Shown in pieces: positions 1-64,000 of a stretch of DNA of 64,000 bases (position 1 is the stretch's first letter; each line of letters begins with the position of its first letter). The translations under genes and the position numbers were made by a program. The notes below the pieces were generated by a model. That model made no database searches, was not told where the DNA came from, and worked only from the letters and a program-made list of their open reading frames with translations. The stretch is from contig NZHC01000083.1 of the NCBI GenBank assembly GCA_002689655.1, positions 44,361-108,360 on the forward strand, read 5' to 3'. This DNA is from Rhodopirellula sp. GTDB taxonomy: Bacteria; Planctomycetota; Planctomycetia; Pirellulales; Pirellulaceae.

Positions 1-473
1 GTCGGATTGATCACAGCAATGCCAGTGCACCCATCGTTGAGCAAAAGATCCTCGAAGTCCAGAAGAATGCTCTTGAGCACGGAGATGTCAATATGTTCAC
101 GGTAGAGGTCCTCTTGATCATTTCCGGCGTGATGGCTTGTTTCCAGAACAACATCGACGGTCGACCCAAGCGGCTCAATCAGGTCCAAGAATAAGCTCAT
201 CAATGCATGACGCGTAGCTGAAGCCATGATGACCGGTGTTCGCGTACCATTGGTTTCATTGATGTACTCGTCAAAGCGGTAGCCTTGCTTGGGAACGATT
301 TGAAGATCGTAGGATGGCCGAATCGCGTCCGTGAGGTCAAAGACACCGTAAGAATCAATTCCCATGTGGGTCTGAAGTTCATCGTCTGAGAGTGACTCAA
401 AACTGCCGTTTGCATCGCTCTTGATAGTGTCGTTGGCCACGCCACTGCGAAGGATGCGTTTCAGAAAGCCCAT
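1..473 (-). CDS. Unknown conserved-looking protein, N-terminal part only (runs off left edge)
   Basis: Reading the minus strand from an ATG at 473 gives an open frame that leaves the window after 157 codons without a stop, so only the N-terminus is present. It starts MGFLKRILRSG, has no signal peptide or membrane span, and is acidic, with an SDDEL segment near residue 30, a DLTDAIRPSYDLQIV segment near residue 50 and a hydrophobic helix-like stretch around LMSLFLDLIEPLG. The long open frame and ordinary codon mix support a real gene. I do not recognise the family, and the missing C-terminus could hold the diagnostic domain. It is divergent from nothing: its upstream neighbour, the Nudix gene, lies on the same strand 418 bases away. 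Confidence 0.7.
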   Translation of the reverse strand, partial: MGFLKRILRSGVANDTIKSDANGSFESLSDDELQTHMGIDSYGVFDLTDAIRPSYDLQIVPKQGYRFDEYINETNGTRTPVIMASATRHALMSLFLDLIEPLGSTVDVVLETSHHAGNDQEDLYREHIDISVLKSILLDFEDLLLNDGCTGIAVINP

Positions 474-891
474 GATGAATTGCCGATCTCGGTTGCGAAC
501 TAGAAATTGAGGAGCGAGTGGATGGTTGCGTTGCCGCTCACATCGAATCGCTGACACCCAACATTAGGTCACTTCAGCGTGCAGGTTTGCCGAACCGGTG
601 TTAGCTTCCGGGAAAGGTTTGCCAACCCCAACCGCAAAAGGCGGATAACCGCTTCAGCGGCTACTGTCCGCAAAATCCGCAACAATCAAAGTTGCAACTT
701 CGGTTTTCCCGTCAACGAGAATTTGGCAAATAGCCTGCAAAAAAGCTTATTGCAGCCATGCTTCTTGTTTCCCAGAGCCGTACAAGGAAACGACGTATCA
801 CTTTGCCCCCGATATCCTGTCCTCATGAAATAGTGCAATCGGACTCAACCGGTAGATGTTGTGGGCGTCGAATCCAGTCGCAGCAGCGGAA
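474..891. other. Intergenic, no gene seen
   Basis: Between the Nudix gene and the partial gene at the left edge, both on the minus strand. It should hold the promoter of the partial gene. A short GC hairpin (ccgc/gcgg at 649-660) is the only structure noticed. No convincing coding frame. Confidence 0.5.
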
Positions 892-1359
892 TTAAGCTGA
901 GTTGGGGGTGGTTACGCGTTGACCGAGATCGAGATGATGGGCCACCGATTCCAGTAAGGAATCAATGGTTTGGACTTGAATGTGATGGGGTGGCTGCCAT
1001 CGGTGCCAGCATGCAGAAGAATGTTCCGTCAGAATCAAGTCAGGTTTCTTGTCCAGAAAACCCAAAAAGTAGCGAACTTGTTTTTCATACCATTGGCTGC
1101 CCATCTCTGAATATTGAACTTGGTAGAACAGGTCAAATTCAAATTTTGGGTCGATCTCGATCGCATTAGCAGCAATCCCAGTTTCTTCCTCAGTTTCCCT
1201 GAGAGCAGTTTCCAGAAATGATTCTCCCTCATCGCAATGGCCTTTTGGCAGATCCCATCGGGTTGGGTGACGCATCAGTAGAAATTCGAGCGAATCTGGT
1301 GGTCCCGTCATCAATAAAATACCTGCTGCCGTAACTCTTTTCGCGGAAGAGATTTTCAT
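892..1359 (-). CDS. Nudix hydrolase (Ap4A-hydrolase-like)
   Basis: A 155-residue protein with a complete Nudix box near residues 40-62: G, five residues, E, seven residues, then RETEEETGI, which fits the G-x5-E-x7-RE-U-x-EE-x-G-U signature for Mg-dependent hydrolysis of nucleoside diphosphate-X compounds. The segment RWDLPKGH just before the box and the small size resemble the bis(5'-nucleosyl)-tetraphosphatase branch of the family, which removes dinucleoside polyphosphates; that substrate is inference. There is no signal peptide, so it is cytoplasmic. The ATG at 1359 gives MKISSAKRVTAAG and runs straight into the Nudix fold, so the start is well placed. It is divergent from the adenosyltransferase gene, with about 95 bases shared as promoter region. 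Confidence 0.9.
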   Translation of the reverse strand: MKISSAKRVTAAGILLMTGPPDSLEFLLMRHPTRWDLPKGHCDEGESFLETALRETEEETGIAANAIEIDPKFEFDLFYQVQYSEMGSQWYEKQVRYFLGFLDKKPDLILTEHSSACWHRWQPPHHIQVQTIDSLLESVAHHLDLGQRVTTPNSA

Positions 1360-1453
1360 GCCTTGTCGTTTATCACGAGTTCCCTAAAAAGGACTATCTT
1401 ACGTGATCTTCAGCCAAAGGTTGCTGGAGTGGGTCTTACCTCATGAGTCATCT

Positions 1454-2023
1454 ATGAAGATTTATACGCGGACTGGCGATACTGGAAGCACGGGTCTATT
1501 TGGCGGGCCAAGAGTGGCCAAGGATGATGATCGAATCGAAGCTTATGGCACGGTTGATGAGTTGAATGCGGCGATCGGAACCGCCAGATCGGCGGATTTG
1601 GGGGATGTCGTCGATTCGCAACTGGAGGTCATCCAACATGCACTATTCGCAATTGGTGCCGAATTGGCGACTCCCGAGCCCGATGATCACAGCATGAGGA
1701 TCATTTCGAATGCTCACATTGGCCAATTGGAGCAGTGGATTGATGACCACGAGGGCGATCTGAAGCCCCTTCAGCAATTTATTCTCCCCGTTGGCGACGC
1801 CGGTGCAACTCATTTGCACCTTGCCAGAGCGATTTGCCGCCGAGCTGAACGGCGGGTGGTCACGTTGGTTCGCAGGCACGAAACAAGCGTTTCCGAGGAG
1901 TTGATCATTTATTTGAATCGTCTCAGTGATTTACTTTTTGTGCTCACGCGTTCCGTGAATCAGTTGCGCGGGGTAGAAGATGTAGAATGGGTGAAGCCTG
2001 ATGGTCTGTCAAAGCGTTCCTAG
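1454..2023 (+). CDS. Cob(I)yrinic acid a,c-diamide adenosyltransferase, PduO type
   Basis: Transfers the adenosyl group of ATP to reduced corrinoid, making adenosylcobalamin in the cytoplasm. The N-terminus carries the family's nucleotide-binding segment, KIYTRTGDTGSTGLFGG, followed by RIEAYGTVDELNAAIG, and the C-terminal helix has YLNRLSDLLFVLTR, all typical of PduO/MMAB trimers. I place the start at the ATG at 1454, because the family begins right at MKIYTRTGD; the frame is open upstream to 1403 but that extension is not family-like. The product is 189 residues, normal for the family. No cobalamin riboswitch is evident upstream and there are no other cobalamin genes in the window, so it probably serves B12 salvage or a B12 enzyme elsewhere. 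Confidence 0.93.
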   Translation: MKIYTRTGDTGSTGLFGGPRVAKDDDRIEAYGTVDELNAAIGTARSADLGDVVDSQLEVIQHALFAIGAELATPEPDDHSMRIISNAHIGQLEQWIDDHEGDLKPLQQFILPVGDAGATHLHLARAICRRAERRVVTLVRRHETSVSEELIIYLNRLSDLLFVLTRSVNQLRGVEDVEWVKPDGLSKRS

Positions 2024-2231
2024 GCCGCGGATGTGCGGAAATACCCGTTGGAATTCCAATTTTGAGGCTTCCATCTGGGGTATCGCAAACGATCCACGAC
2101 ATTCGTGGGTTCTTTTATGGATTTCTGACGTCGAAGCTCATGTTCATGTTTTTGCCCGTCTGGTTCGATGGCCGGTCGGGTGTACAATGAGCCGTCTAAG
2201 AAAGAAGCAACCTTTGCCCGTCGTGAGGTAA

Positions 2232-2576
<345 letters not shown>

Positions 2577-2805
2577 CGGACAGATGTTCGCCGTGGTCTA
2601 ACCGTTGGTTTCGTAGACTGGGTTAGAATTACAGACGTGGTCTCACAGATGTGAGCATGGTGAATCTGATGCCCAGTTGCGTAGATCGCTTGTGAACGCA
2701 GTGATTGCTAGACGGAATGTTTTCAACCAGCGGTGTGCTTGTCCCATGAAATGTCTGAGTTAGGACATAGATGCCCCTCTCTGCGCCCGCTCTGAGTAGC
2801 CTCCC

Positions 2806-5430
2806 ATGTCGATGAGACCGATCGTCTTGCGCTGTCGCGCGGTACTCGAAGAGGGACGAAGAAAAGCCTTCGAGCAACATAGCTCGGGCACTCCCGGGAT
2901 GCAGGTTTCGACTCTGCTAGCTGATCTCTATGACGATGTTGTGCTCGATATCTGGCATGAAGCAATCCGAGAGCACGCGACGGATGAACGTCTGACCGGA
3001 CTCTCGTTAATCGCTCATGGGGGATTTGGAAGACGTGATTTGGCTCCCTACAGCGATGCCGATTTGATGCTGTTGGCCACGCCAAAAGCTGAGAGCTTGG
3101 CCATTAAGATTGCTGGTAATCTGCAAAAGGATATCGGGGATTCGGGAATTGATCCCGGGTTTTCTTTCCGTACTGCCAACGAAGCATGCCGAATGGCCTG
3201 GGAGGATCCGGTCATTTATTCCTCGCTTTCCGAGTCACGTTTGCTTGCAGGTAGTTTGCGACTTTACAGCAAGTATTTTTATGCGTTCCGACATGGAGCA
3301 ATGCGACGCAGTTCAGAGATTGTCAAAAAAGTGGTTGCCGCTCGTCGTGAAGAACGCGGCAAATGGGGTGACACGGCCTATCTCTTAAGACCGAATGTCA
3401 AACGGTCCCGTGGTGCATTGCGAGATATTCAGCTCATCCGATGGATCGGTTTTGCACGCTATGGTGAGACTGAGTTGGAGAGGCTTGTCAAGCTGGGTGC
3501 TCTGCCGGAAGAAGATTATAGCTATTTAAGGAAAGCCTATGCGTTCATGCTGCGACTTCGTCATGAGCTACATTTTCGTGAGGGCAAGACCCTCGATGTG
3601 CTTGATCGCGGGACGCAGTTGGAGATTGCTGACGAGTGGGGGTATGAGGGCAGTGAAGGCATTTTGCCCGTTGAGCAATTCATGCAGGACTATTTTGATA
3701 ACACACGTAATGTGCGGTACGCTGCCGCCTACTTTGTTGACGATGCGCAAAGTCGACCATTGGTTCATCGTGCGATTGAATCGGTGTTATCAAAGCAGGT
3801 GGCTGAGCACATCCGCATGGGACCAACTCATATTTGGGTACCCAAGGATTACCTCGAACAATTCGCTGCCAGCCTTCCGAGTATTCTGCGTTTGATGAGT
3901 CTTGCTAATCAACATTGTCGACGAATCACCCATGAAACCTGGCAGGCGATCAGACAGGCAATGCAGGATCGTGTATCACGACCACCTGATTTGGAAACGA
4001 TTGAAGCGTTTCTTTCCCTTCTGAGTCGCCCTGGACGTCTGGCCCCACTTCTTAGGCGGTTGCATGAGCTAAGGGTCATCGAGCAATTGATACCTGAATT
4101 CAAACACATGCGGGGACTGCTTCAGTTCAATGCGTATCATAAGTATACCGTCGACGCGCACAGTTTTCGGGCTGTAGAAGCTGCTACGGAGTTGCAGCAT
4201 GCCGAGGGCGGCATGGGGCGGCGGTACCGCCGGCTTGCCGAAAAACGTTTACTGCACTTGGCATTGCTGATTCACGATATTGGAAAGGGTTATGAGGAAG
4301 ATCATTCCATCGTTGGAGCAAGAATTGCAAAGGAAACAGCTAAGCGGTTGAACCTAGATCCTGTGACGGCTGAAACACTTGAGTGGTTGGTACTCAAGCA
4401 TTTGGCGGTCAATGTAGTTGCCTTTCGACATGATCTCAGTGATCCGCAAATCGTGCTGGCATTTGCGGCGGAGGTCGGGTCGATCCGCCGCTTGGAGTTG
4501 TTGGTTGTCCACACGTACGCGGATCTGGTGGCTGTAGGACCGGGGGTGGCAACTGACTGGAAGGTCAATCTGATAGAAGATCTTTACAAACGCACGCGTC
4601 GTTACTTTGATTCAGGAAGTCTACCAGGCAGTCCTGATGATCCCGAGATTGAATTGAAACGCTCGGCAGTTCGCGCGCATTTACAACAACTGAACTCCTA
4701 CGAGCAGTGTGTAAAACTGCTTGATCGGATGCCATTGTCATTGCTTAGTCGCGCAGACTCCGATCATCTTGCGAAGCAGATCGAACTTGTCGTTTGTAAT
4801 CTCGGGGACGGAGCCAAGTGCACAAGCAGCTACGATGAACGATTCAATGCCATGCGTTACACGGTTATTCGACGCGAGGATGAACATTCCATCGGAACAT
4901 TCGCTCGGGCGACGGGTGTGCTTAGCACCAGTGGTTTGACAATTTTGCGTGCTCAGATCGAAACCGTTGGTGACTTGGCATGGGATAATTATTGGGTAAC
5001 AGACCTAGACTGTCCCGACGGACAGCCGGCCGAGTCACGCCACGAAACCATTTGCGCTCGCGTTTGTCATCTCTTGGATTCACCCGATGAGCCACTTCCC
5101 GCTCATAGACGCAGGTGGGATTCCAAGAATCCGCGCGAGGGAGAGAGTGTAAACGTCCTTCCAACCAAAGTCGTCTTCGATAATGAGACGGTCGCGCGGT
5201 ACACGATTCTCTCGTTCTTTGCCTATGACGAGGTTGGGCTGTTATATCAAATTGCAGTGACGCTGGCGAAAATGAATGTCGTACTCCATTTTGCTAAGAT
5301 TGATACACACCTCGATCAGGTAGCTGACGTATTTTACGTGTCTGAGCCGAATGGCTCGAAGTTCACTAACCCCGAAAGACGCGCAGAGATCCGAAGTGAA
5401 CTATTAAGCATCTGTTCTCAGGTGACCTGA
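2806..5430 (+). CDS. glnD: [Protein-PII] uridylyltransferase/uridylyl-removing enzyme
   Basis: Bifunctional nitrogen sensor, 874 residues and so of normal GlnD length. The nucleotidyltransferase domain near the N-terminus shows GGFGRRDLAPYSDADLML at residues 72-89, with the G-G-x-G-R and D-x-D metal-binding elements (D84, D86) that uridylylate PII on its T-loop Tyr. An HD phosphohydrolase domain around residues 485-510 (HLALLIHDIGKGYEEDHS) removes UMP. Two ACT domains fill the last 180 residues (EHSIGTFARATGVLSTSGLTIL and YTILSFFAYDEVGLLYQIAV regions) and should bind glutamine. Its substrate GlnB is encoded just upstream, in the same orientation. The 229-base gap could hold its own promoter, so co-transcription is uncertain. 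Confidence 0.96.
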   Translation: MSMRPIVLRCRAVLEEGRRKAFEQHSSGTPGMQVSTLLADLYDDVVLDIWHEAIREHATDERLTGLSLIAHGGFGRRDLAPYSDADLMLLATPKAESLAIKIAGNLQKDIGDSGIDPGFSFRTANEACRMAWEDPVIYSSLSESRLLAGSLRLYSKYFYAFRHGAMRRSSEIVKKVVAARREERGKWGDTAYLLRPNVKRSRGALRDIQLIRWIGFARYGETELERLVKLGALPEEDYSYLRKAYAFMLRLRHELHFREGKTLDVLDRGTQLEIADEWGYEGSEGILPVEQFMQDYFDNTRNVRYAAAYFVDDAQSRPLVHRAIESVLSKQVAEHIRMGPTHIWVPKDYLEQFAASLPSILRLMSLANQHCRRITHETWQAIRQAMQDRVSRPPDLETIEAFLSLLSRPGRLAPLLRRLHELRVIEQLIPEFKHMRGLLQFNAYHKYTVDAHSFRAVEAATELQHAEGGMGRRYRRLAEKRLLHLALLIHDIGKGYEEDHSIVGARIAKETAKRLNLDPVTAETLEWLVLKHLAVNVVAFRHDLSDPQIVLAFAAEVGSIRRLELLVVHTYADLVAVGPGVATDWKVNLIEDLYKRTRRYFDSGSLPGSPDDPEIELKRSAVRAHLQQLNSYEQCVKLLDRMPLSLLSRADSDHLAKQIELVVCNLGDGAKCTSSYDERFNAMRYTVIRREDEHSIGTFARATGVLSTSGLTILRAQIETVGDLAWDNYWVTDLDCPDGQPAESRHETICARVCHLLDSPDEPLPAHRRRWDSKNPREGESVNVLPTKVVFDNETVARYTILSFFAYDEVGLLYQIAVTLAKMNVVLHFAKIDTHLDQVADVFYVSEPNGSKFTNPERRAEIRSELLSICSQVT

Positions 5431-5804
5431 ATGGTCGAAAACCCGATGTCCTGCCAGAGGAAGTACGGGTTAGGTAAAGAATGAGTGAACTGCCGCGTAA
5501 GTTGAGTTGGCGATTCACAAGGATGAGTCGTTCGTTTATCGGTCGGTTTACATCCCTTTCTAGGGATTTCGCTTGCAGACAATGAAAGGCGCGGCGATGC
5601 TTCAATTGGTTCGTGCTCGGTGATTGTTGGCTGATGCCTTGTAGCAGCTGAACTGGGATTCTTTTTGCTTTATAAAAATCCTTCTTTCTATCACCAGAGT
5701 CAATGATTCGATCAAAGGCGAAAAGCCATGGTGAGGTCGATTGCAATTGAAGATACAGCGAAACCCGAAATTTTACGTTTTTTCCAGACACGGACGGTCT
5801 TTCT
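5431..5804. other. Intergenic, weak hairpin, possible short ORF
   Basis: Separates glnD from a secreted-protein gene. A six-base stem (atccct/agggat, 5552-5567) has no T-run after it. A 34-codon frame at 5481-5585 has an AGG-containing stretch upstream and encodes a basic peptide (MSELPRKLSWRFTRMSRSF start); too little supports it to call it a gene. Confidence 0.4.
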
Positions 5805-6479
5805 ATGCGTATTCAAGCTCTCACGCTGTTGATGCTGGCAACTCTCATCTCGAGTGTGACTGCCAACGATAATGTCACACGTCTTTTGGCCGACCTAAGT
5901 TTTGGCGAGGCAATGACATCGGATGAAGCCACATCTGTTTCAAAGAGGCTTCAACCAGCTAAGCAGCCGGTTGCAAAGCCTGTGATTGAGAAAGCTGCGA
6001 TCGCGAAAGCAGATCCCGTTCCCAATCTTGCCGGCTTACCAACTTTCTCTAAACGCGTCGCAGCGGGACCTATCTTGCAGTTGCCACCGGAAAACGGTCC
6101 CCAAGCTGTCTTGCAACTTCCGGTGCCCGCAACTGTGCCACTCGTGGAAATCAAGCTCTCCAAGGTGACGGAAGCAAGCCCACCCAAGGTGGCTCTCATG
6201 CAGCCAACTGAGACCACATCAGTAGGGCATCGCCAATACAGCCTGGCCTGCGAGTCCCGCGCCTACGAGCGCGGAATCGTTTGTCGGACTCGAGTCTCGC
6301 CTAAACTGCCAACTTCCACATTTTTGCAGTATTTCAGGGGCAATCCTTGTTACTCAAACGTTTGGGATGGATATCGCTACGATTGCGGCTCACACCATTC
6401 ACAGCTGCACAGTGAGTGTGGCAGTGTCAAAGGGAAACATTCTGGCTACCAAGGCTGCGATATCCAAAAACGCCGCTAG
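5805..6479 (+). CDS. Unknown secreted Cys-containing protein
   Basis: A 224-residue protein that starts MRIQALTLLMLATLISSVTA, a clean signal peptide with a likely cut after ANDN-preceding Ala, so it is exported. The middle is low-complexity and rich in Ala, Pro, Lys and Val (residues 45-120), which looks like a flexible linker. The C-terminal 80 residues hold seven cysteines (CESRAYERGIVCR, NPCYSNVWDGYRYDC, HSECGSVKGKH, YQGCD) and probably form a small disulphide-bonded domain. I do not recognise it. It stands alone between glnD and a convergent operon, and a strong inverted repeat at 6629-6665 lies downstream. Secretion is well supported; function is unknown. Confidence 0.7.
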   Translation: MRIQALTLLMLATLISSVTANDNVTRLLADLSFGEAMTSDEATSVSKRLQPAKQPVAKPVIEKAAIAKADPVPNLAGLPTFSKRVAAGPILQLPPENGPQAVLQLPVPATVPLVEIKLSKVTEASPPKVALMQPTETTSVGHRQYSLACESRAYERGIVCRTRVSPKLPTSTFLQYFRGNPCYSNVWDGYRYDCGSHHSQLHSECGSVKGKHSGYQGCDIQKRR

Positions 6480-6628
6480 GCTGGAAAACAGACAGCCGAG
6501 CTTAGCTGTCTCAAAAAAAGTTCCATGCTGCGCTAGTTCTGCTGCAGTCGCCTCGCAATATATGCCGATGACACTCATACCATGGATTGGGAGGGTGGAA
6601 CGATCGGTGCCATCGTTCCAGCATTGAT

Positions 6629-6665
6629 GGGCCATGGTGAGGCAGGGAGGGCTTCACCATGGCCC
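6629..6665. repeat. Perfect 12-bp inverted repeat
   Basis: The arms gggccatggtga (6629-6640) and tcaccatggccc (6654-6665) are exact reverse complements around a 13-base loop. No T-run follows on the plus strand, though the sequence turns T/C-rich (ttctctatttgg). It may end transcription of the secreted-protein gene 150 bases upstream, or be a protein-binding site. Confidence 0.7.
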
Positions 6666-6799
6666 TTCTCTATTTGGTCACTCTGCTTTTACTGAATGTA
6701 AAAGCACTCGACGGCACAAGAGAGAAGGGCTGACGAGCCAGATGGTTGATTGGCTCTCAGGAAATCAGATTCGGCGTCCATTAAGGTACAGAGACACCG

Positions 6800-6841
6800 A
6801 AAAAAACAGCCGCCAGTGCAACAAGCAACTGACGGCTGTTT
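6800..6841 (-). terminator. Intrinsic terminator of the ECF/DUF1501 operon
   Basis: Arms aaacagccg (6804-6812) and cggctgttt (6833-6841), with inner cagt/actg pairing, form a stem-loop. Read on the minus strand, the stem runs into seven Ts (complement of 6800-6806). It sits 31 bases past the stop of the DUF1501 gene, the last gene of the minus-strand operon. Confidence 0.85.
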
Positions 6842-6871
6842 CGTTTTGCTGATTTTGACTAGCTGATATTA

Positions 6872-8173
6872 TTAGAAGAGCTTGTCGATGATCCCACCGT
6901 CTCGTACCAGCGTGATGGGTCGTCCTGTGCTGGTGTCGTATTCCATTGTGGGGTCGATGCCGAGGTTGTGATAAAAACTGGCAGCAACATCATCAGGTGA
7001 GATTCCCTCATGTCGTGGGCCTGATGCATTGTCATCGCTCTCGCCAATGACTTGGCCACCCTTGACGGCACCGCCAGCCATCAACATGAACATGCAACGC
7101 GGATAGTGATCCCGTCCACCTTCAACGCTCCTGGAGTTAATTTTGGGGGTTCGTCCAAATTCACCGGTCACAAAAACGGCGGTTGTTTCCAAAAGACCTC
7201 TTTGCTCCAAGCCTGTCAGTAAGCCGCTGAGACCAGCATCCAGCTTGGGCAAATTATTGTCCTTCAGCTTACTGAAGTTGTCAGTGTGAGTATCCCATCC
7301 ACCAAGTTGCACACTGACAAGTCGAACTCCGGATTCAACCAAACGTAGAGCTAGCATGCAGCTCTGACCAAATGACTCTTCACCAAATTGTTTGGAGAAG
7401 CTTTCGGGTTCTTGGCTGATATCAAAAGCTTTCCGAGCGCGAGCCGATGTGATCATCGAGTAAGCCTGATCGCCAAATTTATCCAAACCTTCCAGCAACT
7501 GATCGTTCTTTTCCAAGCCAGCGAATCGACGATCCAATTTTTTCAGTAGGGTTTGACGTCTTTGTACTTCATCAATACCAATGCCTCCACCCAACGAGAT
7601 TCCACGCACAGAGAATGGTTCGCCAAAGTCTGGCGATGAATTCGTCTCGAGAGCTGCATATCGGATTCCAAGAAAGCCAGCACCTTGCCCGGCTTTTGGA
7701 ACAGCAACAAGACTTGGAATGTCATCTTCACTTGGTTGTTCTTTGGAAAGCACGGATCCGTAACTGGGATACTCGAGCGCCGGAATTGGCTTGCTGCCTG
7801 TATTGACATATTCGCGCCCCAGACGGTGAGCGGCCAGTGTATGGCTCACCCCTCGTAGAATTGCAAATTTATCGGCAACGGCAGCTAGCTTTGGCAAGTG
7901 TTCCGATATTTGAATACCTGGCACGTTGGTGGCGATGGGATTGAAACTGCCACGGAATTCACTGGCCGCGCCAGGTTTCATATCGAACGTATCCAAATGT
8001 GACGGGCCACCGGGCAATTCGATAAAGATTGCCCGGTCTGCGCGTCCGGGCTGAATTTGTCCGGCATGTGCCATTTGCATGTAGTTGCTCAAGGTCAATC
8101 CACCGAGGGACAATACTCCCGCCCTCAGCATATCTCGACGTTGCATCCCGTCACATGTGCGATGTAGTTTCAT
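6872..8173 (-). CDS. DUF1501 family protein (Tat-exported)
   Basis: A 433-residue member of the DUF1501 family, which is greatly expanded in planctomycetes and has an alkaline-phosphatase/sulfatase-like fold; its reaction is unknown. The N-terminus reads CDGMQRRDMLRAGVLSLGGL, a twin-arginine type signal with RR before a hydrophobic stretch, so it is probably exported folded. Family segments visible include IFIELPGGPSHLDTFDMKPG, LGGWDTHTDNFSKLK, and FGRTPKINSRSVEGGRDHYP, the last with the conserved GRDH near the C-terminus. It is the last gene of the five-gene minus-strand operon and lies 106 bases past the DUF1549/DUF1553 gene, the usual partner. The two are thought to act together in the periplasm; the substrate cannot be read from the sequence. 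Confidence 0.93.
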   Translation of the reverse strand: MKLHRTCDGMQRRDMLRAGVLSLGGLTLSNYMQMAHAGQIQPGRADRAIFIELPGGPSHLDTFDMKPGAASEFRGSFNPIATNVPGIQISEHLPKLAAVADKFAILRGVSHTLAAHRLGREYVNTGSKPIPALEYPSYGSVLSKEQPSEDDIPSLVAVPKAGQGAGFLGIRYAALETNSSPDFGEPFSVRGISLGGGIGIDEVQRRQTLLKKLDRRFAGLEKNDQLLEGLDKFGDQAYSMITSARARKAFDISQEPESFSKQFGEESFGQSCMLALRLVESGVRLVSVQLGGWDTHTDNFSKLKDNNLPKLDAGLSGLLTGLEQRGLLETTAVFVTGEFGRTPKINSRSVEGGRDHYPRCMFMLMAGGAVKGGQVIGESDDNASGPRHEGISPDDVAASFYHNLGIDPTMEYDTSTGRPITLVRDGGIIDKLF

Positions 8174-8279
8174 GAAAATGACTCGTTGTTTGACAGTTGA
8201 TTCAGGGTTTATTTGGTTGACATAGGAAAAGCTTGGTGGCGTTGCGTCGCAACATCCGTGCCAGCATGGAAAAGTCAGC

Positions 8280-11108
8280 TCAATGACTGAGAATGAATTC
8301 TTTCGTATTCACAAGTGCCCATAGTAGCGATTGCACACCATCAGCAGGCGTCTTTGACTCCTCGATAAATGCCACGGAGATTTCCGTCTCTTGCGGGTCC
8401 GGATAGCGGCTGAGGGTTCGCAGATAGGCTTCCTCAATGAGTTGTCCCAGAGTTTTGGCAGGACTCCTGAGCGAAGCGGGGGCATTCAGTTCCGGCCATG
8501 CATTCTTGTCTTTCAGGAGTACCGATAGTTTTGGCACTTTGAATTTGTAGGCTTTCAGCTTCGAAACCAACCGTTTGTGATCTCGTTGAAGCAGTGGCTC
8601 GGCCTTCGCTTGCCGCTCAAGAGGCATTTTGTGGTACTGGTCTATCCGTGCAAGAAACTGCTTGCGGTAGTTCTCTGCACGCTTTTGTGCTATCGCAGCG
8701 CGAGGGTCGACACTATTTCGTGGTCCTTGGACGCCGAGTTCGGAACAAGCTTGCGCTACCCAGCCGTTGTTGTCGCTGAGCCGCTTGTGCATGTCTGCAT
8801 CGTTGCGTAGGTAGATAGATTGAAGCAGGCTAGGGGCGTCGCTGCGATCGCAGTCGCAGTTGGATTCACGCATGGACTGGCCGAACACTTCAAGCGCAAA
8901 ATCCTGCTGGTTTCGTCGCTTGGGTTTACCCTCGGCAATCGCCATCTGATGCACTTCTGTTCGCAGTTTATTTGCTTGACTATCTGAGCCAGTCGCAAGA
9001 ATGACAGCATCGTAAACCACTTCGGCAGGCAATCGCCTTGGAACATGATGAGAGAAGTTCGTGCGGTCCATAGCATTCGTAGCATTGGTGTCTGCAGAAC
9101 GCTGATAGGTTTCGCTGGTCACAATTTTTCGATGCAACCACTTGAGATCGTACTCGTGTTTGATGAATTCACTCGCCAGATGGTTCATCAGCGGTTCATT
9201 GACAGGGGGATTGGCAAGGTTCATGTCGTCCGTGGGACTAACGATGCCATCACCGAAATAGTTGCTCCAGACACGGTTGATGATCGCCTTGGCGAAGTAA
9301 GGGTTGTCAGCCGACCGTAGCCACGCCATCAATGCATCGCGAGGATCAGCATCCAGAGTCACATTTGCTTTTTCACCGAGGATTTTGCCGGAGGGGATAG
9401 TGACGGGTCTTGATTTGCCTCCTTTGCGTTTTGCTTGTGACTTTCGTAGTCGTTGAATGCTGCTGTCATCAAAGACCAACTCCCCAAATGGGACAGTTTT
9501 GCCTTGTTGAGCACCTTTTTGGACTGCCCGGCGCAAATCTCCACCCTTCAGTTTTTTACCGTCAGTCAGAGCATCCAACAGTTTCTGGCGAACCTGTTTG
9601 GCATCTTTAGCTACGAGTGTTCCGGTGTAGCGAATGGGCGTGAACAATTTGGAAAAACGTTCGAAATCATTTTTCGACCATTGGTCGAACGGATGTTTGT
9701 GGCATTGTGCGCACTCGATGCGAACACCCAAGAACGTGTAGGCAAATCCAATGGCTCGTTCTTCAGGCTTTTGGAAATTGCGACGACCCCAGAACATCGG
9801 AAGCCCATCCCTCTTGGCGAATAGCTCTTCGTTCCCAGGTTTGCACGCCTCCGTCATTGTTTCGCTATACGTCACATAGTCTTCTTCGGGTTGACGGTTG
9901 TCAGCCGCAACGATGCCCTCAACGATATCGTCGTAAGGCATGTTGTTCTCAAGACGCACACGTAGCCACTCATACCAGAGTCGGGTGGCAGCATTGCGGA
10001 TAGGAAAAACATTTTGGAGCTGCTCATCACTGTTGCCGGTCCAGTCAGAAAATCGAGTCGCCCACCAAGCCGCGTAGCCGGGGGAATCAAGTAAACGCTC
10101 GATTAACTTTTCACGTTTAAGAGGTGAGTCATCGGCCAAAAATTCCCGAACTGCACTCGCATCGGGAAGGATGCCGGAGATATCCAGAGAAACTCTCCGT
10201 ATGAACTCCGCATCGGTGCAGATGCCCGAGGGAACAATTCCCAGCTTGTTCAGTTTCTCCTGAACCAGTCGATCAATGGCATGTTTGGGTTTGGCAAATT
10301 TTGAAATGGGCGAAATTCCCACCGGTCTCAGTACGGGTACCGGGATCACTGCTTTGTCATAGTAAACAACAACATGTGTATCACCACGGTCACCGGATTT
10401 GATCTGCCCGGCATCATCGATGTCAGCGATCGCATCATTGTTTGAGCTGAAGCGACATAGTTCAGTCACGTCCTCAGAAGTGCCATCTTTCCAATGTGCG
10501 ACGACGGTTAGATTCAAAATTTCATTTTCATCATGAAACATTATTTCTGCAGGGCTGACATCAACTCGATCCAAGTCGTGAATAGTAGTGGAATCATAAG
10601 ATGCCCCGGCTTCGACCCACCGTTGCAATACATGGTGCTGCCAAGTGCCTTTCTCAAAGCGTTTTCCACCCTCGTGCAACTCTGCATCACTCGGCTTGGA
10701 AAGTATCAGGCTTTCGGCCACATCGTCGACATCGACGCGTCCTGCGGAATCATCAAGCAATGCATCATGGTCTGTTTTAAAGTCATAGCCAAATAGTGAA
10801 AGTTGGAATCCGCCTCGGCCTTGGAACGAACCATGGCAGGCCCTTCCATTGCAACCCAAACGACTTAAAAGTGGAATCACATGTTTCTGGAAATCGGGAA
10901 CCTCTGATGTGTCTTCCTTGGCGAACCTTTCGCTGAGTGGATCCAATATATCGGTCGGGTTAGCTGAAGCATCGCCATTTCTGGATTTAGCTGGCTCAGC
11001 AGAGACCTGACTGATGGTGACATCAGTAGTGATCATGCACATGCAGATCAGGAATAGGATTCCTGCCGGCAGATATTTCTTGCAGAGAAGGATCATGGGT
11101 TTCGTCAT
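8280..11108 (-). CDS. DUF1549/DUF1553 protein with N-terminal cytochrome-like and Ig-like domains
   Basis: A 942-residue exported protein of a family typical of planctomycetes. After a hydrophobic N-terminus (residues 12-35) it shows a haem-type segment, GCNGRACHGSFQGRGG (C86, C91, H92), in which the two Cys are four residues apart, as is common in this planctomycete group. Residues about 170-255 look like a bacterial Ig-like domain (HWKDGTSEDVTELCRFSS). The DUF1549 domain follows at about 280-480 and holds a CAQCHKHPFDQW motif, a classical CxxCH. DUF1553 fills about 600-930 (NPYFAKAIINRVWSNYFG and NTKEFILSH at the end). It sits between a coiled-coil protein gene and DUF1501 in one operon. 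A role in periplasmic polysaccharide or redox chemistry is often supposed; nothing here settles it. Confidence 0.92.
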   Translation of the reverse strand: MTKPMILLCKKYLPAGILFLICMCMITTDVTISQVSAEPAKSRNGDASANPTDILDPLSERFAKEDTSEVPDFQKHVIPLLSRLGCNGRACHGSFQGRGGFQLSLFGYDFKTDHDALLDDSAGRVDVDDVAESLILSKPSDAELHEGGKRFEKGTWQHHVLQRWVEAGASYDSTTIHDLDRVDVSPAEIMFHDENEILNLTVVAHWKDGTSEDVTELCRFSSNNDAIADIDDAGQIKSGDRGDTHVVVYYDKAVIPVPVLRPVGISPISKFAKPKHAIDRLVQEKLNKLGIVPSGICTDAEFIRRVSLDISGILPDASAVREFLADDSPLKREKLIERLLDSPGYAAWWATRFSDWTGNSDEQLQNVFPIRNAATRLWYEWLRVRLENNMPYDDIVEGIVAADNRQPEEDYVTYSETMTEACKPGNEELFAKRDGLPMFWGRRNFQKPEERAIGFAYTFLGVRIECAQCHKHPFDQWSKNDFERFSKLFTPIRYTGTLVAKDAKQVRQKLLDALTDGKKLKGGDLRRAVQKGAQQGKTVPFGELVFDDSSIQRLRKSQAKRKGGKSRPVTIPSGKILGEKANVTLDADPRDALMAWLRSADNPYFAKAIINRVWSNYFGDGIVSPTDDMNLANPPVNEPLMNHLASEFIKHEYDLKWLHRKIVTSETYQRSADTNATNAMDRTNFSHHVPRRLPAEVVYDAVILATGSDSQANKLRTEVHQMAIAEGKPKRRNQQDFALEVFGQSMRESNCDCDRSDAPSLLQSIYLRNDADMHKRLSDNNGWVAQACSELGVQGPRNSVDPRAAIAQKRAENYRKQFLARIDQYHKMPLERQAKAEPLLQRDHKRLVSKLKAYKFKVPKLSVLLKDKNAWPELNAPASLRSPAKTLGQLIEEAYLRTLSRYPDPQETEISVAFIEESKTPADGVQSLLWALVNTKEFILSH

Positions 11109-11145
11109 GAGGGGATCTGGTGGGAAAGGGTGAGGCAGACCAAAT

Positions 11146-11859
11146 TCACTGTTCAGATGAACTGGTGTTGGTCTTTTGTCTTTTCGTTTTTAAATCAGTG
11201 GTCTTTTGCGTTTTACCGGCACTGGGTTTTCGGTCCGCTTTACGCAGTAACTTTAAATAGAATGCATCCACAGTGTTGTTTGAATCGTCTTCGAAGGCCG
11301 TAAGGTTCTGTTCTGCTGTGGCAAGCAAGGCTTGGTCACGTGCGAGCCGCTTTCGAAACAGGTCCACCTCGTACTGCATTTTGTGCTTCTTTGCAGTATG
11401 CAAGCGAATAACAGCGTTACGAAGTTTGTCTCTGTCCTGTGGTTTATCACGCACTTTGAGTTTTGCCGCGATGAGATTGGCTTCCGTGTCCGCCTTGAGA
11501 AGTTCCAGTTCGACTTGGTAGAGTTGCTTGTCACGTTTCTGAGCGACGCTGAGCTTTCTTGCTGAACGCGCCAAATCCAGAATGGCTCGTTCGTACTGTC
11601 GTGGCTGATCGATTTTTAGCTGTTTCAAAAGAGGCGTCAGTTGTGGCAGATGTTCACGTGTCAATTGCAAGGCGAGTTGGTCACTCTCGGTAGCCAATTC
11701 GTGGCTTTTCATTGGCTGGCTGGATTTCTGTGGTTTTACTACATTTTTTGTGTTTGAATCTGATTCAGAATTCTCACCGTACAACAACGTTGGAGCAACA
11801 AGCAGCATGCAACAAACCAGACCACTGCGGAATGTTTTTTGTGCAGATTTAGCCATCAT
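11146..11859 (-). CDS. Secreted coiled-coil protein of the ECF operon
   Basis: About 237 residues from an ATG at 11859 (a second ATG follows directly at 11856). This start overlaps the stop codon of the anti-sigma gene, so translation is probably coupled; a longer in-frame reading to 11943 would extend into the anti-sigma gene and lacks a signal peptide. From here the N-terminus, AKSAQKTFRSGLVCCMLLVAPTLLYG, is a good signal peptide. Residues about 60-190 are rich in Lys, Glu, Gln, Leu and Arg with heptad-like spacing (LTPLLKQLKIDQPRQYERAI, YQVELELLKADTEANLIAAK), which suggests a long coiled coil, and the tail is Lys/Thr/Ser-rich. I do not recognise a named family. Position suggests a periplasmic partner of the operon's DUF1549/DUF1553 protein. 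Confidence 0.75.
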   Translation of the reverse strand: MMAKSAQKTFRSGLVCCMLLVAPTLLYGENSESDSNTKNVVKPQKSSQPMKSHELATESDQLALQLTREHLPQLTPLLKQLKIDQPRQYERAILDLARSARKLSVAQKRDKQLYQVELELLKADTEANLIAAKLKVRDKPQDRDKLRNAVIRLHTAKKHKMQYEVDLFRKRLARDQALLATAEQNLTAFEDDSNNTVDAFYLKLLRKADRKPSAGKTQKTTDLKTKRQKTNTSSSEQ

Positions 11860-12520
11860 TTGTTTCCATATCATGAATTTCGAATGTTGCTGTGAACATC
11901 CAAGAAAACGAGTCATCGAAAGTATCACGGGTCTTCTGATCATTCAATTCTAATTCATCGTCGAGGGAGTTGATGGCTTGTACGTCTGTTCCCGTGAGGA
12001 GAGCATGGGGAGCGTTGTTGAAATCCTTGTCAGCAACTTGAGCAGCGGCCCATGCTCTGGCAATCAGTGTTGATTCCGACACCCTTGTCATATTCAACTT
12101 ATCGTCCATCACGCGACTGGCGAATTGGTCACTGAGGGAGGCGTTGCCTTGTTGTGGACTCGTTGTGGACCACAATGTCCGAAAGAGGAATCCTGCGATA
12201 CAAACAGCAAGTGCGATACCGAAAGCCTTGATCAGTAATTTCCGCTCCTGAGGTCCTAACATCTCTGGGTTTATCGAGCTGGTGGGTTTGCCGCTCGTCT
12301 CCGGCAGAGTTGATGCTTCCGATAGGTCGACAATCATCTCCGCTTGCCGTTGCAGTTCAACGGCTAGTTGATCTGACCTGCCAAGTCTTTCTTCGAACAA
12401 TGCAACCTGTTCAGGGGCTAATTCATCGAGCAGGTATTGAAGACACTGGTTCTTGCAGGTCTCCGTCAAATCGACGTGCTTCTGCCCTTGTTGATCTTTG
12501 CTTGAATCCGGATTGTCCAT
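11849..12520 (-). CDS. Anti-sigma-factor-like membrane protein
   Basis: A 223-residue protein encoded six bases after the ECF sigma gene, which is the normal place for its anti-sigma factor. The N-terminal 90 residues are cytoplasmic-looking and contain CLQYLLDELAPEQVALFEERL, similar in character to the helical sigma-binding region of anti-sigma proteins (a short helix followed by an acidic helix). One membrane span is clear at about residues 105-125 (FGIALAVCIAGFLFRTLW). The remaining 100 residues would lie outside and are acidic, ending FTATFEIHDMETNDG. There is no complete HxxxCxxC zinc motif, although there are two Cys (CKNQC) near residue 22. Function is inferred from position and topology. 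Its last codons overlap the start of the next gene. Confidence 0.75.
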   Translation of the reverse strand: MDNPDSSKDQQGQKHVDLTETCKNQCLQYLLDELAPEQVALFEERLGRSDQLAVELQRQAEMIVDLSEASTLPETSGKPTSSINPEMLGPQERKLLIKAFGIALAVCIAGFLFRTLWSTTSPQQGNASLSDQFASRVMDDKLNMTRVSESTLIARAWAAAQVADKDFNNAPHALLTGTDVQAINSLDDELELNDQKTRDTFDDSFSWMFTATFEIHDMETNDG

Positions 12521-12526
12521 CAGTCG

Positions 12527-13072
12527 TCACTTACTCAAGTCATTTCTTAGGCGTTCTAGGGCTCGTCGCATTCGTGTCAGGGCCGTTCCGAGAGGAATGC
12601 CAAGTTGGTCCGCAATCTGCTGAAATGTAAGGTTTTCGTAAATCCGCAAGGAAACGATTTGCTGCCAAGATTCGGGGAGTTCTTTGAGGGCTTTGATAAG
12701 TTGCTCGGTTGCTTCCGCTTGCATTGCTGCCTTTGTGGGGTCAAGCACGGGAATTCCGGCTTCCCCGTGCTTTTGATACATTCTTTCTGTCGCTGCCTTC
12801 CTTCGCCACAATCTCGCTGACTCATTCGAGGCAACTCGATACAACCACGATCTCAAGGCGGGTGGAGCAACTGCATCCCCTTTCTCCATCAGCTTGACGA
12901 AAACTACTTGAAGACAGTCGTCAATGTCCGAGTTTTGCGGTAGCCGTTTGCTTAAAAAAAACCTCAAACCGACTTTTGTTTCGTCATACACTTTCCGCCT
13001 GCGGGCGAGTCCCTCAGTCGCTGTTTCAGCGGCCAGATTTTCATCTTTATCGGGAAGTGGGGCCGAGGACAT
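12527..13072 (-). CDS. ECF-type RNA polymerase sigma factor
   Basis: A 181-residue sigma-70 family protein with only regions 2 and 4, the ECF architecture. Region 2 is seen at about residues 35-95 (LPQNSDIDDCLQVVFVKLME then LRSWLYRVASNESARLWRR), the part that binds core polymerase and the -10 element. Region 4 is at 125-180 (LPESWQQIVSLRIYENLTF, then a helix-turn-helix IADQLGIPLGTALTRMRRA). It is the first gene of a minus-strand operon that continues with an anti-sigma-like protein, so it probably controls its own operon. The relation of the operon's exported proteins to the inducing signal is unknown. Confidence 0.93.
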   Translation of the reverse strand: MSSAPLPDKDENLAAETATEGLARRRKVYDETKVGLRFFLSKRLPQNSDIDDCLQVVFVKLMEKGDAVAPPALRSWLYRVASNESARLWRRKAATERMYQKHGEAGIPVLDPTKAAMQAEATEQLIKALKELPESWQQIVSLRIYENLTFQQIADQLGIPLGTALTRMRRALERLRNDLSK

Positions 13073-13450
13073 CGTTTCAAGGATATTAGAGAGATGCGCC
13101 GTGCGTGACGCTTATTTCAGTCCCAACAAAAAAACTTTAGATGCATGGGAGCGGTGATAGTACATTTTTAGGAGCGTGGTAACTAGTTTTACCGAACATG
13201 GCATGCTGAAAGCGGTTGCAGCTAGCACTTTCGAGGCGGAATGCATTACTTTTGGCGTGGTCTGGGAAGATTGTGGGTTTGTTGAGGTGGAAAAGGTTCG
13301 ACGCCTGCCATTGTCAGACGGGTTGAATGCAGGTTGGTGATGCGGTCTGCTTTGCCGTCAGATGGTCGGATTCTCCGGCGTGACTGGGAGGATTTCCTCT
13401 GGGTATTAATTATGTCCGTTCGCTGATTTTTGCGAAGGTAAACAGAACCG
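13073..13450. other. Divergent intergenic region
   Basis: Between the ECF sigma gene (minus) and the ROK gene (plus). It should hold both promoters, including any autoregulatory ECF promoter, but I could not pick out a convincing element by eye. No coding frame resembles a gene. Confidence 0.5.
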
Positions 13451-14371
13451 ATGGCTGCAACGGAAAAAGACGTTTGGATTGGCTTCGATCTTGGTGGTAC
13501 CAAGATGCTGACAATCGCGTACCAGAACGATTGGAAGGTGCTCGGTCGGCGACGCCGTAAGACACGAGGGCGGGATGGTGCGGAAAGCGGTGTACAGCGA
13601 ATCATCACCACGATTCATCGTTTGTTAGACGAATGCCAAATTGACTCTGAACGCATCGCGGGTATCGGAATTGGATGCCCCGGCCCCATCGATTTGGATA
13701 ATGGCTGTATTCTAACCACGCCAAATTTGGGCTGGGATGACGTAGAGATCGGTAAGAGTTTGAAAAAAGAGTTTGGGTGTGCTGTGCGAGTCATCAACGA
13801 TGTTGATGCAGGAGTATTTGGAGAATACCGATTTGGAGCTGCCAAGAATTCGCGTTGTGCGGTGGGAATCTTTCCTGGCACCGGTGTCGGTGGCGGGTGT
13901 GTCTATGAAGGACGTATCTTGCAGGGTGGCGGCGTTAGTTGTATGGAGGTCGGGCATACACGAATCAGTAGCAGTAGTAGATCCAGCGGGTATAAACTGC
14001 CGGGAACAGTGGAGGCAGAAGGTAGTCGCTTGACTATTGCTGCTGAGGCGGCCAAGGCAGCTCATCGTGGAGACGCGCCTTATTTGGCAAAAACAGTTGG
14101 AACTGATCTTGCCGAGATCCGAAGTGGGGCCCTCGCCAGCTCAATTGCCAATGGTGACGAGGTGATTCAGGATCTAGTTGAGGAGGCAGCTGCTGCCATC
14201 GGTTTAGCAGTGGTCAATATTGTTCACTTACTGGCCCCTGACAAAATTGTTCTTGGTGGTGGCTTAGTGGAAGCGATGGAAGATCTTATCGTCGGCACTG
14301 TCCGTGAGACCGCGCGAAAAAGTGTCATGAGTGTCTTCGGGATCGATTCGACGTGGTGGCGGCCAAATTAG
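13451..14371 (+). CDS. ROK-family sugar kinase (glucokinase-like), frameshifted near 3' end
   Basis: Predicted to phosphorylate glucose or a related sugar with ATP in the cytoplasm. The ATP-binding DLGGT is at residues 13-17, GIGCPGPIDLDNG at 72-85, the catalytic-loop ND of RVINDVDAG at about 116-117, and PGTGVGGG at 142-149. Two features are odd. First, the ROK zinc loop is altered: after EVGH (H169) the expected C-G-C-G...C pattern is replaced by S179, Y181 and T186, so the structural zinc site is lost. Second, the frame closes at 14371 after STWWRPN, while the reading frame one base back continues with a typical ROK C-terminus to 14481. Restoring one T in the run at 14347-14348 would give an uninterrupted protein of about 343 residues. 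It may be a weakened gene, a pseudogene or carry a sequence error. Confidence 0.85.
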   Translation: MAATEKDVWIGFDLGGTKMLTIAYQNDWKVLGRRRRKTRGRDGAESGVQRIITTIHRLLDECQIDSERIAGIGIGCPGPIDLDNGCILTTPNLGWDDVEIGKSLKKEFGCAVRVINDVDAGVFGEYRFGAAKNSRCAVGIFPGTGVGGGCVYEGRILQGGGVSCMEVGHTRISSSSRSSGYKLPGTVEAEGSRLTIAAEAAKAAHRGDAPYLAKTVGTDLAEIRSGALASSIANGDEVIQDLVEEAAAAIGLAVVNIVHLLAPDKIVLGGGLVEAMEDLIVGTVRETARKSVMSVFGIDSTWWRPN

Positions 14372-14481
14372 GGGACGATGCTGCTGTTTTGGGAGCGTGC
14401 GCTTGGGCAAAGCAGGAAACCTGGGCAAAGCGGGGAGTCACAGAAAGCGAAAAAACTGATGCCCAGTCGGATGGTGAGTGA
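14347..14481 (+). pseudogene. Out-of-frame C-terminal continuation of the ROK gene
   Basis: In the -1 frame relative to the ROK gene, the segment reads FDVVAAKLGDDAAVLGACA, the usual end of ROK kinases (V-A-A-x-L-G-x-x-A-x-x-x-G-A). It goes on for about 25 more residues to a TGA at 14479-14481. The 10-mer tgggcaaagc occurs twice here (14404 and 14422). One missing base, most simply a T at 14347-14348, explains the break. Confidence 0.8.
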
Positions 14482-14686
14482 GTTTTAGCATCCGATCAAA
14501 ATCCGGTTCCCCAAGTGGGTAATTTATGGCTGCCCCGCAATCGCCGAGAATTGTTGCCACGGTTGATTTCCAGCAGAGCGTCGAAGGCATGCTTTATCCC
14601 ATGCTTGATATCATTGGATTAGTCTGGTGCGGTACGTAAGTGACCTCGCGAGAGAGTTGCTGTTGCGAAAGTATCTGTGTACCTGT

Positions 14687-15727
14687 TTATTGGGCCCGAG
14701 ACCTCGATCCCTGCGGTCCACCAGTGATTTCCTGTCCCAGAGGGAGTGGCCGAGCCGCAGTCGCAAAGCCGCGGGCGTAGAGGTGTTCCTTGAGCTTGCG
14801 AAACGCAGCAAAGCTATTTGGATAAACCCAAACGGTGATGGTGGTCGCATTGGGGTCACGGCCGGCCAGTTCAATGTCGAGTTCACTGCTATTGGACAGG
14901 ACCTTCTCGAGCGTTTGACCGTGCGGTGTTTGAAGTGGCTCGACGGTCATGCCAGTCAATTGAATTCGAGTTGCCATCTGAATTTGTCCGCCACGCGAAA
15001 TCATTTCGCGGCCCTTGCTCATGCGGTATTTGGCGACAAAGCCTCGAATGGGTCCGACTGCGGCTTCGGTCTGACCATCGCGGGCACCAGCTGCCATCCT
15101 TTCGAAATCCCGTTTGATCTCATCGAGAAGTTGTTTGATTGGAACAATCGATAAACGGTTTTCTTTCAGGCGAAAGTGGATTTCATCACCGAAAACGGTT
15201 TTTGCCATCGGCGTGGGTAGATGCTCGACGGCGACAACGGGGGCTGGCTGATTTTCCAGATGCTGTCGTGCGCCAGTCAATTGCTCTAATTGTTTCTGTG
15301 CTGATTTGAACTCGGTGACTCGCTGAGCATTCTGGACAGCCTGTGCATCGAATTCTTTCTTTTTTTCCGTCCAAGCATTTTCCACTTGTGCTAGCAGGTC
15401 CAGCATCAATGCCCGCTGCTGTTGGCGTCGTTGTATCTTTGCATCGTATTCTCGAATGCTATTTTCCAGACGTTGCGAATCGGCTTGGGCACTCGCCGCT
15501 TTCATTGAGTAAGCAGCTAAGTCCGATATTTGCTCTTCAGAAGCCCGCAGAGAATCGTCCTTGTACTCCTGCTCGACATGATCTTGTATTTCCTCAATCA
15601 CTGCGGTTGATTGCGCCCCAAGAATCACGACCAGAATGATCAAAATGCCAACAAGATTGGCAACGATGTCGAGAAATGCATCGTGCCCCATTTCGAGCAT
15701 TGTTCTTTTTTTGCGGTGCTGACTCAT
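14687..15727 (-). CDS. TolR/ExbD-like inner-membrane protein (short partner)
   Basis: A 346-residue protein with one membrane span near the N-terminus (residues 15-38: MGHDAFLDIVANLVGILIIL), in which D18 and D21 sit at the membrane edge, like the proton-pathway Asp of ExbD/TolR/MotB. A long charged coiled coil follows at about 55-155 and a periplasmic globular part to the end. Its start overlaps the stop of the larger TolR-like gene by four bases (ATGA), and that gene overlaps the TolQ/MotA-like gene in the same way, so the three are surely made together. I infer a proton-driven energiser complex of TolQ-TolR type. The C-terminus does not resemble the OmpA-like domain of MotB, and the load it works on is not evident. 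Confidence 0.75.
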   Translation of the reverse strand: MSQHRKKRTMLEMGHDAFLDIVANLVGILIILVVILGAQSTAVIEEIQDHVEQEYKDDSLRASEEQISDLAAYSMKAASAQADSQRLENSIREYDAKIQRRQQQRALMLDLLAQVENAWTEKKKEFDAQAVQNAQRVTEFKSAQKQLEQLTGARQHLENQPAPVVAVEHLPTPMAKTVFGDEIHFRLKENRLSIVPIKQLLDEIKRDFERMAAGARDGQTEAAVGPIRGFVAKYRMSKGREMISRGGQIQMATRIQLTGMTVEPLQTPHGQTLEKVLSNSSELDIELAGRDPNATTITVWVYPNSFAAFRKLKEHLYARGFATAARPLPLGQEITGGPQGSRSRAQ

Positions 15728-17769
15728 TGTGAACGTCTCCCGGTGACTTCAATGCCGCTTCCACGAAACCCCTCCTGCAGGTCGCTATATCGACGCTCAC
15801 TTCCTGGCATGATGGTTACTTGTAGTTGTGGTTCCCAACGCCCCCCTGGTAATGCGGGTCCCCAACGTTCAATTCTTTCCCGCACGGCGGAGGCCAGTTG
15901 CAATGTTGCTTGATTGAAATTGACCTCCCCGCCAGTAAATCCAAACACCTCGGTGCTGCCTGCTGCCCCGGATGCAAGCATCACAAAGTGGTCGGGATGA
16001 CATTCGATGCGAATTGACCGAACGATGGCGTTGCCCTGCATTCCCACCATGCGTTTTGGTATCGCCCAATTTCTTCCTTCTCGTCGTAATGGGGCTCGCT
16101 GGTTGTTCTTCACTGCAGCGGGTGGGGGCTGTTGCGAGCTCGGCCGTTGCTCGGGATGAGCCGCTTGTGTTTGCTGAGCAAATTGACCACCCGAGCTTTG
16201 GGTCCCACCTTGGCCACCTTGGCTGCCAAGCGTGAGCTGTGAATCTGTTTCACCGCTACCTTGATCTGCTAACGCTTCCCGATTTGTAGTCACGCCTTCG
16301 TTGCCATTTGAGTGTTCAGCAGAGCCGGTAGATGATTCGCTGCCTGGTTTTGAATCACGAGAGTTAGCCAAAGCAGCAAGCTTGTTTTGTTCACTACGGC
16401 TCGCCCCGGAGTTCTCCGGTTTTCCTGAACTTGTTGGCAGTGTCGCGTCCGAGTTGCCAAATCTCGTGGTTGAGCTTGCGGGAGGCAAAGAGGTGGACTC
16501 TTGCCGAAATTCGTCGCTCTGGGAAACTCGCTCCATGTCATTTGTTACTGATTGTAATTTTGCTGCCCATTGTCTGGCTTCATCTCCAGCGTCGATGTGT
16601 ACCTGCGGAACGCCAAGTGCCCGATTGGCATAGTTTGATCGAGCTTGGTACCCGGGATTGCCGTAGCCAGATGTGGTCGGATATGCATTTTGAGCACCTG
16701 CAGCGGTTGTTGGTTCGTTCTGAGACCGAAAGCCGTTTGCTCTTCCCTGGCGATCCAATGACGCGGCCGATAGAACAGGCAGGCGGCGATTGCTTTTCTG
16801 CGCATTGGTACTGGAACCTTGCGCATAACCTCTGCCGCCCATTCCGTTCTTTCCAGCATAGGAATTCAAACTTCTCTGTTGTGCAATTGCTTGGCGGATC
16901 ACCAAGTCGACTTTCTGCTTTAGAACAGGATCTGGTTGAGCGTATGCAAGTTGGATTCCAGCAGGTACAAGTTCATATCCAAACTGATCATCCCAGTCTC
17001 GCATTGCGGCACGAGCGGCAGCGTAAGATTCGATTCCATCCGGTCGAACAACCAGCAGAGGGTAGGGTGGGGCGGCGTCGTTGTATTGTCCCAACGCATG
17101 AAGTCGGATGGTGCGCAAGGCAGCATCCAGCGGGTTGGCGGACTCTCCTGCTCTCTCTAGTTCCAAGAGTGTGACCCGATTACCCTCGGGAAAAATAGTT
17201 AATCCTTTACTGGTACACTCCAGATAGATCGGCCGCCGGTCCGTACCATTGGGGCCTTTGTGTGGCACAATCACGATCCGCGGTGATTGATTTTCCGATT
17301 CCTCGCGTAGTGTTGCAAGTGCTTGCTTTTCGGAATCAACTTGTTGTTGAACTGTCGTGAGCATTTGCTGATCGATTTCCTCGGTATCCGCGGTTGCGTC
17401 ATTCAATCGAGTAATTTCCTCATTGAGTTGAGTCAGTCTCTCACGTGTCTTTGCCAGTTGCTCCTCGATGTAGGTGAGGGAATCACGGCGTTCACCCAAC
17501 TCTTCGGTTTGCTGTTCTCGAAAGGAAACCAATTCCTTCACGCGAAAAAGCTGTTCTTCTTGCAGGGAGTTAACCTCGTTGGCTGAAAGACCTTCGCTCA
17601 CTTGAGGTGTGGGCTCGGGTAGCTGCTTACGTGCTGTTTGTTCTGCTGCGTTGGTAGCGTTTTGAGCAACCAGGGCGAGTAGCAGGATTAATGTTCCAAG
17701 GGTGCAGACGAGTACCGCTAAGAAAGGGAACAGAGATGGTGACAGCCCTTTGCGATCTCTCCGACTCAT
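15724..17769 (-). CDS. Large TolR/MotB-like inner-membrane protein
   Basis: 681 residues. The N-terminus has a single span (residues 11-37: LFPFLAVLVCTLGTLILLLAL) preceded by Arg/Lys, which sets the bulk in the periplasm. Residues about 60-150 form a Glu/Gln/Leu-rich coiled coil. A globular part follows (IVIVPHKGPNGTDRRPIYL, then YPLLVVRPDGIESYAAARAA), then a long low-complexity stretch of Ser, Gly, Gln, Asn and Thr (about 325-565), and a C-terminal domain from 570 (GRNWAIPKRMVGMQGNAIVR). It is encoded between the TolQ/MotA-like channel and a smaller TolR-like partner, with ATGA overlaps on both sides. I infer that it and the smaller protein form the plug/stator side of a proton channel. No peptidoglycan-binding motif was recognised. 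Confidence 0.75.
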   Translation of the reverse strand: MSRRDRKGLSPSLFPFLAVLVCTLGTLILLLALVAQNATNAAEQTARKQLPEPTPQVSEGLSANEVNSLQEEQLFRVKELVSFREQQTEELGERRDSLTYIEEQLAKTRERLTQLNEEITRLNDATADTEEIDQQMLTTVQQQVDSEKQALATLREESENQSPRIVIVPHKGPNGTDRRPIYLECTSKGLTIFPEGNRVTLLELERAGESANPLDAALRTIRLHALGQYNDAAPPYPLLVVRPDGIESYAAARAAMRDWDDQFGYELVPAGIQLAYAQPDPVLKQKVDLVIRQAIAQQRSLNSYAGKNGMGGRGYAQGSSTNAQKSNRRLPVLSAASLDRQGRANGFRSQNEPTTAAGAQNAYPTTSGYGNPGYQARSNYANRALGVPQVHIDAGDEARQWAAKLQSVTNDMERVSQSDEFRQESTSLPPASSTTRFGNSDATLPTSSGKPENSGASRSEQNKLAALANSRDSKPGSESSTGSAEHSNGNEGVTTNREALADQGSGETDSQLTLGSQGGQGGTQSSGGQFAQQTQAAHPEQRPSSQQPPPAAVKNNQRAPLRREGRNWAIPKRMVGMQGNAIVRSIRIECHPDHFVMLASGAAGSTEVFGFTGGEVNFNQATLQLASAVRERIERWGPALPGGRWEPQLQVTIMPGSERRYSDLQEGFRGSGIEVTGRRSQ

Positions 17770-19379
17770 GCTGCCTGCCTTGACGAAGAATGATCCGTCG
17801 AATGACTGGGATTTGATATTCGACTAGACAGAACGTCTACGGCGCGAGCCAAGATTCGCATTGCATCTGCCATTCCATCTCCCCCCGCGGCTGCGACGCT
17901 TCGATCAACTGATGCGTTGGTAGCAACAAGCCTTTGCAGATTCGAGTCAAGAGATTTTTGCAGCGTTGTGACAGCGGCAGCATTGCCCTGAGTTTCCGCA
18001 AGGTTTTCATACTGTTGGGAAAGAGCGTTCAGGACTGTCCTTAACTGGTCAGCGTGCTGTGCCAGTAAACCAGCTTGGTGCTGGCATTGCTCATCAAAAT
18101 GAACCGATGATTGTTCGGCCACGGTGTTGATTGCGTTTGCGTGCTCAGTAAGGGCTGGTGATAAGCGTGTCTCGATATCGATTAACAATTGTTGAGACAT
18201 TTGTTCGTGTGTTCGTGTGGATGCTTGATGACTTGTCGTCATAAGGTCATGCCAACGATTGCACTCACCAATGATCTGGGCGCCAACATGTTCTGATGCT
18301 CCAGCGATACTTGCCGCGTGTTTGTCTAACGCGGGTAGGAGCGTTCGTTCGAGTGCTTCACTGATTTTGTTGGCACTATCCTCTTGCACTTTTTGCCAGT
18401 GTTCCTGAGCTTCCTCGATGGTTTTCGCCCAAAGACGTGTCTGATTGTCCAGCGATTCGGCAACCGCAGCCTGCACACCCTGACATAAGTCAGCGATTAA
18501 CGCAGTCTGATTGTCGGACGTTTCATCATTGGGCAGGCTGGCAGAGACGAGATGTCCAACGCGGGCATCAATATCTGCTAACAACTGCTGCTCGCCACGC
18601 TCGATCGGAAACTGCACAAAGATCGCGACCACAGAAAGCACAAGTCCCAAGGCCGTCGTGTCAAATGCGACGTAAAGACCGCTCTTCAGATTCTCGACTG
18701 CCGCGCTGCCGTTGGCAAAGTCGAGCCCACCCAATGTTTGCGTAATGCCGATTACCGTTCCGAGGAATCCAAGCATGGGAATCGCCCAAATGATGATTCT
18801 CACAAGACCCAGCGAGTCGTGGGCAACATCGGCATCACGTCCGGACAGCTCTCTGAGATCGTCAGCCAGATGTTTTGTTGTTCCACGCTGAGATTGACGT
18901 GTCAGTAATTCTTCCAGTCTTGAAACGAGCCGGTTTTTCCGCGTTTGGGACGGCAGTCGACGAAGCTCTTGTAGCCATCGTTTAGAAACGAAGCCAGCGT
19001 CGTTATCGGTCAGCCAGCGATCGGCTGGCGAGTCTTCCGCCGTCGGTGGCAGTAGATCTTCGTCTCGGATTGCGTTCAATTGTTTGACCTGCGTTAGCAC
19101 GTCAAGCCACTTCGTGAACAGAACGGCTACCGCGAACCAAAACAGAATGGTCGCAGCAATCGCGATGGGATGCCCCAGAAAGTATCGTTGTAATGGCTGC
19201 CAGGACATGGCGTAGACCAAGCTGTAGAAGCCTGCGTTCAGGGCCGTACCCGCAAGAGCTGCCAAGGCCGCATTCCCAGAGGTTTGGGACTGGGGAGGTC
19301 CCGTGGATTCCTCGCCAACGGATTTTTCTGATGGCCTGAAGTTGGGCTCAAAACCTTTGCTTTTTACATCAATTCCCAC
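17766..19379 (-). CDS. MotA/TolQ/ExbB-family proton channel protein
   Basis: 537 residues from a GTG at 19379, chosen because AGAGG lies six bases before it; a TTG two codons further up is also possible. The N-terminal half has membrane segments at about residues 40-60, 70-95, 200-222 (IIIWAIPMLGFLGTVIGITQT) and 240-262, and the GFLGTVIGIT signature is typical of TolQ/ExbB. The C-terminal 250 residues are a long helical, Gln/Ala/His-rich region (SLDNQTRLWAKTIEEAQEHW and similar), much longer than in TolQ and probably a coiled coil. It is the first gene of a three-gene operon with two TolR-like proteins. Conversion of the proton gradient into work across the envelope is the family role; the specific task is unknown. 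Confidence 0.88.
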   Translation of the reverse strand: MGIDVKSKGFEPNFRPSEKSVGEESTGPPQSQTSGNAALAALAGTALNAGFYSLVYAMSWQPLQRYFLGHPIAIAATILFWFAVAVLFTKWLDVLTQVKQLNAIRDEDLLPPTAEDSPADRWLTDNDAGFVSKRWLQELRRLPSQTRKNRLVSRLEELLTRQSQRGTTKHLADDLRELSGRDADVAHDSLGLVRIIIWAIPMLGFLGTVIGITQTLGGLDFANGSAAVENLKSGLYVAFDTTALGLVLSVVAIFVQFPIERGEQQLLADIDARVGHLVSASLPNDETSDNQTALIADLCQGVQAAVAESLDNQTRLWAKTIEEAQEHWQKVQEDSANKISEALERTLLPALDKHAASIAGASEHVGAQIIGECNRWHDLMTTSHQASTRTHEQMSQQLLIDIETRLSPALTEHANAINTVAEQSSVHFDEQCQHQAGLLAQHADQLRTVLNALSQQYENLAETQGNAAAVTTLQKSLDSNLQRLVATNASVDRSVAAAGGDGMADAMRILARAVDVLSSRISNPSHSTDHSSSRQAA

Positions 19380-19772
19380 GGTCAACCTCTATCGGGAGTT
19401 TCATTGCGGGGCGAGTCCGCAAGCGGCCAATCAGATGGGCCAAGTTGCTAAAGGTGGCCCACCACCGATGGCGACACCTTCGGCGGGAGGGCAACGCCCC
19501 CACATAATCGAATCGACCGCTAGGAACCCGAAACTTTATCCCATCGTCAGAAATTACCAGCTGACCTTTGGGTGGCTGGAATTGAGAGTTGGATGCAAGT
19601 AAGGCTCTCCGTTGGGGCCATATCCAATATTGTTGGGGCTGCTGAGTTCATATTGCGGCGAATTCGAGCATCTTCGTACCATTGGGCAGATTTTGATTTC
19701 GGGCCAACGCAGTAGTTTTCGGTACGCAAAACCACCTGCAATTGCCCGTGTTCTGCAGGAATTGGAGCATTT
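19380..19772. other. Divergent intergenic region
   Basis: Lies between the TolQ-type operon (minus) and a small exported-protein gene (plus), so it should hold two promoters. No repeat, hairpin with a T-run or recognisable gene was found in it. Confidence 0.5.
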
Positions 19773-20201
19773 GTGATGATGAACGCCGAAATGGTCGAAA
19801 CTACCCATGTCGCGACTAGTGATGCGGGGAACCGGATAATCCGCACCGGATTGGTGCTTTTGATGGTAATTGGCATCGCGACGGTGGCGGTGAGCCAAAA
19901 CCCGACGCCTCAGATTGATGAACTACCGATAAATTCCGAAATTTCCCACCTGGGGCTCGCCGAAACGGTGGCAAGGGTGGGTGCCTCGGGCGACATGATC
20001 GGATTTTCCCATTCTGACAGTTCGGGAACTCAGATAATTACGCTAGTTCATACCGGCAAAGCTTGGATGGCCGTGTATCATATTGACAGGTCGGGGAAGG
20101 TCCGACTTGTCAGCAGTCGTCCAATCGACGCTGATTTTTCATTGCAACTCAACGCTACATCCCCACTGCCTGACGAGATTCGTGAGATCAATCGACGGTG
20201 A
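19773..20201 (+). CDS. Unknown exported or membrane-anchored small protein
   Basis: 142 residues. A hydrophobic segment at 24-41 (RTGLVLLMVIGIATVAVS) after a polar N-terminus acts as a signal peptide or anchor. The remaining 100 residues include ISHLGLAETVARVGASGD, IITLVHTGKAWMAVYHIDRSGKVRLVSSRPID and DEIREINRR. The run from TLVHTGKAWMAVYHID has the feel of a small beta domain. I do not recognise a named family. It is followed by the membrane-anchored HTH protein gene after 124 bases in the same direction. The start at ATG 19773 could also be the adjacent downstream ATG codons (the protein begins MMMN); the signal segment is the same in each case. Confidence 0.7.
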   Translation: MMMNAEMVETTHVATSDAGNRIIRTGLVLLMVIGIATVAVSQNPTPQIDELPINSEISHLGLAETVARVGASGDMIGFSHSDSSGTQIITLVHTGKAWMAVYHIDRSGKVRLVSSRPIDADFSLQLNATSPLPDEIREINRR

Positions 20202-20325
20202 TGGTAGTTGGTGTTGGGCCGCAACGGATGAACCATAAAGTACGTTCAAAACGTTTGTTTTTCCGTGTCCACAACTACTAATCGACGATCCCGGGTAACC
20301 GGGGTCTATCGGAGCCGAAGATCGA

Positions 20326-21921
20326 ATGGCTAACTACCTGTCGTTAGAAGAAGCTGCCCAAAAACTCGGAGTCACCGCTGATCAGCTAGTTGATTTGCGT
20401 AGCCAAGGTAAGGTGCGTGGTTTTCGTGATGGAGCGAGTTGGAAATTCGCCGAAAATGATCTCGGACGTCTCGCCGACGAGATCGCCGCCGGCGATCTGC
20501 TTGATGGTGAGGGGAGTGATCTAGGTATTGGAGGCGATCCTGTTGCCTCAGGTCCGGGCAGCGATGTTAACCTCGTGGCTTCCCGGGGAGACGATGCAGA
20601 TGTTCAGGTCGTGTCCGGTGAGAGCGATCTGGAGATGTCCGAAGATTTGCTCGAGATTGATTCGGCTGAGTTGCAGCTCAATGACCCTGCGATCATGCAC
20701 GATTCTGCAAAGCTTGATTTGGCCATTGAGCCTAATGCTGGAAGTACCGGGCCGGTCACCGACGAGGAATTGAAAGAAATTTCCGAGTCACACCCTGATG
20801 TACTTGCTCAAGAGGTTAGTGCTGGTGACGGGAGCGGCAGCATGTTGGAGCTGGAAAGTGAATTGAGCTTACAAGCCGGCAGTGACCTCAGTTTTGCTTC
20901 GGGTGGGCCCGATGAAGATAGCGGGGAAGAACTTATCGGTGTTGATGAAGATAGTGCGATGGATGTTCTCGGGAGCGACATTGACCCTGCTGGATCGCAA
21001 GCCGGTTCAGCTGGAGTGAGCAGCCTGGAACTTATGAGCGATCTAGATGAACCAGCAGATATGACGGGGTCGCGGGGTGCAGATGTTCTGAGCGAGCTGG
21101 ACCTACTGGGAGCAGAAAAGTCTGGCAGTGGTGTTATCTCCGGAGATAGCGGAAGTCTGCTTGGTTCCGGATTAGATAGTGGGATTGGGTCAGGTTTGGG
21201 ATCCAGTCTGGGCGACGTCTTGGCGGATGATGAACTCGTAATTGCTGATGATGACGATGATTTGGTCATCAGCGGCGCTGGGAGCGATATCTCTGTCGCT
21301 GGCGACAGCGGTATTAACTTGATGAGTCCGTCTGACAGTGGTCTATCGCTTGAGAGCGAGCCATTAGATCTCGCTGGAAGTAGTATTTCAGCTCTTGATC
21401 TGGGGCAGGAAATATCGGAGGGCGGCAGTAGTGGTGGTGGAAGCGGATCGATGGTCGACTTTCAGGCCGATGAAGAATTCCAGCTTTCACCCTCCGGTAT
21501 CAGCTTGGAACCTGACTTCGAAAGTGGCTCGCAAGTGATCGAAGTTGAGGAATCAGAGGCGATCGGTGAGCCCATCGAATTCGCCGAGGCCGGTGTGGAT
21601 GAAGCTGGTGACATGTTTGGTGCTGAACCCGAGGCTGTGGAAGTCTTGGGCATGGACGAGGGAGAAGATGGAATCTCCGTCGACGAAGCGGCGGCTGTTT
21701 CTGCGATTGGTGGTGCTGTCGGTGGTTACAATGCTTTCGAAGTGCCGTTCACGCTGATGCAGTGCATCACCCTGTGTATGGTGCTGGCGGTGCTCAGTGT
21801 CGGTGGCATGTTGGTCACTGACTTGATGCAAAACATGTGGAGCTACAGCGAAACTGCCGCGCCAATCAGTTCCCTCACAGATTCACTGACCGGGTGGCTG
21901 GACAGCAAGCCAGGCTCATAA
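20326..21921 (+). CDS. Membrane-anchored protein with excisionase-type HTH and long acidic linker
   Basis: 531 residues with three parts. Residues 1-53 are a MerR/excisionase-type winged helix domain (MANYLSLEEAAQKLGV, then RSQGKVRGFRDGASWKF), the form used to bind DNA or, in some proteins, to recognise protein partners. Residues about 55-470 are a low-complexity stretch dominated by Asp, Ser, Gly, Glu and Leu with repeated GSD, DSG, LGS and LELxSDL units, strongly acidic and almost certainly unfolded. A single membrane span lies at about 475-497 (FTLMQCITLCMVLAVLSVGG) with a short tail. The HTH end should be cytoplasmic, so the protein could tether DNA or a partner to the membrane. The family is known in planctomycetes as uncharacterised; the role is not known to me. 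Confidence 0.8.
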   Translation: MANYLSLEEAAQKLGVTADQLVDLRSQGKVRGFRDGASWKFAENDLGRLADEIAAGDLLDGEGSDLGIGGDPVASGPGSDVNLVASRGDDADVQVVSGESDLEMSEDLLEIDSAELQLNDPAIMHDSAKLDLAIEPNAGSTGPVTDEELKEISESHPDVLAQEVSAGDGSGSMLELESELSLQAGSDLSFASGGPDEDSGEELIGVDEDSAMDVLGSDIDPAGSQAGSAGVSSLELMSDLDEPADMTGSRGADVLSELDLLGAEKSGSGVISGDSGSLLGSGLDSGIGSGLGSSLGDVLADDELVIADDDDDLVISGAGSDISVAGDSGINLMSPSDSGLSLESEPLDLAGSSISALDLGQEISEGGSSGGGSGSMVDFQADEEFQLSPSGISLEPDFESGSQVIEVEESEAIGEPIEFAEAGVDEAGDMFGAEPEAVEVLGMDEGEDGISVDEAAAVSAIGGAVGGYNAFEVPFTLMQCITLCMVLAVLSVGGMLVTDLMQNMWSYSETAAPISSLTDSLTGWLDSKPGS

Positions 21922-22294
21922 CACAGTGTCAGACGCGAATAACGCAAGATTTCAGCCACTCCAGTGAGCAGGGAAATTCTGCGCGACAGTAGTCATATAA
22001 TCGCTATGTAGCGATTATTTCTGCTTTGCGGCTTTCCACTTAAATGTTGGGTACGAACCTTAATGTCTCGTCCTTTATATTAGTGAAGTGTCGTTTATAG
22101 TTAGGGTTTAATTGATAACCCAGCCCGTTTGGCGATCGATTTCCTCAGTCGAGTCTCTCGCCAGAGTCGGGGCACCGAGTGGCTCTAGAAGTGCTCTTCT
22201 GTAGTTCTTCAGTTAGGCGGTGATGGGGCTCTCTGACGTGGTCAGGGGACAGGTCAGGTTTGGCCGGTTTTGATCGTGTACTAGTTAGGTAGAA
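21922..22294. other. Intergenic region with a palindrome
   Basis: Between the HTH-membrane gene and the lipoprotein gene. It contains the palindrome at 21997-22018 (own entry) and T-rich sequence after it. The lipoprotein promoter must lie in the last 250 bases. No coding frame resembles a gene. Confidence 0.5.
21997..22018. promoter_or_regulatory. 10-bp perfect palindrome (terminator or operator)
   Basis: ataatcgcta (21997-22006) and tagcgattat (22009-22018) are exact reverse complements separated by two bases. It lies 76 bases past the stop of the HTH-membrane gene. A two-base loop is too tight for an ordinary hairpin, although the stem could open to a larger loop. Ts follow, but the run is broken (ttctgctttgc). 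A dimeric-regulator site is equally possible. Confidence 0.5.
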
Positions 22295-23962
22295 ATGTTG
22301 GGTCCAACCATTATCTTCCAGAATCAGCTACCGCGGCTATCTGCGCTGTGTCTCCGATACTTGTCCTTAAGAGGCTGGAGCCTGATGCTCTTGGCATGCT
22401 GCATAGCCAGCTTTATCGGTTGTGACCGGCTTGATCCGGTCTCGACTTACATCGTTCCAACGCAGGTTCCCGCAAAGTTGGTTCCGGGGCAGGATCGTAT
22501 GTTGGCAGCGATGTTGCCAAAGGGAAATGAAATTTGGTTTTTCAAAGTCACCGGCCCCGAAGGAGCTATTGACTCAATTCGACCTGAGTTCCGGAGCTTT
22601 GTGGAGAAGATTGAGTTTGAAGATGGTACTCCAAAACTCAACGAGTTACCGGCTGGGTGGCGGCGAGGGGGAGAAAAACCTTTCCGCTATGCAACGCTGG
22701 ACGTAGAAACTCCCGACAAACAACTTGGGATTAGCGTTTCGTCTCTGCCACTTCGAGAGAATTCTTGGGACGAACAGGTGCAAGACAATGTAAACCGCTG
22801 GCGTGGGCAGTTGGGTTTACCCAAGTCCGACAAAAAATGGGCCGATGCGGAAGCTCTCTCCGTCCAAGCCGCAGACCCGAATGCAGTTTGGGTAGACATT
22901 GTGGGTAAAACGGGAGCAGCTAATTCTATGTCGCCTCCCTTCGCCAAACGCACCCCGCCACCAGGTTCATTGGGAACACGGTCGTCGCAGTCTGCTAACC
23001 CTTCAGCCACATCTGTTTCTGATGAGCGGTTGTTGGCTGCGATGGTTCCATTGGGATCTGATATCTGGTTTTTCAAGGTCAAAGGTGCAAAGGAATCAGT
23101 GGCTTTATTGACGAAGACTTTGCGTGTTTTTGTCGAGGGCATTCAGTTCGAGCAGGGTGCGCCCAACCTGAATAATCTCCCTCAAAGTTGGACTCGCGGT
23201 GCAGGAGGACCGTTTCGTTATGCAACCTTGAATGTCGCAACATCAGCCGGGAAATTGGATGTCAGCATCTCCAAGCTTGTTCGGCAGGAGGATAAGTCAT
23301 GGGCCGAACAAGTCGTTATGAATGTGAACCGTTGGCGAGGACAAATGGGTTTGCCACCCTCAACGGAGAAATGGGCAGGCGGACAGCCACTTGACGTGGC
23401 GACCGCAGATGAAGGGTCAGTATGGGTCGATTTGTCGGGCGAACTTGGCAACCGTTCTGCGACAATGCCGGTTGCTGTCCCACCGAGAGTTGGTCAGGCC
23501 AAAAACGGCACGGAGCCCAGCAAAAAAAACAACACCGTTACCTATGACCGTCCGGAAGGATGGCGAGATGGTCGCCTCAGTACTATGAGGCTGGCCGCTT
23601 TTAAGGTTGGCCCGGAAGATAATTCAGCTGAGATTACCGTCATTACTGCAGGGGGTGATATTCGTGGAAATGTTGCCAGATGGCTGGGGCAGATCAGAAA
23701 AGACGCTGTCGTGGATGAGGTAGTTGACCAAGCGTTGGAAAACGCAACTGGGGTAACCGTTGCCGGCAAGCCGGGAAAACGGTTTATCCTGCTGGGTGAC
23801 GAGGATATGGCTCCCAGAATGGCCATCGACGCCACCATTGTACCTCTCGGACCTGAGGGGGCGGCTAGTTTGTTCGTTAAGATGTTCGGCCCTGCCGACA
23901 CAGTAGAGAATCAGGCTGAGGACATCGCTTTGTTCTTGAAAACTCTGAAATTGAATTTGTAA
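22295..23962 (+). CDS. Probable lipoprotein made of repeated, partly permuted modules
   Basis: 555 residues. After a hydrophobic stretch ending LACCIASFIGCDRL comes a lipobox-like Cys at about 43, so it is probably a lipoprotein; the ATG at 22295 is preceded by TTAGGTAGAA, which supports this start. Two kinds of module recur. Module A (for example LAAMLPKGNEIWFFKVTGP) occurs near residues 69, 247 and 505. Module B (for example FRYATLDVETPDKQ..., ending NRWRGQLGLP) occurs near 130, 305 and 410. The first two pairs run A-B; the last runs B-A. I know no enzyme motif in it. The gene ends 33 bases before the fused ResB-CcsA gene on the same strand, so a link with cytochrome c maturation or envelope sensing is a fair guess only. 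Confidence 0.8.
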   Translation: MLGPTIIFQNQLPRLSALCLRYLSLRGWSLMLLACCIASFIGCDRLDPVSTYIVPTQVPAKLVPGQDRMLAAMLPKGNEIWFFKVTGPEGAIDSIRPEFRSFVEKIEFEDGTPKLNELPAGWRRGGEKPFRYATLDVETPDKQLGISVSSLPLRENSWDEQVQDNVNRWRGQLGLPKSDKKWADAEALSVQAADPNAVWVDIVGKTGAANSMSPPFAKRTPPPGSLGTRSSQSANPSATSVSDERLLAAMVPLGSDIWFFKVKGAKESVALLTKTLRVFVEGIQFEQGAPNLNNLPQSWTRGAGGPFRYATLNVATSAGKLDVSISKLVRQEDKSWAEQVVMNVNRWRGQMGLPPSTEKWAGGQPLDVATADEGSVWVDLSGELGNRSATMPVAVPPRVGQAKNGTEPSKKNNTVTYDRPEGWRDGRLSTMRLAAFKVGPEDNSAEITVITAGGDIRGNVARWLGQIRKDAVVDEVVDQALENATGVTVAGKPGKRFILLGDEDMAPRMAIDATIVPLGPEGAASLFVKMFGPADTVENQAEDIALFLKTLKLNL

Positions 23963-23995
23963 ATAATTCGCCCGCACTCGAAACGTGATGAAACC

Positions 23996-26900
23996 ATGTC
24001 GACGATTGTAGATTCCGCACGCGGCCCAAAAGAAAAGGCAGGCAGTCTTTCTCTGCTTGGTATCTTTTCCGCGATAGGTTCACTGAAATTCACTGTAGTC
24101 TTGTTTGCTCTGTCGCTCGTTACCGTTCTGGTTGGCACGCTGGCACAGGATGAGATGAATATGTTCGAGGTGAAGCAACGCTACTTTACCTGTTGGTTCA
24201 CACAACTTTATTTCGATGATCTCTTACCTCAGGCTTTTTACCCACACGAGGAACCGGTCCGTGGCAGCATTCCTTTTCCCGGTGGGGCACTGATTGGCGC
24301 GCTGTTAATGATCAATTTGATTGCCGCGAAGGTAACCCGATTCAGAGTAAGTGGGAAAGGCTCGCGTCTGTTGTTCGGAGTCGGACTCATTGCTCTCGGT
24401 TCACTGTTGGCATTCTTTGTTGTAGCCGCAGGTCACAGCAGCGAAGGTTTACAGGGGACGCCCCCGATCAGCTATGAATCTTTATGGGCCTCTGTGTTGG
24501 CAAGTCTGACAGTCGTGATATTTGGTTCGGTTTATATGGGCGCGATGGTATCGCAGAAAACAATAAAGACTTTGGCTTTTTGTTTTTCAGGCTTGCTCGC
24601 TGTTTTCGTCACTTATGCACTTGTAAGCGATTTCCGGATTGGTGACCCTGGGCTCCGAATTGTCTGGCAATTGGCGAAGGGAATGGGAGCGGGGATCATC
24701 CTTCTTGCCGGCTGTGTGATGGTTTTTGGCAAGCAGGGTGGCAATGTTCTATTGCATTTAGGCGTTGGCCTGCTGATGTTCGGGCAATTTGCTTTTGGCG
24801 ATCGTCAGTTGGAGCAGAGGCTTAGTTTGATCGAGGGTGAGTCTTCCAATACTCTCGTTAATCTCGATCTGGTCGAATTGGATTTGATCGCGAAGGGTGA
24901 GGAACGCGATGAGGTTATCGCTATTCCTGGCAGTCGTTTGCGTTCTGCTGCAGAGACAGGTGTGGTGATCAGCGATGAGGCTCTACCGGTAGACGTTCGT
25001 GTCGTCGCGTTTTATGAAAACTCAAACCTTCGTGAGGTGGAGGGGGAGAATTTCGCTACCGCAGGATTCGGATTGGAGACAGAGGCTGTTCGCTCGAGGA
25101 AGTCCGGTGGTACAGATAGTGAACTGAACTTGGCGTCTGCTTATGTAGATCTTATAGATAAACAGTCTGGCGATTCGCTCGGTGTTCATTTGGTGAGCCA
25201 GTTGCTGTCGGATCGTGTGATGCTGCTTGGGGATGGTAAAAGTCAGGATCGCTACGATTCAGTCACGATAGACGGTACTGCTTACGAAATTGGTTTGAAA
25301 TTTCATCGTGAAGTGAAACCCTACTGGGTGCAGCTTGTCGACGTCCGTCGAGTCAATTACAGCGGCACAGATACACCACGCGATTACTCTTCCTTCATTC
25401 GTATTGTGGATGAAGCGACTGGCGAGGACCGTCGTGAGCGAGTCTGGATGAATAATCCGCTGAGGTATCGTGGCGAAACCTTTTATCAGAGTAGCTACAC
25501 GCCTCTGCCAAGCGGTAAAGAGAGAACAGGTATTCAAGTTGTCCAGAATTCAGGCTGGCTTATTCCATACTTGGCGTGCAGCATTACAGCACTCGGAATG
25601 TTAGCACACTTTTTTGGAACGCTGACGCGCTTTCTCAAGCGTCGCGAGCGTGAGACGAGGAAATATAAAAAAGAAGCTTCCGAGAGCGATGGCTCAAGTT
25701 CAGGTGGCCCCTCCATGTGGCCTGTTTTCGCAAGCGTAGCGGGGTTTGCGCTTTTGGCTGGGGGCTTGCTTATTCCCGAGGCTGCCCTCAAGGATGAGAT
25801 GAGTCCGACAGAACGCGTCACCAAATTTGATTTTTACTCTGCTGGAAAAATTGCTGCACAGTTCGGTGGTCGAGTAATGCCGTTGGATGCGTATGCCAGG
25901 CAGACCGTCAAAGCCATCAGCAGCAAGGAATCCATTCCATTGGAAGGAGCACCTATTGAACTCAAGGACCGAGTAGATGGGAGAAAGCTGTCGGCGATGC
26001 AGTGGCTGATGGAGGTTGCCAGTAATAGCAAGGAAATTGAGGAACTCAGAATGTTCCGGATTGATGCTGAGGAAGTTCGCAGTGAATTTGGACTTCCGAG
26101 GCGGAAAAGTAAGCTTTATTCGCTCACGGAAATAAGAGGTCAATGGGGTCGTGTTAGCCGTATGGTTGATGAAGCGATGGCGAAGGATGGGGCTGATCAA
26201 TCTTTTAAGGAACGAAAGCTATTGGAACTCGACCGGCGTACTCGACAATACACCGTTGCCGCAGCGGCATTCCAATTTCCAAGCCCTCGAGTGATGAGCG
26301 AGGAAGAATTCCAGAGGTTCCGCCCGGGGCAACCGTCGGATTCAGCTTCTCGAGCGATGTTTGCGATGCGAGAACTTGCTGGGAAGATGGAACAACTGAA
26401 GAAAATGCCTGCGGCAGCAGTCATTCCACCTGATGCTGAGGTCGCCTCAGCGACTGTTGATCAGCCAAAATGGACTGCGTTTTCAGCTGCATTTTTTGAT
26501 GAGATCGAAAAGCTTGCTCGAGCTGGTGAAGAGGGCGATGTTGAACGTTCCGAGTCGATTGCCAGTTTTGGGGATATGATTTCAGCGTACGGTGATGAAG
26601 ACACCGAGTTGTTTAATCAAGCAGTCGACGAACATGCTTCTGCATTGGCTGCCTATCCGATTGTCGGCTTCTCGCCGGGACTGGTGTCCCTTGAACGCTG
26701 GATGCAAGCGTCTTGGCCTACAGGAGTCGCAATGTTCTTGTATCTGGTCACATTAGTACTCGGCTTGGTTTACTTTGCTGTCAACCTGCCGCGACTGCGT
26801 CAAGCGGTCTGGGGTATGTTGGTAATTGCATTGATTGTGCATACCATTGCGATTACCTGTCGGATTGTCATCACTGGTAGAGCACCAGTGATCAACATCT

Positions 26901-27622
26901 ATTCGTCCGCAGTGTTCATCGGTTGGGCGGCTGTGTTGTTTGGCGTGCTGGTTGAAAGGATATTCCGGTACGGTGTTGGTAATCTGCTGGCTTCTGCCGC
27001 TGGTGCCCTGACCTTGTTGGTCGCTTATGGTCTAAATACTGGTGACACCATGCCCGTTTTGCAAGCGGTACTCGATACGCAGTTCTGGCTAGCAACCCAT
27101 GTGATCACTGTTTCCCTGGGGTACGTTGCTACGCTAGTTGCCGGGACTCTGGGGGCAGGATATTTACTTGCGGGTTGGATCGGCGTCGAGAAGAAAAAAC
27201 TGAGAGACGTCTATCGTTGCATCTATGGAGCAACTTGCTTTGGAATCCTGTTCAGCTTTGTCGGGACTGTTTTGGGTGGTCTCTGGGCTGATGACAGTTG
27301 GGGTCGGTTTTGGGGTTGGGATCCAAAGGAGAATGGGGCTTTACTAATCGTGATTTGGAATGCACTCATGCTGCATGCTCGTTGGGATGGCATGGTGAGT
27401 GGACGAGGATTCGCCGTCCTTGCGATCGGAGGCAATGTGGTTACTGCGTGGAGTTGGTTTGGTACCAATGAGCTAGGCATCGGAATGCACAGCTATGGCT
27501 TTACGTCTGGTGTTCTGATGTGGTTGTCCATTTACATCCTCATGCAGCTAGCCTTTGTCTGTGCCGATCTGGTCATGCGATCGCTCAAGGTGCGGTTTGG
27601 CTCGGATGCCTCGCCTACCTAG
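23996..27622 (+). CDS. Fused ResB-CcsA (System II) cytochrome c synthetase
   Basis: 1208 residues that combine both subunits of the System II haem lyase, which exports haem and attaches it to CxxCH apocytochromes outside the cell membrane. The ResB part covers about residues 1-545, with early spans (IGSLKFTVVLFALSLVTVLV and ALIGALLMINLIAAKVTRF) and a large outer domain with RVNYSGTDTPRDYSSFIR. A linker with a further span and a GGRVMPLDAYARQTVKAIS segment follows. The CcsA part starts near 905 and has about eight spans, the haem-handling His of VHTIAITCR and ATHVITVSLGYV, and the WWD motif WGRFWGWDPKENGALL near 1100. Fused CcsBA proteins are known in other phyla. The window's own c-type cytochromes (38.6 kb and 8.3 kb genes) are plausible clients. 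Confidence 0.93.
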   Translation: MSTIVDSARGPKEKAGSLSLLGIFSAIGSLKFTVVLFALSLVTVLVGTLAQDEMNMFEVKQRYFTCWFTQLYFDDLLPQAFYPHEEPVRGSIPFPGGALIGALLMINLIAAKVTRFRVSGKGSRLLFGVGLIALGSLLAFFVVAAGHSSEGLQGTPPISYESLWASVLASLTVVIFGSVYMGAMVSQKTIKTLAFCFSGLLAVFVTYALVSDFRIGDPGLRIVWQLAKGMGAGIILLAGCVMVFGKQGGNVLLHLGVGLLMFGQFAFGDRQLEQRLSLIEGESSNTLVNLDLVELDLIAKGEERDEVIAIPGSRLRSAAETGVVISDEALPVDVRVVAFYENSNLREVEGENFATAGFGLETEAVRSRKSGGTDSELNLASAYVDLIDKQSGDSLGVHLVSQLLSDRVMLLGDGKSQDRYDSVTIDGTAYEIGLKFHREVKPYWVQLVDVRRVNYSGTDTPRDYSSFIRIVDEATGEDRRERVWMNNPLRYRGETFYQSSYTPLPSGKERTGIQVVQNSGWLIPYLACSITALGMLAHFFGTLTRFLKRRERETRKYKKEASESDGSSSGGPSMWPVFASVAGFALLAGGLLIPEAALKDEMSPTERVTKFDFYSAGKIAAQFGGRVMPLDAYARQTVKAISSKESIPLEGAPIELKDRVDGRKLSAMQWLMEVASNSKEIEELRMFRIDAEEVRSEFGLPRRKSKLYSLTEIRGQWGRVSRMVDEAMAKDGADQSFKERKLLELDRRTRQYTVAAAAFQFPSPRVMSEEEFQRFRPGQPSDSASRAMFAMRELAGKMEQLKKMPAAAVIPPDAEVASATVDQPKWTAFSAAFFDEIEKLARAGEEGDVERSESIASFGDMISAYGDEDTELFNQAVDEHASALAAYPIVGFSPGLVSLERWMQASWPTGVAMFLYLVTLVLGLVYFAVNLPRLRQAVWGMLVIALIVHTIAITCRIVITGRAPVINIYSSAVFIGWAAVLFGVLVERIFRYGVGNLLASAAGALTLLVAYGLNTGDTMPVLQAVLDTQFWLATHVITVSLGYVATLVAGTLGAGYLLAGWIGVEKKKLRDVYRCIYGATCFGILFSFVGTVLGGLWADDSWGRFWGWDPKENGALLIVIWNALMLHARWDGMVSGRGFAVLAIGGNVVTAWSWFGTNELGIGMHSYGFTSGVLMWLSIYILMQLAFVCADLVMRSLKVRFGSDASPT

Positions 27623-27951
27623 CGAGCGAAACTGGCAAGATGTTTATCTGTCAGAGAAAATAACGAGGGGTCGCAATTGCGTTTCTGCAGTGAAATTGCG
27701 TTTTCGGGGCATGGTGAGTTTTTCAACGCTAGCGTTCCGGATGTTAATGTCGCGTGAGGCACTAATACGATTCAGTGCGGATGTCATCTGCTTACGAGAC
27801 CGAGGATGCAGCGATGGCATGACACTTTATGGTTAACTGAGTTCAAGGCAGGTTGATCTGCTTTTCGTTTTCGCTCAGCGAGCGAGATGAGCTTTCCTAC
27901 GAGAGTTCTCGGTAGCAAGGTGCTGTGGACTCGAGGGCCGCCAAGTTAGAT
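27623..27951. other. Convergent intergenic region
   Basis: Between ResB-CcsA (plus) and an unknown membrane protein (minus). The 10-mer aattgcgttt occurs at 27675 and 27694 (19-base period). No intrinsic terminator with a T-run was found and no gene. Confidence 0.5.
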
Positions 27952-29289
27952 TCATCGAGGTTGTGAAATGGTGGGGCCGCCACGCCAGTTATCTGCGGAT
28001 CGAATGCGAGGCTCATTTGTGGGCATCGGTCGACTGGGAGGAATCAAAAAATTCATCAACCAGTCAGTCTGATCAGACATTGGAACTGCAACACTGTAGT
28101 TGGGTGCTACAACGTTCAAGACACTCAATGAGTCCAACGTTTGTGGTGTTGAAAAGACAATTGGGAATCCATCGAGGCATAGTGCTGCGTTGGCGGGTAA
28201 TCCCTCATAACCCACTTCGTTACGACAAGTTCCAGTCAGGTTGATCTGAGCGTTATTGACATTGAAACCGACGCCCAGAAGGTCGAAAGGGATATCGCCG
28301 TGATGATCGACTAGGCGATCCTGAAGTCGAATCTCGAACCCGCAATTCTGATTCGCAGCCAGTAGTAGACTACGACCCATCTGGCCATTTTTAGCAACAA
28401 TGGAGCCTGAAATATCGCTTCGTTTAGAGTGCGGATCAATGCGACAGCGATCAAACTCAAAGGTTGCGGTTCCACTAAGACGATGGGAGTTTCGTTCAAA
28501 TATCCGATCAAGCGCAACATCGGTGAATCGTGATCCACCAAGATCAATCCACCAGTGGTTTTTTTCTATCTGCCATGTCATGGTGCCAGCGAATTCAGCA
28601 TTAACACCAAGTTGTGCCATTTCGGGCAGGAAGTCCGAGATCGCCGAGCAGGGCAGGGCAGTACCTCGCGTATCCAATGACCATCTTGTTGCAGGGTTTT
28701 TACCGCTTCGATCACGGCGGACCATGATGTTGATAGGGGTGTCATAAATGGAATTGGCAGGAAGGCAGGCTAAGGTCGCTTCTACTGCATCCTTTTGAGG
28801 AACGACCCAGGCATCCACGTCCTTCAAGGTCACCGCACCTGTGCGACTATGCAGCGTCAAGTCGTTGGCCGACGCTCGTACTGGCATCGCCGTTAAATCG
28901 GGGCGGCAAAGGAAACGCTGGTGAAGTAATTGCCAGATTCCCTTGAGTTCCGCTGCCTGAATTTCGGGCTGTTGTAAAAGAATGGTTACTTCACCACCTT
29001 CCGTGACGTGTTCAACCTTGCGGATTCGGGCGATTTCGTGAGTCGTTTCTGGTTCTCTGATCGTGACACCAAGTAAGCACAAACTCGATGGTGTTATCTT
29101 TTCAAAATCCTCAATTTCGATCGAAAGACCAGTCGTCAGGGAAAACTCAGCCTCCAGATTTTGAAGTGCACGGTGGTGATACCAGGGCGTCCACGTCACT
29201 AATATGCACAGACAGGTAAAGCAAGTGGGAACCGCGCAGCAGAACACGAACAGCAATCTTGCGATCGTTCGTTGAATTCGTTCGTGCAT
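27952..29289 (-). CDS. Unknown membrane-anchored protein (AsmA-like in character)
   Basis: About 445 residues from an ATG at 29289, chosen because AGGA lies eight bases upstream; the frame stays open to a TTG at 29385 that would add a non-conserved-looking stretch. The N-terminus has a span after charged residues (MHERIQRTIARLLFVFCCAVPTCFTCLCI), which leaves the rest outside the cytoplasm. The outer part reads as repeated beta structure, with phrases such as LLGVTIREPETTHEIARIR, SGTATFEFDRCRIDP and FNVNNAQINLTGTCRNE. This layout, a short anchor with a long beta-rich periplasmic domain, resembles AsmA/DUF3971-type proteins, but I see no defining motif. It stands alone between convergent and divergent neighbours. 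Confidence 0.7.
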   Translation of the reverse strand: MHERIQRTIARLLFVFCCAVPTCFTCLCILVTWTPWYHHRALQNLEAEFSLTTGLSIEIEDFEKITPSSLCLLGVTIREPETTHEIARIRKVEHVTEGGEVTILLQQPEIQAAELKGIWQLLHQRFLCRPDLTAMPVRASANDLTLHSRTGAVTLKDVDAWVVPQKDAVEATLACLPANSIYDTPINIMVRRDRSGKNPATRWSLDTRGTALPCSAISDFLPEMAQLGVNAEFAGTMTWQIEKNHWWIDLGGSRFTDVALDRIFERNSHRLSGTATFEFDRCRIDPHSKRSDISGSIVAKNGQMGRSLLLAANQNCGFEIRLQDRLVDHHGDIPFDLLGVGFNVNNAQINLTGTCRNEVGYEGLPANAALCLDGFPIVFSTPQTLDSLSVLNVVAPNYSVAVPMSDQTDWLMNFLIPPSRPMPTNEPRIRSADNWRGGPTISQPR

Positions 29290-30446
29290 GGTTCGTCCTG
29301 TTGGCGAATCGCCCAGTCCGTAACGCCAGAACCTGGACGCGCGGAATGGTAGAAGCCAGAAGGAAGGCAAACGGCTTTCCTGCAAAGCATGTGGATCTTA
29401 GGTCCACGGGCGGAACCACCGATAGGTCGTTTTGAGTTGCTCATGGGTGGGGGATAGATAGACGAAGCATTGATTTTGGAACGTTTGTGGATTGGCTTGC
29501 AGTCGCCAACGATATCTTCCAAAACCACAACTTTTAGGTGTTTTCTGAGGTGCTCGTTGGTTTTGCAATCATTTATCCGACCAATCTCGCCACGTTGGTG
29601 ACCTTGAAGCAAAACGGTGCAACCAGCATCAACACCAATCCGAACATGGTTTGCTAGCAACTGTCACTGGTGTTTTGTGGGTTCGGTTGTGGTGCCTGAC
29701 GACAATTTTGAGCAGCGAGCGGTCGTCTTTGTGGTTATGTCAGATAGATGCAGTGTCCGGACTTTAGGAGTACCACCCTGTATCCAAGCTCTGATACTAG
29801 CAGTGCGGTTGTCGGAGTAGATTTGTTCCGCTGCCATTCAACCCATTGAGACTCATTTCCATACGCTACTGGTACTGTGTGGATCTACTGGGGACTGGTT
29901 TTCCACTGTCGCAGCCAGCAGCAACTGCTCTTGCTGTCGTTCGGTTCAGGCCTCCGCTGGGTTCACTGCTTCAGTGGGCATGGCAAGCAGCGACACATGA
30001 TCACGGGGGCGAAGGTGTCGAATGTATTGTTGTCAGCATCCGGGAAGGGGCATGCGAACACACTTGTGAAACGGACTGGCAATCTGCTTGCAGCGATTTT
30101 GTGTTGGAGGTTGTTGCATGGTTGCCAGTACTGAAATTACTTTGGGATTACGCAAAGCGAAGATTGCTGCCGTAGCGAATATGTCTTCGTGTTTTGGTTG
30201 TACTGTTTAGTGCATTGTTGTCTAAATGTTCCTGTTACTGCTGTAAGTCAATTGCTTTGTTCTGACGAGCTTTGCCATCAAAGATTTAAGTCTTTGAATC
30301 AGTGCGTTCAAATTGATGTGCCTACGTGGATCTATTTGAGAAAAGGTTGTGCCCGAATGGCACAACCTTGATTGGGATTGCTGTAGAATTTGATTATTGA
30401 TTTTGTGCGTGAACGTCGGTTCAATCCATTGTCCGGAAGTTTGTAA
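29290..30446. other. Long intergenic region without a convincing gene
   Basis: More than 1.1 kb between the divergent membrane-protein gene and the lactonase gene. Short frames exist on both strands (for example 29846-30175 plus, 29199-29660 minus), but none has a family-like sequence, signal peptide or clear ribosome site. It contains an imperfect palindrome around 30279-30296 (caaaga/tctttg) and the perfect hairpin at 30343-30369. It may be the remains of a decayed gene, or carry a non-coding RNA. Confidence 0.5.
30343..30369. terminator. Perfect 11-bp stem-loop upstream of the lactonase gene
   Basis: aaggttgtgcc (30343-30353) and ggcacaacctt (30359-30369) pair exactly around a five-base loop. 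On the plus strand no T-run follows (gattgggatt). On the minus strand the stem ends in four Ts (ccttttctc), so it could be a weak terminator in that direction or end a short plus-strand RNA from the region at 29.3-30.3 kb. Confidence 0.5.
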
Positions 30447-31562
30447 ATGAATAAGCATTGCGTGCGTGTCCTGCTGGGCAACTTTCTTATCTGGATGTTA
30501 GGGATTCATCCAGTCGTTGCGCAAGACTCATTTCACGTTTACGCCGCAAGTCGGTCGACTCAAGAATTACTCGTAATCAGGGCGGAATTTGGTGATGCGG
30601 GTTTCGAACTTGAAATGTCTGAGCGGGTATCGCTCGGGTTCGCAGGAGCCACTATCTGCCGGCATCCTAAAAAGGCAGTGCTCTATATTGCACCATCGAA
30701 AACTAAGTGGGATGGTTCGGCGAGCATCACTCGCGGAGCAACAGTTCAATTAGATGAATCAGGTAGTTGTGATAACGTAGATACCGTGGCCCTGAATCAT
30801 GGGTACGCGTACATGAGTGTCGACAGGACAGGGAAGTTTCTGCTGGGGTCAAACTATCACGATGGTCAGCTTGACGTTTATCGATTAGGGCCTGATGGTT
30901 TGCTTTTTGAGCATGTCGTGACGGTGGATGAAGATCGCCGCAATGCTCACTGTATTTTGACCTCACCCAACAATCGCTTCCTGTACATTCCTTACGTGAA
31001 ACAGACCAACGCGTTATTTCAATACACGTTTGACAGTGAGACCGGTCAGGTCTCGGCGATGACTCCCAAGAATGCAGGGCCACCAGAAGGCACCGGACCA
31101 CGGCACATTGCCTACCATCCTTCTTTGCCACTTGTTTACTTCAGCAATGAACAGCATGTGGGTGTGTCGGTCTATGATCAAGCATCGACTGGCCAATTGA
31201 CGTTCAAGCAACTTTGTGACGTGATACCCGACAGGGAATCAAAAGTAGGTTTGTCAGCTTCTGATATTGTGATCACACCTCAGGCCAAGTTTCTCTTTTC
31301 GGCAATTCGTGGACGTCGCCAGAACTTCGACCGAGTGGTGGGGTACCGGGTACAGGATGATGGGACCCTGAGTTTGTTGGGTTTCACTGAGACAGAAGGT
31401 GTTCCTTGGGGCATGACGCTTTCACCTTGCGGGCGGTACCTATTAGTGAGTTGCTTCGAGGGTGAATCGCTGTTGGCCTATGAAATTGCCTACGATGGAA
31501 GTTTGCGGAAAGTAGGTCGTTTGCAATTGCCAAGGTATATTTCTGATCTTGTAACTTACTGA
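30447..31562 (+). CDS. Secreted beta-propeller lactonase (6-phosphogluconolactonase/YkgB-type)
   Basis: 371 residues of the seven-bladed propeller lactonase family (Pgl, PF10282), whose cytoplasmic members hydrolyse 6-phosphogluconolactone. This one starts MNKHCVRVLLGNFLIWMLG and has a signal peptide ending near VVAQ, so it is exported and its substrate is probably not a sugar phosphate. Blades are visible through repeated motifs, such as SVDRTGKFLLGSNYHDGQL, CILTSPNNRFLYIPYVKQ, TGPRHIAYHPSLPLVYFSNE and LSPCGRYLLVSCFEGESLLA. GGAAG lies eight bases before the ATG at 30447. The esterase gene follows after about 115 bases in the same direction, and both products are exported hydrolases. Confidence 0.88.
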   Translation: MNKHCVRVLLGNFLIWMLGIHPVVAQDSFHVYAASRSTQELLVIRAEFGDAGFELEMSERVSLGFAGATICRHPKKAVLYIAPSKTKWDGSASITRGATVQLDESGSCDNVDTVALNHGYAYMSVDRTGKFLLGSNYHDGQLDVYRLGPDGLLFEHVVTVDEDRRNAHCILTSPNNRFLYIPYVKQTNALFQYTFDSETGQVSAMTPKNAGPPEGTGPRHIAYHPSLPLVYFSNEQHVGVSVYDQASTGQLTFKQLCDVIPDRESKVGLSASDIVITPQAKFLFSAIRGRRQNFDRVVGYRVQDDGTLSLLGFTETEGVPWGMTLSPCGRYLLVSCFEGESLLAYEIAYDGSLRKVGRLQLPRYISDLVTY

Positions 31563-31677
31563 GCTTTTTGGTGTCGCTTACAGATCGAGATAGGAAGATT
31601 TTAGTAGCAGTCGTAGAGTGAGCGACTGCTACCAAGTTTTGAAGGACTGTTTCATTACTCAGGCAAGGGATCTATCG

Positions 31678-32610
31678 ATGATGCTACGGTTGGCGGCTTT
31701 TGGTTGTTTGTTGATGTTTGCCGGGGTTGCAGTTGCCAAGCCTGCGTTTGAGATTAGGGAAAAAATAACGTATTCGACGGTGGGCGATCGCGAGCTTTTG
31801 CTGGATGCCTTCATTCCGAAGGCAGATGGACTACATCCAGCGGTGTTGGTTGTGCATGGTGGAGCGTGGCGAAGCGGAAATCGAAAACAGTTGAGAGCTT
31901 ATGCGACTACGCTTGCCGAGCATGGATTTGTTTGTTTTGCGATTGACTACCGACTCGCTCCGGAGCACAAGTTCCCAGCACAAATCGAGGATTGTCGGAT
32001 GGCGGTCCGATGGATTCGAAAGAATGCTTCGCAATACAAAGTGAATCCTGATCGACTTGGCGCAATTGGGTATTCGGCTGGTGGTCATTTGGTGTCGTTG
32101 TTGGCGACGACCGGAGAACCACCGAGCGATGCGAATGGAAACATCGATACACGCATTCAGGTAGCGGCTGCCGGGGGAGCTCCAACAGATTTTCGCTGGT
32201 TTCCGGATAACGGACGTTGGGCAGAGTTTTGGATGGGTGGGGATTTGACCAGTAAAAGGGAATTGTTTTTGGCTGCATCAACAGCTGCATTTGTTGATGC
32301 AGGAGATGCTCCGCTTTTCTTTTTCAACGGTTCTGCTGACATGCTCGTTCCGGAGGCTTGGACCAAGGCTTGCTATTTTGCATTGAAGTCAGCCGGCGTG
32401 AAGACCGAGTTTTACAGCATCACAAATGCGGGGCACATGCAGGCGGCGATGGATCCCGGTGCTCTGAAGAAAGCTCACGATTTTCTAGCCTCGGTACTGG
32501 TACCCCAACGCAAACCTGCAAGATCTGGCGAAATCGACGCTTCGGCCGAACTTGACCCTTCCGCAGACTCGTCAAGCGAGTCTGCCATTTCGGAAGATTT
32601 GGATCGTTAG
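31678..32610 (+). CDS. Exported alpha/beta-hydrolase (esterase/lipase, BD-FAE-like)
   Basis: 310 residues from an ATG at 31678, chosen for the AAGGG nine bases ahead and because the protein then begins with a signal peptide (MMLRLAAFGCLLMFAGVAVA). The oxyanion-hole motif HGGAW is at residues 60-64 and the nucleophile elbow GYSAG has Ser133. The acid is probably in GSADMLVPE and the base in NAGHMQ, which completes a Ser-Asp-His triad. These features, with DYRLAPEHKFPAQIED, match the esterase/carboxylesterase group that includes BD-FAE and hormone-sensitive-lipase-like enzymes. The C-terminal 30 residues are acidic and Ser-rich and look unstructured. The natural ester is not evident. It may be co-transcribed with the lactonase gene upstream. 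Confidence 0.9.
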   Translation: MMLRLAAFGCLLMFAGVAVAKPAFEIREKITYSTVGDRELLLDAFIPKADGLHPAVLVVHGGAWRSGNRKQLRAYATTLAEHGFVCFAIDYRLAPEHKFPAQIEDCRMAVRWIRKNASQYKVNPDRLGAIGYSAGGHLVSLLATTGEPPSDANGNIDTRIQVAAAGGAPTDFRWFPDNGRWAEFWMGGDLTSKRELFLAASTAAFVDAGDAPLFFFNGSADMLVPEAWTKACYFALKSAGVKTEFYSITNAGHMQAAMDPGALKKAHDFLASVLVPQRKPARSGEIDASAELDPSADSSSESAISEDLDR

Positions 32611-33062
32611 TCTTTTGACAGCAATCTCGGAGGATAAACCTGGACACAAATAGCTGCCTCACAGACTGCAGGAGAAAGGTGACTTGCGATGTGAATCGCG
32701 CATGGCTTATTTGACTACCCTGATCATGGTGGTTTGATTTGGCAGGATTCTGGGATTTCAACGTGATTGGTTTGGTAATTCCAGCTCCTATCGTTGCGAC
32801 CATCACCACATCAGCCAAATCTGTCTTCGGGGTGTCTGGTCTCATTTTGTTGATCCCGATGAGGGGTTGGGGTGCAGTGGAGACGAGGATCCTTGTCAAT
32901 AAATGGGCGAGATTAGCGGGCTATTGCGGTAAATCGTAGAGCTGAATCCCGCTTTCCGCCTCAAAGGCCTTGAACAAAATGGGGGATCTACCGTACCATG
33001 CGGGGCTAAGTGGCTCTGTACGAAAGCCAGCGCCCACTCCCTCAAACCATCTGAAAGACGCC
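32611..33062. other. Intergenic region upstream of rpmE
   Basis: Between the esterase gene and rpmE. Short open frames on both strands lack ribosome sites or family resemblance. The rpmE promoter must lie here; no element stood out and no terminator for the esterase gene was seen. Confidence 0.5.
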
Positions 33063-33296
33063 ATGAAAGACGGCATTCATCCAAATTACCAAGAGACAAC
33101 TGTTACCTGCGGTTGCGGTAGCAGTTTCAAGACTCGCAGCGTGCGGCCAGAATTGAAGATTGACATTTGTAATGAATGTCACCCGTTCTATACCGGAAAG
33201 CTGAAGTACGTTGATACTGCTGGGCGTATCGACAAGTTCCAGAAGAAGTTTGCAGCGGGTACCTATGGCAGCCTTGCGTCAAAGGGCAAGAAGTAA
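33063..33296 (+). CDS. rpmE: 50S ribosomal protein L31, zinc-binding form
   Basis: 77 residues, the usual length of L31, which bridges the two ribosomal subunits. It starts [19 protein letters not shown] and contains CGCG and [10 protein letters not shown], the C+ form with Cys ligands for zinc, so it is the type lost under zinc starvation in organisms with a C- paralogue. The start at 33063 follows from the family; the frame is open further upstream but the extra residues do not match. A strong terminator lies 30 bases past the stop. No paralogue is present in the window. Confidence 0.96.
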
Positions 33297-33325
33297 ACTA
33301 CTGCTATTGGCACGAACCACCATCA

Positions 33326-33370
33326 CAGCCGCGCGGGTATCGCAACAGCGACCGTAGCGGCTGTTTTTTT
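33326..33370 (+). terminator. Intrinsic terminator of rpmE
   Basis: cagccgc (33326-33332) pairs with gcggctg (33357-33363), with further inner pairing (tcgc/gcga around aaca), and is followed by seven Ts (33364-33370). It lies 30 bases after the rpmE stop and separates rpmE from prfA. Confidence 0.88.
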
Positions 33371-33498
33371 AGAAGTATTCGAAGTGTGTGGTCAAAATCC
33401 ATGAGCGATTTCTCAAGTGAATGGTGGATGGGTCTCGGAGGCCCCGAAATCGAGGCTAATGTGACAACGAGCGCTCTCTATCGCATGAAAAAAACACC

Positions 33499-34581
33499 AT
33501 GAGTGGATCAATACGCGACACGTTGGAAGACAAACTGTCTCGCTTTGAGCAGTTGGAGCGTGATATGTCCGACCCTGAGGTTTTGGGGAACGGCGCTCGG
33601 ATGAGTGCGACTGCGCGGGAACATGGTGGACTGGCAAAGCTTGCTAATAAGTATCGGGAATTCAAGCGGCTGACCGATGAAATTCATGACTGCAAGGAAA
33701 TGGCAGAAGCGGCAGAAGATGCCGAAGAGCGTGACATGGCCGAGGGTGAAATGGAAACCTTACGTGGTCAGAGGGAAGAAATCTGGGAAGATTTGCTTTC
33801 GCTCACTGTGGGAGGTGATGACAGCCACAGAACACGCTGTGTTATGGAAGTCCGAGCTGGAACAGGGGGTGACGAAGCGGCACTATTCGCTCGTGATCTG
33901 TACGAAATGTACCGCCGCTATGCTGAGCACCGCGGCTGGAAGACAGAGGTCATGGATGCGAGTGCTACCGAGATGGGTGGTTTCAAGGAAGTCACTCTGA
34001 CTCTCGAGGGTGAGGGGGTCTATCGTGATTTGCAGTATGAGTCCGGCGGGCATCGTGTACAGCGCGTGCCAGAAACGGAGACGCAGGGAAGAGTTCATAC
34101 CTCTGCGGCAACGGTTGCAGTGATGCCGGAACCGGAGGATGTCGAGGTCGAATTGAAGTCGGATGATTACCGAGTTGATAAATTTGGGGCATCTGGTCCG
34201 GGCGGACAGCACGTTAATAAAACAGAGTCCGCGATCCGCTTGACTCACCACGAAACCGGGATCGTGGTGCAGTGTCAGGACGAGAAGAGTCAGCACAAGA
34301 ATTTGGCCAAAGCTCTGCGTGTTCTGAAAGCCAGAATTTATGAAAAAAAACGCGAAGAAGAGGCTGCCAAGCAGGCTGAGCAAAGAAAAGGTTTGATTGG
34401 ATCGGGCGATCGTAGTCAGCGAATCCGCACCTACAATTTTCCTCAGAACCGCTTGACCGACCATAGAATCAACCTGACTATCTACAAGTTGGATCAGGTG
34501 ATTGCCGGCGATCTTATACCGGTAACTGATGCTTTGATTGAGTATGACCGTGATCAACTTCGCGGTGATATGATCGACTGA
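33499..34581 (+). CDS. prfA: Peptide chain release factor 1
   Basis: Recognises UAA and UAG stop codons and triggers release of the finished peptide. 360 residues, standard for RF1. The GGQ catalytic loop is in [18 protein letters not shown]. The decoding side reads [20 protein letters not shown], where the RF1-type P-x-T sits, and lacks the SPF of RF2. The C-terminal [21 protein letters not shown] is also RF1-specific. The start codon overlaps the stop of a five-codon upstream frame (MKKTP, 33485-33502) by ATGA, which could couple translation. prmC, the enzyme that methylates this Gln, follows 81 bases downstream, a common arrangement. Confidence 0.96.
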
Positions 34582-34662
34582 AAAAGCTGACGACCTAAAA
34601 CGGAGTTGCTCTTCAAATGTCAAAAGCGACCCCCCGCTGCACGTTTGAATGAGGGAAAGAAA

Positions 34663-35547
34663 ATGTCCGAAAGTCAAGACCAGCCCTGGACCGTGCTGCG
34701 TTTACTGGATTGGACGACTGACTTTTTTAAACGCAAGGGAAGCGAATCGCCACGTCTTGATGCCGAGGTTTTGCTTGCCCATGCTCGTGATTGTGAAAGA
34801 ATCGAACTCTACACTGCTTTTGCCGAGGAGCCAGATGAAGAGCAACGCGTTGCTTTTCGTGAAATGGTACGTCGCCGTGGGGAGGGGATGCCGGTTGCAC
34901 AATTGGTGGGTTACAGGGAATTTTATTCCTCCCGGTTTCGAGTCAATGATGCTACCCTGATTCCGCGACCAGAAACGGAACACCTTGTTGTCGAAACTCT
35001 TGACTGTGCAAAGCAGTTCTCATTAGATCGACCCCTGCAGATTATCGATGTGGGAACTGGGTCCGGAGTTATTGCGATCAGTATCGTGCAAAGTTGTAAG
35101 AACGCAGTGATGACAGCGGTGGACATCAGTGAGGCCGCGTTGAAAATTGCGGCATGGAATGCACAGAAACTTGACGTATCCGATCGTATTGAATTCATGC
35201 AAAGCGATCTCTTGTCGGCAGTAGACCAACCCGAACGTTTTGACATGATTTGTAGTAACCCACCTTATGTGAGTGAGGCTGAATACAAAGCTTTGTCTCC
35301 TTCGGTGAGAGACTTTGAACCTCGGGGAGCCTTGGTTTCAGGCCCTGATGGAACAGAGGTGATTGCAAAGTTGCTTGAGCAAACTCCGGATCGACTGCAC
35401 ATCGGCGGGCGTTTGATCATCGAACTCAGCCCAATGATCGCTGATGCCTGCCAAACATTGGCTCTCGCAAATTCTGCATTCGGTGGCCTACGCTTCATTA
35501 AGGATCTCGACGGCCATCGTCGTATTCTTTCGCTGCAACGTAAGTGA
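34663..35547 (+). CDS. prmC: Release factor glutamine methyltransferase
   Basis: Uses S-adenosylmethionine to methylate the Gln of the GGQ motif in RF1 and RF2. 294 residues from an ATG at 34663, chosen for the GAGGGAAAGAAA just upstream; an in-frame extension to 34606 is not family-like. The N-terminal helical part has SPRLDAEVLLAHARDCERIELY. The methyltransferase core shows IIDVGTGSGVIAISI for cofactor binding and the catalytic NPPY in ICSNPPYVSE, followed by EPRGALVSGPDGTEV, all characteristic of PrmC/HemK. It lies downstream of prfA in the same orientation, probably one transcript. Confidence 0.95.
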   Translation: MSESQDQPWTVLRLLDWTTDFFKRKGSESPRLDAEVLLAHARDCERIELYTAFAEEPDEEQRVAFREMVRRRGEGMPVAQLVGYREFYSSRFRVNDATLIPRPETEHLVVETLDCAKQFSLDRPLQIIDVGTGSGVIAISIVQSCKNAVMTAVDISEAALKIAAWNAQKLDVSDRIEFMQSDLLSAVDQPERFDMICSNPPYVSEAEYKALSPSVRDFEPRGALVSGPDGTEVIAKLLEQTPDRLHIGGRLIIELSPMIADACQTLALANSAFGGLRFIKDLDGHRRILSLQRK

Positions 35548-35675
35548 ACCCTATCGCTATCCAATCATGCTTCGGGTGAAGCGATCTGTCGTGCATCAGT
35601 GTTTTTGAATCGAAGTCCAGAGAAATGGAAACGCCCCTAGGCTTTAGCCACGAATTCAATCACGCATGATTCATG

Positions 35676-36971
35676 CTAGCTATTCGTGAGTGCTTTGTCG
35701 CTGATGTCTTTCCGGCACCAAGCACCACGCCAGCGAATTTCTTTGACGCCAGAATAGGCTTTGAGTTTTGCTTGGCTGATGGTGTTTCCCATGGCGGTGA
35801 CGCCCAGAACACGGCCACCATTGGTCACAACTTGGTCTTCGCTGATCTCTGTTCCTGCGTGAAATACTTTGACATCTTCCAATGCGTCTGCGTTTGCCAG
35901 TCCGCTGATCTCACGGCCTTTGTCATAGTCACCCGGGTAGCCTTCGCTGGCCATCACAACGCAGGTGCTGGGTCGCTCATCCCACTCCAGCGGGCCAATT
36001 TCTCCCAAGCGACCATCAGCAGCAGCGTCCAATACCTCGAACAAATCTGATTTGAGCTTCATTAACAGTGGTTGGCATTCAGGGTCACCAAATCGGACAT
36101 TAAACTCAAGGACCTTGGGGCCGGCTTGGGTGAGCATCAAACCGGCGTAGAGAATGCCCTTGAATGGCCGCCGCGCACGTTTCATTGCGTGGACGACGGG
36201 GACGAGGACATCAGATTCAATCTTCGTCATTAAGTCCTCGTCGACAACAGGTGTTGGGCAGTAGGCTCCCATACCACCCGTGTTAGGCCCGGTATCACCA
36301 TCGTTGGCTGGCTTGTGGTCTTGAGCTGCTGGTAGGGTCAATATTGTTTCACCATCGGTGATGGCCAGAACACTTGCCTCTGGGCCGACCAGCTTTTCCT
36401 CAATGATCAATTCATTACCGGCTTCGCCGAATTCGCGGCGCGATGCGATCCTGTCGATAGCCTCAAGCGCCTCGTTGCGCGTGTCACAGACGATCACACC
36501 TTTCCCTGCTGCCAGGCCGTCCGCTTTGACCACAACAGGAACCGGTTCGTTGGGTTCGGCATAACGATCCTTGATGTAACGCTCGGCGTCTTCACCGCTT
36601 CTAAATGTCTGGTAGCTTGCTGTCGGAATGTTTGCAGTGTGAAGCAGGTTCTTGCAGAAGACTTTACTACCCTCCAGTTCTGCCGCCGCTTGCGAAGGGC
36701 CGAAGACTTTTAATCCCTCAGCGTCCATGGCATCGGCCAGGCCTGCGACGAGAGGAGCTTCGGGCCCAATCACTGTGAGATCGATTGACTGTTCTTTTGC
36801 GAATTGAATAAGGCCTGGGATATCCGTTGCGGCTAAATCGACATTTTCTGCATCTTGAGCCGTTCCAGCGTTACCGGGTGCCACAAACACCCGCTCCACT
36901 CTTGGACTTTGTCCAAGTTTCCACGCCAAGGCATGCTCACGTCCACCATTTCCAACCACCAAAACCTTCAT
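35676..36971 (-). CDS. purD: Phosphoribosylamine--glycine ligase
   Basis: Second step of purine synthesis: joins glycine to phosphoribosylamine with ATP to give GAR. 431 residues from an ATG at 36971; a GTG directly before it is in frame, but family members start at [15 protein letters not shown]. The ATP-grasp fold is plain, with [17 protein letters not shown] for nucleotide binding, [29 protein letters not shown] and [11 protein letters not shown], and the metal-binding [12 protein letters not shown]. It is convergent with prmC and divergent from the cupredoxin gene. No other purine gene is in the window and I saw no purine riboswitch upstream. Confidence 0.96.
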
Positions 36972-37456
36972 CACGACTACCTAAATTTAGCGGGCAAATT
37001 TGCATGCAAATCGAATACAAGCAGCAATTTAAGGGCTGACGGCATGCTTCGACAGCCGACACCTAGCCAACCGATGGAGCGGTCTTAAAGTTCGTGTTAG
37101 GAGCTTTTAGAGGTAGACAATCTTCCGCTATGGAATATAATTCTCAGTTCCTACCGAGGAATGTTGTTCTGCTGCTCATCCCACTAACCCACCACTTGGG
37201 CAGCGCTTTCTTCGAAAAAGACTAATTGAATGAGTGGCGATCGAGGGTTTCCGATGCCTTTTCGGTCGCCACTCTTCCTCTTTTGCAGAAATAACCATCG
37301 CCTGATCTCATGTTCGCCACTTGCGATTTGACGCCTGTGGAACCAATTTCGTCGGTTGCAACGCAATTTCGTCGGTTACACTGGTGGGACTTAATGGTCG
37401 AGTACCAACCCATCCAAATGTAAAGCCCATCAGATCACTCCAGAGGAGAGACACCG
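36972..37456. other. Divergent intergenic region with paired direct repeat
   Basis: Between purD (minus) and the cupredoxin gene (plus). It holds the 14-base direct repeat at 37344-37377 (own entry) about 80 bases before the cupredoxin start. Otherwise no gene or structured RNA is evident. Confidence 0.55.
37344..37377 (+). promoter_or_regulatory. 14-nt direct repeat with 20-bp period (candidate operator)
   Basis: caatttcgtcggtt occurs at 37344-37357 and again at 37364-37377, so the two copies lie on the same face of the helix, two turns apart. It is 80-113 bases upstream of the cupredoxin start and may be a site for a regulator that binds as a tandem pair. The identity of the regulator is unknown. 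Confidence 0.5.
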
Positions 37457-38227
37457 TTGAAGATTTTGATGCTACCCGCTGTCGCGTTGTTGCTGATTCA
37501 TTCCATGCCAGCAATGGCAGAGACAGGCGATCTTAAGATTCACTTCGAATACGGCGGCGATGCACCGGCCCCAAGTGCCATCGACGTGAATAAAGATGTT
37601 CAGTTCTGCGGCAAATCCAAGCTCATGAACGAGCGATTGTTGGTGAACCCGAAAAACAAGGGTGTGAAGAATGTTGTTGTGTACGTCTACACCGGCCGCG
37701 GTGGTTCCAAGTTGGACGCCGTTCCAGCATCAAACAAGACTCTAACATTGGCGAATAACGCCTGCCGCTTCGAGCCACACATCGTTATCGCGCAAACTGG
37801 TGACACGCTGAAAGTTACCAATCCTGACGCGGTTGGCCATAATGCCAACTTGGGTTTTTTCAACAATAAACAGCAGAACTTCACGATCCCCGCCGGTCAG
37901 GAAAAAACCGTCGCTCTCGAGGAAAGTGAGCCAGCTCCGATCCCAGTGGACTGCAATATCCACCCTTGGATGAAATCCTATGTGGTCGTATTGGATCATC
38001 CCTTCGCTGCGGTCAGCGATGAAAACGGTGTCCTGACAATCAAAGGTTTACCAGCCGGTGAGGAGCTTGTTTTCCGCGTTTACCATGAGGCTGGTGGCAT
38101 CAAAGAAGTTGAGATCGATGGTAAGTCGGAAGAGTGGAGTCGCAGTCGATTTAAGGTAGATGTCAAGCCGGGCATGAATGATTTGGGCACTGTGGTGATC
38201 CCAGCTGATGCCTTGAGTGCTGATTGA
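37457..38227 (+). CDS. Exported cupredoxin-like copper protein
   Basis: 256 residues from a TTG at 37457, favoured over an ATG four codons on because GAGGAGAG lies eight bases before it. The signal peptide is MKILMLPAVALLLIHSMPAMA. A cupredoxin fold covers about residues 24-180: His128 in DAVGHNANLG and the cluster DCNIHPWM with Cys166, His169 and Met172 supply the four ligands of a type 1 copper site in C-x2-H-x2-M spacing. The last 75 residues form a beta-rich domain (DENGVLTIKGLPAGEELVF). Such proteins carry electrons in the periplasm. It lies ahead of a cytochrome c gene and the oxidase-assembly cluster, on the same strand, which fits that role. The electron partner is inferred only. Confidence 0.82.
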   Translation: MKILMLPAVALLLIHSMPAMAETGDLKIHFEYGGDAPAPSAIDVNKDVQFCGKSKLMNERLLVNPKNKGVKNVVVYVYTGRGGSKLDAVPASNKTLTLANNACRFEPHIVIAQTGDTLKVTNPDAVGHNANLGFFNNKQQNFTIPAGQEKTVALEESEPAPIPVDCNIHPWMKSYVVVLDHPFAAVSDENGVLTIKGLPAGEELVFRVYHEAGGIKEVEIDGKSEEWSRSRFKVDVKPGMNDLGTVVIPADALSAD

Positions 38228-38640
38228 TTATGACCAGCCGCTAGGCCATAAATCGTCGATCGGTTTAGCGGCGAATTTTTCAAGCTTCTGGTGGCGATTT
38301 CTCCACCAGAGCTTTCCCGGTTACGCGTTGATTGACCTCGGGGCGATCTCTCAATGCGGTGTGAGTCCTCCAGCTTCCCAGATCGTTACAGACCGAACCA
38401 GTCACGGAATTCTCTCTCGTCGGATTGACGCCCGCACGGGGCATTTTCTTTGCTGTGAGGTGTCGGTCGCCAAACGTTTTTTGCAACTTCTTGCGTAAAT
38501 ATCCGGCAATACCGCGTAATGCAGAGGTTCTCGGTGCCGTCGGGAAACCACTTTGTGAGTCGGCCGCAGAGGTAATGGTAGATATGGGTGCGACAATGGG
38601 TAGCGTTTGCGGTGTGGGAGCATTCACGGTTCAATGAAGG
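38228..38640. other. Intergenic region with a stem-loop after the cupredoxin gene
   Basis: Between the cupredoxin and cytochrome genes. The stem-loop at 38282-38314 has its own entry. A frame at 38425-38637 on the plus strand is open for 70 codons but has no family resemblance. Confidence 0.5.
38282..38314 (+). terminator. Stem-loop after the cupredoxin gene
   Basis: tctggtgg (38287-38294) pairs with ccaccaga (38303-38310) around an eight-base loop. aagc (38282-38285) and gctt (38311-38314) extend it with one bulged T, for 12 pairs. There is no T-run downstream, so it may act as a factor-dependent terminator or protect the cupredoxin mRNA end. Confidence 0.5.
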
Positions 38641-39873
38641 TTGAGCGGCTTGCCTCTCGATTTCGTTAGCAGCTTCTTTTTTGGCAGTCCTGTGCGTATT
38701 GCATTTCTACTCACCGTTGTTTGCTTCATGGTTGGGTGTGATTCCCGATTCGATACCTTCCAGCCGAACGAGGTGTTTTCGTTAGCCCTAGCGAAAACAC
38801 GTTCAACGTCGACTGACTTAGCCAGTCAGGACGCAAGCCGTGTCGTCGAGGAGTTGTACGGAACACCGGATGAGCCACTTTGGCCAGATCTGCCAGCAGC
38901 AAAAAAAGCGGTGAGTGACGAGCGGAATTTGTTTCGTTCAAGTGGGCCAGTGAGCAGCGAGAAAGACGGGACTCATCTGGGGCTCTTTCGTGAGCACTGC
39001 GTCACCTGTCACGCTTTAGAAGGAAGCGGCGCGGGGCCCGCTAGTGCCTTTCAGAACCCATATCCTCGTGACTTTCGACACGGAGTCTTTAAGTGGAAGT
39101 CCACAAAGCGGGGACACAAACCTACTCGTCGCGACATACGGGAATTGTTAGTGAGAGGCATTCCGGGAACGGCCATGCCGTCGTTCGCATTGCTTGAGCC
39201 GGAAGACCTTGATGCTTTGGTTGACTACGTCGTCTTTCTGTCAGCGCGGGGAGAGGTTGAACGCCGAGTGACCGCAGCGGCTATTGATGAATTGGACTAT
39301 GGCGAGACCTCGCCAGTAGCAGAACTAATGTTGAGCAGTCAGAGCGGTACGGAGGGAGGTCAAGTCGTCCAAGATGTCGTGGGTCGGGTTCATACGGATT
39401 GGGCGGAGGCGGAAGAGCACGAGGTGGTTGTGCCGTATTTTCCGGAACTGTCCGGGGAGCAGCTAGCAGCTTCTGTCACGCGGGGTAAAGCGTTTTTCCA
39501 CGGAAAAGTCGCCAATTGTGCTGGTTGTCACGGGCCAGCGGGCGACGGGAGCCTTCCAACACTCGATTACGATGATTGGACGAAAGAGTACACCACCAGG
39601 ATTGGTTTGACCCCGGATGACCGTGCAGCGATGAAGCCATTCAGAGATGCAGGGGCTTTGCGACCTCGAACGATCGCTCCCCGCACACTTGGCGACGGTG
39701 TATTTCATGGCGGAGGTGATTCAGCATCGCTTTATCGGCGTATCACGCAGGGCATCGCCGGTACGCCGATGCCAGCTGTGGAAGTCGTCAGTGAATCAAA
39801 CGGAAAAGGATTGACGGATGGGCAAATTTGGGATCTCGTTAGATACGTGCAGCAACTCTCGACTTCGCACTAA
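38641..39873 (+). CDS. Dihaem c-type cytochrome (probable lipoprotein)
   Basis: 410 residues from a TTG at 38641; a GTG at 38692 would give a tighter lipoprotein signal (RIAFLLTVVCFMVGC, with lipobox Cys), and either start is possible. Two class I cytochrome domains are present. The first has HCVTCHALEGSGAGP and a distal Met in GTAMPSF; the second has ANCAGCHGPAGDGS and GTPMPAV. Both are followed by the usual helices (DLDALVDYVVFLSA and GQIWDLVRYVQQLS). Haem would be attached outside the cell by the System II enzyme encoded at 24-27.6 kb. It precedes the haem A/haem O synthase genes, so electron transfer to or from an oxidase is likely. Confidence 0.9.
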   Translation: MSGLPLDFVSSFFFGSPVRIAFLLTVVCFMVGCDSRFDTFQPNEVFSLALAKTRSTSTDLASQDASRVVEELYGTPDEPLWPDLPAAKKAVSDERNLFRSSGPVSSEKDGTHLGLFREHCVTCHALEGSGAGPASAFQNPYPRDFRHGVFKWKSTKRGHKPTRRDIRELLVRGIPGTAMPSFALLEPEDLDALVDYVVFLSARGEVERRVTAAAIDELDYGETSPVAELMLSSQSGTEGGQVVQDVVGRVHTDWAEAEEHEVVVPYFPELSGEQLAASVTRGKAFFHGKVANCAGCHGPAGDGSLPTLDYDDWTKEYTTRIGLTPDDRAAMKPFRDAGALRPRTIAPRTLGDGVFHGGGDSASLYRRITQGIAGTPMPAVEVVSESNGKGLTDGQIWDLVRYVQQLSTSH

Positions 39874-39916
39874 AGTTTTACGTGTGGGCCGTCAGGGGTC
39901 CAAGATCGGAAAATTG

Positions 39917-40117
39917 ATGACAGATCAGCCACAGCGAACAAAACAGTTTTATCGCTCCAGCGGCGCGATTGTTGGGTTGGGCTTGGGTTATGGCGTTATG
40001 TCACTTACCGGGCTTACCGGCATGGTTGCATCCGCCGTATTTTGGGGAACCGGGTGTGTAGTGGGTGGAATGGTGGCTGAGCAAGTATTTCGTTGGAACA
40101 GCAATCAAGGTCGTTGA
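39917..40117 (+). CDS. Small membrane protein in the oxidase-assembly cluster
   Basis: 66 residues from an ATG at 39917 with a GGA eight bases ahead; the frame is also open upstream into the cytochrome gene, but the extra part is out of character. It starts MTDQPQRTKQFYRSSGAIVG and has two hydrophobic, Gly-rich stretches (IVGLGLGYGVMSLTGLTGMVASAVFWGTGCVVGGMV), which suggests two close-packed membrane helices with small-residue packing. I do not recognise it. It lies between the cytochrome c gene and the haem A synthase gene, with only seven bases to the latter. A role in cytochrome oxidase assembly or stability is a guess from position. Confidence 0.6.
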   Translation: MTDQPQRTKQFYRSSGAIVGLGLGYGVMSLTGLTGMVASAVFWGTGCVVGGMVAEQVFRWNSNQGR

Positions 40118-40124
40118 GCGAAAT

Positions 40125-41204
40125 ATGGCATCCGAAGTTAATCTCGTTGAGCAGAAAGGTAGGGGGCAGCTCGTCCACCGCCTCAGTGTCTTACTGGTGT
40201 GTCTGGTTTGGCCTCTCATTTGGGTCGGTGGCTTGGTCACGACCTATGATGCCGGGATGGCTGTTCCGGACTGGCCGGGGACGTACGGCTACAACCTGTT
40301 TTTGTATCCCTATAAAACTTGGTTATTGGGGCCATTTGACTTATTTATCGAACACGGTCATCGCTTGTTGGGCGCTGTTGTCGGCTTGGTTGCCATCGCA
40401 ATCGCGATTACTGCGTATTTTAAGGAGTCACGAAGATGGGTGTTTTTTTTGACGCTTGGTCTACTTGGTGCTGTCATCACACAGGGTCTTCTCGGTGGGA
40501 TGCGGGTCGTCTTGGGAGATCGCACCCTTGCGATGGTTCACGGTTGTTTCGGACCAGCATTCTTCGCGCTTTGCGCCGCCACTGCAGTCATTACAAGTCG
40601 ACGCTGGAACGATTATTTGACTCGTGAGAAAGCGACGAACATCGGCTCCGGTGTTGCGACGTTATTTGCGGCTATTCCGGTATTTAGCTACTCACAGTTG
40701 CTCTTAGGTGCACAGCTTAGGCATGTGCAGCCAAATGCCGCACCTGGGATTTTTGCAATGATTGTCGCTACTCATGTATTCATGGCCTTTTTGCTCTGGG
40801 TCGTCACCTTCGCGGCGTGGTTCAAGATTCGTCGCTGCGGCGATTTGACGCTGTCGCGGCCAGCACGATTGCTGATAGGATTGGTGGCTGTTCAGATCGC
40901 GTTGGGCGTGGGAACATGGGTTGTGAACTACGGGTGGCCGTCCATTTTGGCTTGGGTTCCGGGTTCGGCCGGATTTCTGGTCCGTGCCAAAGGCTTTTCG
41001 GATTCGATCATCGTGACTGCTCATGTGGCAACCGGATCATTAATTTTGGCAGTCTCTGTTATGCTTTGGATTCGGCTGCTGAGGGTGCGTCATTGTCGTG
41101 ATAGTGCGATCGAACGACTGATTACCGAACAACCGGCCTCCACCCGGTCGTTTAAAACCGAAGACAAAACAAACGAATCGCTCCTTGAACCAGCCACCGC
41201 ATAG
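40125..41204 (+). CDS. ctaA: Haem A synthase (COX15/CtaA family)
   Basis: Oxidises the methyl group of haem O to a formyl group, giving haem A for aa3-type oxidase. 359 residues from an ATG at 40125 (MASEVNLVEQ). Eight membrane spans can be traced. The conserved His-rich segment FIEHGHRLLGAVVG has E76, H77 and H79 in the position of the catalytic motif. Further His residues lie in LAMVHGCFGPAFF, IVATHVFMAFLL and IVTAHVATGSLIL, as needed to bind haem. The long C-terminal tail (LITEQPASTRSFKTEDKTNE) is polar. An eight-T run at 40443-40450 lies inside the gene. The haem O synthase gene follows directly. Confidence 0.93.
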   Translation: MASEVNLVEQKGRGQLVHRLSVLLVCLVWPLIWVGGLVTTYDAGMAVPDWPGTYGYNLFLYPYKTWLLGPFDLFIEHGHRLLGAVVGLVAIAIAITAYFKESRRWVFFLTLGLLGAVITQGLLGGMRVVLGDRTLAMVHGCFGPAFFALCAATAVITSRRWNDYLTREKATNIGSGVATLFAAIPVFSYSQLLLGAQLRHVQPNAAPGIFAMIVATHVFMAFLLWVVTFAAWFKIRRCGDLTLSRPARLLIGLVAVQIALGVGTWVVNYGWPSILAWVPGSAGFLVRAKGFSDSIIVTAHVATGSLILAVSVMLWIRLLRVRHCRDSAIERLITEQPASTRSFKTEDKTNESLLEPATA

Positions 41205-41222
41205 GTGGCTTTTACAAAAACC

Positions 41223-42308
41223 ATGTCAACGGACCTACTTACAGCTGAAACGGCGACAACGGCGCGTACCGCATTACGCCCTGGTGAGGCCCTGCCGCAG
41301 CCGGGTAGTGTGCCTGTAGATCTGTCACCTACTGATTCCGGGGTAGACACTGAGATTGTGTCCGGTAGCGGGGGGGGGCAGGGCGGTTCAAATTCCAACG
41401 CTGAGGACCGTGTCTCCGTCGACGGACGATCAGGGCGTTCGCTTTTGTTGTCCGATCTACTGCAACTGACCAAGCCTCGTATTGTCGTCATGATTCTCGT
41501 GACTACCTCTGCTACCGCAATGATCGGAGCCTCTGGGTTCATTAGTGTGGTTACTATGTTCTGGTTATTGCTTGGCACCGCTGCAATCGCAGGCAGCGCT
41601 GGTGCGGGCAACCAGATTTGGGAACGTGTGATTGACTCGCGAATGACCCGAACGGCGAACCGGCCGATTTCGTCGGGGCGGATGTCACCCCTGCCAGCCG
41701 TCGTTTTCGCGGCGATTCTCGGAGTCGCTGGCACTGCCATCCTGGCCGTGTGTTTCGGGGCAAGGCCTGCATCAGTCGGGGTTGCGACATGGCTGTTGTA
41801 TGTGTTGGTCTACACACCCATGAAGGTTCGCACAGCTTGGAATACGACCGTCGGCGCAATCGCGGGGGCCATTCCTGTCTTGATAGGTTACACCGCGACC
41901 GGTGGTCAATTTACTGACTGGACAGGATGGTTGTTGGTCGGGGTTCTAGTTGCTTGGCAGTACCCGCACTTCATGGCAATTGCATGGATGTATCGGCGGC
42001 AGTATCAGGAAGCAGGCTTCAAAATGACTACTACAGAAGAACCGACGGGGCGGAGCGCGGGCTGGCAAAGCATTGTTGGTTCTGCGGTCCTGATCGGGAT
42101 GGGAGTCACGTTGTGCTGGTTGCCCGTTGGGATTGGCGGCGCAGTCGTGGGATCGATCGCTGTGATTGCTGCTGCGTGGCCGATGCTGCTTGCGTCGGTG
42201 CGTTTTGCAGGCTGCCCTGATGACCAGACTGCTCGCAAGTTGTTGCGATCATCTTTGCTCGTTCTTCCTGCAGTGCTGGCCGTCGTCACATTGCGTCTAT
42301 TCTGGTGA
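41223..42308 (+). CDS. ctaB: Haem O synthase (protohaem IX farnesyltransferase)
   Basis: Adds farnesyl to haem B, one step before CtaA. The protein is about 361 residues from an ATG at 41223; a GTG at 41205 is in frame and could start it six residues earlier. The UbiA prenyltransferase fold shows N-x3-E-x3-D in GNQIWERVIDSRMTRTANRP for Mg-diphosphate binding, followed by QYPHFMAIAWMYRRQYQEAG with the second acidic/His region. About 75 N-terminal residues ahead of the first span are extra and poorly conserved-looking; they contain three Gly codons in a nine-G run at 41370-41378, a likely slippage spot. The following ABC gene starts within its stop codon (GTGA). Confidence 0.93.
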   Translation: MSTDLLTAETATTARTALRPGEALPQPGSVPVDLSPTDSGVDTEIVSGSGGGQGGSNSNAEDRVSVDGRSGRSLLLSDLLQLTKPRIVVMILVTTSATAMIGASGFISVVTMFWLLLGTAAIAGSAGAGNQIWERVIDSRMTRTANRPISSGRMSPLPAVVFAAILGVAGTAILAVCFGARPASVGVATWLLYVLVYTPMKVRTAWNTTVGAIAGAIPVLIGYTATGGQFTDWTGWLLVGVLVAWQYPHFMAIAWMYRRQYQEAGFKMTTTEEPTGRSAGWQSIVGSAVLIGMGVTLCWLPVGIGGAVVGSIAVIAAAWPMLLASVRFAGCPDDQTARKLLRSSLLVLPAVLAVVTLRLFW

Positions 42309-43258
42309 GTGATCAGGTGAGCGAGAGCGGATTGCAAGAGCCGCAAGCCGTTTGCACTGTGCGAAACTTGCACCATCACTACGAAGAGCATCCTGCACTT
42401 CGCGGTGTTGATATTGATATTTACCCCGGGCGGGTTTTCGCGTTGCTGGGTCCCAACGGCAGCGGGAAGACAACTCTTTTTCGCCTCTTGTGCACGCTTT
42501 TACCAATTCAGCAGGGTCAAGTTCTGGTCGGTGGCTATGACAGTGCTTGCCAGCCACTTCATGTGCGTGAGCAAATTGGAATAGTGTTTCAGTCTCCAAG
42601 CCTCGATCTGAAATTGACAGTCGATGAAAACATTGCTTGTCAGGGAGCACTGTATGGAATTCGCGGCGCAATGCTGCGTCAGCGTCGAGACGCTCTGCTG
42701 GAGCAACTGGACCTTCTGGATCGGCGTGATGATCGGTGTCAGGTTCTTTCTGGTGGACTTAAGCGGCGGGTCGAACTGGCCAAAGGAATGTTGCATCAAC
42801 CCCGATTGCTTTTGCTCGATGAACCCAGCACTGGATTGGATCCGTCAGCGCGTCTGAAACTTTGGGATGCTATTCGCGCCATGGCAGAGCAGGGGATGTC
42901 TGTGCTGTTAACGACACACCTGCTGGAAGAGGCTGATAAGGCAGATGATGTTGCTATCATGTCACAGGGGAAATTGGTTGCAGAGGGAGCACCAAGTGAT
43001 CTGCGAGCAGAAATGGGCCAAGGGGTTATTACCATCGTGGCGAATGATGCTTCGCGTGCGGAAAGTATTCTTCGCAACCAACTTGGACTGGCACCACAAC
43101 GATTACATCATCAAATTCGCTTGAACGTAGAGTCGCCGGCGAAACTCTTGCCTCTTTTGATTGAAACACTCGGTGAGGAAGTGCAGTCGATCAATCTAGG
43201 GCGACCGAGCTTGGAAGATGTTTTCATTGCCAAGACTGGGGAGGTATTCAATGCATGA
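42305..43258 (+). CDS. ABC transporter ATP-binding protein
   Basis: 317 residues. Walker A is at residues 49-57 (GPNGSGKTT), the signature LSGGLKRRVELAKGM and Walker B LLLLDEPSTGLDP follow, and the H-loop is in TTHLLEEADKADDVAIM. This layout, with a C-terminal domain of about 90 residues, fits the DrrA/NodI/CcmA-like type that partners ABC-2 permeases. The GTG start at 42305 overlaps the ctaB stop by four bases, so translation is coupled to haem O synthase. The pair is often found in planctomycete oxidase-assembly clusters; the substrate is not known and could be related to haem or copper loading. Confidence 0.93.
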   Translation: MSDQVSESGLQEPQAVCTVRNLHHHYEEHPALRGVDIDIYPGRVFALLGPNGSGKTTLFRLLCTLLPIQQGQVLVGGYDSACQPLHVREQIGIVFQSPSLDLKLTVDENIACQGALYGIRGAMLRQRRDALLEQLDLLDRRDDRCQVLSGGLKRRVELAKGMLHQPRLLLLDEPSTGLDPSARLKLWDAIRAMAEQGMSVLLTTHLLEEADKADDVAIMSQGKLVAEGAPSDLRAEMGQGVITIVANDASRAESILRNQLGLAPQRLHHQIRLNVESPAKLLPLLIETLGEEVQSINLGRPSLEDVFIAKTGEVFNA

Positions 43259-43355
43259 GAATTTTGAATTCGAACAGTGGCGACGGCACGATGACCCGCC
43301 GATTAAGAAACCGCATTCGAGGGAAGCAGTTGGCCATGGAGTTTTGAGTAAATGA
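43251..43355 (+). CDS. 34-codon coupled small ORF between ABC subunits
   Basis: An ATG at 43251 lies within the last codons of the ATP-binding gene (ATGCATGA overlap), and its TGA at 43353-43355 shares ATGA with the start of the permease gene. It would encode a hydrophilic peptide starting MHENFEFEQWRRHDDPP and ending HGVLSK. Precise overlaps at both ends suggest that it is translated to carry ribosomes from one subunit gene to the next, or that it encodes a small accessory peptide. It is too short for a confident gene call, and I know no family for it. Confidence 0.45.
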   Translation: MHENFEFEQWRRHDDPPIKKPHSREAVGHGVLSK

Positions 43356-44236
43356 GCACTGCGTCCAAATCCATCTCTGAATCGCCCGACACAAATATTG
43401 TGGAGGCGGCATCTGCACTTCAACCTAGTGTAGGTATGGCTGCTGCATGGATGTTGGCAAAACGCGAATGGGTACGTTTTTTTCGACAGAGGAATCGGGT
43501 CACGGCTGCCATCGCTCAGCCACTATTATTTTGGTTGTTGTTCGGAACAGGTCTTAGCGGAGCTTTTCAGAGTGCAGGTGAACTGAATTTCCTGCAGTTT
43601 TTTCTGCCAGGTACCCTGGCATTGATTGTTCTGTTCACGGCGATTTTTTCGACGATCTCCGTTATAGAAGATCGTCGTGAGGGTTTCATGCAGGCGGTTC
43701 TGGTTGCACCGGTGGGGCGTTGGCCAGTGCTGGTGGGTAAAGTTCTTGGCGGTGCAGCGATCGCATGGGTTCAGGCTATCTTTTTTCTGATGCTCGTCTG
43801 GGTAGTGGGGACCGCCGCTCCTGGCGTAGCAGTGCTGCCCTTGTTGGGACTATTGGCGCTGGTAGCGTTGGCAATGTGCGGCCTGGGAATGATTGTTGCT
43901 TGGCCAATGGAGAGCACTCAGGGATTTCATGCCATTATGATGCTCGGCTTGATGCCCATGTGGCTTCTCAGCGGTACCTTCTTTCCAATTCCCGCATTAG
44001 GAGCTGATGCAAGTATTGGGCAATGGATCCTCGGTGCTATCATGCGGGCTAATCCACTGAGTTACTCAATGGTTGAAATGCGTCGTTTGCTGTTCCCGGA
44101 AATCGATTTTTCCGCTGCGGGTTTTGCACCTTCCTCGGGCATTTGTTGGGCCGTTACTGTGTTGGCAGCCAGTATTACGTTGGCCGTTGCATGGCAATTG
44201 ATGAGTGGGAGTCGCAAAGTAGATGTCATTGTTTAA
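43352..44236 (+). CDS. ABC-2 type transporter permease
   Basis: 294 residues. After a 30-residue polar N-terminus it begins AAAWMLAKREWVRFFRQRNR, then six membrane spans (for example FFLPGTLALIVLFTAIFSTIS, WVQAIFFLMLVWVVGTAAPG, ALVALAMCGLGMIVAWPM, IMMLGLMPMWLLSGTFFPIPA and a last span ending near the C-terminus). The EDRREGFMQAVLVAPV loop is the usual coupling region of ABC-2 permeases of the NodJ/YhfI kind. It pairs with the ATP-binding gene upstream through the 34-codon ORF. The SCO1 gene starts at its 3' end. Together they look like the accessory exporter found in oxidase clusters, with unknown substrate. Confidence 0.92.
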   Translation: MSTASKSISESPDTNIVEAASALQPSVGMAAAWMLAKREWVRFFRQRNRVTAAIAQPLLFWLLFGTGLSGAFQSAGELNFLQFFLPGTLALIVLFTAIFSTISVIEDRREGFMQAVLVAPVGRWPVLVGKVLGGAAIAWVQAIFFLMLVWVVGTAAPGVAVLPLLGLLALVALAMCGLGMIVAWPMESTQGFHAIMMLGLMPMWLLSGTFFPIPALGADASIGQWILGAIMRANPLSYSMVEMRRLLFPEIDFSAAGFAPSSGICWAVTVLAASITLAVAWQLMSGSRKVDVIV

Positions 44237-44246
44237 AGGGCTTGTG

Positions 44247-44927
44247 ATGCGAACTGTTTGGAATATTACATTGATTCTAATGGCGGGTGTTGGACTCGGA
44301 TTGTTGATCCGTTCCTACCAGAAACAATCGGAGGTAGAGCGACCAGGACCAGCGGATGTCGTATTCAGGAATGATGGTAGCGATCTACAAGATGATCTCG
44401 ATTCTGTTTCTGATATAGAAAATCCTGACCCCAGTCATCCACCAGATGAAGAAGAATGGCTCAGCAGATTTGAATTGATCGAACGGAACGGACAGCTTGT
44501 CAAAAGTGAACAACTATTGGGCCAGCCGTATGTGGTCAGTTTCTTTTTTAGTACCTGCCCAAGTATTTGTGTTCAACAAAATCAGAAATTGAAAGAGCTT
44601 CAGAAAGCTTTTAGAGGGGAAGGGGTCCGGTTCGTTGCCATCTCGGTGGACCCAGAGACGGACACCCCAGAGGTGCTTACAGAGTATGCGGCAAGATTTG
44701 GCGCGGACGCGGAACAGTGGTTGTTCATGACAGGGGATCTCACCTACATCCGACGGATAGGAGGTGAGATTTTTAAACAACCGGTGAATAAGCAATTTCA
44801 CACGGAGCGTTTTGTTCTGGTAGATCCAGAGGGGAAAATCGAAGGCTTTTATAATTGGCCAGATAAACCGCAATTTAAGAAGTTGCAGCAGAAAATTCGA
44901 GAAATGATCAACGGAGAAAAGTCATAA
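44247..44927 (+). CDS. SCO1/SenC family copper chaperone
   Basis: Delivers copper to the CuA centre of cytochrome oxidase and has a thioredoxin-like fold. 226 residues from an ATG at 44247, chosen for the AAAGGG seven bases ahead; an ATG at 44223 would overlap the permease gene further. A membrane anchor spans residues 4-22 (VWNITLILMAGVGLGLLI). The copper site is complete: FFSTCPSIC with Cys104 and Cys108, and His185 in NKQFHTERFVLVDPEG. DPETDTPEVLTEYAARF is also typical. It lies among haem A/O synthesis and DUF420 genes, which supports oxidase assembly. The stop overlaps the start of the DUF420 gene by one base. Confidence 0.93.
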   Translation: MRTVWNITLILMAGVGLGLLIRSYQKQSEVERPGPADVVFRNDGSDLQDDLDSVSDIENPDPSHPPDEEEWLSRFELIERNGQLVKSEQLLGQPYVVSFFFSTCPSICVQQNQKLKELQKAFRGEGVRFVAISVDPETDTPEVLTEYAARFGADAEQWLFMTGDLTYIRRIGGEIFKQPVNKQFHTERFVLVDPEGKIEGFYNWPDKPQFKKLQQKIREMINGEKS

Positions 44928-45388
44928 TGTGGGAATTTCTAGCCGACAATTTACCGCATCTCACTGCGGCGTTGAATTTGACCGCCACTGTTCTTTTGCT
45001 GATAGGGTTGGTCAGTATTCGACGTGGCAGGGCACGGCGGCATAAGACCATGATGCTTTCGGCTTTGGCGGTCAGCGCAGTCTTCTTGTCGATGTATTTG
45101 CTGCACAAGCTTTCACTCTACATGACGATCGGCGAATTCAATAACAAGTTCCCGACCGATACTGATGTGGCCCCGCTGTCAGCACGCTACACGTATTATG
45201 GAATCCTGATCACGCATCTTATGCTAGCAATCATTGTGCCTGTTCTCGCACTACGTGCGATCTTCTTGGCGATGAAGGGACGGATTGCCGAGCATAAGCG
45301 ATTAGTGCGTTTCGCATTTCCTGCTTGGATGTATGTTTCGGTTACTGGGGTACTTGTTTATTTGATGCTGTATCAGTTTTACGGCTGA
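44927..45388 (+). CDS. DUF420 membrane protein of the oxidase cluster
   Basis: 153 residues with four membrane spans (ALNLTATVLLLIGLVSI, TMMLSALAVSAVFLSMYLL, GILITHLMLAIIVPVLALRA and AWMYVSVTGVLVYLMLYQF) and conserved His in RARRHKTMM, LLHKLS, ITHLML and AEHKRLVR. This fits the DUF420 family, whose genes often sit with cytochrome oxidase genes and which resembles assembly proteins for haem-copper oxidases. Its ATG overlaps the SCO1 stop by one base, with GGAG ten bases ahead, so the two are translated together. It closes the oxidase-assembly block; the structural coxABC genes are not in the window. Confidence 0.9.
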   Translation: MWEFLADNLPHLTAALNLTATVLLLIGLVSIRRGRARRHKTMMLSALAVSAVFLSMYLLHKLSLYMTIGEFNNKFPTDTDVAPLSARYTYYGILITHLMLAIIVPVLALRAIFLAMKGRIAEHKRLVRFAFPAWMYVSVTGVLVYLMLYQFYG

Positions 45389-45500
45389 ATAGGAAGCAAT
45401 TTTGATTTCGGCTCAAGTTTCTCGCACTTATTGCCGATATTCCCCTTCCGCCCAAATCTCGTGATTTCCTAATCTCCGTTGTAGTCGTCTACCTGACTCG

Positions 45501-46403
45501 ATGGAGCGAACGCGGTTGAACGGGCTATTTTTCATTCGATTAGTTCTTTGCTTGTTTCTTACTGGAACAACGTGCGCGCTCGCGCAGGGTATTTCGGCAG
45601 GTCAGGGTTCAGCATCGCTGCAGGACGTTACGAGCGGGCAAGGACCTACAATCTTTTCCAGGAGTGGCAGTTCTCTTCCCATTCTGGAAAATACTCCGTT
45701 AGAGGGTCTGGGTGGTGGGCCTGAGTCGTGGACCAGTCCCGAGGGGCTAAGCAGCAGTCTTCAAGTGTTATTGTTGTTGACTGTGTTGAGTTTGGCGCCT
45801 GCTGTGCTGCTGATGACGACCTGCTATGTCCGTATCATCATTGTGTTGGGTTTGTTGAGGCAAGCCATTGGCCTGCAGTCGCTACCTCCAAGTCAAGTGA
45901 TGACAAGCATTGCGTTGTTCATGACCTTATTTGTCATGTCACCTGTGTGGTCGCGTGTTTACAACGACGCAATCAAACCGTACACGGATCCGGAGATATC
46001 AATGACGATGGAGGAAGCCTATGAGGCTGGCTCGATCCCGATTCGGGAATTCATGTCCCGGCAAATTGACGTTGCGGGTAACCATGATGACGTGCATCTC
46101 TTTTATCAATACATGGATCCAGATGGACCCTTGCCAAGCAGTTTTGAAGATGTGCCTCTACGAGTGTTGCTTCCCGCTTATATTTTGAGCGAATTGAAGA
46201 CAGCATTCCTGATGGGTTTTCAGATTTATCTTCCCTTTTTGATTGTGGATCTTGTGGTGGCTAGCGTCACGATTTCGATGGGCATGTTGATGTTGCCACC
46301 GCAGGTCATTTCCCTGCCTTTCAAATTATTGCTCTTTGTGTTGGTTGATGGGTGGCGTTTGGTAGTGCAAATGTTGATGGACAGCTTTGGGACCATGCTT
46401 TGA
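45501..46403 (+). CDS. fliP: Flagellar biosynthesis protein FliP
   Basis: Core subunit of the export gate of the flagellar type III secretion apparatus. 300 residues, longer than usual because of a signal peptide (GLFFIRLVLCLFLTGTTCALA) and a polar linker of about 50 residues ahead of the FliP core. The core shows TTCYVRIIIVLGLLRQAIGL, SLPPSQVMTSIALFMTLFV and MSPVWSRVYNDAI, followed later by LPAYILSELKTAFLMGFQIY and IDLVVASVTISMGMLMLP-like sequence, all diagnostic. fliQ follows 13 bases downstream. The filament genes are not in the window. Confidence 0.95.
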   Translation: MERTRLNGLFFIRLVLCLFLTGTTCALAQGISAGQGSASLQDVTSGQGPTIFSRSGSSLPILENTPLEGLGGGPESWTSPEGLSSSLQVLLLLTVLSLAPAVLLMTTCYVRIIIVLGLLRQAIGLQSLPPSQVMTSIALFMTLFVMSPVWSRVYNDAIKPYTDPEISMTMEEAYEAGSIPIREFMSRQIDVAGNHDDVHLFYQYMDPDGPLPSSFEDVPLRVLLPAYILSELKTAFLMGFQIYLPFLIVDLVVASVTISMGMLMLPPQVISLPFKLLLFVLVDGWRLVVQMLMDSFGTML

Positions 46404-46416
46404 CGGAGTGTAAGAA

Positions 46417-46683
46417 TTGATGGATGCTGCTACAGCAGTTGATTTATGTCGTGAAACCCTTATGTCAGCGGTGATTATTGCTGCGCCAGTTCTATTGGTT
46501 GGTATGGCTGCAGGTTTATTGGTTGGATTAATGCAGGCGTTGACCCAAGTGCAGGATCAAACGGTTGCATTTGTCCCGAAAATTCTGGCGATGGCTGCTG
46601 TGCTTGTTGCCTGCCTTCCCTGGTTGCTGACAAGGATGGTTGATTTCACGAGAGTTGTTTTTGAGAATGCGGGTTCACCCTGA
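46417..46683 (+). CDS. fliQ: Flagellar biosynthesis protein FliQ
   Basis: 88 residues with two membrane spans, a subunit of the export gate of the flagellar type III secretion system. MDAATAVDLCRETLMSAVII at the start, then VGMAAGLLVGLMQALTQVQDQT and KILAMAAVLVACLPWLLTRM match FliQ over its length. GGAG lies a few bases ahead of the ATG at 46417. Its stop shares one base with the start of fliR (TGATG), so translation is coupled. Confidence 0.95.
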   Translation: MMDAATAVDLCRETLMSAVIIAAPVLLVGMAAGLLVGLMQALTQVQDQTVAFVPKILAMAAVLVACLPWLLTRMVDFTRVVFENAGSP

Positions 46684-47462
46684 TGGAGACGTTGACCAAT
46701 TGGTTGATGGAACATCTTGTGCTTGGCGTTTTGGTCATGACACGGATGAGTACGCTGTTGATGTCGATGCCATCAGTGGGTGTGGGCGTTCCAAAACGCG
46801 TGCGCGCTTTCTTGGCGATTACTTTGACAGCATTAGTGCTTCCTCCAGTGGCGAGTGAAACACCAATTCACGATCTTCCGCAAATTGACAATCTGCTTGA
46901 ACTGGCGATTGCGATCGTTAGAGAGGGGTTGGTCGGTTTGTTGATTGGCGCCACTGTGCAGCTGATAATCACTGGACTGCAAATGGGTGGTGAAATGATT
47001 ACCAGTACGGGTGGAATGCAATTAGGTGATGCGGTTGATCCAACTACATCCAGCAGTATGCCATCGGTTGCTCGTTTGGTCGGTTTGTTAGTAACAGCGG
47101 TGATGTTACTTGTGGGCGGCCATCGGATTTTATTGGGCGTGTTGCTTGAGAGTTTTCATGCGGTGCCAGCTGGAAATGTGGTGTTTCATGATTCGATGAT
47201 GGATTTGGTCGTGGGTCAATTATCCGCGGGAATGGCATCGGGGGTTCGCATCGCAGCACCCGTCATAGCGGCCTTGCTGCTGAGTAATCTGGTGACCGGA
47301 CTGATCAGTCGCACATTACCCCAAATCAATGTTCTGGCGATTGGATTGAGTATCAATGCTTTGGCGATGCTTGTGGTTTTGAGCGTGACCGTCGGATCTG
47401 TCGGGCTCGTATTCCAAAGTGAGTTGGCGACGGTCGCTGCAAAATTAAGTCGCCTTTGGTAG
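46683..47462 (+). CDS. fliR: Flagellar biosynthesis protein FliR
   Basis: 259 residues and five to six membrane spans, the third gate subunit of flagellar type III secretion. Typical segments are RMSTLLMSMPSVGVGVPKRVR, LLIGATVQLIITGLQMGGEM and GLISRTLPQINVLAIGLSIN, the last with the conserved P-Q-x-N. It starts within the fliQ stop codon and is followed after 29 bases by flhB. This gene order, P-Q-R-FlhB, is the common flagellar arrangement. FlhA is not in the window. Confidence 0.95.
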   Translation: METLTNWLMEHLVLGVLVMTRMSTLLMSMPSVGVGVPKRVRAFLAITLTALVLPPVASETPIHDLPQIDNLLELAIAIVREGLVGLLIGATVQLIITGLQMGGEMITSTGGMQLGDAVDPTTSSSMPSVARLVGLLVTAVMLLVGGHRILLGVLLESFHAVPAGNVVFHDSMMDLVVGQLSAGMASGVRIAAPVIAALLLSNLVTGLISRTLPQINVLAIGLSINALAMLVVLSVTVGSVGLVFQSELATVAAKLSRLW

Positions 47463-47491
47463 CCATGAATCGAGCTAGGAGCTAATCGAAA

Positions 47492-48571
47492 ATGGCTGAT
47501 TCCAGTGGTGATAAAAAGCATTCAGCAAGCGAACGGCGACGACGTCAGGCTCGTGAAGAGGGACAGGTCGTTCGCAGTCAGGATTTGACATCTGCTGGTA
47601 TGTTGCTGGCAGCTGCAGGAACATTGTGGATGTTTGGGCCGCCAGCAGCGGAGCGTCTGGCAGGGGCTCTTGTTGATGCGTTATCAATATCGCGCATGCA
47701 GTCGCCCGGAACTAATGACGCTGCGAATTGGCTGCTGGGGTACGCGGGCCGTCTCGCTCTTGCAGCTGTTCCGCTTTTGCTTGCAATGCTGGTAGCTGGT
47801 GTGCTCGTTAATGTGACTCAGACTGGTGTTGTTTTCAGTACCAAGAAAATTATTCCCAAATTGAGTCATATAAGTCCACTTTCCGGAGTGAAAAAAATTG
47901 TCTCACTTCAAGGTGTAGCGAGGTTGGGATTTGGGCTTTTCAAGGTGGCTGTGATCGCTGTGGTTGCCTTCTTTGCTATTACCTATTACGGCGACGCGAT
48001 TTTGCAAATGGGCGAATTGAGTGTCCCGCAAATTGCATCCACTTTGTTTAGCTGCCTGATTGGAACCTGCGTTTGGATTGGTTTGGCCCTGTTTGTGTTG
48101 GCAATTCTTGAATTTGCCTTTCAAAAGTGGAAGCATGAACAGGATTTGATGATGACAGACCAGGAAGTTCGGGATGAGTTGAAAGAAACGGAAGGTGATC
48201 CACAGGTCGCTGCCCGACGCAGAATGGTGCAACGGCAAATGATGATGCAACGTGCCGAAAATGAAGTCCCCAACGCGGATGTGGTGGTCAGTAATCCAAC
48301 CGAGTTGGCAATTGCGATTCAATATGATCCTTTGACGATGCCTGCACCGGTCGTCGTCGCCAAAGGGGCAGGAGGGTTGGCTCAGAAAATCAGGCGTTTG
48401 GCATTGGAAAATGGAATTCCTGTGGTTGAACGTAAGCCATTGGCTCAGGTTTTGTACAAAACCGTTGAGGTGGGTGATGTGATACCCGCCGATCACTATC
48501 AGACCGTGGCCGAGGTGTTGAGATATGTTTATCAGTTGCAGGGGAAGGATGTTCCGAAGGCTGCAGCCTGA
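47492..48571 (+). CDS. flhB: Flagellar biosynthesis protein FlhB with NPTE cleavage motif
   Basis: 359 residues that switch substrate specificity of the flagellar export gate. AGGAG lies ahead of the ATG at 47492. The N-terminal part has charged helices (ASERRRRQAREEGQVVRSQD), then four membrane spans. The cytoplasmic domain shows MTDQEVRDELKETEGDP and VPNADVVVSNPTELAIAIQY. In well-studied FlhB proteins self-cleavage occurs between N269 and P270 of NPTH; here the motif is N268-P269-T270-E271, with Glu for His. N, P and T are kept, so cleavage may still occur but could be slower. The rest (KGAGGLAQKIRRLALENGIPVVE and VGDVIPADHYQTVAEV) is canonical. It is the last gene of the fliPQR-flhB set. 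Confidence 0.95.
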   Translation: MADSSGDKKHSASERRRRQAREEGQVVRSQDLTSAGMLLAAAGTLWMFGPPAAERLAGALVDALSISRMQSPGTNDAANWLLGYAGRLALAAVPLLLAMLVAGVLVNVTQTGVVFSTKKIIPKLSHISPLSGVKKIVSLQGVARLGFGLFKVAVIAVVAFFAITYYGDAILQMGELSVPQIASTLFSCLIGTCVWIGLALFVLAILEFAFQKWKHEQDLMMTDQEVRDELKETEGDPQVAARRRMVQRQMMMQRAENEVPNADVVVSNPTELAIAIQYDPLTMPAPVVVAKGAGGLAQKIRRLALENGIPVVERKPLAQVLYKTVEVGDVIPADHYQTVAEVLRYVYQLQGKDVPKAAA

Positions 48572-48734
48572 CCCCAGCCGAATTAGGTTTTCAACGCTGG
48601 GAAGAGGGGGCTCTCGGACTTTGGTGGGATCTTGCTTTAGCAAATCCTCGGAATTTTTTCGAAATGCCGCTCAGCGATTCTGAGACTCTTTCCGAGCAGG
48701 CTTTGATTGCTTTTCGAAAAAAAGCAAGGAACCG

Positions 48735-48764
48735 TTGACGTTCACGTGCTCTCTTGCCTAACAT
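48735..48764 (+). promoter_or_regulatory. Candidate promoter of leuA leader
   Basis: ttgacg (48735-48740) and taacat (48759-48764) are 18 bases apart and resemble -35 and -10 elements. Counting about seven bases past the -10 element places the transcript start at 48771, the A of the leader-peptide ATG, so the leader may be translated as a leaderless mRNA. Confidence 0.5.
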
Positions 48765-48770
48765 GTTGTT

Positions 48771-48830
48771 ATGCGTGACCAAATTCTCGATCTGTTGCTA
48801 CTGCTAATTGAACGCCAAACAGGCGGGTGA
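48771..48830 (+). CDS. Leucine-rich leader peptide of leuA (attenuator)
   Basis: A 19-codon frame encoding MRDQILDLLLLLIERQTGG, with a Leu codon at position 6 and five in a row at positions 8-12 (ctg ttg cta ctg cta), flanked by two Ile codons. It lies in the non-coding gap between flhB and leuA, in the leuA direction, and is followed by a strong terminator at 48878-48909. This is the classical layout of a leucine attenuator: low charged tRNA-Leu would stall the ribosome on the Leu run and let leuA be transcribed. No ribosome site precedes the ATG, but the candidate promoter would put the transcript start on it. Confidence 0.65.
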   Translation: MRDQILDLLLLLIERQTGG

Positions 48831-48890
48831 TGAGGGTTTGGATAGACCGCTGAGGTCTTTCGCACGACAAAACAACGAACCCGAGTCGCC
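48822..48890 (+). promoter_or_regulatory. Possible antiterminator pairing in the leuA leader
   Basis: gggtt at 48834-48838 can pair with aaccc at 48878-48882, and ggcg at 48822-48825 with cgcc at 48887-48890, which are the 5' arm of the terminator. A small hairpin (agacc/ggtct, 48844-48858) would sit inside this fold. A ribosome stalled on the Leu codons leaves 48822-48838 free; one that reaches the stop at 48830 covers it. The pairing is imperfect, so this is inference. Confidence 0.4.
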
Positions 48891-48909
48891 CAGCGACTCG
48901 GGTTTTTTT
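48878..48909 (+). terminator. Strong intrinsic terminator upstream of leuA
   Basis: aacccgagtcgc (48878-48889) and gcgactcgggtt (48893-48904) are perfect reverse complements around a three-base loop, and a run of seven Ts spans 48903-48909. It lies 47 bases before the leuA start and 306 after the flhB stop. Its place downstream of a Leu-rich leader frame suggests attenuation rather than simple flhB termination. Confidence 0.9.
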
Positions 48910-48956
48910 GTTCTTGTAGCTGGCTAATACACAACTGTTCAAAGGTAATACCAGAA

Positions 48957-50555
48957 ATGTCGCATCCGAATCCGGCCCATGCAGCCAATAGCGATGAAAC
49001 CGGTCAGTCCGAGCCACGAATGATTCGTATTTTTGATACCACTCTCCGGGATGGTGAGCAGTCACCTGGTGCAAGTATGAATCTTGCTGAAAAGCTGGAG
49101 GTGGCCCAGGCCTTGGCTGAGATGGGGGTCGATATTATCGAAGCTGGTTTTCCCATCGCATCACCCGGCGACTTTGAAGCGGTTAAGCAGATAGCCCAGA
49201 CCGTCAGGGGGGCAACGATTTGTGGTCTGGCGCGTTGCAATGATAAGGATATCGACGCTGCGTGGAATGCGGTCAAGTTCGCGCCCAGTTCGCGCATTCA
49301 TGTGTTCTTGGCGACCAGTGCGATTCACCGTGAATTCAAGTTGAGAATGAGCCCTGATGAAATTGTCGAACGGGCTGTTGCTGGTGTGAAGCGTGCTGTC
49401 AGCTATTGTGATGATGTCGAGTTTTCACCTGAGGATGCCTGTCGTACTGAGAACGACTTTTTGTGCCAGGTTGTTGAGGCAGCGATCGACGCTGGGGCGA
49501 AAACCGTAAATATTCCTGATACGGTTGGGTATGCGACACCCGGCGAGATTTATGACCGCTTTCGAATGTTGCAGGAACGCGTGCCGAATATCGGGAAAGC
49601 GGTTGTGAGTACGCATTGTCATGATGATCTGGGAATGGCAGTGAGTAATAGCATGGCCGCCGTTGCAGCGGGTGCGGGCCAAATTGAATGCACCATTAAT
49701 GGAATTGGCGAAAGAGCGGGTAACGCTGCGTTGGAAGAGGTAGTGATGGCGATTCAAACAAGAAATGATTTTTATCGGTGTACTACGAATATCGATTCCA
49801 AGCGTTTGGTTCCGGCAAGCCGTTTGGTAAGTAAAACAACTGGAATTCAAGTGCAGCGTAACAAAGCGATTGTTGGGAAAAATGCGTTTGCGCATGAATC
49901 AGGAATTCATCAGGATGGCATGCTGAAAGAACGCAGCACTTACGAGATCATGTCGCCTGAAGAGGTTGGTTTCTCCAAAACAGATCTGGTGCTCGGAAAG
50001 CACAGTGGCAGAGCAGCATTGGCTGATCGGGCAAAGACACTTGGCTTCACATTGACTGGTGAACAGTTGCAGGTCGTCTTTGAGCAATTCAAGTCATTGG
50101 CTGATAAAAAGAAGGAAATCTATGATGGAGATATCATCGCACTGGTGCAGCAGCAAATTAGTGGGAGTGTTGATGAGCTATGGACACTCGTGGACTATGT
50201 CGTGACCAGCGGAAAGTCACGCCAGCCTCATGTTGAGCTGACCCTGTGCTGCGGTGATGAAGAAGCGACGGAGTGTATTGAATTGGGCGATGGCCCCATT
50301 GATGCAGCTTTTTGGGCCGTCGAAAAAATCACGGGGATTGAAGTGGTCTGCAAAGATTTTCGTGTCCGAAGCGCAACTCTTGGGCGTGATGCGATCGGCG
50401 AGGTGAACCTTGAAGTTGAGCACAAAGGACGTACTTACCGTGGAGTCGGGGTGAGCACTGACAGTGTCGAGAGCACGATTTTAGCAATGCTCAATGCAAT
50501 CAACAGGATCATCTCTGAAAAGTCGCTGCCGCGGGCTGATTCCGCGGGAAGTTGA
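48957..50555 (+). CDS. leuA: 2-isopropylmalate synthase
   Basis: First committed step of leucine synthesis: condenses acetyl-CoA with 2-oxoisovalerate. 532 residues, the long form with a C-terminal regulatory domain where leucine binds. The catalytic barrel starts with RIFDTTLRDGEQSPGASM and holds the metal-binding STHCHDDLGMAVSNS and the glycine-rich CTINGIGERAGNAALEE. The C-terminal part includes GKSRQPHVELTL and RSATLGRDAIGEVNLEVEH. The ATG at 48957 is preceded by AAGG about 14 bases away. Enzyme feedback by leucine plus the leader attenuator would give two layers of control. No leuBCD or ilv genes are in the window. Confidence 0.96.
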   Translation: MSHPNPAHAANSDETGQSEPRMIRIFDTTLRDGEQSPGASMNLAEKLEVAQALAEMGVDIIEAGFPIASPGDFEAVKQIAQTVRGATICGLARCNDKDIDAAWNAVKFAPSSRIHVFLATSAIHREFKLRMSPDEIVERAVAGVKRAVSYCDDVEFSPEDACRTENDFLCQVVEAAIDAGAKTVNIPDTVGYATPGEIYDRFRMLQERVPNIGKAVVSTHCHDDLGMAVSNSMAAVAAGAGQIECTINGIGERAGNAALEEVVMAIQTRNDFYRCTTNIDSKRLVPASRLVSKTTGIQVQRNKAIVGKNAFAHESGIHQDGMLKERSTYEIMSPEEVGFSKTDLVLGKHSGRAALADRAKTLGFTLTGEQLQVVFEQFKSLADKKKEIYDGDIIALVQQQISGSVDELWTLVDYVVTSGKSRQPHVELTLCCGDEEATECIELGDGPIDAAFWAVEKITGIEVVCKDFRVRSATLGRDAIGEVNLEVEHKGRTYRGVGVSTDSVESTILAMLNAINRIISEKSLPRADSAGS

Positions 50556-50641
50556 TTGGGTCAACAATGTGGCTACGCTGCAAGTTTTAGATTTGAATTA
50601 GATGGATTTTAAAACCGCAGATAACCTGTCAAAACGTCCTT

Positions 50642-52357
50642 CTAATCATCGGACGATGTAGCCTCTTCGTCACTACTGGACGGTGGGAATTTTAGTTCTC
50701 CCGTGGTTGGGTCAGGTTGAAGCAGTAATGATTCTTCATCGACTTCGAAGGAATCTTCGCCTCTCAGCATGCGAATGTCGGGATTTGTCGATGGCTCGGA
50801 GTCCGTGCCCAGGAGATCCCCTACATCCAATGGCTCTGGATCAATTTCAGACGCGAGTCCATCCGTCGTCGGGTGACGATGTTCGACGGAGTCATCAAAA
50901 AGTTGCACGTCGCCGGCGTTGGCAGATTGAATTTCGTCGTGGCTGGGGAGAGGATCGAGTTCATCATCGCTAATGATCGAGATTACTGCCGGATTTTCTT
51001 CGGACGTGATTGAATCATTGTTGACAGATTCAGTTGATGCTCGTTCAGCATTGTTTTCGGTGAGAGGCCGCGGTCGCGGGAATATCTCATCCACATTACT
51101 TCGTAATATTTGGCGGCCAAGTTCGATTGCACGTTCTTCGCTCCAACCATTTCCTTTGACGAAATGATCCGTGAGGATGCCGGATAGAATCTGCCGGTAC
51201 ATGTCAAACTTGGGCCAGACAAATTCCAGCTTATAGGCATCACTGTAATAGGCAATCTGTTTCGTTTGTGGAACTGCCTCGAGCCTTGCTGTCGCGTCTC
51301 TCGCGATGAATGAAGGTGTGTTGCTATACCACCAGTGTCCATTGGTTATGACATTTGGGAAAATCCATGCGTAACTGACAAGTTCCTGATTCGTGACACT
51401 CGCCAAAACAGAGATCGGGAATTTCACTTGTGGGAATGAGTTGAAGAGTTCGCGATACTGAATCAGGGAAACCCTGCTGTCGTACAGGTCTTGCCCTTGG
51501 TAAACGCCCTCCGGATAGACCCCGCGGTTGACCCCGATCATCAAATCAAATGGCAGGCCGTACTCATCACATAATTCTGCCAGTGTCCAGAACACACTGC
51601 GGGAAAGAGCTGTCTGGTGAGCCGGGTCTGCCATGATGCCATGGAGAAGCACATCGTTCAACGCCGTTGTCGCGCGACCATCACTGATACGTGTGGGGGA
51701 AAAGTCTGGAGGCAAAGAGATCGCACATGCACGTGCTCCACGCCCGACGAAGTGTTCGAACCTTTGACGCAGCGATTCACGAAGATTGGCAAGTGAACCA
51801 TTCAGTTCGATGCCAGTGCATGCGGTCAAACGCTCCCTTGTTTCGGATTTGGAGAGATGGAAAACAAGGTCGTCAGTTCGTAAGCATGGAATGTAAGTAT
51901 CACTGTCAAATCCCTCGAGCTCATCGTCGAAGTCATTGGTCAAGAAAACAGCTTCGACATTACTCTGGTCAAGGACCATCTGAGGCCAGTCAGCAAGTTT
52001 CATCTGCGTTTCAGAGGTTTCGAACACTTCTTCCCAGTTGGATTCATCCAGCCGCTCACCAGTGAAACCAAAAAACTTGCGGCAAATTTCAATCAGCCAC
52101 CGATATTGAGCTGTGTTTGCAAGGGGAGAGAGGTTGGTTACCAACCGTCGGACGAGCTCTCGATGACTGAGACCATCTTCTTCAATTTGATCTTTGGGCA
52201 TTCCAGCTGAATGCGCAAGTTCAGTGTAGTAGTGATATCCAAGTAGATCTGCCAGCGTGTTTGATGCTGGTGCATGAGGATTGATATGAGTGTGTGGATC
52301 GATCAGGCGAATGGAAGCAATTGCTTCGTAGATGGAATCGCGAACGGTATCAGTCAT
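50642..52357 (-). CDS. Amidohydrolase of the glucuronate isomerase (UxaC) family with acidic C-terminal tail
   Basis: 571 residues from an ATG at 52357; a TTG at 52375 is in frame. The N-terminal LIDPHTHINPH supplies the HxH metal ligands of the amidohydrolase barrel, and further family segments include GYHYYTELAHSAGMPKD, LANTAQYRWLIEICRKFFGF, VEAVFLTNDFDDELEGF and VITNGHWWYSNTPSFI. This pattern fits uronate isomerase relatives, which convert glucuronate to fructuronate, though planctomycetes have several divergent paralogues and the substrate is uncertain. The core ends near residue 435; the remaining 135 residues are a strongly acidic, Ser/Pro-rich, unstructured tail absent from typical UxaC of about 470 residues. 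It is convergent with leuA and has no uronate-pathway neighbours. Confidence 0.8.
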   Translation of the reverse strand: MTDTVRDSIYEAIASIRLIDPHTHINPHAPASNTLADLLGYHYYTELAHSAGMPKDQIEEDGLSHRELVRRLVTNLSPLANTAQYRWLIEICRKFFGFTGERLDESNWEEVFETSETQMKLADWPQMVLDQSNVEAVFLTNDFDDELEGFDSDTYIPCLRTDDLVFHLSKSETRERLTACTGIELNGSLANLRESLRQRFEHFVGRGARACAISLPPDFSPTRISDGRATTALNDVLLHGIMADPAHQTALSRSVFWTLAELCDEYGLPFDLMIGVNRGVYPEGVYQGQDLYDSRVSLIQYRELFNSFPQVKFPISVLASVTNQELVSYAWIFPNVITNGHWWYSNTPSFIARDATARLEAVPQTKQIAYYSDAYKLEFVWPKFDMYRQILSGILTDHFVKGNGWSEERAIELGRQILRSNVDEIFPRPRPLTENNAERASTESVNNDSITSEENPAVISIISDDELDPLPSHDEIQSANAGDVQLFDDSVEHRHPTTDGLASEIDPEPLDVGDLLGTDSEPSTNPDIRMLRGEDSFEVDEESLLLQPDPTTGELKFPPSSSDEEATSSDD

Positions 52358-52715
52358 GGATGGAATTTTGGCCACAAGTCAGAAATAGATGGAACCCACA
52401 TCGGCACGAGTTACAGTCCACAGGATACCGATTTTTGGCAACCGGCGGGGTGCCCCGTAGCAACAAGTTTCTCGAGCTTTGGAGGTTCAACAATAGGGTG
52501 AGGAACTCAAACATTCGGATTAGGCATGTTTTGCGTCGCAGAAATCGAGAGGGTTGGTAGCTTTCTTTGGGAATTCATGTCATTTTGCGGTCGCCGCTGC
52601 GCTACAATTAAAAGATGCTACGAAACCGGAACGCCGTTGTAAGATGGGGTGCGTCCCCCTGACACGAGCAGTCTCACTCCACGTCGTTTTCTCTAATGTT
52701 CTCAGCGCTGCCTCA
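52358..52715. other. Divergent intergenic region
   Basis: Between the amidohydrolase gene (minus) and the protease gene (plus). It must hold both promoters. The protease frame stays open upstream of 52716 through this region, but that part does not look like protein. No repeat or structured RNA was noted. Confidence 0.5.
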
Positions 52716-54296
52716 ATGAACCATGATCCATCATCAAACCGACCTCTTTCTGAATCGGATGATGGTGTAGATGCTTCGGTCCCGGGGACATCAGATGACG
52801 TCCTTAACCGGGAGCAAGTTGCAGATGGCTTGGATGAAAACGTGCCAGAGGATGAGACCGAGTCTTGGCCCTCCGGGAGGGCAGTTAAGCAACAGGTAGA
52901 TAGCCAACAACTGGCGGGTGCCGACTCAACAGGCCAACTGATTGCGAAACACGAGCGGTCCGGTGAGGGCTCATGTGACGAAGCGTGGCCAAGCCGATCT
53001 CGGAAGGAATTGTCACTTTCGGGTTTTTGTGAATCGCCAGACCATCCTACATTGAGGATTGGTCATGAAGATCTCATGGGTGGTTCACAGCCCGTTGTGG
53101 AAATTCACACAGAAGCAGGCGGGTATCCTGATTCAGTGATTGGACGCCGCAGTGTTTATCAGGATCCATTACGTCAAAGTTTGTTTCTGCTGGCGACAAT
53201 GGCAGTGCTGCTGTTGGCGGCTCGCTATTTCGTACCCCGCGTTGTTGAGGAAATTCGATACAGTTGGCATCGGGGAGAACTGCGAGCCGAGTATGAATCG
53301 GGGTCAGAGGGTTTGCGTAACGTCTCGCTCGAAACGTTGAGCAGAGCGTACCAAATGGTTACCTCAACCGTTGGGCCAAGTGTTGTTCATATTGATGTCA
53401 AGCAGCCTTCGGCTCTTGGCGACGTCAGAATTCGGGGGCGGGTAATCCCCCTCTACCAACCGCAAACCGATCAGGGCAGTGGGGTAGTTGTTACTGATAA
53501 TGGGTACGTGCTTACGAATCGCCATGTGATTGATGGCGGTGAGGAGATCTATGTGACATTGGGAGACGGTCGTCGACTGAGTGCTGCCATCATCGGTACG
53601 GATAAACAGACTGATTTGGCTGTCTTGAAGGTAGACGCTAATGATCTGATTCCAATCGCGTGGGGGGATAGTGATCGTTGCCGAGTAGGGTCGCCGGTGT
53701 GGGCTGTGGGTAGTCCGTTCGGATTGGACCAAACGGTCACGTTTGGGATCCTCAGTGGAAAGCACCGAATGGTTCAAGACAGCACGCATTATCAGGACTT
53801 CATGCAAAGTGATGTCGCGGTGAATCCGGGGAATAGTGGGGGGCCTCTTGTCGACGCTCGCGGAACGCTTGTGGGTATCAATACAGCGATTGTTGGTGAT
53901 AGTTACCAGGGAGTCAGTTTCGCTGTGCCGAGTAATGTCGCTAAGCAGGTTTACGAACGGCTGAAGGAGATTGGTCGGGTCGATCGGGGTTGGTTGGGAG
54001 TGCGTCTCAGCGAGGTGGAGGACGAAAATCTTATTGGTGACAATCTTCAAATGCGTGGAGCACTTGTTAGTGGTCTAACAAATGAGAATTCACCGGCCGC
54101 CCTCGCAGGACTAGAGCTGGGGGATCACATCCTGATGGTCAATAGCGAGGTTGTTCGAGATCTATCACATCTGATGCGTCTGATCGGTGGTTCACTGGCG
54201 GGCACAGATATCACGCTGGATCTGGTGCGTCAGGGTAGGCCGCTTACGGTGACGGTAATACTGGGAGCTCGTCCTGAACTCCTTGACCAGCCGTAG
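52716..54296 (+). CDS. HtrA/DegP-type serine protease with one PDZ domain
   Basis: 526 residues from an ATG at 52716. The first 150 residues are hydrophilic and acidic (SESDDGVDASVPGTSDDV and similar) and should lie in the cytoplasm. A single span at about 154-170 (SLFLLATMAVLLLAARYF) places the protease outside. The trypsin-like triad is complete: His270 in VLTNRHVIDGG, Asp300 in KQTDLAVLKVD and Ser374 in NPGNSGGPLVD. One PDZ domain follows at about 410-515 (GWLGVRLSEVEDE, SPAALAGLELGDHILMVNSE). The family degrades misfolded envelope proteins. The long cytoplasmic acidic extension is unlike DegS/DegP and could be regulatory. It stands alone in its transcription unit. Confidence 0.93.
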   Translation: MNHDPSSNRPLSESDDGVDASVPGTSDDVLNREQVADGLDENVPEDETESWPSGRAVKQQVDSQQLAGADSTGQLIAKHERSGEGSCDEAWPSRSRKELSLSGFCESPDHPTLRIGHEDLMGGSQPVVEIHTEAGGYPDSVIGRRSVYQDPLRQSLFLLATMAVLLLAARYFVPRVVEEIRYSWHRGELRAEYESGSEGLRNVSLETLSRAYQMVTSTVGPSVVHIDVKQPSALGDVRIRGRVIPLYQPQTDQGSGVVVTDNGYVLTNRHVIDGGEEIYVTLGDGRRLSAAIIGTDKQTDLAVLKVDANDLIPIAWGDSDRCRVGSPVWAVGSPFGLDQTVTFGILSGKHRMVQDSTHYQDFMQSDVAVNPGNSGGPLVDARGTLVGINTAIVGDSYQGVSFAVPSNVAKQVYERLKEIGRVDRGWLGVRLSEVEDENLIGDNLQMRGALVSGLTNENSPAALAGLELGDHILMVNSEVVRDLSHLMRLIGGSLAGTDITLDLVRQGRPLTVTVILGARPELLDQP

Positions 54297-54598
54297 TAGG
54301 AAACCTGGGTGGGACATTCGGTCCTGGGTGCCTCAAATGCCCGCAGCAGGATGTTGAGTAAACACGGAAGTTGCTGGGTTCTTGAAGATCAGCTCTTGCG
54401 GGCGTGAAAATCGGCGTCTTCGCGATGAAATTCGATCTCTTGGTGCCTGACACCTTCATCAAATGGGGGGATACCAAGTAAGATAAGGTCTGAGTCTGGC
54501 ATGGGTATGTTCTGCTAGGCGGACTTAAGCGGTATCAGGTCTGTGCCTCTTCGTGTCGATTTTGCTGAATGTTTCAAGTTCTCGTTGGATCTCCATCA
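54297..54598. other. Intergenic region
   Basis: Between the protease gene and the FGE-fold gene. It contains a G-run (atggggggat near 54470) but no hairpin with a T-run and no gene-like frame. The promoter of the next gene is expected here. Confidence 0.5.
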
Positions 54599-55777
54599 AT
54601 GCGTTTGTTTGTTTTATTTGTGTGTGTAATTTCTGTCTCCTGCTTCCAGAGTATTGAGGCGGCAGAGGCATCGAAAAATGAACCAGGGTTAGCGAAGAAA
54701 AAACCAGAATCAGGACCGAGTGTAGAAGTTTCGAACGGATACATGGTTCCGTACACAGTCGCGATCCCAGGCACAGATGTCACTTTTCGCATGATTCCTG
54801 TACCGGGCGGAAAGTGCAAAATTGGTAGCCCTGAAAGTGAGGTGGACCGTGGCGACGATGAAGGGCCTCAGCTGGAGGTTACCGTCGACCCGATGTGGGT
54901 TGCAGAGAAGGAAGTCAGTTGGGCTGAGTACAAAGAGTTTATGAAGCTGTACCATATCTTTAAGGATTTTGAGGGACGAGGATTCAGAGTCGTTGGTGTT
55001 GATGCTGTTGACGCAATTACGGCGCCAACGCCGCTTTACGACCCCAGCTATACCTTCGAGTACGGTGAAGAACTCAATCAGCCAGCGGTCTCAATGACTC
55101 AGTATTCAGCTCAGCAATACACTAAGTGGCTGAGTCGTATTTTGGGCCAGCAATACAGAATTCCTACCGAAGCTGAATGGGAGTACGCCTGTCGTGCGAA
55201 TACCGATACTGCCTACAGCTGGGGGGATAGTCCCGATGATATCGAAGACTACGCGTGGTACTTCGACAATGCAGAGGATGGAACGTTACCAGTAGGTACC
55301 AAGGAGCCCAATGGATTTGGTCTTTTCGACATGCACGGTAGTGTTGCTGAATTGACTGTGAATGCTTACACCGAGGACGGCTACAAAAAATTCAAGAATG
55401 GTAAGCCCATCAATGCAATCGAATTCGTTGTGTGGCCCGAAACATCTTCCCCTATCGTTATTCGAGGGGGGTCCTGGGAAATGGATCCAGAACAGCTTCG
55501 AAGCGCCGCTCGTCTGTCTTCTGATGACGAAGAGTGGAAGGAAGAGGACCCCAACTTTCCCAAGAGTCCTTGGTGGTTCACGAATGATCCCGCTCGAGGT
55601 GTCGGATTTCGACTGTTTCGCTCCTATAAACCACTTTCCGATCAGGCGATTGAAAAATTTTGGAAGGCAAATTCTGAGGATGTGGTGGACGATGTGGAGG
55701 CTCGTCTGCTGGGCGGGCGAGGCGTCGTTGGGCAGGTAGATGAAACGTTGCCAGAGGCAATCAGGAACTCAAAGTGA
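54599..55777 (+). CDS. Exported FGE-fold (SUMF1-like) protein without the catalytic Cys pair
   Basis: 392 residues from an ATG at 54599, chosen for the signal peptide MRLFVLFVCVISVSCFQSIEA; an ATG at 54569 would add ten residues. The formylglycine-generating-enzyme fold covers most of the protein: FRMIPVPGGKCKIGSPESE, WVAEKEVSWAEYKEFMKL, QPAVSMTQYSAQQYTKWLS, YRIPTEAEWEYACRANTDT and VIRGGSWEMDPEQLRSAARL, ending with GVGFRLFRSYK. Real FGE carries two Cys after the RGGS motif; here there are none, so the copper-dependent oxidation of sulfatase Cys is unlikely. Such FGE-like domains are very common in planctomycetes, usually as exported proteins of unknown role. The asd gene follows. Confidence 0.88.
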   Translation: MRLFVLFVCVISVSCFQSIEAAEASKNEPGLAKKKPESGPSVEVSNGYMVPYTVAIPGTDVTFRMIPVPGGKCKIGSPESEVDRGDDEGPQLEVTVDPMWVAEKEVSWAEYKEFMKLYHIFKDFEGRGFRVVGVDAVDAITAPTPLYDPSYTFEYGEELNQPAVSMTQYSAQQYTKWLSRILGQQYRIPTEAEWEYACRANTDTAYSWGDSPDDIEDYAWYFDNAEDGTLPVGTKEPNGFGLFDMHGSVAELTVNAYTEDGYKKFKNGKPINAIEFVVWPETSSPIVIRGGSWEMDPEQLRSAARLSSDDEEWKEEDPNFPKSPWWFTNDPARGVGFRLFRSYKPLSDQAIEKFWKANSEDVVDDVEARLLGGRGVVGQVDETLPEAIRNSK

Positions 55778-55892
55778 AAGAATAGTTCGATCGCCGTTTA
55801 TGAGTGATCGATGGTGTTTCTTTGCAAGTCGAGTTGTGAAGTGCAGGTCATCGATTTGCGTTTATTTCAACCCTTTTGACCCATGTAGAATT

Positions 55893-56915
55893 GTGTACGA
55901 AACCATAGCACTTGTTGGAGCAACGGGAGCCGTCGGCCGAATTGTTCTTGAGCAACTTGAGAAGCGAGAGTTTCCTTATAAAAAGCTTAAGCTCTTGGCT
56001 TCTGAAAGATCGGTCGGGCGTGAGGTCCGCGTTGGCGGTGAAAAAATCACCGTCGAACTGCTTGAGCCAGGAGCGTTCAAAGATATTGATTTGGTTATCG
56101 CCAGCACACCCGATGAGGTTTCAGCTGATTTTGCACCTTGGGCTGTCGAAGAAGGGGCGGTTGTCGTAGACGAAAGCGGCTATTGGCGTATGGATCCTAA
56201 TGTTCCGTTGGTCATCCCAGAAGTCAACCCAGAGGCGGTAGAGTCGCATGCGGGAATCATCGCCAGCCCGAATTGCAGTACGACTCAGATGGTGGTTGCG
56301 CTTGCTCCCTTGCATCAGGCTGCAAAAGTTAAACGCGTGATTGTGAGCACTTATCAGGCTACAAGCGGTGCTGGACTCGCTGGTAATGAGGAACTGCATC
56401 AAAGCGTTCGTAGTGCCCTTGCCGGGCAGGTACATCCACCAAACACATTTCAGCATCCTGTCGGATTTAATCTGATACCTCAGATTGGATCAGAGAAACA
56501 TATTGGCTACACCAGTGAAGAAATGAAAATGGTGTACGAGACGCAGAAAATAATGGGTGATGAAAGTATCCTGGTTTGTCCAACCTGCGTGCGCGTTCCT
56601 GTAACCATCGGCCACAGTGAATCCATTCTTGTCGAAACCGAAGAGCCGTTGTCGGTCGAGGAGGCACGTGAACTGTTTTGTAATGCCGATGGTGTAACGG
56701 TCGTTGATGACCTTGAGAATCAGCAGTATCCCATGCCTCGAGATTGTGATGGGAAAGATGATGTATTTGTTGGGCGGATTCGGAAAGACCTCAGTTGTAG
56801 CAATGGAATTGCATTTTGGTGTGTAAGCGACAACCTACGAAAGGGTGCTGCAACCAACGCAGTGCAGATCGCTGAGTTGTTGCTCAAGCGTTCGGCATCG
56901 TCGGGTGAGAAGTAG
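55893..56915 (+). CDS. asd: Aspartate-semialdehyde dehydrogenase
   Basis: Second step of the aspartate pathway: reduces aspartyl phosphate with NADPH to the semialdehyde, leading to lysine/diaminopimelate, threonine and methionine. 340 residues from a GTG at 55893, chosen because the protein then begins MYETIALVGATGAVGRI, as the family does; the frame is open to 55740 but that stretch overlaps the previous gene and is not family-like. The catalytic Cys128 is in IIASPNCSTTQMVVAL, and VCPTCVRVPVTIGHSES carries the substrate-binding His region. The C-terminal FVGRIRKDLSCSNGIAFWCV is also typical. truA follows after ten bases, so they may be co-transcribed. Confidence 0.96.
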   Translation: MYETIALVGATGAVGRIVLEQLEKREFPYKKLKLLASERSVGREVRVGGEKITVELLEPGAFKDIDLVIASTPDEVSADFAPWAVEEGAVVVDESGYWRMDPNVPLVIPEVNPEAVESHAGIIASPNCSTTQMVVALAPLHQAAKVKRVIVSTYQATSGAGLAGNEELHQSVRSALAGQVHPPNTFQHPVGFNLIPQIGSEKHIGYTSEEMKMVYETQKIMGDESILVCPTCVRVPVTIGHSESILVETEEPLSVEEARELFCNADGVTVVDDLENQQYPMPRDCDGKDDVFVGRIRKDLSCSNGIAFWCVSDNLRKGAATNAVQIAELLLKRSASSGEK

Positions 56916-56924
56916 TAATTCAGC

Positions 56925-57719
56925 ATGAATGCAAACGTGACTCGTTCTTTCAAGTTGACGATTGCATACGATGGCACTGGTTTTTCAGGTTGGCAGGTGC
57001 AGCCCAATCTGCCGACGATTCAGGGGCATCTAGAGCACGCGTTCCAACGCCTGACGGGCAATCGGATACAGGTGATTGGCAGCGGTCGCACAGACGCTGG
57101 TGTGCACGCTTATGCGCAGGTGGCGAGTTGCAGTCTTGCCTGGCGTGATTCCCCGCAGCATTTGCTGCGGGCACTGAATACGCAACTGCCTGAGTCGATT
57201 GTGGTTTGTGGAGCGGAGGAAGCGTGCAAGGGTTTTCATGCGATACAGCATGCGATTGGGAAACGTTATCGTTATCAGTTGAGAATTGGTGGCGTGAGGG
57301 ATGTGTTCGACTATCGATACCACTGGCATCTTCATGGAGAACTGGATTTGGAGCGAATGTGTTCTGCAGCTAAGCGTCTCATTGGTGAGCATGACTTCAA
57401 AAGTTTTCAGGCAGCGGGTGCAGATCGAAAGACAACTGTTCGAACCATTCGTGCCTGTGAATTAATTGTCCTAGCAGTCAATGATGGGCCGACCTTCGAT
57501 CTTTTGATCGAAGTGGAAGCGGATGGTTTTCTTTACAACATGGTTCGCAACATCGTCGGCACGTTGGTTGAAGTTGGTCGCGGCAAGCAGGCAGTGGAAT
57601 GGATTGATCAGGTTCTTGATGCCTGCGACCGTGATGCAGCGGGGCCGACAGCGCCGGCATGTGGCCTGTTTTTATTGCGGGTTGATTACCCGGATTCTGT
57701 TTTGAAATCGAATGTATGA
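56925..57719 (+). CDS. truA: tRNA pseudouridine synthase A
   Basis: Converts uridines 38-40 in the anticodon stem of tRNAs to pseudouridine. 264 residues, normal for TruA. The start reads KLTIAYDGTGFSGWQVQP, the catalytic Asp57 lies in GSGRTDAGVHAYAQVAS, and the C-terminal FLYNMVRNIVGTLVEVG and GLFLLRVDYP are diagnostic. The ATG at 56925 lies ten bases after the asd stop. The pairing of the two is a common bacterial layout and says little about function. Confidence 0.96.
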   Translation: MNANVTRSFKLTIAYDGTGFSGWQVQPNLPTIQGHLEHAFQRLTGNRIQVIGSGRTDAGVHAYAQVASCSLAWRDSPQHLLRALNTQLPESIVVCGAEEACKGFHAIQHAIGKRYRYQLRIGGVRDVFDYRYHWHLHGELDLERMCSAAKRLIGEHDFKSFQAAGADRKTTVRTIRACELIVLAVNDGPTFDLLIEVEADGFLYNMVRNIVGTLVEVGRGKQAVEWIDQVLDACDRDAAGPTAPACGLFLLRVDYPDSVLKSNV

Positions 57720-57953
57720 GCAGGATGGTTGATGCTGGGATTTTGTAGTAACGAAGACATTTAACGAAGTCGACCATTTCTTTACGGTAAGTTAACAGAA
57801 ACTTCAAATAGAGCGGTGTAAATACCCGCGTTTTCGGTCGATACTGGGTAAACCAAGGCTAAGCGATATCAGCGACGATTGTTAGACTATGAGGTAATGA
57901 GCTGTGCAGCAATTTCGTTTGCCAGCACGTGAAATGACCCATATCGATACGAC

Positions 57954-59462
57954 ATGCAAGTGCAAGCCGAAGCGACGTCCCTCCTAGATGATCTTACACG
58001 CTCGTTCATTAAACGGACGCTCGGTGCGGGGTTGGTGGAGTTAGACGACATTAAGAAAGTTGTGGCGTCTCTGCTCGCCGCAAATCAGCGATTCACGCCG
58101 GAAAGTCTTGCTGAGGGACTGATCGGGGCAGGCCTGCTTACGAAGTGGCAGGCCACAAAACTGCTGGCAGGAAAAAGCGGTGGCTTTTATCTCGGAAGTT
58201 ACAAGCTACTGCGACCCCTAGGCAAAGGTGGCATGGGGGTGGTGTATCTTGCTGAGCACCATGTGATGAAGCGTTTGATGGCACTGAAAATCCTGCCACC
58301 GGAAGCAAGTACTGATAGGCGAAGAATCGAACTTTTTAAGTCAGAGGCGCGCGCCTGTGCTCAATTGGATCATCCAAATATTGTCCGGGCTTACGATTTT
58401 GCCGAGAGCGGGGAAAAGCTCTACATAGTTATGGAATACGTTGATGGCATTGACATGCACCGAGCGGTGCGGAGAGATGGCGTCATGACGGTGGCGGATA
58501 CCATCGATGCTTTGATGCAGGCAACACTCGGTCTTGCTCATGCACATGAAAGAGGGATCGTTCACAGGGACATTAAACCTTCCAATTTTTTAGTTCGTAT
58601 TGATGGTGTTGTTAAACTGAGTGATCTCGGCTTGGCGCGGATAGGGGTTGGGGAGGCTGGTGAGCCGATCAGGAAAAAATTAATGGGGACAACTGACTTC
58701 ATTTCACCTGAGCAGGCCATCAACGGAAAAACTGTAGACTTCACTGCCGATATTTACTCTCTTGGTTGCACGGTTTTCTACATGTTGACCGGGCGTCCTC
58801 CGTTCACTGGCACTGCAGCAGAGCGGCTTGCAAAACACCAAACAATACCGATCCCTGATGTGCGGGAGTGGCGTCCAGATTGCCCCGCGTCGCTTGTTGA
58901 TTTGATTGAACGTATGACCGCAAAACGGCCTCAGGATAGACCGAAATCCGCGGTGGAGCTGCTTTCGCAAGTTCAGCGACTGGGGCCTGTTTCCAATAAT
59001 GGTTCATCGAGAAAAATTTGGCGGCCGATTGCACCCGCTAGTGACACGGCAGTGGATGAGTCTTTCTCGGAAGTTACGTTCGAGGATAGTTCGCTTTCCT
59101 CGGAGGCGGGGATTGCGCCGCTACCGCTACTTGATGAGTTGGATTTTTCGAAGTTACAGGTAAATGCTGATGTCGTTGATACAACGACTCTACTTCCAGA
59201 TTCAGTCAAGCAATTCCCGGCACAAGATAACCTGGCGTTAGTCGCGAAAAATGAAACTGGGCGTGCAAAGCAGGCTACGAATTCACTTGATGCCAGTTCC
59301 CGCCAGACTTTGTTGTTGGGGTTTGGCTTGGCTTTCGCGATTATGGCACTGATTGCCGTTTTGGTGGTCCTTGTTTATGCGTTGATGCAGCCCGCCGCTG
59401 ACGGGCCGATAAGACTGAAGGCAATAGAAAGCGGCAAGAAGATCATTGTTGTGGATCAATAG
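57954..59462 (+). CDS. Membrane-anchored Ser/Thr protein kinase (planctomycete type)
   Basis: 502 residues. The first 75 residues are the short module that often precedes kinases in planctomycetes (SLAEGLIGAGLLTKWQATKLLAG). The kinase domain has the Gly-rich loop GKGGMGVVYLA at 90-100, catalytic Lys112 in MALKIL, HRDIKPSNFL at 204-213 and DLGLAR at 224-229, with Leu in place of the usual Phe of DFG, a change seen in many bacterial kinases. A Ser/Asp-rich linker follows, then a span near 460-485 (LLLGFGLAFAIMALIAVLVVL). The protein is type II-like, kinase in the cytoplasm with a short C-terminal tail outside. It is followed after 38 bases by an FHA gene whose product may be its phospho-reader. 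Confidence 0.93.
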   Translation: MQVQAEATSLLDDLTRSFIKRTLGAGLVELDDIKKVVASLLAANQRFTPESLAEGLIGAGLLTKWQATKLLAGKSGGFYLGSYKLLRPLGKGGMGVVYLAEHHVMKRLMALKILPPEASTDRRRIELFKSEARACAQLDHPNIVRAYDFAESGEKLYIVMEYVDGIDMHRAVRRDGVMTVADTIDALMQATLGLAHAHERGIVHRDIKPSNFLVRIDGVVKLSDLGLARIGVGEAGEPIRKKLMGTTDFISPEQAINGKTVDFTADIYSLGCTVFYMLTGRPPFTGTAAERLAKHQTIPIPDVREWRPDCPASLVDLIERMTAKRPQDRPKSAVELLSQVQRLGPVSNNGSSRKIWRPIAPASDTAVDESFSEVTFEDSSLSSEAGIAPLPLLDELDFSKLQVNADVVDTTTLLPDSVKQFPAQDNLALVAKNETGRAKQATNSLDASSRQTLLLGFGLAFAIMALIAVLVVLVYALMQPAADGPIRLKAIESGKKIIVVDQ

Positions 59463-59500
59463 TTCGTGTTTATAGAGATTCGTTCGAATGTGGAGATCAA

Positions 59501-60343
59501 GTGCTTCGCGTAACAAGTCCTGATTTGAAAGTGGTTAGCCTCGTTCTGACTGTGGGTAGCCGTGCTGGATTGGCAGTACCGTTGCAGAATGGTTACTACA
59601 TGATTGGACGCCACAAGGAATGCCAGATTCGTCCCAAGAGTCGTTCCGTCAGTCGGCGGCACTGCTTGTTGCAAAACGAGGATGGTGTGCTCCGTTTATT
59701 CGATTTGGATAGTACTGCGGGTACGTTTAAGAACGACACGCGTGTCGAGCCTGGCAAGTGGTATGAGGTAGGTGACCGCGATGAGGTGCGTTGCGGCAAG
59801 GTGCTCTTTGTTGTTAAGTTCGATGATGTTGGCGTTCAAGCGGATTTGCAGGGGGTTGACGACGGTTGTCAAAATTTTGAACCAAGGGAAACACAAAGAG
59901 ATCCTTCCATAGTTAGTGGAACTGCTTGGCAGGATGTTGACATAGCAGGTTTCTTGGAATCGGAAGATCACGCTGATCGAGAAGTCCGTTATCAAAATAT
60001 TCGGTCTTCAAAGCCCACCGCCGATGATGAGGTGGAATCGGATGTTGAGTCTCAATCAGAGCAAAAACAGGTGGCTGCTGAGAGCGATTCTGCGAAGCGG
60101 GGAAGTGAAAAGGCAGAGAAACGCGTGGCTAAGAAAAACAAAGTGCCAGGCAAAACGCGACCTGCAAAATCAGCCAAGAAACCTGGTCTGGCTGCATGGT
60201 CAGCTGGTCAGGGTGATCTGTTGGAACGCGGTAAAGTTGCTGGCCTTACTGTGCTAGTTGCAACCGTGCTTACGTTCTTCTGCTATAGCGTTTACAGTTT
60301 CTATTCTGGTCCTCAGGCCAAGGTGCTACAAGAGATAGATTGA
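59501..60343 (+). CDS. FHA-domain membrane protein
   Basis: 280 residues from a GTG at 59501, supported by GGAG six bases ahead. The FHA domain at about residues 13-107 (MIGRHKECQIRPKSRSVSRR, then DSTAGTFKNDTRV) keeps the GR, SxxH and N-type residues that bind phosphothreonine. A charged Lys/Asp/Glu-rich linker follows (residues about 150-240), and a membrane span near 246-267 (AGLTVLVATVLTFFCYSVYSF). It is encoded 38 bases after a Ser/Thr kinase gene in the same direction, and both products carry a C-terminal span, so they probably form a signalling pair at the membrane. The downstream effect is not evident. Confidence 0.9.
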   Translation: MLRVTSPDLKVVSLVLTVGSRAGLAVPLQNGYYMIGRHKECQIRPKSRSVSRRHCLLQNEDGVLRLFDLDSTAGTFKNDTRVEPGKWYEVGDRDEVRCGKVLFVVKFDDVGVQADLQGVDDGCQNFEPRETQRDPSIVSGTAWQDVDIAGFLESEDHADREVRYQNIRSSKPTADDEVESDVESQSEQKQVAAESDSAKRGSEKAEKRVAKKNKVPGKTRPAKSAKKPGLAAWSAGQGDLLERGKVAGLTVLVATVLTFFCYSVYSFYSGPQAKVLQEID

Positions 60344-60646
60344 CTGTTGACCCACTCTCCGTGTTGCATCGTGTCATCCGCATGACGAGGGTGGAGGCAA
60401 CTCAGGATTCGTTTTGTGCCGTTGACTTTGAAGCAGCGGGGTGAAAGTCGTGCATGCGAAACTGACGCTGGTGTTATTCTGAGGTTGCATTGGAAAATGG
60501 ACTGGACTCGCTTCTGAGTGCGAGTTTGTCGTCACGGATGATGTCATAGGCACCCTGATCCATGCTACTCTGCTAGTAGCTAGTCTCACCGAGGTAACTT
60601 GGGGGACCTTCGTGAGTTCGTTGCATTGGCTCCGGGAGTTGGACTG
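60344..60646. other. Intergenic region
   Basis: Between the FHA and NYN genes. No terminator with a T-run, repeat or further gene was found. The NYN frame is open up to a TTG at 60599 inside this stretch. Confidence 0.5.
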
Positions 60647-61177
60647 TTGTCACTACTATTATTAATCGACGGATACAACGTCCTCGCACCAGTTGCGGCA
60701 CCGAATCGAGATCCTGATGGCCGGTGGTTGCAACGAGAACGAATGAACCTGATTCGCCGGTTGGTGGATCATCTGACGGACTTGCAACGCAAAAACACCT
60801 GTGTTGTCTTTGATGCGGCAAAGCCTCCAGAGGGTAGACCCAGCAGTTTTCTAGTGGAAGGCGTTTCGGTGTGTTTCGCTGTCGAACATCCGGAGGCGGA
60901 TGATTTGCTTGAAGAAATGATCGCATCAAATTCAGCACCAAGGAATCTTATGGTGGTCTCATCTGATCATCGAGTTCAGGCTGCTGCAAAGCGTCGTGGC
61001 TGCGGGTTTCGTGATTCTCAAGCTTGGCTGGATGATCTGTTGGATGGAAAAGTAGCGTTAGCTTGCAAGTCAAATCAACCGACAGGGCAGGGCAGGGCAG
61101 TTGAGGAAGCCGAGAAGCCAAATCGTGTTGTCAGCGAAGAACAGGTGGAGGGGTGGTTGAAGGAGTTTGGCTTCTAG
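60647..61177 (+). CDS. NYN-domain protein (YacP-like, possible nuclease)
   Basis: 176 residues from a TTG at 60647, favoured because CGGGAG lies eight to ten bases ahead and the protein then starts SLLLLIDGYNVL, the family's normal N-terminus. A TTG at 60599 would add 16 residues. The PIN-like NYN fold shows Asp in LIDGYNV, CVVFDAAKPPEG, HPEADDLLEEMIAS and VSSDHRVQAAAKRRGC, the acidic residues that hold metal in these nucleases. Relatives include YacP/Rae1, which cleaves mRNA at the ribosome in Bacillus; whether this one does so is not known. The C-terminal tail (EKPNRVVSEEQVEGWLKEFG) is short and charged. Confidence 0.85.
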   Translation: MSLLLLIDGYNVLAPVAAPNRDPDGRWLQRERMNLIRRLVDHLTDLQRKNTCVVFDAAKPPEGRPSSFLVEGVSVCFAVEHPEADDLLEEMIASNSAPRNLMVVSSDHRVQAAAKRRGCGFRDSQAWLDDLLDGKVALACKSNQPTGQGRAVEEAEKPNRVVSEEQVEGWLKEFGF

Positions 61178-61485
61178 TGGATGCGAAAAGCCCTGGGAGA
61201 ATGCAAGCAGATGTTTTATTGGCACACCGACACTTGCGGCTATTTGCATCAATCAGCGTTCTGCTGTTGCTCAATCCCTACGCTTCAAAGAGCGAGGATT
61301 TTTCTGCGGCTCGCCAGCAAGCTGGATTTGTCGGGTTTTTACAATCTTCCTCATCGGATTGCCGTTGTCGGGTTGTCGCAACCTTCCCGATCGAACCACG
61401 GAAGTTTAGAATCCTCGCTGAACGTTTACACCATGGGTGAGCCGTTGTGCCAGTCAGTAGTTTTTTCAGGATAGGAAGCACCAAA
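61178..61485. other. Intergenic region upstream of serC
   Basis: Several overlapping short frames exist (for example 61181-61474, 97 codons), but none has a good ribosome site or resembles a known family. The serC ribosome site, AGGAAG, is near 61474. Nothing else was recognised. Confidence 0.5.
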
Positions 61486-62598
61486 ATGAGCGTTAAAGCC
61501 GCCGCTCAACGAGCCTTTAATTTTTCTGCGGGGCCTGCTGCCTTGCCTTTACCGGTTCTGCAGCAGGTACAGGAAGAGTTCCTCTGTTTACCGGGTGCAG
61601 GGGCCTCATTGCTGGAACTTAGCCATCGCGGCAAGCCGTTTGTTGGGATTATCGAGGACGCTGAGGCAACACTTCGTTCACTTTTGGGTGTATCCGAAGA
61701 TTATGCAGTACTTTTTCTGCAAGGTGGGGCCGCCCTTCAATTCTCCATGATTCCTGCAAATCTGCTGCGTGGTACCGAAGCCACTGGGCAGTACCTGCTG
61801 ACTGGATCTTGGGGCAAAAAAGCTATTGTCGAAGGTCGTAAGGAAGGCAGAGTCGAGGCGATTTACGACGCCAAAGATTCAAATTACGATCGGGTGCCCT
61901 CTGCTGGTGATTTTCAGGTACGCGATGACGCGGCCTACTTGTACTACTGCAGTAACGAGACGATTCAAGGGGTGCAGTATTCTGCTGAACCTGACTGTCC
62001 CAAGGCTGTTCCTCTGATCAGCGATGCATCGAGCGATTTTCTTTGCCGCCCGTTGCCGATTGATAAATATGGTCTGATCTATGCCTGTGCTCAGAAAAAT
62101 GCCGGACCTGCAGGAGTCACTGTCGTGGTCATGCGGCGTGACCTGTTGGACCGTGGTAGCGAATCATTGCCGGGCTATCTTCAGTACCGCAATCATGCCG
62201 CGGGAGGGTCAATGTGGAACACGCCACCAACCTTTGCAATTTATGTGTTAGCCAAGGTGGCCCGCTGGTTGGCGGATGACATTGGTGGTTTGGAGGCCAT
62301 GGAAAAGCAGAATCAGGAAAAGTCCCAGTTGGTTTATGATGCAATCGATACCAATGCTGGATTCTACAAAGGTCACGCCCTGCCAGAATGTCGTTCATTA
62401 ATGAACGTGACCTTTACACTGCCCAACGACGATTTGCAGAATCAGTTCATTAGCGAGGCTGCCGAGCACTCTTTAGTGAGTCTCAAGGGGCATCGTAGTG
62501 TCGGTGGTATCCGTGCAAGCATTTACAATGCCATGCCGCGAGAAGGTGCGGAAGCTCTTGCTAATTTCATGAAGGATTTTGCTGCTAAAAATGGCTGA
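61486..62598 (+). CDS. serC: Phosphoserine aminotransferase
   Basis: PLP enzyme that converts 3-phosphohydroxypyruvate and glutamate to phosphoserine; it also acts in pyridoxal phosphate synthesis in some bacteria. 370 residues from an ATG at 61486, with AGGAAG ahead of it. Typical segments are FNFSAGPAALPLPVLQQVQ, the phosphate-binding LQGGAALQFSMIPANLL, the PLP-Lys in YACAQKNAGPAGVTVVV and GSMWNTPPTFAIYVLAKV. The C-terminus has SLKGHRSVGGIRASIYNAMP, as in all SerC. The dehydrogenase gene of the same pathway follows after 63 bases, so the two probably form one unit. Confidence 0.96.
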   Translation: MSVKAAAQRAFNFSAGPAALPLPVLQQVQEEFLCLPGAGASLLELSHRGKPFVGIIEDAEATLRSLLGVSEDYAVLFLQGGAALQFSMIPANLLRGTEATGQYLLTGSWGKKAIVEGRKEGRVEAIYDAKDSNYDRVPSAGDFQVRDDAAYLYYCSNETIQGVQYSAEPDCPKAVPLISDASSDFLCRPLPIDKYGLIYACAQKNAGPAGVTVVVMRRDLLDRGSESLPGYLQYRNHAAGGSMWNTPPTFAIYVLAKVARWLADDIGGLEAMEKQNQEKSQLVYDAIDTNAGFYKGHALPECRSLMNVTFTLPNDDLQNQFISEAAEHSLVSLKGHRSVGGIRASIYNAMPREGAEALANFMKDFAAKNG

Positions 62599-62661
62599 GC
62601 CAAGTAGCATTCGTTATCTGTTCCCCTCTTTTACAATCAACTTAGAGTAGCCAGTCGTCTC

Positions 62662-63837
62662 ATGTACAAAATCCTCACCCTGAACAACATTTCCGTCAAA
62701 GGCCTGCAGCGTCTGCCGCGTGAAAATTATGAGGTGGCATCCGAGGTAAGTCATCCCGATGCCGTACTACTGCGCTCGTACAAGATGCACGACATGGACA
62801 TTCCAGACAGTGTTGCTGCAATTGGAAGGGCTGGGGCAGGCGTAAATAATATTCCGGTCGAGAAAATGACCAATATGGGGGTTCCTGTATTCAATGCTCC
62901 CGGTGCAAATGCCAACGCGGTCAAGGAGTTAGTGTTGGCCGGCTTGTTGATGGCTTCGCGGAATATCAATGGAGCCATGAAATTCGCAGATGGTCTGGAC
63001 GGGACTGATGCAGAAATTTCCACTGCTGTTGAATCAGGCAAGAAAAATTTTGTTGGTTCGGAATTACCTTCCAAGACACTGGGTGTAATTGGACTCGGCG
63101 CCATTGGATTGCGCGTTGCAAATGCGGCTCTGTCGCTGGGCATGAAAGTGGTTGGTTATGACCCGCTGATTTCCGTGCAAAGTGCTTGGCAGCTTTCCAG
63201 CGGTGTTGAAAAAGCCGTCAGTGTCGACCATTTGTTCAGCCAATGTGATGCGATTTCTGTGCATGTCCCACTCTTGGACGCTACGCGCGGTTTAGCAAGT
63301 GCTGAACGCATCTCGATGATGCCAAAAGGTGGTATAGTGGTGAACCTCGCACGCGGAGGTATTTGCGATGACGAAGCTGTCTTGGCTGCGTTAGACAGTG
63401 GGCATCTTCACTCCTATGTGATTGATTTTCCAACTGGTGAGTTGTTGAAACACCCAAAAGTGATCTCATTTCCACACTTGGGAGCCTCCACTGCTGAAGC
63501 CGAAGAGAATTGCGCTGTGATGGTGGCAGATAGTGTGCGTGAGTTCTTGGAAGATGGGACCGTGCGTAATTCTGTGAATTTCCCCGAAGCCATCATGCCT
63601 CGAAATGGTGGTAGCCGAATCACGATTGCCAACGCAAACGTGCCAAATATGGTCGGCCAGATTTCTACCATCCTCGCGGAATCTCAGCTGAACATTGCTG
63701 ATTTGCTGAACAAGTCGCGAGGGGATGTCGCCTATACCATTATCGATTTGGATGACGATATCAGCGAGGCGACACTCGATTCGATTCGTGCAATCGAGGG
63801 TGTTCTCGCACTGCGGTATCTGCCTCGTAGGGGATAG
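62662..63837 (+). CDS. serA: D-3-phosphoglycerate dehydrogenase (SerA type)
   Basis: First step of serine synthesis: oxidises 3-phosphoglycerate with NAD. 391 residues with the short layout: substrate part, NAD domain and a C-terminal ACT domain. The Rossmann motif is LGVIGLGAIGLRVANA, and the catalytic residues lie in VNLARGGICDDEAVL and FPHLGASTAEAEENC, with Arg and His conserved. The ACT domain (about residues 315-390, ITIANANVPNMVGQISTILA) should bind serine and give feedback control. It lies downstream of serC and makes its substrate, so the order is reversed relative to the pathway. Related hydroxyacid dehydrogenases are similar, but the ACT domain and neighbour support SerA. Confidence 0.92.
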   Translation: MYKILTLNNISVKGLQRLPRENYEVASEVSHPDAVLLRSYKMHDMDIPDSVAAIGRAGAGVNNIPVEKMTNMGVPVFNAPGANANAVKELVLAGLLMASRNINGAMKFADGLDGTDAEISTAVESGKKNFVGSELPSKTLGVIGLGAIGLRVANAALSLGMKVVGYDPLISVQSAWQLSSGVEKAVSVDHLFSQCDAISVHVPLLDATRGLASAERISMMPKGGIVVNLARGGICDDEAVLAALDSGHLHSYVIDFPTGELLKHPKVISFPHLGASTAEAEENCAVMVADSVREFLEDGTVRNSVNFPEAIMPRNGGSRITIANANVPNMVGQISTILAESQLNIADLLNKSRGDVAYTIIDLDDDISEATLDSIRAIEGVLALRYLPRRG

Positions 63838-64000
63838 ACCTGCTTGCAACGCTGGTCTTGGACCGGGGGCGAATGGCGTTGTTCTGAATCACATTTGGCT
63901 GATGAGGTTTCTACGCATTATGAATGCTATGGGAATCCGGACGTAACATTGGCATCTGGTCATCGTCGCCAAGCCTCGCATTCAGGTTATCATAGAAGCG

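Follow-up and report, generated by a model that had tools for sequence, protein, structure and literature searches.

The leuA gene of a planctomycete is preceded by what we judge, at a probability of roughly 90%, to be a ribosome-mediated transcription attenuator sensing charged tRNA-Leu. In the window (the whole 64-kb stretch of DNA that was analysed), a short frame with a run of leucine codons is followed by an intrinsic terminator and then by leuA. The same layout recurs before leuA in relatives, where leader and terminator pair better with their own partner than under permutation, on average; both results support the leucine attenuator proposed in the original prediction. Leader, terminator, alternative pairing, conservation, codon bias, and promoter position were all demonstrated computationally.

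Organization of the leuA upstream region

The features of the region, with the basis of each call, are as follows.

48735..48764, + strand: sigma-70 type promoter, TTGACG (-35, 48735-48740), 18-nt spacer, TAACAT (-10, 48759-48764); read from the window, a promoter scan, and same-genus leaders
48771..48830, + strand: leucine leader peptide frame MRDQILDLLLLLIERQTGG followed by a stop, probably leaderless, 19 codons, six Leu; window reading and relatives
48792..48806, + strand: run of five Leu codons, CTG TTG CTA CTG CTA, the candidate regulatory codons, two of them the rare CUA
48825..48840, + strand: region 2, antiterminator 5' arm, with the leader stop UGA (48828-48830) inside it; folds and pairing tests
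48844..48858, + strand: local hairpin AGACC-GCTGA-GGTCT between regions 2 and 3; RNA folds
48876..48891, + strand: region 3, antiterminator 3' arm, overlapping the terminator 5' arm; folds and pairing tests
48878..48909, + strand: intrinsic terminator, 12-bp stem, 3-nt loop, seven T; window reading and same-genus loci with leader and terminator
48957..50555, + strand: leuA, 2-isopropylmalate synthase, the regulated gene; passes NCBIfam cut-offs NF002086 and TIGR00973

Reading the window sequence again confirmed the arrangement first described, namely a 19-codon frame with six Leu, five of them consecutive, then a 12-bp terminator with seven T, then leuA. The terminator stem is formed by AACCCGAGTCGC (48878-48889) and GCGACTCGGGTT (48893-48904) around the loop CCA, with the T run at 48903-48909; because two of these T are already counted among the 12 pairs, five of the seven are unpaired. 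The hairpin at 48844-48858 is possibly a pause hairpin or a spacer. An FlhB-like gene lies before leuA (flhB end, 48571) and a convergent gene after it, while leuC of this genome is on a different contig of the draft assembly.

On both strands of the window, the combination of Leu frame (ATG start, 8 to 60 codons, at least 5 Leu in 7) and terminator is unique; two further Leu frames occur, both without a terminator. The promoter scan returned one site in 801 bases, against 0.6 in shuffles, so a match in a single sequence is weak as evidence and its weight comes from its constant position in relatives. Across the window genome, the promoter-ATG pattern had 4 matches versus 11 for a reversed control pattern, and only the one at leuA stands before a Leu leader. 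A DNA search of the same genome found no second copy of the attenuator, returning only short matches, several of them to the terminator portion of the query sequence.

A T-box or metabolite-binding riboswitch would also sit ahead of a biosynthetic gene and carry a terminator. Rfam includes a leucine leader family; at E ≤ 1, neither that nor any other fitting family matched the window region, which makes a riboswitch exceedingly improbable. The only Rfam matches were C0465 (E = 1, minus strand) and CLRN1-AS1 (E = 0.76, within leuA), both far under cut-off, and ten relatives likewise gave no fitting family.

Distribution among planctomycetes

Upstream regions of 213 leuA genes were collected (same genus, 20; rest of the family, 103; order, 3; class, 26; phylum, 61). 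Each was scanned for an ATG frame, 8 to 60 codons long, in which at least 5 of 7 residues are the same and which has a terminator downstream. The family sample covered 108 of 109 genomes with leuA, the omitted one having a match that begins inside the gene at a contig edge; the phylum sample comprised 98 of 129 matches, picked before the upstream sequence was looked at. A further set of 60 new class members, from those listed among 239 class matches, was picked by family to cover little-sampled families; here the search spanned 420 nt and also accepted GTG and TTG starts.

Leucine frames with a terminator were found in 72 of the 213 regions, and frames of all other amino acids together in one (glycine). 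The antisense strands of these regions gave none for Leu and one for glutamine, and ten Markov shuffles gave no Leu frame with a terminator. Under a looser 4-of-7 rule, the count was 86 for Leu versus 11 for all other amino acids together. When the terminator was not demanded (5 of 7), 109 regions had a Leu frame, against 1 in antisense and 0 to 4 in five shuffles. The further set agreed, with a Leu frame in 33/60 at 5 of 7 (antisense, 0) and in 52/60 at 4 of 7 (antisense, 2).

The comparison of related leuA leaders that was first suggested did not refute the attenuator: 18 of the 20 same-genus loci carry leader and terminator under the automatic rule. Of the remaining two, L100 shows a leader and an imperfect terminator by eye, and L101 has lost both. 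Examples are MRNQTFDLLLLLIERQTGG, MRNPTLNLLLLLLERQTGG, and MTIQPLLLSLLLLRRQTGG in the genus and MFTPALLLLLLSLLALGS, MNQTLRLLALLLLPHIG, and MKTNNIALLLLLSLGCCQP in more distant relatives. The layout reaches beyond the genus into the family and the class and into part of the remaining phylum: outside the class, 14 of 61 regions meet the leader rule, and clear leaders there include L245, L263, L267, L271, L273, and L276. No leader was found by the rule in 91 of the 213 regions (2 genus, 33 family, 1 order, 8 class, and 47 phylum). Leaders of family f89, a group of large genomes that may be Gemmataceae, resemble those of L057 and L038.

The short frame might also make a functional small protein, or the attenuated RNA might serve as a trans-acting small RNA. 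The leaderless trpL/rnTrpL of Sinorhizobium meliloti offers a precedent (peTrpL/rnTrpL): that attenuator RNA begins at the ATG of its own leader frame, as is proposed here, and acts in trans (PMC7298713), although it concerns tryptophan and trpE(G). Against both roles, leaders from different families have little in common beyond their Leu run and the pairing region of the RNA, and their peptide ends vary. We consider either role unlikely, and it would add to attenuation rather than replace it.

Compared with ilvB and leuC, the layout appears to be specific for leuA. In the same genus, neither the 25 ilvB-type loci (19 of them over the family cut-off) nor the 20 leuC loci have a Leu frame with a terminator upstream. 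Leu frames lacking a terminator do occur, one at 5 of 7 before ilvB (L322) and others at 4 of 7 before ilvB in L320 and before leuC in five loci (L330, L331, L337, L338, and L349).

The gene order raises another explanation, in which the hairpin terminates the upstream flagellar genes, the Leu-rich frame is incidental, and the leuA promoter lies further down. Next to leuA, an FlhB-like match is present both in the window and in 17 of the 19 other loci of the genus (at ≤35% identity in four; L001 was left out of this test), as well as in some near relatives, and the hairpin could act alike as a terminator for flagellar genes or as an attenuator. Outside the genus, however, 33 of 43 leader-bearing loci keep the leader with no flhB match near leuA (flank up to 1.5 kb), the conserved promoter sits upstream of both leader and terminator, and frames rich in other amino acids are nearly absent from this position. 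We therefore regard a flagellar terminator as very improbable.

Predicted competing RNA pairings

In the window, the antiterminator pairs GGGUGAU-GA-GGGUUUG (48825-48840) with CGAACCC-GA-GUCGCCC (48876-48891), two 7-bp helices flanking facing GA dinucleotides. Two motifs had originally been proposed for its 5' arm: gggtt (48834-48838) is part of the arm that pairs best, at 48825-48840, which replaces ggcg (48822-48825) as the 5' arm. In a fold that left out the 3' half of the terminator and all of the leader but the last 12 nt ahead of its stop, each of the 18 genus loci folded had region 2 paired with the terminator 5' arm. Leaders of the wider family often end in UAG with GGG after it, and GGCCnUAGGGG faces CCCCGAGGCC. 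The leaders of several relatives (L103 and L122-L125) run past region 2 rather than stopping within it.

A 28-nt window was slid along 114 leaders and scored for complementarity to the locus's own terminator arm. The maximum fell on the stop codon, with -17.4 kcal/mol for offset 0 and -16.1 for offset -8, compared with about -6 to -9 at greater distances; averages for offsets -160 to -96, most likely spoiled by a run of N in L181, were not used. The duplex of region 2 with region 3 in these leaders averaged -17.5 kcal/mol for cognate pairs versus -13.7 (standard deviation, 0.27) when arms were permuted among loci. Single loci gave a weaker signal than this average: 25/114 cognate pairs ranked in the top 5% when set against non-cognate pairs (median rank, 0.13), and 64/114 beat 95% of letter shuffles. 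The difference held among 39 mutually dissimilar leaders (-16.5 versus -12.8 permuted; 0 of 20,000 permutations as low) and in the 37 of 60 further-set loci that have a hairpin (-19.1 versus -17.1; 4 of 20,000 as low). The excess of pairing in the fixed window was small in family f5 (-19.5 versus -18.0) and absent in family f89 (-16.0 versus -15.6 shuffled), whose best-pairing window lies further upstream (median offset, -20). On average, then, these tests of cognate pairing support an antiterminator predicted to share an arm with the terminator.

Covariation was scored on an alignment of 23 sequences (18 from the genus and 5 near relatives) that proved too conserved to be informative: the antiterminator had 90.9% of cells paired with no two-sided change, and shuffles scored as high; the terminator had 97.1% paired with one two-sided change, and 60 of 500 shuffles scored as high. 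Folding, another check first suggested, found the stretch more stable than all 200 shuffles (z = -3.9), mostly owing to the terminator. A protector (1:2) helix between the leader start and region 2, present in the single-sequence fold of the window, found no support among the relatives: only 48% of its cells are paired in the 23 sequences, and slid versions do equally well.

Translation of the leader could instead be read out by Rho-dependent termination or by control of leuA translation, both of which have been considered for actinobacterial leaders without terminators, with the hairpin as an accessory. Terminator-less leaders make this conceivable: those before actinobacterial leuA are described as having no obvious terminator and a pairing between the Leu run and the Shine-Dalgarno sequence instead (PMC1262725), and in some distant planctomycete loci (L280, L288, and L291) a hairpin comes right after the Leu run and no terminator was found. 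The window and many relatives, in contrast, combine a T-tailed intrinsic terminator with an antiterminator predicted to compete with it, and such a read-out seems quite improbable.

Promoter position and predicted transcript start

The -10 element of the window ends six bases before the leader ATG (48771), and the original prediction placed the RNA start at that ATG; the constant distance in relatives supports this. Counting only promoters with a perfect TTGAC and TAnnnT, 16 to 19 nt apart, we found that 56 of 122 leaders have one in the 40 nt ahead of an in-frame ATG. In 42 of the 122, the -10 element ends 6 to 8 nt before the ATG (28 at 6, 13 at 7, and 1 at 8), compared with 0.3 promoter matches per shuffled replicate at any distance, with one ATG per leader. 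Within the genus, the motif lies 6 to 7 nt before the ATG in 16 of 18 leaders.

The average distance from -10 to the start in Streptomyces is 6.3 nt (PMC8079986); since the usual distance fits the gap, RNA would start at or beside the AUG, and leaders with a promoter 6 to 8 nt before the ATG are probably leaderless. A Shine-Dalgarno-like core is present in 1 of these 42 leaders versus 11 of the other 80. Low use of Shine-Dalgarno sequences in Planctomycetes (one genome) has been linked to leaderless mRNA and/or ribosomal protein S1 (PMC5397173). Leaderlessness is not universal, because many other leaders (e.g., L142-L148) have no promoter by the strict rule, which found one in only 3 of the 60 further-set loci.

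Codon usage

Leaders are enriched in CUA among their Leu codons relative to leuA itself: 43/109 versus 26/565 in the genus (available parts of leuA), 143/502 versus 11/1,016 in the rest of the family, 44/141 versus 1/544 in the class and order, and 11/97 versus 2/99 in the rest of the phylum. Codons ending in A are also raised in leaders for Arg and, in the genus, for some other residues, so the bias may be partly compositional; the effect for Leu is larger. The Salmonella leu leader has three CUA codons, their replacement by CUG lowers its sensitivity, and CUA is in theory the most suitable control codon in Escherichia coli (PMC1183508). A codon preferred in leaders and rare or near-absent in leuA repeats the Salmonella pattern in a second phylum, a finding relevant to the selective-charging theory of codon choice (PMC1183508).

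Model of regulation

Stalling, termination, the leucine response, and the exact RNA 5' end are what we infer from this anatomy and its conservation. Transcription would start at or beside the AUG of the 19-codon leader, and the first ribosome would for that reason probably load on a leaderless 5' AUG. With Leu-tRNA scarce, above all the reader of CUA, the ribosome would stall within the Leu codons, some 30 nt ahead of the stop, leaving region 2 (48825-48840) free to pair with region 3 (48876-48891); the terminator would not form, and leuA would be transcribed. With Leu-tRNA plentiful, the ribosome would reach the stop codon and cover region 2, the terminator (48878-48909) would form, and RNA polymerase would stop ahead of leuA. 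In the genus, the middle Leu codon and the stop are 30 nt apart (median); given the size of the ribosome footprint, region 2 would be left clear by a ribosome stalled there and covered by one at the stop. The amino acid sensed would be the product of the pathway to which the controlled gene belongs, leuA being over NCBIfam cut-offs.

Relation to described attenuators

The leu genes of enterobacteria form the leuABCD operon, and in Salmonella and E. coli a short leader, a competing antiterminator, and an intrinsic terminator precede leuA. The planctomycete leader differs in standing before leuA alone, in belonging to another phylum, in having no Rfam match, and, in the window's genus, in its probably leaderless start. 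It shares with leuL of both species a CUA-rich Leu run in a short leader.

Leucine leader peptides transcribed leaderless are also described in Streptomyces lividans, where leuL1 precedes leuA and leuL2 precedes leuS; leuL2 has a hairpin and a U stretch downstream, but leuL1 is reported without a typical terminator, whereas leuA of the window has both leader and terminator (PMC8079986). The actinobacterial LEU element is likewise a Leu-run leader before leuA, but it is defined by a pseudoknot and by a stem that joins the Leu run to the Shine-Dalgarno sequence of leuA, with no obvious terminator (PMC1262725), whereas one is present here.

The planctomycete leader thus appears to be classical attenuation of a known kind. 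Literature searches on leader peptide, attenuation, leuA, and planctomycetes found no description of the four together, in line with the original prediction, which knew of none; the attenuation survey of Lopatovskaya et al. (2010) might include planctomycetes. Leader genes near structural genes have been reported in many phyla, including Planctomycetes, in a study whose main text names neither leuA nor leucine (PMC4833913).

Transcription-translation coupling

As regards SIGNIFICANCE, attenuation requires a ribosome that follows the polymerase within a few dozen bases. Because translation of the leader must keep up with RNA polymerase, a conserved attenuator is sequence evidence for coupling of transcription and translation, and the one before leuA implies such coupling at that gene. 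In Gemmata obscuriglobus, a spatial separation of the two processes has been suggested (Gottshall et al. 2014, via PMC5394234 and PMC5287468). One of our loci (L032), from a metagenome-assembled genome labelled Gemmataceae, has a Leu leader and a GC-rich hairpin before leuA; their complementarity reaches -20.1 kcal/mol at best versus a mean of -14.2 along the leader, and the hairpin, with a poor T run, fails the terminator rule.

We put at even odds a broader proposal: that coupled-ribosome leucine attenuation is ancestral to Planctomycetia and occurs in other classes too, including at least one Gemmataceae-labelled genome; that translation tracks RNA polymerase at leuA despite the segregation suggested for Gemmata; and that a second, unrelated Leu element following the first in many Pirellulaceae provides tandem control. 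The leuA leader offers a simple reporter system for the question of coupling, and if it works in Gemmataceae, translation would be coupled to transcription there at the leuA locus at least.

Within the genus, L101 is the only leuA locus without a leader, and the region, approximately 260 bases before leuA, contains an inverted repeat (TAGGCCGGAACAAGCG...) together with what looks like a decayed terminator. At five other leuA loci (L103 and L122 to L125), the leader frame continues through the conserved region 2, the 5′ arm of the antiterminator (GATGAGGGTTT), and the stop codon lies further downstream, as if the former one had been lost.

Similar short Leu-rich frames (MQRSVFCLLFLSKLPRF and MQTNVFCLLLLPILSRFNC) lie ahead of ilvB in two genomes of the genus, with no terminator called after them by the automatic rule:
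L320, −103: window genome, bases before the ilvB match
L322, −102: same-genus genome, bases before the ilvB match

Elsewhere in the window, another short ATG frame rich in Leu (MALLYLVTLLLLNVKALDGTREKG) is located at 6659–6733, with no terminator after the frame. The product of the gene convergent with leuA matches glucuronate isomerase over its residues 13 to 432 of 577 and carries a long acidic C-terminal extension beyond the match:
50642–52375, minus strand: convergent gene; its glucuronate isomerase match scores well below the cut-off

At four distant planctomycete leuA loci, the Leu run leads directly into a hairpin that has the stop codon in its loop (as in TGCGCC...TAG...GGCGCA); terminator searches there mostly found none, and the read-out is perhaps different.

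Leu run into hairpin (bases before leuA)
L280, −127
L287, −160
L288, −174
L291, −120

About 32 other Pirellulaceae carry a second element, which in most cases lies downstream of the attenuator terminator and ahead of leuA. It consists of three Leu codons with synonymous variation, often inside [ST]-R-[AS]-x-L-L-L, and is usually followed after 3 to 5 nt by a GCCGGN...NCCGGC hairpin.

Examples of the second element, among others (bases before the leuA match)
L168, −91
L174, −92
L188, −89
L128, −90
L130, −47
L207, −101
L211, −126
L213, −118

A general search of the upstream regions (Leu-Leu-Leu plus a hairpin with a stem of at least 6) matched 44 of 213 in sense, some of these being first leaders or distant loci, versus 1 in antisense and 0 to 1 in shuffled sequences. 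Rfam returned no fitting family for ten second-element loci. The second element is possibly a tandem second leucine control of leuA.
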